DNA of 26,372 bases from a virus, in IMG/VR virus record IMGVR_UViG_3300001419_002840, positions 1 to 26,372 of that record. One strand, written 5' to 3'. The translations under genes and the position numbers were made by a program. Each line of letters starts with the position of its first letter. Within the stretch, counting starts at the first letter, position 1. The notes beneath the pieces were generated by a model. The model saw only the letters and a list, made by a program, of their open reading frames with translations, made no database searches and had not been told where the DNA came from. Below, piece after piece: positions 1 through 26,372 of the stretch.

Positions 1-1540
1 GCTCACCTTCGTTCTGGACGCCGTCGCCCTTCGGCTTGTCGTCCTTCGGCTTGTCGTCGTCCGGTCCGTCTCCACCCTCGTCGTCCTCGTCCGGCGCTGC
101 CTCGGCCGCATACTTCTCGGCCTCCTTCATCACGGCCTCGGCCCGATCGGGCTCCATACCCAAGACGTCGATGAAGTACAGGGACGGAGGGTACAACTGG
201 TCGACGCCGCCGCCAACGTACTTCGCCATGGCCTCCGTCTGCTTTTGGGCCACGGCTGCCTTTTCGTCGTCGGTGACGGAGTTGAGGTCTGGCCACTCGA
301 CGGTGTACTCCTTCGGCTCGGGCAGAGCGCCGACTGCAATCAACCGATCGACGAGCGGCCTGATCAGCATGGGCGTCAGGTACTTATTCTGCCGCTTGGC
401 CACCCGCTTGTTCCACGTCCGTGCGTCCTGAGAGGACGCGAGCTGCGCCTGCTCGGACCCAAACAGAATCCTGAACGGTATGCTCTTGGCGATTGCAATC
501 GCCTTGAGGTGCGTGTCGACATGGGTATTGGGTGCAGATACCTGCGGGGACAGTGGCTTGGCGGATACGCCCGTTAGCGCCAAATACCGCTGCAGGCCGT
601 TCGAGTAGTTGAGGAACTCCTCGCGGAGGGTATCGGCGTCAATCGTCGCCCCCTGGTTGACCAGATCGGGATTGACCTCAAACGCCATGCCCGGGAATCC
701 GCCGCGCCAGAACATCTCGCCAGAGCCACTGAGAATCTTGCGGAGATCGTACAGGCGGTTATAGACGTCCTTCATCCGTGGCGTGCCGTAGACCTCCGAC
801 ATACCAAGGCTATCAGCAACGTGGATCACCCGCGTCCAGTGCACTCGCCGCGTGGTTTGGGACGCATTGACATCGCCGGAAACGGCAGACCCGTCTTGGA
901 ATTGGATGTTGTACGAGATGGGTCGTCCGTAGCGGGGGCTGTCCGTGCTGGTCTCTGTACCCGCGACGGTCACTACGCTCTCGTCGAAGACGCGCATGAA
1001 GATCAGGTCCGCGGTGGCCTTCCCCTCCTTCTCGCCTGTCTTCTGGTTCACTCCATTCGCGGGCTTCGACAAATCCTCGCCGTCGTCCAGTCCGAGCAGC
1101 AGTACACCAAACCGGCCGATGCCCGAAAGCTCGTCGATGCGATGGAGGTAATACCAGAGATTCTTGGCGTCATTGAGATCGCCAAGCGCGTCCTCAAACG
1201 CGGTCCTAGATGCGTCCTCCGTCTCAAAGACGATCGGGTCCATCGACCATGACTCTTCGGGCATGCATCCGACCACGCGTTTGGCGATGCCTTCGCGGTC
1301 ATACATCTCTCTGTAGAGATGCGCCGTGATGTCATCGGGGTAGCCGCACTCCGCATTGAAGTCGCGGTCGGTGCCATCGAGAAGAGTCCGCAGCAACTCG
1401 GACCGTGCCAACGACGCGTTCTGGATCAGCTCGCGGACCTGCGTCATCGCCTTCATCTGGTTGGCCGTGATGTCGGGGCCCTTCTTGGCCTGCGTGCGTT
1501 TCGCACGGACAGTCCGCTTGCCTGTTGATGCCTTAGCCAT
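1..1540 (-). CDS. Phage portal protein, DUF1073-like (C-terminus cut by window edge)
   Basis: Portal proteins form the dodecameric ring at the head vertex through which DNA is packaged and to which the tail attaches. The reading frame is open from the ATG at 1538-1540 to the window edge, 513 codons without a stop. The start is supported by GAAAGGA about 8 nt upstream. The translation begins MAKASTGKRTVRAKR and contains a central block, YGTPRMKDVYNRLYDLRK followed by a GEMFWRGGFPG segment, that I recognise from the DUF1073 type of phage portal. A second family-like stretch is LFGSEQAQLASSQDARTWN. The C-terminal part is acidic, with repeated DDKPK units. It lies downstream of the large terminase on the same strand, the usual order terS-terL-portal. 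Family assignment is from memory of the motifs; the role is well supported by position and length. Confidence 0.85.
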   Translation of the reverse strand, partial: MAKASTGKRTVRAKRTQAKKGPDITANQMKAMTQVRELIQNASLARSELLRTLLDGTDRDFNAECGYPDDITAHLYREMYDREGIAKRVVGCMPEESWSMDPIVFETEDASRTAFEDALGDLNDAKNLWYYLHRIDELSGIGRFGVLLLGLDDGEDLSKPANGVNQKTGEKEGKATADLIFMRVFDESVVTVAGTETSTDSPRYGRPISYNIQFQDGSAVSGDVNASQTTRRVHWTRVIHVADSLGMSEVYGTPRMKDVYNRLYDLRKILSGSGEMFWRGGFPGMAFEVNPDLVNQGATIDADTLREEFLNYSNGLQRYLALTGVSAKPLSPQVSAPNTHVDTHLKAIAIAKSIPFRILFGSEQAQLASSQDARTWNKRVAKRQNKYLTPMLIRPLVDRLIAVGALPEPKEYTVEWPDLNSVTDDEKAAVAQKQTEAMAKYVGGGVDQLYPPSLYFIDVLGMEPDRAEAVMKEAEKYAAEAAPDEDDEGGDGPDDDKPKDDKPKGDGVQNEGE

Positions 1541-1586
1541 AGGGCTAATCCTTTCGGTCGGGGTCTTTACCCGGTCGACCCGGCGG

Positions 1587-1940
1587 CTACTTCTGGTTCA
1601 GGTACTTCACAATGTCGAATATGGGTGCGTGCTCCACGGACCCCTTGCCCATCGAACGGTCCCGGTCCCACAGCTTAACGATCTCGTCGTCCGAGTACCC
1701 CTTGTCTCGGAGGTACTTGTGATCGCTCTCACTGTAGTTGGGGTGGGCCATGACCTGCTGGGAGGTCTTGCGCGACGCCCCACCACCACCGCCACCTCCG
1801 CCGCCTCCACCGGTCGACGCGAAACGACCGCGCTTGTCACGGGGCTGCTTGGCGCTGAAGTTCATCACCGGCAACTCGAGCGGTGTCTCGTCAACGGGGA
1901 CGCCGTCGTCGATCACGTTCACAATCATGCCCGTTTTCAT
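1587..1940 (-). CDS. Small protein with QPRDKRGRFAS motif and poly-glycine linker (117 aa)
   Basis: No enzymatic function recognised. Residues 1-25 are a short leader. Residues about 17-41 carry DETPLELPVMNFSAKQPRD and then KRGRFAST, followed by a run of about 11 glycines and a C-terminal domain with SESDHKYLRDKGYSDDEI and a terminal IVKYLNQK. The KRGRFAS-plus-glycine module is seen in many phage head-morphogenesis and protease-type proteins as a mobile linker or tag; I know of no assigned function. The upstream neighbour carries an almost identical module, so this is a modular paralogue with an unrelated C-terminus. Its ATG overlaps the TGA of the upstream gene (ATGA), suggesting translational coupling. 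The position between terminase and portal suggests a virion or head-assembly accessory role, by context only. Confidence 0.7.
   Translation of the reverse strand: MKTGMIVNVIDDGVPVDETPLELPVMNFSAKQPRDKRGRFASTGGGGGGGGGGGASRKTSQQVMAHPNYSESDHKYLRDKGYSDDEIVKLWDRDRSMGKGSVEHAPIFDIVKYLNQK
1774..1892. repeat. Direct repeat copy 1 (module encoding FSAKQPRDKRGRFAST plus poly-Gly)
   Basis: This stretch matches 2298-2419 almost base for base. Differences are a few synonymous third positions (for example gcgaaacga versus gcgaagcga), changes within the GGN glycine run, and one extra glycine codon in the other copy. It encodes the shared linker module of the two small minus-strand genes. The near identity extends through synonymous sites, so duplication is recent or homogenised by recombination. 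Confidence 0.9.
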
Positions 1941-2458
1941 CTGTACTCTCCTACACTATCACTAGTCGAATCGGATACGATCTCGGATGCTGATGACGTG
2001 GTCGGTCTGCTGCTCGACTTCAGCGTGGCCGTGCGTCCCTTCTTCGTCCACGTCTTGTTGGGGTGTCCCATGTGGAGTGCGCCCGGCGGGGAGGTATCCG
2101 CCTTACCCCACTGGCCGGTAATGGCCCTCTCCACGCGTGCCCTCTTGCCACTCACCGCGAAGTGAGCTTCGCCCATCGCGGCAGAGTACGAGAGCTGGCC
2201 GACCTCCAGTTTGTTAGACGCGAGGCCCTTTCGCAAAGTAGATGCGTCGTTGAGGGGCGTCCGCTTGCTCTCCGCGTCGGCAGAGCCCGCTGCGGATGAC
2301 GCCCCACCGCCGCCGCCTCCACCTCCGCCGCCTCCACCGGTCGACGCGAAGCGACCGCGCTTGTCACGGGGCTGCTTGGCACTGAAGTTCATCACCGGCA
2401 ACTCGAGCGGCGTCTCGTCGCTGGGCCGCGTGTCTGCGTTGACCAGAAACCCATGCAT
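1937..2458 (-). CDS. Small protein with QPRDKRGRFAS motif and poly-glycine linker (173 aa)
   Basis: Begins MHGFLVNADTRPS, then the same DETPLELPVMNFSAKQPRD-KRGRFAST module as the next gene, then 12 glycines. The C-terminal half contains ESKRTPLNDASTLRKGLAS and ISYSAAMGEAHF-like sequence (here LSYSAAMGEAHFAVSGKRA) and ends in a Ser/Thr-rich tail (SSSRPTTSSASEIVSD). I recognise no catalytic motif. AAAGGA lies about 8 nt before the start. The gene begins 2 nt after the large terminase stop on the same strand and its stop overlaps the next start. The C-terminal half (SAAMGEAHFAVSGKRARVERAITGQW) could be a small globular domain. The shared N-terminal module and different C-termini look like domain shuffling after duplication. 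Function unknown. Confidence 0.7.
   Translation of the reverse strand: MHGFLVNADTRPSDETPLELPVMNFSAKQPRDKRGRFASTGGGGGGGGGGGGASSAAGSADAESKRTPLNDASTLRKGLASNKLEVGQLSYSAAMGEAHFAVSGKRARVERAITGQWGKADTSPPGALHMGHPNKTWTKKGRTATLKSSSRPTTSSASEIVSDSTSDSVGEYR
2298..2419. repeat. Direct repeat copy 2 (module encoding FSAKQPRDKRGRFAST plus poly-Gly)
   Basis: Second copy of the repeat at 1774-1892, with 12 instead of 11 glycine codons. The glycine run is written mostly with GGC/GGT/GGA codons, read as cc-n triplets on the plus strand, and is a likely site of replication slippage. Confidence 0.9.
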
Positions 2459-2459
2459 G

Positions 2460-3923
2460 TCATCGTCCTTTCGTTACCGCCAACCCACCTACCCGTATGT
2501 TCGGCTTAGTCAGCAGCGCAAACGCGCCACTGGACGCATCCACTTGGTCTTTATACGTCGAGTGAGGGAAGTACTGCAACTCCGATATATAGTCATTATT
2601 CCACGGACCCTCGAGCAAGGCGACGTTGCCGCTGTTGACCTGCACTGCATACGGGTCGGCCCGGAGGACCTTGTTGCCAACGGGCCTGTCGATGCGAACA
2701 CGAAAGCCACGCAGATTCTTCGCGGTGTTCTCGGCGCTCTCCTTACCACCAGAGCCCGGCTCCTGCTCGACGCCAATGATCACATCGATACCATCGGACT
2801 TGGCCGTGTCGAGGATAATGATCTCGCGCTGGCTCGCGTCCCACTGGCCTCTCCGTACGTCACTGACCACGATTCGGCCGCTCTTCTCGAGGTCCAATCG
2901 AGCGCCCACCGTGTACGCCCCTCCGTCCGCAGTGCCCGCCTTGTCCCAGTAGCGGACCGAGCGGACGATCTTCGTAACAGTAGGCACCGTGCGTACGAGG
3001 GCCACCTTGAACATCCCGCCGCCGAGGGGCACGGGCGATTGGAGGAACTGGCCTGCGTATCCGTACTCGCCCATCCGCGCTCGCATGGCCTCGAGCATCT
3101 GCTTTGGCAGGCGTACGGGGTCCATCAAGCCGTCGGTGTACTTCCGATAGAGGCGTCGTGGACGGACGCGGCTGCGGTCGGCGCGGTCGACCTCGGCGGG
3201 CAAGCAAATGTGACGGACGCTGGCTTTGCCCTCCTTGGCCATCCGTAGCATCACGCCGGAAGGGTCCTCTTGGTGCAGTCGCTGCATGATCAGAATCGTC
3301 TGGGCCACGACCTTGTCGACCTTTCGCGTTGGGAGCGTCTCCGCGAGCCAGCGATTCGCCGCCTTCATCTCGGCCTCGCTAACGGCCTGGTTGGGGTCGA
3401 GCGGGTCGTCGACGATAATGAAGTGGCCGTGCATGCCTGTCACGCTACCGCCGGTCGACACGGCCACGCGCGATCCTCCTCGCGTGTTGGCGAAGTAGCC
3501 CTTCGTGTTCTGGTCGTCGCGGAGGCCTACGTCACCGAAGAGGCGTCGGTACTTATCGCTCTGGATGATGTCGCGGCACTTTCGGGAGAGGTCCATCGCA
3601 AGCGGATAGGCGTACGATCCGCAGATGCTCCTGCACGTGGCCATTCGCGTCCACGTCCACGCGGGGAACATCACCGAGCAGACCGTGCTCTTGGTCGTGC
3701 CGGGACTGATGTTGATGACGAGTTCGTACGGAGACGGCAGGCCTGCAAACACGCGCTCGGCGGTAGCCTGTAGCTCGTCGCAGAGGACACGGATGTGCCA
3801 GTTCCAGACGGGGGTTTCGGGGATCACCGTGTCCCAAAACCGCTGGACGAACTCATAGAACGAGTCGCGGCAGATCGACGCCTCGAGCTGGTCCCTGCTC
3901 ACCGTGGCCCGCTTAGCCCTCAT
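2460..3923 (-). CDS. terL: Terminase large subunit (packaging ATPase and nuclease)
   Basis: The packaging motor protein: an ATPase that translocates DNA into the prohead and an RNase H-fold nuclease that cuts concatemers. At 487 aa it has normal length. The N-terminal ATPase domain shows a Walker A-like loop INISPGTTKST at residues 70-80, a Walker B FIIVDDPLD at about 168-176, and a following MQRLHQEDPSG segment typical of the family. The nuclease domain shows the acidic triad in RYWDKAGT (D327), GVEQEPGSGGKE (E386) and KDQVDASSGAF (D462). The closest named group I recall is the TIGR01630-type C-terminal domain (psiM2 ORF9-like). Its start overlaps the end of the preceding 74-aa ORF by 11 nt, with GAGG about 9 nt upstream of the ATG. 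Confidence 0.95.
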   Translation of the reverse strand: MRAKRATVSRDQLEASICRDSFYEFVQRFWDTVIPETPVWNWHIRVLCDELQATAERVFAGLPSPYELVINISPGTTKSTVCSVMFPAWTWTRMATCRSICGSYAYPLAMDLSRKCRDIIQSDKYRRLFGDVGLRDDQNTKGYFANTRGGSRVAVSTGGSVTGMHGHFIIVDDPLDPNQAVSEAEMKAANRWLAETLPTRKVDKVVAQTILIMQRLHQEDPSGVMLRMAKEGKASVRHICLPAEVDRADRSRVRPRRLYRKYTDGLMDPVRLPKQMLEAMRARMGEYGYAGQFLQSPVPLGGGMFKVALVRTVPTVTKIVRSVRYWDKAGTADGGAYTVGARLDLEKSGRIVVSDVRRGQWDASQREIIILDTAKSDGIDVIIGVEQEPGSGGKESAENTAKNLRGFRVRIDRPVGNKVLRADPYAVQVNSGNVALLEGPWNNDYISELQYFPHSTYKDQVDASSGAFALLTKPNIRVGGLAVTKGR

Positions 3924-4137
3924 CCGGTTTGGCCTCGTCGTCGTCGACCGTGCGCATCGCCGCCTCCTGCAGGAGGGAGAGCAACGCGTCGTCGGTGTCG
4001 GTAGGAATCATGTCGACGTACATAACCACCTGCCCATCCATGGGAACGTCGATGATCACGCGTCGCGTGCCGCGGGGAACAACCCCCGCCTCGTACATCC
4101 GATGAAGCAAATCCAATCCTTCAGGCTGCGTCGCCAT
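3913..4137 (-). CDS. Small acidic hypothetical protein between terS and terL (74 aa)
   Basis: Not recognised. The sequence MATQPEGLDLLHRMYEAGVV is followed by a beta-rich stretch (RRVIIDVPMDGQVVMYVDMI) and an acidic tail (DDDEAKPDEG). An AAGGAG site sits about 6 nt before the ATG, inside the 3' end of the small terminase gene. The gene overlaps terS by 17 nt and terL by 11 nt, so all three are probably translationally coupled. No signal peptide or membrane segment. A packaging-associated accessory role is suggested by position only. Confidence 0.65.
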   Translation of the reverse strand: MATQPEGLDLLHRMYEAGVVPRGTRRVIIDVPMDGQVVMYVDMIPTDTDDALLSLLQEAAMRTVDDDEAKPDEG

Positions 4138-4666
4138 CGTCTTCTCCTTCGTCGTCGCCGTCGGCCAACGCCAAGATCTGCTTGCGGACGTCGACCGGGA
4201 GTTTGAGTACCTCGGCGGGGATGGCCACGTGCTGGATTGGCGAGTCGCCGCCTTCGAGAATCACCTTGGAGACGTCCATCATGCTTCGGTCTTTGTAGCG
4301 TGCCCGGGTCAAGAGCCACTGGGCCATGCGACCTGCGGCCCCGATATCCTTCCGTTGGACGAGCGTATCGAACACCGTGCACTCGGCGGTATCGGCCAGG
4401 CGCTCTTGCTCTTGCAGGTAGTATTCCCAGATCGAGTCCCACTTGTGAAGGAGCCGGTTGACGGTCCGACGGGACACGGCCAGGCGCTCGGCTATCATGG
4501 CTCGGTTTCCGTACGTCCCTCGTATAGCCTTCCGCATGAGGGGTTTGGGTACGTTGATACGGGGTCTGTGCTTCCTTGGCTTGCGCTTCTTCGGCTTGGC
4601 TGCTATAGCCGCCTTGGACGCTGCTCGTGCTCGAGCGGACTTCGCCAACTTGTCATGCCGCGCCAT
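4121..4666 (-). CDS. terS: Terminase small subunit-like protein (181 aa)
   Basis: Small terminases bind the packaging initiation site and regulate the large subunit. The N-terminus is very basic and Ala/Lys-rich (MARHDKLAKSARARAASKAA, then KPKKRKPRKHRPR), followed by a helix-turn-helix stretch, TYGNRAMIAERLAVSRRTVN, and a helical region YLQEQERLADTAECTVFDTL. The C-terminus is acidic (DGDDEGEDDGDAA). I chose the ATG at 4664-4666 because GAGGAA lies about 7 nt upstream. A longer in-frame start at 4732 has no ribosome binding site and would cover the 4692-4713 hairpin. Immediately upstream of terL on the same strand, which supports the call; sequence similarity to a named terS family is not certain. 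Confidence 0.75.
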   Translation of the reverse strand: MARHDKLAKSARARAASKAAIAAKPKKRKPRKHRPRINVPKPLMRKAIRGTYGNRAMIAERLAVSRRTVNRLLHKWDSIWEYYLQEQERLADTAECTVFDTLVQRKDIGAAGRMAQWLLTRARYKDRSMMDVSKVILEGGDSPIQHVAIPAEVLKLPVDVRKQILALADGDDEGEDDGDAA

Positions 4667-4691
4667 TTGAATTTCCTCGGTGGTCTCGTTT

Positions 4692-4713
4692 CTGGCCGGG
4701 ATTCCCCGGCCAG
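4692..4713 (-). promoter_or_regulatory. Perfect 9-bp hairpin in the terS 5' leader
   Basis: CTGGCCGGG (4692-4700) and CCCGGCCAG (4705-4713) form a perfect 9-bp stem with a 4-nt loop. It lies about 25 nt upstream of the terS ATG, just before the GAGGAA site, and is not followed by a T run on either strand, so it is not a classic terminator. A leader stabilising or regulatory structure is possible, and so is a protein-binding palindrome. Confidence 0.55.
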
Positions 4714-4859
4714 TATACGTGGGGCGTCTCATCGTACGAGCGGGGTATTGCGTCGACGTCGCTGGTCGGCGGCGTGCGTCCTATCGATACGTCGTGGAAT
4801 CGGGGAGTTTACTAGGATTCGTGGCCAAAACAATCTGTCTTTTGGGCTGAACTTTCATG

Positions 4860-4887
4860 TTGATCTGTCCGAAGAGATGGGTATACT
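4860..4887 (+). promoter_or_regulatory. Candidate sigma70-type promoter for the rightward genes
   Basis: TTGATC (4860-4865), a 16-nt spacer, then TATACT (4882-4887). The -10 box matches TATAAT at 5 of 6 positions and the -35 box matches TTGACA at its first four. It lies in the locally AT-rich part of the divergent region and points toward the gene at 5231, giving a leader of more than 300 nt. Confidence 0.45.
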
Positions 4888-4889
4888 TG

Positions 4890-4916
4890 GTTATAGTAGC
4901 ACGATGCATTTGGCAA
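4890..4916 (-). promoter_or_regulatory. Candidate sigma70-like promoter for the leftward packaging genes
   Basis: Read on the minus strand: TTGCCA (complement of 4911-4916), a 15-nt spacer, and TATAAC (complement of 4890-4895). The boxes are good matches but the spacer is short. It abuts the rightward candidate, so the two would be alternative or mutually exclusive. Confidence 0.3.
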
Positions 4917-5149
4917 CCGAATAGGGACGAGGAAGACCGACGCACGAAGCCGCCTACCACGCATAACGGCCACACCGCGCGGGGAACCGCCCGGCTAGGT
5001 AGGCGTAGGTCGAACCTCGAGTTCCGCAGGACGCCCGCAAGGAACGCCACGCTGATAGGCCCGCTGCTACGCATGCGACGGGGCTACGGACACAGACAGA
5101 ACCCGAGGCGCGGTAGACGTTGCGGCCTCGCGTCGCGGAACAAGTGCAC

Positions 5150-5213
5150 GCCCCGTTCGGTGTTCCCCGGTTCGAGTCCGGGGCGGGGCCATCGCCAAGC
5201 AATAGTGCTTGGC
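5150..5213 (+). ncRNA. tRNA-like acceptor/T-arm element plus hairpin, leader of gene 5231
   Basis: GCCCCG (5150-5155) pairs with CGGGGC (5184-5189). Between them are a 9-nt linker TTCGGTGTT and a 6-bp hairpin CCCCGG/CCGGGG closed by the 7-nt loop TTCGAGT (5171-5177). The hairpin centre GGTTCGAGTCC is an exact match to the tRNA T-arm (B-box) consensus GGTTCGANTCC. CCA follows within the sequence (5189-5191). A second hairpin, GCCAAGCA/TGCTTGGC with loop ATAG (5194-5213), leads into AAGGAG. D and anticodon arms are absent, so this is not a normal tRNA. A structural homologue lies at 6048-6105. Confidence 0.6.
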
Positions 5214-5230
5214 CATCAAGGAGCAACGCC

Positions 5231-6031
5231 ATGAAGAAGCACGCGCACATCGACGTCACCGTTACGTTCGTTCCCGAGCAACGGACCGACGAGTTCTCGC
5301 GTACGCAGCCGCACGTCGTCGCTACGACAAACGTCCCGTCGCTTGGCTACTTCGAGGCTCGGGCGTTGCACATCGACCGGGCCATCGACGACATCCGACG
5401 GGCCATCGCCGATGCGCTGACGAAGAATGGCACCAAGGTGTCGGCATACGACATCGGCCTTGGCCGGATGACGTACCGCAAATTCCCTGCGAAGGACGCG
5501 GCGCAGTTCGAGGCGCGTATCCACCAAGCGGCCATCAACGAGGACGAGTCACGACGCATCGCATCCGACCGCGCCGCGCTGGCCGAGGAGCTGGAGGGGC
5601 ATCTCGTATCGAACGGCCTGCCCGAGACGGCGGCTCGTGCAGCCCATGACAAGACGGGCGGGGTCATCGTCGTCGAAGGCGAGTCCTATTGGGACGTGCG
5701 TGCGCGTCGGACGTACACGCAGTTCCGCACGCGGCGGTTCCGCATGCGAGCCAGCGGGACGTACAACTGGAGCAAGATCGTCGAGGCCGCTCGCGAGGTC
5801 TACGAGTGGAAGACGGCTCGTACGGAGCGCCTGGCGAAGGAGAACAAGGCTGCGGCAGACGCGGTCGTGATGGTCAACGAGCTGGGTATCAACCGCCACG
5901 ACCCCCACGTTGCCATCACGAACACCGGCTACGTTCGCGTCACCATTTCCACGGCGCTGCCGAAGAAGCTCGCGGCGCTGGCCGAGTTCCTGAAGACGGA
6001 GATGGGCGTCGACATCACGACCAACGAGTAG
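5231..6031 (+). CDS. Hypothetical protein, first gene of the rightward block (266 aa)
   Basis: Not recognised. Begins MKKHAHIDVTVTFVPEQRTD at the ATG 5231-5233, with AAGGAG 7 nt upstream. The frame is open further upstream to 5120, but that would translate the tRNA-like leader and has no ribosome binding site. The middle contains long charged helices (DAAQFEARIHQAAINEDESR) and an aromatic/arginine segment (RRTYTQFRTRRFRMR). The C-terminal end has VAITNTGYVRVTISTALP followed by a helix ending in TTNE. No membrane segment or signal peptide. As the first gene behind the candidate early promoter, with its own structured leader, a role in early host takeover is possible; this is inference from position. 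Confidence 0.75.
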   Translation: MKKHAHIDVTVTFVPEQRTDEFSRTQPHVVATTNVPSLGYFEARALHIDRAIDDIRRAIADALTKNGTKVSAYDIGLGRMTYRKFPAKDAAQFEARIHQAAINEDESRRIASDRAALAEELEGHLVSNGLPETAARAAHDKTGGVIVVEGESYWDVRARRTYTQFRTRRFRMRASGTYNWSKIVEAAREVYEWKTARTERLAKENKAAADAVVMVNELGINRHDPHVAITNTGYVRVTISTALPKKLAALAEFLKTEMGVDITTNE

Positions 6032-6047
6032 CCCGACGCAGATGCAT

Positions 6048-6105
6048 TGCCCCGCTGGTTTCGCCCGGGTTCGACTCCCGGGCCGGGGCATCCGCAATGG
6101 TGCGG
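6048..6105 (+). ncRNA. Second tRNA-like acceptor/T-arm element plus hairpin, leader of gene 6120
   Basis: TGCCCCG (6048-6054) pairs with CGGGGCA (6084-6090). Between them are a 9-nt linker CTGGTTTCG and CCCGGG/CCCGGG closed by TTCGACT (6070-6076). GGTTCGACTCC again matches the tRNA B-box exactly. A following hairpin, CCGCA/TGCGG with loop ATGG (6092-6105), leads into AGGAG. Compared with 5150-5213, the T-stem shows a paired C-G to G-C exchange and the second hairpin has different bases but keeps GCA-loop-TGC. Both linkers are 9 nt and contain GGT, which could mimic the D-loop GG that docks on the T-loop. Confidence 0.6.
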
Positions 6106-6119
6106 TAGGAGACACGACG

Positions 6120-6374
6120 ATGAACGCACGGCCAGTGAAACTCGCGTCTGGTGAATGGGCCATCGAGTTCGAGCAGACGTTGCAATGGAACGCGGCGACG
6201 GGCAGATACGACCACGGCAGCTTCTGGGGCCGCGAGGCGGACGACGAAACCTTCGCAACGCGCGCCGCGGCGATACAGCAGATACACGAGTGGCACGCAG
6301 AGGACGCCAACGAGACGATGGCGTCGCGGAAGTACCAGTACCAGCAAGAGTACGCTGCTGGCATCCGCGACTAG
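6120..6374 (+). CDS. Small hypothetical protein (84 aa)
   Basis: Not recognised. The sequence begins MNARPVKLASGEWAIEFEQT and has WGREADDETFATRAAAIQQI and a C-terminal YQYQQEYAAGIRD. The composition (a short beta hairpin with GEWAIEFEQTLQWN, then GRYDHGSFWG, then a helix) suggests a small globular domain resembling phage proteins that handle a wild-type-like GxW sheet; no family can be named. AGGAG lies 8 nt before the ATG at 6120. The in-frame start at 6042 would translate through the tRNA-like element and lacks a ribosome binding site. The gene sits between two structured leaders and its stop codon is the first triplet of the conserved 6372-6450 repeat. Confidence 0.7.
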   Translation: MNARPVKLASGEWAIEFEQTLQWNAATGRYDHGSFWGREADDETFATRAAAIQQIHEWHAEDANETMASRKYQYQQEYAAGIRD

Positions 6375-6378
6375 CACA

Positions 6379-6432
6379 GGCCGAAACGCCCCGCGAGGGG
6401 CGTCCTACCGTAACGCGGTAGCCGATGAGGCC
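6379..6432 (+). ncRNA. Type II hammerhead ribozyme-like element, leader of gene 6458
   Basis: All strands of a type II hammerhead occur in order. Stem II 5' is GGCC (6379-6382), then GAAA (6383-6386), then stem III CGCCCC/GGGGCG capped by a GCGA tetraloop (6387-6402), then TC (6403-6404). Stem I is CTACCG/CGGTAG with loop TAACG (6405-6421), followed by CCGATGA (6422-6428) and stem II 3' GGCC (6429-6432). The expected cleavage site would be between 6404 and 6405. The canonical core is CUGANGA; here position 4 is C instead of U, which could weaken activity or mark a variant. The second copy at 6678-6736 keeps the same core. Confidence 0.6.
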
Positions 6433-6457
6433 GGTAGCCCCCAACAGGAGAAACACC

Positions 6458-6673
6458 ATGAGTACGCCCGCCGCCTTCGCCTATCCGTACATCGTTGCCT
6501 GGGGCAGGATGATGGGTTCCAATTGGTCGTTCACCGAACTGACCGCCGAGCGAGCCGCACGCGACGACGCGCCGTCGAACGCCATCTACCACGACGGCGG
6601 GCGTTGGGTGACCTTCGACGAGGTGACCAGCGACGCCACGCGCGACGCCATCAACCGACTCCTGCCCGAGTAG
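6458..6673 (+). CDS. Small hypothetical protein (71 aa)
   Basis: Not recognised. MSTPAAFAYPYIVAWGRMMG is followed by SNWSFTELTAERAARDDAPS and ends DATRDAINRLLPE. It looks like a small alpha/beta protein with a conserved-looking aromatic core (FAYPYIVAWGRMMG; GGRWVTFDEVTSD). The start at 6458 is set by AGGAG 7 nt upstream. An in-frame ATG at 6425 lies inside the hammerhead-like core and would add the leader MRPVAPNRRNT. Its TAG stop is the first triplet of the second copy of the hammerhead-like repeat. Confidence 0.7.
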   Translation: MSTPAAFAYPYIVAWGRMMGSNWSFTELTAERAARDDAPSNAIYHDGGRWVTFDEVTSDATRDAINRLLPE

Positions 6674-6677
6674 CACA

Positions 6678-6736
6678 GGCCGAAACGCGGGACGACGAGT
6701 CCCGCGTCCTACCGTAACGCGGTAGCCGATGAGGCC
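6678..6736 (+). ncRNA. Second type II hammerhead ribozyme-like element, leader of gene 6762
   Basis: Same layout as 6379-6432: GGCC (6678-6681), GAAA (6682-6685), stem III CGCGGGAC/GTCCCGCG with loop GACGA (6686-6706), TC (6707-6708), stem I CTACCG/CGGTAG with loop TAACG (6709-6725), CCGATGA (6726-6732), GGCC (6733-6736). Stem III differs from the other copy in length, sequence and loop but is fully paired, as expected for a conserved RNA fold. The predicted cleavage site is between 6708 and 6709. It shares the C at core position 4. Confidence 0.6.
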
Positions 6737-6761
6737 GGTAGCCCCGATAGGAGAAGACACA

Positions 6762-7184
6762 ATGACAAAGCATGTACTGACCCCGAAGGAGGCAACGTGC
6801 ATCGGACGCGAGATGGGCATCCGAGGCATCGTCGTTTGCTCGGACCCCGTTGCCACGGGCCTGTGGCAGGTTTCCATCCCCGGCGCGGCCGAAGCGCACA
6901 GGAAGATGGACGAGGACGAGTGGCGTACGTTCCTCGCGGAGTCCGGGTGGGTGCCCATGCCGTCGCAGAAGAAGGCCACGAACAAGCCGGTCGACCGAGG
7001 CCCGCACATCAAGCGGGACATCGTCATCCGCAACGGCCGACTGAGTTTCACCGTCACCAACATGAGGCACGCGGCCAGCATTCCAATTGACCTGCACAAC
7101 ATCGCCACGCACGTCGTTGCCGCATTCGCGTCCAACGACGACCTCGAATACCTCGAGGACCTCATTGCCGAGGTACGAGAGTAA
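6762..7184 (+). CDS. Hypothetical protein (140 aa)
   Basis: Not recognised. Begins MTKHVLTPKEATCIGREMGI, continues RGIVVCSDPVATGLWQVSIP and EDEWRTFLAESGWVPMPSQK, then a second half with IKRDIVIRNGRLSFTVTNMR and a C-terminal acidic helix (DDLEYLEDLIAEVRE). AGGAG lies 8 nt before the ATG at 6762. As with the previous gene, an in-frame ATG within the hammerhead-like core (6729) would add MRPVAPIGEDT. No membrane segment. Last of the four small genes that carry structured leaders. Confidence 0.7.
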   Translation: MTKHVLTPKEATCIGREMGIRGIVVCSDPVATGLWQVSIPGAAEAHRKMDEDEWRTFLAESGWVPMPSQKKATNKPVDRGPHIKRDIVIRNGRLSFTVTNMRHAASIPIDLHNIATHVVAAFASNDDLEYLEDLIAEVRE

Positions 7185-7217
7185 TACGGAACGGTAAGGC
7201 CATCGAAAGGAGACGCC

Positions 7218-7655
7218 ATGGCGAAAACGACACACAACTACCAGTTGCTGGTACGCATCGCCCATGCCGTCCGAGACGAGGGCGTCATCGAGCATCCATG
7301 GGTTGAGGTCGCTCGGCGCTACTCGGACCGCACAGGCAGGGCGTTTGCACCAAGCGCATGCCAGCAAGCATTCTCGCGGTATGTACACAACAGACCCGAG
7401 CACGAGCGACGACTGTTCAAGCCGGGGGCTGTGGCGACGACCACGACGCCTGCCAACCACACCAACGGGACAACGCATCCGTCCGACCGCGTGGCGGGGG
7501 CGATGCGGTCGCTGGTCGCATTGGTCGTCGACGATGCCTTCAGCAAGGTAATGCGTAGGCTCGATGCTCACGCGGCCGCGCTCAGTACGTTGGAGAAGGA
7601 ACTGCCCGCGATGATAGAGGCGGGCGTCAAACGCGTGTTCGGAGAAGACGGATGA
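7218..7655 (+). CDS. Hypothetical protein, possible DNA-binding N-terminus (145 aa)
   Basis: Not recognised at family level. The N-terminal 70 residues are helical with many aromatic and basic residues (NYQLLVRIAHAVRDEGVIEH, VEVARRYSDRTGRAFAPSAC, QQAFSRYVHNRPEHERRLF), a pattern compatible with a helix-turn-helix or Myb/SANT-like fold. A Thr/Pro-rich linker (ATTTTPANHTNGTTHPSD) separates it from a C-terminal helical coiled-coil-like region (VDDAFSKVMRRLDAHAAALS, TLEKELPAMIEAGVKRVFG), possibly for oligomerisation. AAAGGAG is 7 nt before the ATG. Its stop overlaps the next start by 4 nt (ATGA), so it is probably co-translated with the zinc-finger/HARE-HTH gene. Confidence 0.65.
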   Translation: MAKTTHNYQLLVRIAHAVRDEGVIEHPWVEVARRYSDRTGRAFAPSACQQAFSRYVHNRPEHERRLFKPGAVATTTTPANHTNGTTHPSDRVAGAMRSLVALVVDDAFSKVMRRLDAHAAALSTLEKELPAMIEAGVKRVFGEDG

Positions 7656-8080
7656 TATCACTACGACAAGTGATGAAGGACAACCCCAACGGACGGCAAT
7701 GCTCCATCTGTGGCTTGCCGGTCAAGGCCGCGCCGCGTGGCATCCGCGCGTGTATCTGTGCGACTTGCATGGCCAAGCGCACGCGCACCGCAGCTGAGCT
7801 GGCGTCGGCACGGAAGGAGGAGAAGGAGCACGCCCACGAGCAGGAGGTGGCCGAACGCAAAGCGGCGCGGGGCATGGACGTCCTCGCTGCCGCGACCGCC
7901 GTCCTACGCGAGGTCGGGGAGCCTATGCACGTCAAAGACCTGACCGCGAAGATGATAGACGACGGGCTTTGGAAACCGCGCGGCTCGACGCCGCAGAACA
8001 CCGTGTACGCACGCATCTTCAAGGCGGCGGGGTTCAGGAAGACAGCTCCGAGTACATTTGCCCTTGAAACCGATGCGTGA
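7652..8080 (+). CDS. Zinc-ribbon plus HARE-HTH-type winged-helix protein (142 aa)
   Basis: The N-terminus has a likely zinc-binding cluster: C17-x2-C20 (CSICGLP) and CICATC (C34, C36, C39). A Lys/Glu-rich helix (ARKEEKEHAHEQEVAERKAA) leads to a C-terminal domain from about residue 75: GMDVLAAATAVLREVGEPMH, VKDLTAKMIDDGLWKPRGST, PQNTVYARIFKAAGFRKTAP. This fits the HARE-HTH winged-helix fold, a family described in restriction, modification and chromatin proteins and proposed to sense modified DNA. HARE assignment is by motif pattern (PM/L-xxKEx, GLWxPxGxTP, TVYARI). It overlaps the upstream gene by 4 nt. A second HARE-like gene follows at 8154, so the two may bind DNA together or in sequence. 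Confidence 0.7.
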   Translation: MISLRQVMKDNPNGRQCSICGLPVKAAPRGIRACICATCMAKRTRTAAELASARKEEKEHAHEQEVAERKAARGMDVLAAATAVLREVGEPMHVKDLTAKMIDDGLWKPRGSTPQNTVYARIFKAAGFRKTAPSTFALETDA

Positions 8081-8094
8081 TGGATGCATATAGT
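8064..8094 (+). promoter_or_regulatory. Candidate promoter upstream of gene 8154
   Basis: TTGAAA (8064-8069) and TATAGT (8089-8094) each match sigma70 boxes at 5 of 6 positions, with a long 19-nt spacer. The -35 box lies inside the 3' end of the preceding gene. A separate promoter here would make gene 8154 a short, strongly transcribed unit ending at the 8765-8802 terminator. Confidence 0.35.
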
Positions 8095-8107
8095 ACAACA
8101 GTATGGC

Positions 8108-8124
8108 GTAGGCATCGTGCCTAC
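8108..8124 (+). promoter_or_regulatory. 7-bp hairpin in the leader of gene 8154
   Basis: GTAGGCA (8108-8114), loop TCG, TGCCTAC (8118-8124). It sits between the candidate promoter and the AAGGAG of gene 8154. No T run follows, so it is more likely a leader structure or protein-binding site than a terminator. Confidence 0.4.
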
Positions 8125-8153
8125 CCAACAACGGCAACGGGAAGGAGAGTATC

Positions 8154-8735
8154 ATGAGCAAGCGAACGAAGACGATGCGTCCGAAGGTCGGCCAAGTCTA
8201 CATGGCCACCGTCGATGGGGAAGACCACGAGGTCACCATCATCGGCAAGAGCAAGCGGCACCCCGACAAGTACCGCGTCTCCGTGGACGGGTCGGCGTCG
8301 GTGATGGCGTTGGTCGCCCCGAAAGACCTGCATCCGACGCCGGTCGGGGGCAACGACGACAACGACGCGACGCCTCCCGCGAAGAAGGCCGGCAAGAAGG
8401 CCAGCAGCAAGAAGGCCAGCAGCAAGAAGGCCAGCGGGAAGGCCAGCGAAAAGGCCAGCGAGAAGACGGCTCGCGCGCCTCGCAGGTCGCTCATCAACGC
8501 CGCACTCCTCGTGCTGGCCGGGAGCAAGAAGCCGCTCGGCGCGAAGGAGATGGTCGGCGTCGCGGAGGCCAAGGGCCTGTACAAGCCCACCGGCAAGACG
8601 CCGGAGGCCACGCTGTACAGCGCACTGCTGACCGACAAGCACAAGCGCGCCGAGCGCGTCGACCGGGGCGTCTGGCAGCTGACGGACGCTGGCCGCGAGG
8701 CCATCCCCTCCATCAAGGCCGCGTTCGAGGCGTAG
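8154..8735 (+). CDS. Histone H1-like linker plus HARE-HTH-type winged-helix protein (193 aa)
   Basis: Residues 1-62 form a small beta-rich N-terminal region (VGQVYMATVDGEDHEVTIIG, ADKYRVSVDG-like sequence). Residues about 76-110 are a Lys/Ala/Ser repeat (KKAGKKASSKKASSKKASGK) like a histone H1 tail. Residues about 112-190 form a winged helix: RSLINAALLVLAGSKKPLGA, KEMVGVAEAKGLYKPTGKTP, EATLYSALLTDKHK, ending RGVWQLTDAGREAIPSIKAA. The GLYKPTGKTPEATLY signature is that of the HARE-HTH fold, as in gene 7652. It is expected to bind or compact DNA. AAGGAG precedes the ATG by about 8 nt and a strong terminator follows the stop. The gene is preceded by its own candidate promoter. Confidence 0.75.
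   Translation: MSKRTKTMRPKVGQVYMATVDGEDHEVTIIGKSKRHPDKYRVSVDGSASVMALVAPKDLHPTPVGGNDDNDATPPAKKAGKKASSKKASSKKASGKASEKASEKTARAPRRSLINAALLVLAGSKKPLGAKEMVGVAEAKGLYKPTGKTPEATLYSALLTDKHKRAERVDRGVWQLTDAGREAIPSIKAAFEA
8380..8465. repeat. Short tandem repeat encoding Lys-Ala-Ser units
   Basis: Units of the type aagaaggccagcagc recur, shortening to aaggccagcgag, within the histone-like linker of gene 8154. It encodes KKASS/KASEK repeats and is a likely length-variable segment. Confidence 0.8.
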
Positions 8736-8764
8736 CGCCAACGACGCAGACGGGCCGCGAACAC

Positions 8765-8802
8765 ACGGACGCCGGGACCTCCTCCCGGCGTCCGTTTCCT
8801 TA
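8765..8802 (+). terminator. Rho-independent terminator after gene 8154
   Basis: ACGGACGCCGGGA (8765-8777) pairs perfectly with TCCCGGCGTCCGT (8783-8795) across a CCTCC loop, a 13-bp stem followed by TTTCCTTAT. The stem is strong and the T tract is interrupted by CC. It separates the small-gene block from the MoxR-like operon. Confidence 0.8.
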
Positions 8803-8820
8803 TACCAATGGAGACCACCA

Positions 8821-9810
8821 ATGAACCCGCATGGACTCGTCGAGCTGCTACATTCCACCATCCCCGCGAAACTGCCCGTGCTCATCAAGGGAGCACCGGG
8901 CATCGGCAAGACCGACATCGTACACCAAGCGGCATCAGACCTTGGCGTCGACGTCATCATATCGCACCCGGTCATCGAGGACCCCACCAACTACAAGGGC
9001 ATGCCCGCCGTGGTGAACGGCAAGGCCAAGTGGCTGCCGTTCGGAGACCTCCAACGCCTCATCAACGCGAAGCGACCCACCGTCGCGTTCATGGACGACC
9101 TCGGCCAAGCGCCGCCTGCCGTACAGGCTGCGGCGATGCAGCTGCTCCTCGCTCGTCGGATAGGCGAGCACGCCATCAGCGACCATATCACATTCGTCGC
9201 CGCCACCAACCGCCGCGAGGACCGGGCGGGCGTAACCACCATCCTCGAGCCGGTCAAGTCGCGCTTCGCCGCCATCGTCGAACTGCAAGTCGACGTCGAC
9301 GTATGGTGCGAATGGGCGATGGCGAATGGCATCGTACCGGAGGTCATTGCGTTCATCCGGTTCAGGCCCGCGTTGCTCATGGACACGGAGACGCCGACGA
9401 ACGACATCGTCAACAGGCCGTGCCCGCGTACCGTGGCCAACCTGTCGCGGCTCTTCGCGGCAGGCGTCTCCGACCTCGAGGCGTACGCAGGCGCGACGGG
9501 CGTTGGCTTCGCCACCGAGTTCGCGGGGTTCCTGCGCGTCTGGCGTCTGCTGCCTGACATCGACCAGGTCCTGTCGGACCCCTCCAGCGCGTCGGTGCCG
9601 AACGACCCCGCCGCACTCTACGCACTTGCATCCGTGCTGGCGGGACGCGCTACGGCAGAGAACACCTCGCACATCATGGAGTACGCACTCCGCATGCCTC
9701 CCGAGTTTTCCACGCTGACGATCAAGGACGTCGTGCGACAGTGTCCTGATGCAGCGAACAACACCGCGTACATCGAATGGGCAGTCGCCAACCAGAACAC
9801 GCTGGTCTAG
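8821..9810 (+). CDS. MoxR-like AAA+ ATPase (329 aa)
   Basis: AAA+ ATPases of the MoxR/RavA group remodel partner complexes and are typically encoded beside a VWA-domain protein. Visible motifs: Walker A GAPGIGKTD at residues 24-32, Walker B VAFMDDLG at about 88-95, sensor 1 FVAATNR at about 125-131, and EPVKSRF with an arginine-finger candidate at R148. A helical lid follows (RPCPRTVANLSRLFAAGVSD). GGAG is 7 nt upstream of the ATG. It is the first gene of a three-gene set whose last member has VWA MIDAS residues, the known MoxR-VWA pairing. The substrate is unknown; an accessory role in replication, assembly or counter-defence cannot be told apart. Confidence 0.85.
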   Translation: MNPHGLVELLHSTIPAKLPVLIKGAPGIGKTDIVHQAASDLGVDVIISHPVIEDPTNYKGMPAVVNGKAKWLPFGDLQRLINAKRPTVAFMDDLGQAPPAVQAAAMQLLLARRIGEHAISDHITFVAATNRREDRAGVTTILEPVKSRFAAIVELQVDVDVWCEWAMANGIVPEVIAFIRFRPALLMDTETPTNDIVNRPCPRTVANLSRLFAAGVSDLEAYAGATGVGFATEFAGFLRVWRLLPDIDQVLSDPSSASVPNDPAALYALASVLAGRATAENTSHIMEYALRMPPEFSTLTIKDVVRQCPDAANNTAYIEWAVANQNTLV

Positions 9811-9832
9811 CACCAACACAAGGAGTCCATCC

Positions 9833-10708
9833 ATGACGAAGCAGACAAGCAAATTACAGGGCATCCAAGAACGGGCCATGCTCGTCAAGTTCACCGTGTC
9901 CCGATGGGACGGGCGTAAGCGGGACGACCGCGTCACGCAGGACGTCAGCACGACCAACCACGCTGAGAACGACGCCGGCGCGTGGTGGACACATCTCATC
10001 AGCCGCAAGGCGCTCGCGCCTACCCGTAACGCCGAGGTCCGGGGACGCATCATCCACAACAAGCAAACGCTGCCGTGGAACGACGTCGGCTACAGAATTC
10101 TGCCGGCCGCGAACTTCCTCGAGTACACCAAACGGATGCGAAAGGCACAGCGCGACTTCGACGATGCAGTCCGTACGCTCATCGACGAGTACCCGTCGCT
10201 GCTTGCCTCCGCGAAGGACCGCCTTGGTGAACTCTTCTATGCCGAGTGGTACCCGGAGCCGCACGAGCTCGCTCCTCGCTTCGCATGGGGCATCGATATC
10301 ATGCCCCTTCCGACAGGGGGCGACTTCCGAGTCGACCTCGGCAGCACACAGACGACTGCCATTCAGCAGCACATCGACCGCCACGTCACAAACAAATTGG
10401 CGTCCGCTACCCACGACCTGTGGCAGCGCCTCTACGACGCGGTGAACAAGCTGGCCGACAGGCTGTCGGATACGGACCGAGTCATCAGGGCGTCCCTCCT
10501 GACCAACCTTCAGGAGCTATGCGAACTCCTGCCGCGTCTGAACATCACGCAGAACGCCAAGCTCACCGCGATGAGCACCAAGATCGCCAAGAAGGTAAAG
10601 GCGTCCGACCTCGACCACATCCGAAACGACGACACGGCACGGGCGTCGGCAGCCAAGGCAACGAAGGTCATCCTCGACCAAATGGCGGGGTACATGGGAG
10701 ACTCCTAA
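9833..10708 (+). CDS. Conserved phage-type protein of the MoxR/VWA set (291 aa)
   Basis: No function known to me. It begins MTKQTSKLQGIQERAMLVKF with AAGGAG 7 nt upstream. The frame is open upstream to 9749 but that part overlaps the ATPase gene and has no ribosome binding site. Motifs I associate with phage genes placed between MoxR-like and VWA genes are FTVSRWDGRKRDDRVTQDV, NKQTLPWNDVGYRILPAANF and FAWGIDIMPLPTGGDFRVDL. The C-terminal third is helical and predicted to be a coiled-coil-type oligomerising part (LWQRLYDAVNKLADRLSDTD). DUF3150 is one family it might belong to; I am not sure. Its stop overlaps the next start in TAATG. It probably forms a complex with the ATPase and the VWA protein. 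Confidence 0.7.
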   Translation: MTKQTSKLQGIQERAMLVKFTVSRWDGRKRDDRVTQDVSTTNHAENDAGAWWTHLISRKALAPTRNAEVRGRIIHNKQTLPWNDVGYRILPAANFLEYTKRMRKAQRDFDDAVRTLIDEYPSLLASAKDRLGELFYAEWYPEPHELAPRFAWGIDIMPLPTGGDFRVDLGSTQTTAIQQHIDRHVTNKLASATHDLWQRLYDAVNKLADRLSDTDRVIRASLLTNLQELCELLPRLNITQNAKLTAMSTKIAKKVKASDLDHIRNDDTARASAAKATKVILDQMAGYMGDS

Positions 10709-11886
10709 TGACCACAGCAGAACGTATCGTGCGTGCGCGTACCGTACTGGTCATCGACCAACCCTTCTTCGGGACGCTGGTAACGCGCCTGCCTATGGAA
10801 CGCAACACCCACATTCAAACGATGGAGACGGACGGCACTCGTATCGCATACAACCCCGCGTTCGTGGCGTCGCTAACGGACGACGAACTGGTAGGCGTCA
10901 TTGCCCACGAGGTAATGCACATCGCGGCGGGCCATCCGTGGCGGCGGGAAGAGCGCGAAGCGCGTCGTTGGAATACGGCGTGCGACCTCGCTATCAACCC
11001 GCTGCTTACGGACTGTGGCATGCGACTGCCCGCCGGCGCACTCGAAGACGCCGCGTGCCGGAATATGGATGCGGAGGCCATCTACCGCCGTCTGCCTCCA
11101 TCGCCCGCCAACCGCGACAAATACGCCCACGGCGCGGAAAAGGCCGGATGTGGCCCACAGAGCCGCAGCGCTACGAGAAATGGCGAACAGGGCCAACGTC
11201 GTGCGGACCCGGGCGGATGTGGGGCCGTCCGCGACGCCCCGTCCAACGACCGGGTACGCGACCAGCACGAGGCGGAATGGAGGGTCGCCGTGTCGCAGGC
11301 GGCGAAGGCCGCGTCGAAGCACGGACGCCTTCCCGGGTCCCTCGCCCGCCTCGTGAAGTCCATCGTCAACCCGGCGATGCCATGGCGGGTAATGCTGCGT
11401 GACTTCGTCGTGCGTGCAGCAGCCAACGACTACAACTGGAACAGGCCGAACAGAAAGTACGTCGGCGCTGGCATCGTAATGCCATCGATGATATCCGACA
11501 GGCTGCCGGACATTGTAGTGGCCGTCGACACCTCGGGTAGCATTACGCAAAGCATCACAGACCGCTTCGCCGCCGAGATATCGGCCATCCTGATGGCGTA
11601 TGATACGACCATCCATGTCGTCTATGCAGACGCGGCCGTGACAGACACCGAAACGTGGACTCGCGAGGGGCTGCCACTGCGACTCAACCCCAAGGGAGGC
11701 GGCGGCACGGACTTCAGGCCGGTGTTCGAGTGGGTCGAAAAGCGGGGGCTAACACCCGCCTGCCTTGTCTACCTCACGGACATGCGAGGCAGATGGCCCG
11801 AGGCCGAGCCTCCGTATCCTGTCCTATGGGCCGCAACGACCGCAGACGTCACCCCGCCGTTCGGCATCACGGCCAGCATGGCGTGA
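10708..11886 (+). CDS. Metallopeptidase-like and VWA-domain protein, DUF2201 type (392 aa)
   Basis: Two domains. The N-terminal zincin-like domain contains GVIAHEVMHIAAGH with HExxH at residues 67-71, as in DUF2201_N proteins. The C-terminal VWA domain has a complete MIDAS: DTSGS at 274-278, GGTDF at 332-336 and TD at 357-358. The middle region is basic and polar. The start is the ATG at 10708, whose A is the last base of the previous TAA; GGAG lies 7 nt upstream. A much longer frame to 10246 overlaps the preceding gene out of frame and is not credible. With a MoxR-like ATPase two genes upstream it forms the ATPase-VWA pair known from bacteria. Whether the HEVMH site is catalytically active cannot be judged from sequence. 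Possible terminator downstream. Confidence 0.85.
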   Translation: MTTAERIVRARTVLVIDQPFFGTLVTRLPMERNTHIQTMETDGTRIAYNPAFVASLTDDELVGVIAHEVMHIAAGHPWRREEREARRWNTACDLAINPLLTDCGMRLPAGALEDAACRNMDAEAIYRRLPPSPANRDKYAHGAEKAGCGPQSRSATRNGEQGQRRADPGGCGAVRDAPSNDRVRDQHEAEWRVAVSQAAKAASKHGRLPGSLARLVKSIVNPAMPWRVMLRDFVVRAAANDYNWNRPNRKYVGAGIVMPSMISDRLPDIVVAVDTSGSITQSITDRFAAEISAILMAYDTTIHVVYADAAVTDTETWTREGLPLRLNPKGGGGTDFRPVFEWVEKRGLTPACLVYLTDMRGRWPEAEPPYPVLWAATTADVTPPFGITASMA

Positions 11887-11930
11887 TGCCGTGCGGCGGT
11901 CGTGCTGCGGCATCTCCGCGAATCTTTTTT
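11885..11930 (+). terminator. Possible weak terminator after the VWA gene
   Basis: GATGCCG (11885-11891) pairs with CGGCATC (11908-11914) around a 16-nt interior that can form extra GC pairs. A run of six T occurs at 11925-11930, ten bases after the stem, which is further than in a classic terminator. Confidence 0.4.
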
Positions 11931-11951
11931 GCCTCACGCCACCAAAGACCG

Positions 11952-11981
11952 TTGTAGGCATCCGGCCTATGCGAGTATAAG
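11952..11981 (+). promoter_or_regulatory. Candidate promoter for the replication module
   Basis: TTGTAG (11952-11957), an 18-nt spacer, TATAAG (11976-11981). The -10 box is a 5 of 6 match; the -35 box is weak. A short inverted repeat, TAGGC/GCCTA, lies between the boxes (about 11955-11970), as expected for an operator. Genes from 12023 onward follow without another obvious break. Confidence 0.4.
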
Positions 11982-12022
11982 TAGGCTAACCACTTAGACC
12001 ACGGGCTATGAATGGAGTCACA

Positions 12023-12562
12023 ATGAACGAATGGATACGCAACCTCAGCCCCGCGCGGCAAGCACAGAAGTTCCACAAGTACATAGGCCTCGCAAGGCAC
12101 ATCGCCGTTCGACTGGCGCATAAGCACGGGCTGCCACTAGACGACGTCGTCGCGGAGGCCGAGTCGCTACTGGCCGTCCTGCTCTGCGACAAGTGGGTCT
12201 GCGACACGGGCAGGTCGTCGGAGTCCCACTGGATATACCAGAAACTCTACTGGGCCATCCTCGACTACTGTACCCGCAAGCGGCCGCGCTACTTCACATT
12301 CTCGGAGGTCAGCACCGACGAGTACCCCTTCGACGCCGCGTCCAACCCATCCATCCTCACCCGCCTCCGGCGCGAACTGGGCGACGACGCCAAGGAGATC
12401 GTCCGTATCATCCTGAACGCGCCCATCGAAATAGCAGACGACGTCCGTGCCTCGTGCCCGGCACGGGCCAGAAAAGCCATCCAGCGCCACGTCCGTGCCG
12501 TATGGGGATGGCGTCCCCACCGCATCGACAAGGCGTGGCGGGAAGTCGCCGCCTGTATATAG
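12023..12562 (+). CDS. Sigma-70 region 2-like protein (179 aa)
   Basis: Residues about 14-90 resemble sigma factor region 2: AQKFHKYIGLARHIAVRLAH, KHGLPLDDVVAEAESLLAVL, then HWIYQKLYWAILDYCTRKRP, matching the LxxDDLxQEAxxAL...WIxxxIRxAxxDxxRR pattern. The C-terminal part (LTRLRRELGDDAKEIVRIIL and RKAIQRHVRAVWGWRPHRID) may act as region 4 or a replacement, but no clean helix-turn-helix is visible. I chose the second ATG (12023) because GGAG lies 5 nt upstream; an ATG at 12008 is in frame. It could direct transcription of phage genes or act as an anti-host-sigma factor. It could also be a small DNA-binding protein that only shares the helical pattern. Confidence 0.6.
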   Translation: MNEWIRNLSPARQAQKFHKYIGLARHIAVRLAHKHGLPLDDVVAEAESLLAVLLCDKWVCDTGRSSESHWIYQKLYWAILDYCTRKRPRYFTFSEVSTDEYPFDAASNPSILTRLRRELGDDAKEIVRIILNAPIEIADDVRASCPARARKAIQRHVRAVWGWRPHRIDKAWREVAACI

Positions 12563-12572
12563 AGGACACCGC

Positions 12573-13961
12573 ATGCCATCCATAGGTGCGCGTCTACGCG
12601 CCGTGATGAAACGCAAGCTGCGCCGGTTCCAAATCCGCGCCGTTCGCTTCACCGAGAAGCGAAACGGCCGAGTCATCATCGGGGACGAAATGGGGCTGGG
12701 CAAGACGGCAGAGGCCATCGCATGGGCAGCTATCAATCCGAAGGCTAGGCCCGCCCTCGTCATCTGCCCCGCGTCGGTGAAGTACAACTGGGAGGACGAA
12801 CTCCGCATCAACGCCGGGCTACGATGCACAGTCCTAAGCGGACGCAACCCCCGTCCCTTCCGCCCACGAAACGGCATCGCCGTCATCAACTACGCCATCC
12901 TATGGCAGTGGCGTGACCTTCTCTCCAGCATGCACTTCCGTCTGGCCATCCTAGACGAGTGCCACCACATCAAAAACAGGCAGGCCAAGCGCACGCAGGC
13001 CGCATCCATGCTCGCCTCCGCTTGCCCCCACGTCATCTGCATCTCCGGTACCCCCATCGTCAACAAGCCCGTCGAGTACTTCCCCATTCTCCATCTCATC
13101 GACCCCGACGCGTTCCCCGCCTTCTGGCCATACGCCATGCGGTACTGTAGCCCCTGCCGCGGGTATCGTGGCAGAGGCTGGCTCTTCCCGGGCGCAACGC
13201 ACGTCGAAGAGCTACACGCAAAAACGTCCGGCCTGATCATCCGACGAACGAAAGCGGAGGTCCTAACCGAGCTCCCACCCAAGGTCTCAACTACGCTCCG
13301 TGTAGACATCACCAATGCCAAGGCGTACAAGCGCGCCGAGGACAACGTCATCAAGTACATACTCCACGCGAAGGGGAGGGCAGCCGCCACGCGAGCAATG
13401 CGGGCACCGCGGTTGGCGAAGCTATCCGCGCTCACGCGAATCACAGCCGAGGGCAAGATCGCGCCCGCCATCGAGTGGATTCGGGACTTCCTCGATACCA
13501 CCGACCAGAAGCTGGTGGTCTTCGGAGTGCACCGCAACGTCATAGACGGCATCCACAAGAAGTTCCGAGGCGCGCTTCGTATCGATGGGTCCGTGCCCAC
13601 CAGCAAACGCGGGAGCATCGTCAATGCCTTCCAAACGCAGCCGACCAAGCGCCTCTTCCTCGGCAACATACGCGCGGCCGGAGAGGGCATCACACTCCAC
13701 GCGGCGAGTACCGTCCTCTTCGTCGAGTTCGGATGGACGCCCGGAGGCGTCGACCAAGCAGCAGCCAGAGTCCATCGTCTTGGCCAGAAGGCGAGTCGCA
13801 TCAACATCTACTTCATGGCGGGGCGTGGTACGGTAGACGAGAAGATCCTCAGCGTCATCCACAAGAAGCGAGACGTCGTCGGGCGTGTCGTGGACGGCGA
13901 CACACCAACCGCTACCGCTACCGCCGTCGTCAACCTCTTACAGAAGGAGCGAAAGCAGTGA
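12573..13961 (+). CDS. SNF2-family (SMARCAL1-like) DNA helicase/translocase (462 aa)
   Basis: A superfamily 2 DNA translocase. Motif I GDEMGLGKT is at residues 37-45, motif Ia VICPASVKYNW at 63-73, motif II LDECHH at 127-132 (DECH), motif III ISGTP at 157-161, motif V RAAGEGITLHAA at 367-378 and motif VI QAAARVHRLGQ at 395-405. The compact length and lack of extra domains match phage SNF2 proteins related to SMARCAL1/HARP, which anneal or remodel forks. Start ATG 12573 with AGAGG 7 nt upstream; the frame upstream to 12447 overlaps the sigma-like gene. Its stop overlaps the GTG of the next gene. A role in fork remodelling or recombination is likely; the sequence does not distinguish these. Confidence 0.9.
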   Translation: MPSIGARLRAVMKRKLRRFQIRAVRFTEKRNGRVIIGDEMGLGKTAEAIAWAAINPKARPALVICPASVKYNWEDELRINAGLRCTVLSGRNPRPFRPRNGIAVINYAILWQWRDLLSSMHFRLAILDECHHIKNRQAKRTQAASMLASACPHVICISGTPIVNKPVEYFPILHLIDPDAFPAFWPYAMRYCSPCRGYRGRGWLFPGATHVEELHAKTSGLIIRRTKAEVLTELPPKVSTTLRVDITNAKAYKRAEDNVIKYILHAKGRAAATRAMRAPRLAKLSALTRITAEGKIAPAIEWIRDFLDTTDQKLVVFGVHRNVIDGIHKKFRGALRIDGSVPTSKRGSIVNAFQTQPTKRLFLGNIRAAGEGITLHAASTVLFVEFGWTPGGVDQAAARVHRLGQKASRINIYFMAGRGTVDEKILSVIHKKRDVVGRVVDGDTPTATATAVVNLLQKERKQ

Positions 13962-14134
13962 CTACAAAAACACGCACCCCCAAAAGGGAGCGCCACGGAC
14001 AGCTCATGATTTGGGGCGTGACCCCGAGGGTAAGAAACCGATTCAAAGCGGCATGTGCCAGCAAGGGTATAACGATGCGGGACGCCATCATCCGTATGAT
14101 AACGCGCTTCGCAGACGAGGCCCTTCGTCAATGA
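13958..14134 (+). CDS. Small ribbon-helix-helix-like DNA-binding protein (58 aa, GTG start)
   Basis: Begins at GTG 13958, which overlaps the TGA of the SNF2 gene, with AAGGAG 8 nt upstream; no ATG in frame fits. The basic N-terminus TTKTRTPKRERHGQ precedes a beta strand LMIWGVTPRVRNRFK and two helices FKAACASKGITMRDAIIRMI TRFADEAL, the pattern of Arc/CopG/MetJ ribbon-helix-helix repressors (strand, helix, G turn, helix). It may regulate the replication operon or an adjacent promoter. It overlaps the primase start in ATGA. This is a gene that is easily missed because of its GTG start and small size. Confidence 0.7.
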   Translation: MTTKTRTPKRERHGQLMIWGVTPRVRNRFKAACASKGITMRDAIIRMITRFADEALRQ

Positions 14135-15051
14135 TAGACATCATCCGTCTCTGCCAACGGTACCGCGTACCGTACCTCGAAAGCGGCAGCCCGCACTGCG
14201 GCGTAGGCTGGGTCCAACTAGACTGCCCGTGGTGCCAAGACAGCGACGACTGGCATCTCGGATTCAACATCGACGGCGGCTACTTCCACTGCTGGAAATG
14301 CGGTGGGCACTCAGCCGTATCGGTCGTCTCGGCTCTTCTGCATATCAACGACGCGGCTACCGTCAGGTCAATCATCGGGCGATACCAGCGAACAGGCACG
14401 CACGAAGCATCCGCCCCCATTGAACGACACACCAACATCGACCCGCCCGCAGGATGCGGCCCGCTGTCCCCACCACACCGACGATACCTCAAACGGAGGA
14501 GGTACAGGCCGGGCCATCTTTCGCGTCTATGGGGCATCCGAGGCACACGATACTCGGTGCCGGGCTGGTCGTGGCGTATCATCATCCCTATCCGCAACGC
14601 GTCCCACGACATCGTAGCGTACCAAGGCAGAGCCATCGCATCGTCGGTGGAGCCGAAGTACAGAATGTCCCGAAACGAAGACATCGTAGACGACCCGCAT
14701 ACGCTGCTCTATGGCATCGAGAAGGTCCCGGGAGATACCGTACTCATTGTCGAAGGCGTAACAGGCGTCTGGCGGCTGGGCCCCGGTGCCGTGGCGACCT
14801 TCGGCATCGACTGGCATACGCAGCAGGCCAATATCCTCCGTAAGTACAGGCGGCGGTTTATCATGTTCGACCCCGAAAAGGAGGCGCAGCAGCAGGCGAC
14901 TAAGCTCGCCAATTGGATGTCCATCTACCCCGGCGAAACCGAACTCATCGATGGCCTTTCGTCGGACCCCGGCGACCTCACGGATGCGGCCGCACAAAGC
15001 ATCATGGCCGACATTGGTATAACACCCGTCCCCCACAGGAGCATCCTATGA
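14131..15051 (+). CDS. DNA primase, zinc ribbon plus TOPRIM (306 aa)
   Basis: Makes RNA primers for lagging-strand synthesis. The N-terminal zinc ribbon has C32-x2-C35 (CPWC) and C54-x2-C57 (CWKC) flanking DDWHLGFNIDGGYFHCWK, as in CHC2/T7 gp4-type primases. A TOPRIM domain follows with VLIVEGVTGVWRLG (glutamate at 208) and IMFDPEKEA at 244-252; the usual DxD here reads DPE. Region between 140 and 180 contains YSVPGWSWRIIIPIRNASHD and AYQGRAI, typical of the RNA polymerase core. Length is short and has no helicase domain, and a separate DnaB-like helicase is encoded at 16088. Start ATG 14131 is coupled to the previous gene by ATGA; a weak GAGG lies 11 nt upstream. Confidence 0.85.
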   Translation: MIDIIRLCQRYRVPYLESGSPHCGVGWVQLDCPWCQDSDDWHLGFNIDGGYFHCWKCGGHSAVSVVSALLHINDAATVRSIIGRYQRTGTHEASAPIERHTNIDPPAGCGPLSPPHRRYLKRRRYRPGHLSRLWGIRGTRYSVPGWSWRIIIPIRNASHDIVAYQGRAIASSVEPKYRMSRNEDIVDDPHTLLYGIEKVPGDTVLIVEGVTGVWRLGPGAVATFGIDWHTQQANILRKYRRRFIMFDPEKEAQQQATKLANWMSIYPGETELIDGLSSDPGDLTDAAAQSIMADIGITPVPHRSIL

Positions 15052-16085
15052 GCAAACGCACCGGGCCGTTTAACCCATACAAGCAGTTCAACGGCGCTAT
15101 CATTCCCAACGGACTCGCCGCCTACCCAGGCATCAGTCCGACGGCCAAGCTGGTCTGGTCACGCTTGGTGTACCACGCTTACAAGCACGGTGTTGCGTGG
15201 CCCAAGCAAACCACGCTCGCATCGGAGGTGGGGCTAAGCAAACGCCAAGTACAAAGGGCGATTAAGGAATTGGAGTCCGCCTCGTTCATCGTCGTTCAGC
15301 ACCCAAAGCAGGTGAAACGCTTCGCCCACTGCGCGTGTCGATACTACTTCATCAAGCATCCGTGCCTACAGTCCGATGAAGTAGACCAAAACGCGGCAGA
15401 TAAACAATGGCAGTCCCATGCTCTACGCCACCTTTCTGGCGATGAAAACCATGGGACCCACCAGGTACCGGATGTGTCCACTGCGGAGTGGACGGATGTG
15501 TCCACTGCGGAGTGGACGGATGTGTCCACTCTAAAGGAAAGAGACAAAGAGGAAAGAAGAGACAGAGTGTCGGCCGTCGCTAACGCGACGAGCCGACGGC
15601 GTGTCTCTTCCAAACGCCAAAACGACCCCAACCATCCACGCTGGTTGAAATACGCCAAGAAACTCCACACGGCGGTGTACGCCATAACACACGTCAACCG
15701 GACGCGCCATCTACCTCAATGGGCCAAGCAGCTGGAACGGCTGCACCGAATCGATAAGGTGCCGCGCGACCGCATCAAACGCGTTCTGGACTGGTATGTA
15801 TCCGCACTGCCAGATGCAGACCAGTACATGCCACAGGGATTCTGTGGTAAGTCGTTCCGCGAGAAGTTCGCCAAGATCGAATCCGCAATGCATCGCAAGA
15901 GTAGAAACGGAACGCAACACGGCACGGAACGACCGGGCCCTGTAATGCCAGACCCGATGAAGAACGGCTACTGCAGAACATGGCGAGATGCAAATGGCGA
16001 GGTCGTCCGTGTAGAAGACGGCCTCGATAAGAATGGCAACCCCGCCAAGGCTGCGAAACGGCCGCGGAAACGTAAGGGACACTGA
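15048..16085 (+). CDS. Lambda O-like replication initiator with winged-helix N-terminus (345 aa)
   Basis: Residues about 28-85 form a winged-helix: ISPTAKLVWSRLVYHAYKHG, then PKQTTLASEVGLSKRQVQRA, then IKELESASFIVVQHP, as in phage replication protein O and other initiators. Residues 142-161 are a repeated DVSTAEWT-DVSTAEWT-DVST, encoded by the iterons at 15471-15530. A charged KERDKEERRDR stretch follows. The C-terminal half (WLKYAKKLHTAVYAITHVNR and a later GFCGKSFREKFAKIE) may contact the helicase, with a basic tail (KAAKRPRKRKGH). AGGAG lies 6 nt before the ATG. It overlaps the primase stop and precedes a DnaB-like helicase. The order origin-binding domain, iterons, C-terminal domain is that of lambda O. 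Weak sequence identity is expected, so the call is by architecture. Confidence 0.75.
   Translation: MSKRTGPFNPYKQFNGAIIPNGLAAYPGISPTAKLVWSRLVYHAYKHGVAWPKQTTLASEVGLSKRQVQRAIKELESASFIVVQHPKQVKRFAHCACRYYFIKHPCLQSDEVDQNAADKQWQSHALRHLSGDENHGTHQVPDVSTAEWTDVSTAEWTDVSTLKERDKEERRDRVSAVANATSRRRVSSKRQNDPNHPRWLKYAKKLHTAVYAITHVNRTRHLPQWAKQLERLHRIDKVPRDRIKRVLDWYVSALPDADQYMPQGFCGKSFREKFAKIESAMHRKSRNGTQHGTERPGPVMPDPMKNGYCRTWRDANGEVVRVEDGLDKNGNPAKAAKRPRKRKGH
15471..15530 (+). repeat. Iterons with internal inverted repeats: candidate replication origin
   Basis: A 24-bp unit occurs twice in full (15471-15494 and 15495-15518) and once as a 12-bp half (15519-15530). Each full unit contains the perfect inverted repeat GTCCACT-GCGG-AGTGGAC (15476-15493 and 15500-15517). 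Immediately downstream 15531-15573 is A-rich and almost all purine on this strand, as a melting region would be. It lies within the coding sequence of the initiator, where lambda keeps its origin. Alternative explanation: a coding tandem duplication. Confidence 0.7.
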
Positions 16086-16087
16086 TA

Positions 16088-17530
16088 GTGAGACGACGAA
16101 GAGTAGACTCCGGGCTGGAACGCCAGTTCCTCATCGCCATGACTACGTCGAAGGCGTTCCTCGCCACGGCATCGTCCGCACTAGACCCAACGCTGCTCCA
16201 ATCCAAGCCCGCCCAGCGGATAGCGGAGTGGTGCCTAGAATACTACCGGGCCAACGACGTTGCGCCGTGTCGCAACATCGAGGCTGTATACTACGCCTGG
16301 GCCGAGAGCGGCGAAAGTAGCGACACGGAGGCCGAGGCGGTTCACGACCTGCTGGAGTTCCTGTCTGGCGAGTTCGACCGGGCGGGGGAGCTGAACATAC
16401 CACATCTCCTCGACGAGATGGGCCGGTACATAACAATACGCTCGCTGGCCCGACTACAGGACTCGTTGGCCGGCGCGCTGGCTGGGAACGATAGGGAGGC
16501 TGCGGAGGAGCTGGTTACATCGTATACGTCCCCGTTGATAGGACAAGGCGTCGGCTTCGACCCGCTGACGGACCGCGCCGCTTGGCATCGAGCGTTCGCA
16601 GACCCGCAGGAACCCCTCATCCGATTCCCCGGAGACGTCGGGCGCTTTTTGAATGCGGCGCTGACTCGCGATGCGCTCATAGCAGTACAGGGGCCGGAGA
16701 AGTCAGGCAAGACGCACTGGTGCGTTGAGTTTGCGATGCGTGCCCTTCGATGCCATCGGAAGGTAGCTCTGTTTGAGGTGGGCGACCTTAGTGAAAGCCA
16801 GATCATGCTAAGGCTTGGCGTGCGGCTTAGTGGCCTGCCCCTCTGGAAAGACCAGTGTGGCGAGGTACCCATTCCGTTCAAACTGACACACAGGCCCAAG
16901 GAAGAGATGGAGGTGGACGAGCGAGGAGCCCCACGGGTCGACGTGTCATACAAGTACAGAGACTGCAAACAGACCGTATCGTACAAGGCATGCAGACGCG
17001 CCTGTCGGAAGTACCTGCGTGCCTGTGGTATCACGCGAGAGCACCCCGGCATTATGGTGTCCGTCCATCCTAATACATCGATCAGCGTTGGCGGCATTGA
17101 CATAGTACTTCGGCGCTGGCGGCAGGAGCGCGGCTTCGTGCCCGACGTTGTCATCATAGACTACGCCGACATCCTCGCGCCGGAGGAGACGTCCGGCAGA
17201 TTCGACTTCCGCCACCAGGTCAACGAGACGTGGAAGGCGCTGCGTCGCTTGAGTCAGGAGTGGCACGCCCTTGTGGTAACGCCTACACAGGCCGACGCCG
17301 CAAGCTACGCGGCCGATGTACAGAGCATGCGTAACTTCTCCGAGGACAAACGGAAGATGGCCCACGTCACTGGCGTGCTTGGCCTGAACCAGACGGACCG
17401 GGAGAAGGAGATAGGGGTACAGCGGTTGAACTGGATCATACTTCGAGAGTCGGGATTCATCTCCCGTCGGTGCCTACACGTTGGCCAGTGCCTGTCGCTG
17501 GGCCACGCCTTTACATGCGGAGTGCTATGA
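16088..17530 (+). CDS. DnaB-like replicative helicase, RecA-fold ATPase (480 aa, GTG start)
   Basis: Hexameric replicative helicase. The N-terminal helical region (residues 1-150, with TTSKAFLATASSALDPTLLQ and AEAVHDLLEFLSGEFDRAG) resembles the DnaB N-terminal domain. The ATPase domain has Walker A QGPEKSGKTHW at about 201-211 and Walker B DVVIIDYADIL at 353-363, followed by HALVVTPTQADAASY and a C-terminal GVLGLNQTDREKEIGVQRLN. The region 240-330 contains an inserted cysteine-containing stretch (DCKQTVSYKACRRACRKYLRAC) with six Cys, which could bind metal; that is unusual in DnaB. The start at GTG 16088 is supported by continuity with the previous gene; the ribosome binding site is weak (AAGGGA about 9 nt upstream). 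Expected to be loaded by the initiator encoded directly upstream. Confidence 0.85.
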   Translation: MRRRRVDSGLERQFLIAMTTSKAFLATASSALDPTLLQSKPAQRIAEWCLEYYRANDVAPCRNIEAVYYAWAESGESSDTEAEAVHDLLEFLSGEFDRAGELNIPHLLDEMGRYITIRSLARLQDSLAGALAGNDREAAEELVTSYTSPLIGQGVGFDPLTDRAAWHRAFADPQEPLIRFPGDVGRFLNAALTRDALIAVQGPEKSGKTHWCVEFAMRALRCHRKVALFEVGDLSESQIMLRLGVRLSGLPLWKDQCGEVPIPFKLTHRPKEEMEVDERGAPRVDVSYKYRDCKQTVSYKACRRACRKYLRACGITREHPGIMVSVHPNTSISVGGIDIVLRRWRQERGFVPDVVIIDYADILAPEETSGRFDFRHQVNETWKALRRLSQEWHALVVTPTQADAASYAADVQSMRNFSEDKRKMAHVTGVLGLNQTDREKEIGVQRLNWIILRESGFISRRCLHVGQCLSLGHAFTCGVL

Positions 17531-17531
17531 A

Positions 17532-18287
17532 ATGAGACCTGTTCTGTTTGGCTACTTCGGAAGCAAGGTGAAGATCGCACGGCGGTATCCGGCCCCTGTC
17601 TACCCGACCATCGTCGAGCCGTTCGCTGGCGCGGCGGGCTACTCGTGCTGGCATTACAAACGGAACGTGATGCTATGGGACATCTACCCGGTCGTGGTCA
17701 AAGTGATATCGTGGCTGATCCGTGCGAAGCCCGAGGACGTTCTGAAGCTCCCGCTCCTGAAGCGAGAAGACCTCATCGACGACCTCCCCATCAGCGACGA
17801 CGCCAAAGCCCTGCTGGGGTTTTGGGCAGGGCAGTGCTACAAGGCACCGGCCAAGCGGCTGTCGATCTGGGGTGACCAGTACCCGGACACAAGTAAGTGG
17901 TCATTCAAGTGCAGACGCCGGTTGGCTGTGACCGTGACGAAGATCAAGCACTGGAAGATACACCAGGGCAGCTACACTGACATTCCCGTCGACGAGATCG
18001 GCCCCGCCACGTGGTTTGTCGACCCCCCATATCAGGTAATGGGGAAGTCGTACCAGCACGGGTCCGATGCTATTGATTACAAGGCACTGGGCGAGTGGTG
18101 CCGTGCACTGCCCGGACAGGTCATCGTCTGCGAAAACCTGGGGGCGGACTGGCTGCCCTTCCGCCCCTTCTGCAAACTGGTAGGGGCGAACAGGCGGCAT
18201 AAGGGCGACAGTAAACTGAGAACCAACACCGAGGCCATCTGGACGAAGAATGGTAATGAGTACCCGTCGCTGCTAGGAGATATATGA
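17532..18287 (+). CDS. D12-class N6-adenine DNA methyltransferase A (251 aa)
   Basis: Adenine-N6 methyltransferase of the Dam/D12 type, using S-adenosylmethionine. SAM-binding motif I is PFAGAAGYSC at residues 30-39, after YFGSKVKIARRYPAPVYPTI, and the catalytic motif IV DPPY is at 164-167. The target recognition segment lies between (CRRRLAVTVTKIKHWKIHQG). GGAG is about 9 nt before the ATG. The next gene is a tandem paralogue sharing several near-identical DNA blocks, so duplication and gene conversion are visible. Target sequence unknown; expected to protect phage DNA from host restriction or mark replication. Shorter than E. coli Dam (278 aa). Confidence 0.85.
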   Translation: MRPVLFGYFGSKVKIARRYPAPVYPTIVEPFAGAAGYSCWHYKRNVMLWDIYPVVVKVISWLIRAKPEDVLKLPLLKREDLIDDLPISDDAKALLGFWAGQCYKAPAKRLSIWGDQYPDTSKWSFKCRRRLAVTVTKIKHWKIHQGSYTDIPVDEIGPATWFVDPPYQVMGKSYQHGSDAIDYKALGEWCRALPGQVIVCENLGADWLPFRPFCKLVGANRRHKGDSKLRTNTEAIWTKNGNEYPSLLGDI

Positions 18288-18288
18288 T

Positions 18289-19050
18289 ATGGCCGTGCGT
18301 CTCTTCTCATACTTCGGAAGCAAGGTGCGTATAGCCAAACGCTATCCGGCTCCTGTCTACCCGACCATCGTCGAGCCGTTCGCTGGCGCGGCGGGCTACT
18401 CATGCCTGCATTTTCACAAGCAGGTCCGGCTATGGGAAGTGAACCCTACCATTCACGGCGCGATCAACTACATAATCCAGAGCGACCCGGAGGCGATTCG
18501 CAGCCTCCCGCTGCTTGGCAATGCAGACTCCATCGACGACCTCCGTATCGAGCAGGAGGCAAAGTGGCTCATTGGTTTGTGGTCGGCCACCGCCGCAGCG
18601 CATCCCGGCAAGTGCCTGTACAAGTGGGCCCGCGAGGGAGGCAACAAGAGCGGATATTGGTCGGCCAAGTGCAGACGTCGGTTAGCGGTGACGGCAGCGA
18701 AGATTAAGCACTGGGAGGTGCATCTCGGCAGCTACACCGACATCCCCGTCGACGAGATCGGCCCCGCCACGTGGTTTGTCGACCCTCCGTACCAAGACGC
18801 GGGGAGGCACTACCCATTCGGGTCGTCTCTGATAGATTACACTAAGCTAGGCGAGTGGTGCCGTGCACTGCCCGGACAGGTTATCGTCTGCGAAAACGAG
18901 GGGGCGGATTGGCTGCCGTTCCGCCCGTTGTGCAGTTTCTCGGGCGCAGCAAAGGCAGGCAAGAGCAGACGCATAACCACAGAGGCCGTGTGGATGCAGA
19001 ATGGGAACGAGTACCCCGGACTTTTCCGGCGCGCGAACGACGCCCGGTGA
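18289..19050 (+). CDS. D12-class N6-adenine DNA methyltransferase B, tandem paralogue (253 aa)
   Basis: Same architecture as the preceding gene: YFGSKVRIAKRYP, motif I PFAGAAGYSC at 30-39, DPPYQDAG with DPPY at 165-168. The two proteins share motif I, IPVDEIGPATWFVDPPYQ and EWCRALPGQVIVCEN, but differ in the middle helical part (residues about 40-125), where this copy reads WSATAAAHPGKCLYKWAREG. The middle probably forms the target-recognition region, so the pair may methylate different sequences. AGGAG lies 9 nt upstream of ATG 18289, 1 nt after the previous stop. DNA identity is patchy: 50 bp of exact identity around motif I (17595-17644 and 18352-18401), then divergent sequence. Confidence 0.85.
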   Translation: MAVRLFSYFGSKVRIAKRYPAPVYPTIVEPFAGAAGYSCLHFHKQVRLWEVNPTIHGAINYIIQSDPEAIRSLPLLGNADSIDDLRIEQEAKWLIGLWSATAAAHPGKCLYKWAREGGNKSGYWSAKCRRRLAVTAAKIKHWEVHLGSYTDIPVDEIGPATWFVDPPYQDAGRHYPFGSSLIDYTKLGEWCRALPGQVIVCENEGADWLPFRPLCSFSGAAKAGKSRRITTEAVWMQNGNEYPGLFRRANDAR

Positions 19051-19081
19051 CGAGTGTATATAGAAAGGAATCGAAAAGCGT

Positions 19082-19453
19082 ATGATATACTTGGCCTCTC
19101 CATATACGGACCCCAGCCCGCGTGTACGCGAGGCACGGTTCAAGTTGGTGTGCCGAGCCGCCGCGCGTCTCATGGCGGAGGGGCACGTCATCTTCTCGCC
19201 CATCGCCCATACACACCCGATCGCTGTGGCGGGCGTCTTACCCACCGATTGGGCGTACTGGCAGAAGTTCGACGAGGAGTTCATCGCGGCCTCGACTGAG
19301 CTCTGGGTCTATACATTAATAGGCTGGCGAAAGTCCCGCGGGGTTGGAGCGGAGATAGGGCTGGCACAACAGTTCGGCAAGCCCATCTCACTTGTATCGC
19401 CGGGCACGCTCACGGTAAGCGAGTACAAACCAGAACAGAGGAGTGGTACATGA
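19082..19453 (+). CDS. DUF1937 / nucleoside deoxyribosyltransferase-like protein (123 aa)
   Basis: The opening MIYLASPYTDPSPRVREARF and later HVIFSPIAHTHPIAVAG, with the end EIGLAQQFGKPISLVSPGTL, are the signature of DUF1937, a small Rossmann-like family related to nucleoside 2-deoxyribosyltransferases. Such enzymes transfer the deoxyribose between bases or hydrolyse nucleotides; the activity of DUF1937 members is unproved. The conserved ES(R)G segment (WRKSRGVGAEIGLAQ) matches the family active-site helix. In this context it could act on the nucleotide pool for replication. Preceded by a 30-nt gap holding TATATAG and AAAGGA (12 nt from the ATG). Its stop overlaps the sliding clamp start in ATGA. 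Confidence 0.8.
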   Translation: MIYLASPYTDPSPRVREARFKLVCRAAARLMAEGHVIFSPIAHTHPIAVAGVLPTDWAYWQKFDEEFIAASTELWVYTLIGWRKSRGVGAEIGLAQQFGKPISLVSPGTLTVSEYKPEQRSGT

Positions 19454-20475
19454 AGGTCATCAGGCAGGAGCTGACGGATGCACTGGACAAGGCGGCGGTA
19501 GGTCTATCGGCACAAGAGGTACTGGAGCAGTCCAACTGCTTCGTCTTCGAGTCGGACGCCGTCGCCGCATTCAACGATGAGGTTATGGTATCGTGCCCCA
19601 TCCACATTGGCGTTACGGAGGCCATCGCGGTGAGCGCCAAGGACATGATGGCGATGCTGGCCCGGTTCCCCGACGACGCCGTGGACATCCAGCGCAAAGG
19701 GCCGGACCTCGTCATCAAGGGAGCGCGGAAGGCGGCGGGCATCGCGTGCGAGTCGGAGATTACACTCCCGCTGGCGCAGGTCCCTCGTCCGAAGAAATGG
19801 CGCGCGATCGACGAGCATGGGTTTGAACTGATACAGCAGGCCGCGCGGTCGTGCGGGAAGGACCTGACCCAGTACCTCACCACCTGCGTGCATATCACAC
19901 CCGACTACATTGAGGCGTGTGACAACTTCAGGCTGTTCCGTGCCACCCACGCATGCGGCATTCAGAAAGAGCTGCTCGTGCCTGCCCAGGCCATTCACGC
20001 CATACACGGGCTCTCGCCCACCCACGTCACCACGAAGAGCGGATGGCTGCATCTCAAGGGCGACGAGTTCACTGCCGCCATCCGATGCACGCACGAGAAG
20101 TACCACGACGACATCGACGGGCTGCTCGGCTCTATGAAGGGCCGGAAGGTGAAACTCCCGAGCAACCTCCGCGAGATGCTCAACCGCGCGGAGGTGATGC
20201 AGGACGCGGGGCACGACACTCGTGTTACCATTACAATTGGCGGTGGCAAGCTGCGTATCGAATCTCGGAAGGACAGCGGATGGTACCGGGAGACGAAGAA
20301 GGTCGCGTACACGGGCCCGGAGATCGCATTCGAAGTCAACCCGCAGTTCATGCACGACATCCTCAAACTGACCCGCCGCGTCACTATCACGAACGATATG
20401 AAGCAGATGCAAATTGCAGTTGACGATATACAGTTCGTGGTCAGTCTGATAGCCAAGGGCACGGACGAAGACTGA
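19450..20475 (+). CDS. Sliding clamp, DnaN-like beta subunit (341 aa)
   Basis: Ring-shaped processivity factor for the polymerase. I recognise the fold by the regular beta-alpha-beta pattern and by LVIKGARKAAGIACESEITL, KVKLPSNLREMLNRAEVMQD and IAFEVNPQFMHDILKLTRRV, the last being the typical beta-clamp domain 3 segment. At 341 aa it is slightly shorter than E. coli DnaN (366 aa) but long enough for three domains. It overlaps the upstream gene by 4 nt (ATGA) and is followed directly by the UDG/exonuclease gene. A DnaX-like loader lies at 23941, so the phage appears to bring its own clamp and loader. No catalytic residues are expected. Confidence 0.8.
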   Translation: MKVIRQELTDALDKAAVGLSAQEVLEQSNCFVFESDAVAAFNDEVMVSCPIHIGVTEAIAVSAKDMMAMLARFPDDAVDIQRKGPDLVIKGARKAAGIACESEITLPLAQVPRPKKWRAIDEHGFELIQQAARSCGKDLTQYLTTCVHITPDYIEACDNFRLFRATHACGIQKELLVPAQAIHAIHGLSPTHVTTKSGWLHLKGDEFTAAIRCTHEKYHDDIDGLLGSMKGRKVKLPSNLREMLNRAEVMQDAGHDTRVTITIGGGKLRIESRKDSGWYRETKKVAYTGPEIAFEVNPQFMHDILKLTRRVTITNDMKQMQIAVDDIQFVVSLIAKGTDED

Positions 20476-21677
20476 TGGGATTCTTCCAACCATCAACATG
20501 GACGACCAAAAAGAAGACGCGGGCGCTCCCTCGCTGCGGCCAGTGCGGGCTGGCCAAGCAGTGCATCTCCCCGCGGATGCAGCCGTACGGAGAGGGGCGT
20601 CGTGGCATCCTCATCGTTGGCGAAGCGCCGGGTGAGACGGAAGATAGGCAGGGGCGTCCGTTCATAGGCAACGCAGGGCGTCTTCTACGTAGCGTAGCCA
20701 AGAACGCACACCTGAACCTCGACCGGGACTGCTGGCTTACGAACGCGGTGATCTGTAGACCACCGAAGAACACCATCGACGATATGTATATAGAGGCGTG
20801 CCGTCCTAACCTTATCAAGACCATCAAGCGGCTACAGCCACGCGTCGTCGTACTGCTCGGCCTGTCCGCGATCAAGTCGCTGATCGGCACAGAGTGGGGC
20901 CGCGACATCGGGCCCATGAGTCGGTGGGCGGGCTGGTCGATACCGAGCCGGGCCGCAAACGCATGGGTATGTCCATCCTACCATCCGTCCTATCTAATGA
21001 GGTCGAACGAGGACCTTGTACTGATGCAGAAAGCGGAGGGCGACTTGGCGAACGCCGTGTCGTTAGCGTCGGGACAAGCCCCACCCATTCTCAAACTCGA
21101 GGAGCTGCAGCGAAGTGTAGAGGTCATCGAGGACCCCCAACGCGCGCTCGTCCGTATGAGAAACCTCGCCAAGCAGTCAGGGGTGTTGGCCTTTGACTAC
21201 GAGACGACGGGCCTCAAGCCGGAAAGAGCCGAGCAGCGTATTGTCTCGGTGTCGTTCTGCCTCGATGGAGCGGACACGTTCGCGTGTATGCTAAGCAAAC
21301 GCCACCACAGTGCGCTGTCTCGGATACTCAGAAACCCCAAGCTCAAGAAGGTAGCATCCAACCTCAAGTTCGAGGAGCGATGGACGCGTCACGTACTGGG
21401 GCATCCCGTGGCTAACTGGCATTGGGACACGATGCTCGCCGCTCACGTTCTCGATAACCGGTCCGGTATAACGTCGCTGAAGTTCCAAGTGTATGTTGAG
21501 TTCGGTGTACCCGACTACGAGGCGCATGTAGAGAAGCTACTGAAGGCGAAGAAGGCGAACGATATCAACCGTATAGCCGAGATACACCCACGGGACCTCC
21601 TTATCTACAACGGAATGGACTCCCTCTTGGAGTATATGCTGTGTCAAAGACAACGACTGTACATGGGCCTTGCCTGA
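20475..21677 (+). CDS. Family 4 uracil-DNA glycosylase fused to DnaQ-like 3'-5' exonuclease (400 aa)
   Basis: Two domains. Residues 1-190 are a family 4 UDG: C21-x2-C24 and C94-x14-C109 are the four iron-sulfur cysteines, VGEAPGETEDRQGRPFIGNA at about 48-67 is motif A, and CPSYHPSYL at 166-174 is the HPS motif. Residues about 225-400 are the proofreading exonuclease of family A polymerases: FDYETTGLKPE (D241, E243), NLKFEERW (with Glu where Asp is usual at the second motif) and IYNGMDSLLEYML (third motif). The natural continuation, the polymerase domain, is encoded by the next gene in another frame. An SPO1-like polymerase carries UDG, exonuclease and polymerase in one chain, so this is a split form. 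Starts at ATG 20475, overlapping the clamp stop by 1 nt. Confidence 0.9.
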   Translation: MGFFQPSTWTTKKKTRALPRCGQCGLAKQCISPRMQPYGEGRRGILIVGEAPGETEDRQGRPFIGNAGRLLRSVAKNAHLNLDRDCWLTNAVICRPPKNTIDDMYIEACRPNLIKTIKRLQPRVVVLLGLSAIKSLIGTEWGRDIGPMSRWAGWSIPSRAANAWVCPSYHPSYLMRSNEDLVLMQKAEGDLANAVSLASGQAPPILKLEELQRSVEVIEDPQRALVRMRNLAKQSGVLAFDYETTGLKPERAEQRIVSVSFCLDGADTFACMLSKRHHSALSRILRNPKLKKVASNLKFEERWTRHVLGHPVANWHWDTMLAAHVLDNRSGITSLKFQVYVEFGVPDYEAHVEKLLKAKKANDINRIAEIHPRDLLIYNGMDSLLEYMLCQRQRLYMGLA

Positions 21678-23062
21678 GTCCGTGTACCAGAAGAGGGTAT
21701 AGACTACTGCACCGCGGCGCTGTAGCCATGGCCGATATAGAGGCCAACGGCATCCACGTCGATGTACAGTACATCAACAAGGCCATCCGCCGCTCGCAGA
21801 GACGGATAGAACACAAGAAGCGCGCCCTTCAAAAGACGGACGTGTATAGACAGTGGCGTCGTACGTTCGGCTCCAGAATGAAGCTGGGCGCACGGGAGCA
21901 GATGAGCACCGTTCTGTTCGACGTCATGGGCGTGCCTGCTCCGGCGGCACGAACGGCCAGTGGCAAGGTCAAGATGGACGAGGCTGTACTGAACACCGTC
22001 GACCACCCATTCGTCCAGCAGTGGCTCGCCATCGAGAAGCTCAAGAAGGCGATGAGCACGTATCTGAAGGGCCTGCTGGTGGAAACGGTCGACGGCTACA
22101 TGCATCCGTTCTTCAACCTGCATACCACACAGACCTACAGATCATCCAGCGACTCACCGAACTTCCAGAACATCCCAGTCCGCGACCCGGTTATCGGTAA
22201 GCTCATCCGTACCGCTATCATACCTCGTCCCGGGCGATGCATCGTTGAATCGGATATCAGTGGGGCGGAGGTCCGTACCAGTAGCAATTACAATAAGGAC
22301 CCACGCCTTATCAAATACATCCTCGACCCGTCGTCGGATATGCACCGAGATATGGCGTGCGAGTGTTATATGCTAGAGCAGTCCGAAGTCACCAAGCGAA
22401 CCAGAGCGGCGGCTAAGAGCTACTTCGTATTTGCACAGTTCTACGGTGACTGGTATATCGACTGCGCTCGTCGGCTGTGGGAGGGAATACACACGGACAA
22501 ACTGACCACGGCATCTGGAGTCCCGCTGGACGTTCATCTCCGCAAGAAGGGCATCACACGGCTAGGCAGACTAGACCCGAAGGCAGAGCCGATTCCCGGC
22601 AGCATGGAAGGGCATATCCGCAAGGTCGAACGCGACTTCTGGCACAAGCGATTCCCCGTGTACCACCAATGGAAACAGGACTGGTATGATGCGTACCGCA
22701 AGCAGGGATGGTTTGAGACGCTGACGGGCTTCGTTTGCAGTGGATATATGAAGCGCAACGAGGCGGTCAACTACCCCATCCAAGGCTCGGCCTTCCACTG
22801 CCTTTTGTGGTGCCTCATTCGATTACAGAATGAGATGAAGAGACGTAAAATGGAGACGCTCGTTGTCGGCCAAATCCACGACAGTATCGTGGCGGACGTG
22901 GTGCCGTCCGAAATGGATGAGTACACAGGGCTCGTTGTTGACATCGTCACAAGACAACTACAAAAGCACTGGGACTGGATAGAGGTTCCGATGGCCATCG
23001 ATATCGAGGCGTCTGGCGTAGACAGGCCATGGGTCGAAAAGAAAGAGGTGTCCGTGGCATGA
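21641..23062 (+). CDS. Family A DNA polymerase, polymerase domain only (473 aa, GTG start)
   Basis: The replicative polymerase, lacking its own exonuclease domain. The thumb begins YRLLHRGAVAMADIEANGIH at residues 20-39. Motif A is ESDISGAEVRT with D205. Motif B is TKRTRAAAKSYFVFAQFYG at 251-269. Motif C is GQIHDSIVADV with HD at 413-414, reading HDS rather than the common HDE. Start at GTG 21641, 8 nt after TTGGAG; this site lies within the upstream gene, and the two ORFs overlap by 37 nt in different frames, so translation is probably coupled. An ATG at 21728 is in frame but would delete the conserved thumb start. Proofreading presumably comes from the UDG/exonuclease partner in trans. Confidence 0.9.
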   Translation: MSKTTTVHGPCLSPCTRRGYRLLHRGAVAMADIEANGIHVDVQYINKAIRRSQRRIEHKKRALQKTDVYRQWRRTFGSRMKLGAREQMSTVLFDVMGVPAPAARTASGKVKMDEAVLNTVDHPFVQQWLAIEKLKKAMSTYLKGLLVETVDGYMHPFFNLHTTQTYRSSSDSPNFQNIPVRDPVIGKLIRTAIIPRPGRCIVESDISGAEVRTSSNYNKDPRLIKYILDPSSDMHRDMACECYMLEQSEVTKRTRAAAKSYFVFAQFYGDWYIDCARRLWEGIHTDKLTTASGVPLDVHLRKKGITRLGRLDPKAEPIPGSMEGHIRKVERDFWHKRFPVYHQWKQDWYDAYRKQGWFETLTGFVCSGYMKRNEAVNYPIQGSAFHCLLWCLIRLQNEMKRRKMETLVVGQIHDSIVADVVPSEMDEYTGLVVDIVTRQLQKHWDWIEVPMAIDIEASGVDRPWVEKKEVSVA

Positions 23063-23940
23063 GCAAACGACTACACTCCATTCTATGGGTAGGCGGCAAA
23101 GGCCAGATGGTGGCCAAGCTGCTGCCTATCTTCAAGGCGCATCCGCACCGCATCTATGTGGAGGTGTTTGGCGGCGCTGCGTCGATGCTGCTGGCCAAAG
23201 CGCCGTCTGCCATTGAGGTCTACAATGACATGGACGGCGGGCTGGTGAACTTCTTCCGCGTGCTCGCAGACCCTCGTATGTACAAGAAGTTCCTCCGTAG
23301 AGTCCGGCTGCTGCCCAACTCGCGGGAGCTGTTCTACGACTGCGTGGCAACGTGGCAGGAGCAAGACGACCCGGTCGAAAAGGCGTGGCGGTGGTATGTC
23401 ATCGGACGGCAGTCCTTCGGAGGCCTGTTCGGGAGCTCATGGGGGTTTGGCGTCGATACCACCAGCAGGCAGATGGCTGCTGCCACGGCACGGTGGTTGG
23501 GGGCACTGGAAGGCCTGCCCGAGTTGCACGCCAGAATGCAACGAGTACAGGTCGAGCACAACGACTTCCGCAAGGTCATACCCACCTATGATACACCCAA
23601 GACCTTCTTCTACCTCGACCCGCCGTATGTTGTCGAGGAACGACGCACCGAGGACGTCTACAAGCACGAGATGACACAGGAAGACCACCAAGAACTGGTG
23701 GAGCTCCTGCTCGGTATCAAGGGGTCGGCTGTACTTTCGGGCTACGCATCCGATGTGTATAAGCCACTGGAGAAGGCGGGATGGTGTAGGCAGGACTGGA
23801 ATACAGTATGCTTCGTGGCTGGTCGCGTCCGTAACTCGAACCTACAGGGGAAGGGCGCTGCGCTGCGGGAGCAGAAACGTGTAGAGACAGTGTGGGTGTC
23901 ACCAAACCGAGGCAAGCAAGGGTTGTTCAGGGAGATGTAA
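23059..23940 (+). CDS. Third D12-class N6-adenine DNA methyltransferase (293 aa)
   Basis: Not a close paralogue of the tandem pair. The N-terminus LHSILWVGGKGQMVAKLLPI leads to YVEVFGGAASMLLAK (motif I, FGGAAS at 37-42) and the catalytic DPPY is at 187-190 (FFYLDPPYVVEERRTEDVYK). It contains SGYASDVYKPLEKAGW after the catalytic motif, as in Dam-type enzymes. AGAGGT precedes ATG 23059 and the ATG overlaps the polymerase stop in ATGA. It is placed between polymerase and clamp loader, so it may be co-expressed with replication. With three methyltransferases the phage could modify several sequence contexts; the target is unknown. Confidence 0.85.
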   Translation: MSKRLHSILWVGGKGQMVAKLLPIFKAHPHRIYVEVFGGAASMLLAKAPSAIEVYNDMDGGLVNFFRVLADPRMYKKFLRRVRLLPNSRELFYDCVATWQEQDDPVEKAWRWYVIGRQSFGGLFGSSWGFGVDTTSRQMAAATARWLGALEGLPELHARMQRVQVEHNDFRKVIPTYDTPKTFFYLDPPYVVEERRTEDVYKHEMTQEDHQELVELLLGIKGSAVLSGYASDVYKPLEKAGWCRQDWNTVCFVAGRVRNSNLQGKGAALREQKRVETVWVSPNRGKQGLFREM

Positions 23941-24846
23941 ATGGAACTGTACAAGAAACACCGACCTACCAGTATGAAGGGCATCATCGGGAACAGCGGC
24001 ACCGTGAACGCGCTTACTAACATGCTCCGGCGCGGGACGCTGCCGCATACCATTCTGTTCCATGGCCCGTCCGGCTGCGGCAAGACTACGTTGGCGAGAA
24101 TCCTGATGAAGCAGCTACAGTGCCATCCGATGGACTTCGCTGAGGTCAACGCGTCGTCCTTCCGTGGCATCGATAGCATCCGGGACGTGTCTCGGACGAT
24201 GAAGCTCGCCCCGATGGGCCCGTGCCGCGTCTGGCTCTTCGACGAGACGCACAAGTGGACGAACGACGCCCAGAACGCGGCGCTCAAGATGCTGGAGGAT
24301 ACACCAGACCACGTGTACTTCTTCCTCTGCACCACGGACCCGCAGAAGCTCATCAAGGCCATCCAGACGCGATGCTGCCAGATGCCAGTCCGTGCGCTGA
24401 CGTACAACGAGATGGAGCGCCTGGCCTGCCGCATCTGTAAGCGCGAGGAGATGGTACTTACGGATGACACGCTGGGGGATGTCATCGATGCGTCAAACGG
24501 GTCGGCACGGTCGATGCTCGTGATGCTCGACAAGCTGGCCAACGTATCCGCAGACGTACGACCAGAACTCGCCAAAGACGGCATGGTAGACGATGCGGAG
24601 GGCATCGACCTGTGCCGCGCGCTCATCGCGCGAAAGCCATGGAAGGCCGTGACGTCGATACTCCGCAACTTGTCTGCGGACCCGGAGGCCGTTCGGTGGT
24701 GCGTGCTCGGGTACGCCAGAGCAGTACTGATGAAGAAGCCAGACCACCAGGCCTACATCGTCATCCGTGCTTTCGAAGAGCCGTTCTATGAGTCGAAGGC
24801 GGCGGGACTGTTAGCCGCCTGCTTCGAAGCCATCCACGGGGATTGA
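23941..24846 (+). CDS. Clamp loader AAA+ ATPase, DnaX/RFC small subunit-like (301 aa)
   Basis: Loads the sliding clamp on primed DNA. N-terminus MELYKKHRPTSMKGIIGNSG matches the typical clamp-loader opening. Walker A is HGPSGCGKTT at residues 41-50, Walker B VWLFDETHK at 97-105, sensor 1 LCTTD at 129-133 and the SRC-like arginine-finger motif IQTRCCQ at 141-147 (TRC instead of SRC). The zinc module of bacterial DnaX is absent, so it is more like phage or archaeal small loaders. A C-terminal helical domain follows (residues about 205-301) for subunit assembly. It begins 1 nt after the third methyltransferase stop. As no second loader subunit is visible in the window, it probably works as a homo-oligomer or with a partner elsewhere. 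Confidence 0.85.
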   Translation: MELYKKHRPTSMKGIIGNSGTVNALTNMLRRGTLPHTILFHGPSGCGKTTLARILMKQLQCHPMDFAEVNASSFRGIDSIRDVSRTMKLAPMGPCRVWLFDETHKWTNDAQNAALKMLEDTPDHVYFFLCTTDPQKLIKAIQTRCCQMPVRALTYNEMERLACRICKREEMVLTDDTLGDVIDASNGSARSMLVMLDKLANVSADVRPELAKDGMVDDAEGIDLCRALIARKPWKAVTSILRNLSADPEAVRWCVLGYARAVLMKKPDHQAYIVIRAFEEPFYESKAAGLLAACFEAIHGD

Positions 24847-24900
24847 TAGCCCAAAAGGAGCGACGTCCCGCGAGAGTAGAGTACGAGGATAAGGTGCCAT

Positions 24901-25416
24901 ATGGATACAAACGAGTTTGCAAACGACAAAGCCATCGACCCATCGCAATTGGACGTGGCTGCTATTCAGCAGGCAGACCTGTTCTTCAAGTGGGCATCAC
25001 GGGCGGTCGACGCCAGAGCCGAGATGGACGCGGCCAAGATCAAGGTCGAGCTGGTGGAGGCGTCGCTCAGCATCGAATGCAGACGGCACCCAGAGGACTT
25101 CGACATCGCCAAGACCACGGAGGTCTCAATCGCCGCGGCCGTAAAGAACCACCGGAAGTACACGCGCGCTGTGGATAGATATCTGGACGCGAGGAAGGCG
25201 TCTATGATACTGGACAAGGCAGTGGAGGCGATGGAACAGCGCAAACGGATGCTGGAGATCCTCGTGACGCTCCACGGCCAGTCCTACTTTGCGGGGCCAT
25301 CGGTACCCCACAACATCGTAGAGACGTGGCGGGAGCATCAGGAGCAACAGCAGGCGCGTGTACGAGATAAGCAGGCCAATCGCGTCCGTAAGCGCAAGGC
25401 AAGAAAGGAACGATGA
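24901..25416 (+). CDS. UvsY-like recombination mediator candidate (171 aa)
   Basis: A helical, coiled-coil type protein: QADLFFKWASRAVDARAEMD, then AKIKVELVEASLSIECRRHP, then ASMILDKAVEAMEQRKRMLE and ILVTLHGQSYFAGPS, ending in a basic tail (VRDKQANRVRKRKARKER). The N-terminal QPDLFF-like and C-terminal HRKRxLExLVxLHGQSYF pattern is that of phage proteins annotated as UvsY-like, which load recombinase onto single-strand DNA bound by gp32. The gene is two short genes away from a gp32-like protein, consistent with that role. No uvsX/recA is seen in the window. The annotation is from the motif pattern and context, so moderate confidence. Preceded by a 54-nt gap. Confidence 0.6.
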   Translation: MDTNEFANDKAIDPSQLDVAAIQQADLFFKWASRAVDARAEMDAAKIKVELVEASLSIECRRHPEDFDIAKTTEVSIAAAVKNHRKYTRAVDRYLDARKASMILDKAVEAMEQRKRMLEILVTLHGQSYFAGPSVPHNIVETWREHQEQQQARVRDKQANRVRKRKARKER

Positions 25417-25417
25417 C

Positions 25418-25543
25418 ATGCCATGCATAGCTAAGATTATATATGGGGTCTGCGTGGCGCTTGGCGTCATCGTATGGATGTATATCGCGGCGCGGGCCGT
25501 GTCCCGTGCCATTATGAGGACCATCAAAGAGCGAAGGAGCTGA
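25418..25543 (+). CDS. Small single-pass membrane protein (41 aa)
   Basis: MPCIAKIIYGVCVALGVIVW is followed by MYIAARAVSRAIMRTIKERR-S. A hydrophobic segment of about 20 residues (IIYGVCVALGVIVWMYIAA) is followed by a basic C-terminus, so the C-terminus should face the cytoplasm. I chose ATG 25418 because AAAGGAA lies 7 nt upstream; a longer frame back to 25358 overlaps the UvsY-like gene. Its short length and isolation between a recombination mediator and an SSB make a structural or holin-like role possible, but nothing supports a function. The short size makes it easy to overlook. Confidence 0.55.
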   Translation: MPCIAKIIYGVCVALGVIVWMYIAARAVSRAIMRTIKERRS

Positions 25544-25547
25544 AGCG

Positions 25548-26372
25548 ATGGTGAAGAAAGGCAGAACGAAACGGAAGCGAGTCTCGCGCGAACAGGTACG
25601 CGCAAACGCCAAGCAGGGCAACAAGACGGGGCAGAACTGGGTGTCGCTGCCCGATGGCGTTCGGGAGTGGGCCCCGGAGAAGGCAGGCAGCGTGGTTATT
25701 GACGTACTCCCGTACGAGGTGACGGACACGATGCACCCGGACCGCGTCGAGCCGGGGTCCCTGTGGTACAAGCGGCTGTTCCTCGTCCACCACAACGTGG
25801 GCCCGAACAACGAGTCCGTTGTGTGCCCGACCTCCGTCGGCAAGCGATGCCCCATCTGCGAAGAGCGGACGAAGCTCAAGCAGAACTGGGAGGAGAACAA
25901 GAAGCTCATCCGTGCGTTGAACCCGCAGCGGTTTGTCGCATACAACATCGTCGACCCGGATGACGAGGACAAGGTCGCCGTGTTCATCTTCTCGACTGGC
26001 AAGTTCGCTGACGCCCTGGCGAAGGAGCTCGAAGAGGGCGACGAGGGCGACCTCTACTTCTTCGACGTCGGCAAAGACGGGCGCTCCCTCAAGGTGCGCT
26101 TCTCCGACGCCACCTTCGAGGGCCGCAAGTACGTCGAGGCCACGCGCATCGACTTCCGCAAGCGGGACGTCATGGACGAGGACGACGTGCTCTCCCGCGT
26201 CGTCAACCTCGATACCATGCTCAATGTCATGTCCTACAAGAAGCTCGCGGCGCTGTTCATGCAGCTGGATGACGACCTGGGCGACGAGCCGAACGACGAC
26301 CCGGACGACGACGACCCGGACGACGACCCGGACGACGACCCGGACGACGACCCGGACGACGACGACCCGGAC
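25548..26372 (+). CDS. Single-stranded DNA-binding protein, gp32-like (C-terminus cut by window edge)
   Basis: The frame is open from ATG 25548 to the window edge, 275 codons, with AAGGAG 8 nt upstream. The N-terminus is basic (MVKKGRTKRKRVSREQVRAN). A CPTSVGKRCPICEERTKLKQ block contains three cysteines of a zinc site as in T4 gp32, and FRKRDVMDEDDVLSRVVNLD precedes a long acidic tail of repeated D-D-P units. Acidic tails of SSBs recruit replication proteins, so this tail fits. In T4, gp32, UvsY and the replisome work together, and the UvsY-like gene is just upstream. The last residues are a 9-bp tandem repeat and may vary in length; the stop is outside the window. Confidence 0.75.
   Translation, partial: MVKKGRTKRKRVSREQVRANAKQGNKTGQNWVSLPDGVREWAPEKAGSVVIDVLPYEVTDTMHPDRVEPGSLWYKRLFLVHHNVGPNNESVVCPTSVGKRCPICEERTKLKQNWEENKKLIRALNPQRFVAYNIVDPDDEDKVAVFIFSTGKFADALAKELEEGDEGDLYFFDVGKDGRSLKVRFSDATFEGRKYVEATRIDFRKRDVMDEDDVLSRVVNLDTMLNVMSYKKLAALFMQLDDDLGDEPNDDPDDDDPDDDPDDDPDDDPDDDDPD
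26295..26372. repeat. Tandem 9-bp repeat (GACGACCCG) in the SSB acidic tail
   Basis: Units of GACGACCCG, occasionally with one or two extra GAC codons, run to the window edge and encode D-D-P repeats. The array could expand or contract by slippage in frame. Confidence 0.85.

Follow-up and report, generated by a model that had tools for sequence, protein, structure and literature searches.

Two consecutive gene junctions in the window, by which we mean the whole 26,372-nucleotide stretch of viral DNA analyzed here, each carry an element that we read as a functional type II hammerhead ribozyme, with a UNANG loop on stem I and a 4-bp stem II, cutting a polycistronic phage transcript between genes. 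We put the probability of this reading at about 80%. The elements are real, and we predict an mRNA-processing function for them with good confidence, cleavage itself being predicted from the sequence. The features of the two junctions are as follows (+, plus strand).

6120..6374 (+): open reading frame before copy 1, 84 amino acids, no family match
6372-6374 (+): stop codon before copy 1, TAG, from the sequence
6378 (+): invariant A immediately 5' of stem II of copy 1, from conservation in relatives
6379..6432 (+): copy 1, putative type II hammerhead ribozyme (R1 62.4 bits, RF02276 29.5 bits, minimum-energy fold)
6379-6382/6429-6432 (+): stem II of copy 1
6383-6385 (+): GAA of copy 1
6386-6392/6397-6403 (+): stem III of copy 1, with loop GCGA at 6393-6396
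6404 (+): C17 of copy 1
6404..6405 (+): predicted cleavage site of copy 1, after C17, from hammerhead architecture
6405-6410/6416-6421 (+): stem I of copy 1, with loop UAACG at 6411-6415
6422-6428 (+): core CCGAUGA of copy 1
6423 (+): core position 4 of copy 1, C where the consensus has U, from the sequence
6446..6450 (+): ribosome binding site AGGAG after copy 1 (ATG at 6458), from the sequence
6458..6673 (+): open reading frame after copy 1, ending at the stop before copy 2, 71 amino acids, no family match
6671-6673 (+): stop codon before copy 2, TAG, from the sequence
6677 (+): invariant A immediately 5' of stem II of copy 2, from conservation in relatives
6678..6736 (+): copy 2, putative type II hammerhead ribozyme (R1 59.2 bits, minimum-energy fold)
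6678-6681/6733-6736 (+): stem II of copy 2
6682-6684 (+): GAA of copy 2
6685-6693/6699-6707 (+): stem III of copy 2, with loop GACGA at 6694-6698
6708 (+): C17 of copy 2
6708..6709 (+): predicted cleavage site of copy 2, after C17, from hammerhead architecture
6709-6714/6720-6725 (+): stem I of copy 2, with loop UAACG at 6715-6719
6726-6732 (+): core CCGAUGA of copy 2
6727 (+): core position 4 of copy 2, C where the consensus has U, from the sequence
6749..6753 (+): ribosome binding site AGGAG after copy 2 (ATG at 6762), from the sequence
6762..7184 (+): open reading frame after copy 2, 140 amino acids, no family match

The original prediction had placed the elements at 6379-6432 and 6678-6736, and these positions proved exact to the base. 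Direct sequence comparison confirmed that the copies are letter-identical outside stem III, and that the inner part of stem III differs between them with full pairing in both (ACGCCCC/GGGGCGT with loop GCGA in copy 1; ACGCGGGAC/GTCCCGCGT with loop GACGA in copy 2). The predicted strand order was likewise found in both copies, namely, GGCC, GAA, a stem III closed by A-U, C, stem I, CCGATGA, and GGCC; the three helices thus follow the type II order, stem II(5')-GAA-stem III-UH-stem I-CUGANGA-stem II(3'). Both copies possess C3, G5, A6, G8, A9, G12, A13, A14, A15.1-U16.1, and H17 of the core, and both have C in place of U at core position 4, as had been noticed. RNA folding alone gave the hammerhead fold as the minimum-energy structure of copy 1 (-28.2 kcal/mol, z -2.9) and copy 2 (-31.8 kcal/mol, z -3.99), and the centroid folds were also the hammerhead fold. 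An intrinsic terminator, i.e., a G+C-rich hairpin with a T-run, was ruled out, since no T-run follows stem III or stem I.

A search with the Rfam type II model had been suggested as a check. Copy 1 matched RF02276 (Hammerhead_II) at 29.5 bits, below the gathering cut-off of 37 (E-value of 0.026 in the whole window and 0.0013 in 1.3 kb), copy 2 was not reported, and at the default Rfam threshold no element in the window would be reported. The alignment to 6379-6443 treats the GGCC of stem II as an insertion, which suggests that the score is low because stem II adds nothing to it. In the printed RF02276 consensus, stem II is paired at two positions only, and these seem to be shifted in register relative to C11.1-G10.1.

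Relatives were collected from viral sequences with two patterns. The first, with the core and GGCC fixed, picked out 27 stretches of viral sequence; genuine stems III and I were present in about half of them, and about 13 matches without the stems were dropped. The second, left free at stem II beyond its first pair, at outer stem I, at stem III, and at positions 4 and 7, returned at least 120 viral stretches and well over 100 related viral elements, and stem II has exactly four pairs in 142 of 148 distinct matches among those listed. In 43 equal-length relatives, the bases named as partners pair in 99.7% of helix cells, and 210 two-sided changes are spread over all three helices; the covariation score was 0.748, against 0.160 after shuffling and at most 0.114 with the partners slid. 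A covariance model (R1) built from these 43 members, neither window copy being among them, detected copy 1 at 62.4 bits (E = 6e-15) and copy 2 at 59.2 bits (E = 4.5e-14) in the 26-kb window, E-values that are not fully independent because the training set was gathered with a pattern drawn from the window copies. There was no third R1 match in the 26-kb window. With an E limit of 1, R1 matched 249 times in the collected viral loci, mostly far more strongly than this limit demands; arrays of up to 11 copies were among the matches, and 17 viral records with R1 elements (both U4 and C4 relatives) had no Rfam match over the cut-off. The architecture, the covariation, the sub-threshold Hammerhead_II match, and the placement at gene junctions together support the type II reading first made of these elements.

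The relatives form a subfamily characterized by a 6-bp stem I with a UNANG loop, a 4-bp stem II, and an A directly 5' of stem II, all of which are found in both window copies (the A being A6378 and A6677). The search pattern itself specified the UNANG loop and the inner stem I pairs, but neither the A nor the length of stem II. Of 222 relatives, 220 have this A, as do 123 of the 124 whose base at that place lies outside the upstream stop codon. Stem III tetraloops belong to the highly stable GNRA or UNCG classes in 73 of 107 cases, which fits a protective role of the hairpin. In the majority of published type II hammerheads, loop I forms a pseudoknot with the tail that follows stem II; many hammerheads are without it (PMC3088659). 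A loop I-tail pseudoknot was rejected for the subfamily, since the longest complementary run averaged 2.26 in 164 members versus 2.27 with the tails exchanged. The fixed stem lengths and the invariant A suggest a different tertiary contact, of loop I with the end of stem II; the absence of the pseudoknot counts against our main explanation, and this contact is a candidate for the one that would make cleavage fast. In eleven copies, an additional U follows core A9 ahead of stem II (CUGANGA-U-GNCC), a core variant found in loci L038, L025, L054, L155, L148, L150, and L139.

Both window elements start just past a stop codon, as had been claimed, with four spacer bases (CACA) between TAG and the element, and an AUG served by the ribosome binding site AGGAG follows 25 bases after the end of each. 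The same arrangement prevails among the relatives: a stop codon within 80 nt upstream combined with a Shine-Dalgarno (SD)-preceded start within 70 nt downstream was found for 64% of elements; the figure was 2% when the opposite strand was scored and 6% for random places. Counted on the strand of the element itself, an open frame ends within 80 nt upstream in 93% (median distance, 0) and a start lies within 70 nt downstream in 88% (median, 19), the gene calls in these counts being simple open-frame tests. No locus among those collected has copies on both strands. The GATGA of the core contains an ATG at 6425 and 6729, in frame with the downstream open reading frame in both copies, so gene callers may place the gene start inside the ribozyme.

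Such placement might also be produced by selfish cassettes that spread by recombination between junctions, their cleavage being of little use to the phage. The window copies have the stop codon, spacer, stems I and II, tail, and ATG spacing in common, as if copied, and arrays reach 11 copies. Against this, all copies in a locus point one way, which is the sense direction of the genes, neither a mobility gene nor terminal repeats were seen to accompany them, and stem III differs in sequence yet pairs, which argues that the structure is under selection. We regard selfish spread as very improbable.

In the mechanism that we propose, the phage transcript would cleave itself at each junction, once at 6404/6405 and once at 6708/6709, which would create new 5' ends at 6405 and 6709. 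The upstream message would terminate in the stem III hairpin with a 2',3'-cyclic phosphate, and the downstream message would begin with a 5'-OH on the stem I hairpin, about 40 nt upstream of the ribosome binding site. Since the open stem is stem II, cleavage would leave one terminal hairpin on each product; in the predicted folds, the upstream product indeed still ends in stem III and the downstream product still starts with stem I. The outcome would be separate single-gene messages with structured ends resisting decay, since ends of these two kinds should withstand exonucleases and 5'-phosphate-dependent decay. We infer that both the cleavage and the stabilization of the ends take place in vivo. 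Clustered hammerheads have been proposed to cut long phage transcripts into gene-length mRNAs, and tandem prophage hammerhead arrays were cleaved in vitro and, for one that was cloned, in E. coli (PMC3088659). To that published proposal we add the geometric argument of a hairpin on both products: types I and III leave hairpins on one product only, and type II is the only circular permutation that leaves them on both.

The C at core position 4, singled out as odd in the original prediction, turned out to be a recurrent natural variant and not a defect peculiar to the window phage: the C4 pattern occurs in 27 viral stretches. The same pattern with a purine (A or G) at position 4 gave one viral match, L162, dismissed as chance because its stem II is unpaired, and other core changes in the viral search were equally rare (G5A, 0; G8A, 1). 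U4 is far commoner than C4, the GGCC class alone accounting for more than 120 viral stretches; in 84,980 bacterial and archaeal genomes, the C4 pattern was not found and U4 was found in 70 stretches. C4 copies keep the 4-bp stem II in 27 of 29 cases, and they keep the UNANG loop as well. U at position 7 is present in 24 of 29 C4 copies and 74 of 138 U4 copies (Fisher p = 0.004, relatedness ignored). C4 and U4 copies share one array in 12 of 30 C4-bearing sources. In such mixed arrays (loci L001, L025, L147, L148, L150, L155, and L158), C4 occupies the position furthest downstream in 7 of about 9 independent cases, a small sample.

In the hammerhead core, the uridine turn begins with U4, whose N3 proton makes a contact to a phosphate; C could mimic this contact only if protonated. 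C4 ribozymes would therefore be slower, perhaps in a pH-dependent manner, and we infer that C4 probably slows cleavage without abolishing it. A U4C variant of a viroid hammerhead had considerably lower activity in vitro and yet supported infection, as stated in PMC3088659, so that the type II family can be said to admit C4 as a variant. The activity in vivo speaks for our main explanation and the reduced activity in this one published case against it; the reduction also lends some support to the view that the window elements are decayed hammerheads, inactivated by C4, whose hairpins persist as mRNA-stabilizing or terminator-like intercistronic structures. Elsewhere, a further core change is found in two C4 copies (CCGATAA at L158 2243-2298; CCGTCGA at L151 472-540) and could be inactive relics of this kind. 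A drifting core, however, predicts other transitions in equal numbers, whereas 27 C4 stretches stand against 0 for G5A, 1 for G8A, and the lone chance purine match, and C4 copies retain not only stem II pairing and the UNANG loop but also the single-stranded core and the invariant A. C4 recurs in many stem backgrounds and the other core changes do not, as selection on a working ribozyme would predict. This pattern of retention argues against decay, which we consider improbable.

A tuned or regulated ribozyme would refine our main explanation and does not exclude it. C4 cleavage would then be slow or conditional (on pH, Mg2+, or a ligand), leaving junctions partly uncut and setting the ratio of joined to separate messages. 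The coexistence of C4 and U4 within arrays agrees with this, as does the status of C4 as a minority form in the subfamily, with purines excluded. On the other hand, the elements showed neither a sensor domain nor a conserved switch helix, and alternative pairing of the tail with stem I (at least 5 bp) occurred 11 times, compared with 10.0 in shuffles. In both window copies, the tail GGTAG could pair with stem I in this way as a possible switch; the idea was rejected, such pairing being no commoner family-wide than in shuffles. On balance, such tuning seems rather unlikely. Somewhat less doubtful, and offered tentatively, is the combined proposal that a large, mostly unannotated subfamily uses, in place of the known pseudoknot, a contact between the UNANG loop and the invariant A at the end of the fixed 4-bp stem II, with C4 as a selected slow allele that sets how completely a junction is cut.

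The 26-kb record matches part of a 63-kb viral contig with genes that include those for a terminase, a primase, and an SNF2-type helicase, and this longer version of the phage has no R1 copies beyond the two. No match to cultured phages was obtained by blastn of the ribozyme region, and a query with the polymerase region found no close relative among them; an ATPase query in IMG/VR retrieved the same phage only, with no related phage carrying the same genes. Just ahead of both ribozyme leaders, the leader of the gene at 6120 contains a tRNA-like minihelix (6048-6090; -27.8 kcal/mol) with an acceptor TGCCCCG/CGGGGCA and a T-arm GCCCGGG-TTCGACT-CCCGGGC and without a D or anticodon arm. ARAGORN found no tRNA there, and the minihelix could be an RNase P processing signal. 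Elsewhere in the window, the consecutive genes at 7652-8077 and 8154-8732 both end in a HARE-HTH domain, and the adjacent minus-strand open reading frames at 1587-1940 and 1937-2458 share the segment DETPLELPVMNFSAKQPRDKRGRFASTGGGG, with a long glycine run.

Clustered phage hammerheads and the U4C change in a viroid have been published already. New in this analysis are a widespread phage subfamily that scores mostly under the threshold, the tertiary contact proposed for it, and the retention of C4 as a variant. As the subfamily lies below the Rfam cut-off, standard phage annotation misses it. The role of prokaryotic hammerheads has been called an open question in a review (PMC6155905), and more than 200 examples in sense orientation between stop and start codons make the mRNA-processing idea directly testable. 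Terminal hairpins on both products would explain why phages use type II at gene junctions. Besides, the C4 allele amounts to a natural experiment on a base of the catalytic core that is supposed to be invariant.

Compared with the known type II hammerheads of bacteria and prophages (Perreault et al. 2011, PMC3088659; RF02276), the window elements have the same strand order, three helices, and clustering at phage gene junctions, and the same core (C3/G5/A6/G8/A9, GAA, A15.1-U16.1, and C17). Unlike these, the window copies have C4 and a 5-nt UNANG loop on a 6-bp stem I, and their subfamily is without the loop I-tail pseudoknot and falls mostly below the Rfam cut-off. The Streptomyces phages Tefunt, Diane, and Daudau (Omarvirus and Caelumvirus) also carry many type II hammerheads at consecutive junctions; however, their arrays mostly pass the Rfam cut-off, score only 17 to 45 bits with R1, and show a pseudoknot of the loop I TGG/tail CCA flavor. 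The viroid U4C hammerhead belongs to a viroid RNA and is without the type II phage architecture. Its likeness to the window copies is the U-to-C change at core position 4 (Ambros and Flores 1998, as cited in PMC3088659). Twister-P5 (RF02684), a ribozyme of unrelated fold, adjoins C4 hammerheads in two phages, forming mixed ribozyme arrays (L021 4450-5348 and the L161 record [G020] 488-540); none was found in the window's phage. Finally, the HHphage element of haloviruses HF1 and HF2 differs in having a core insertion near C3 where the window copies have U4C, but it too combines a variant core with a place in the leader of a phage gene, a short way before the start codon, and the 5' end of the HF1/HF2 transcript maps within 3 nt of the hammerhead site (PMC3088659).
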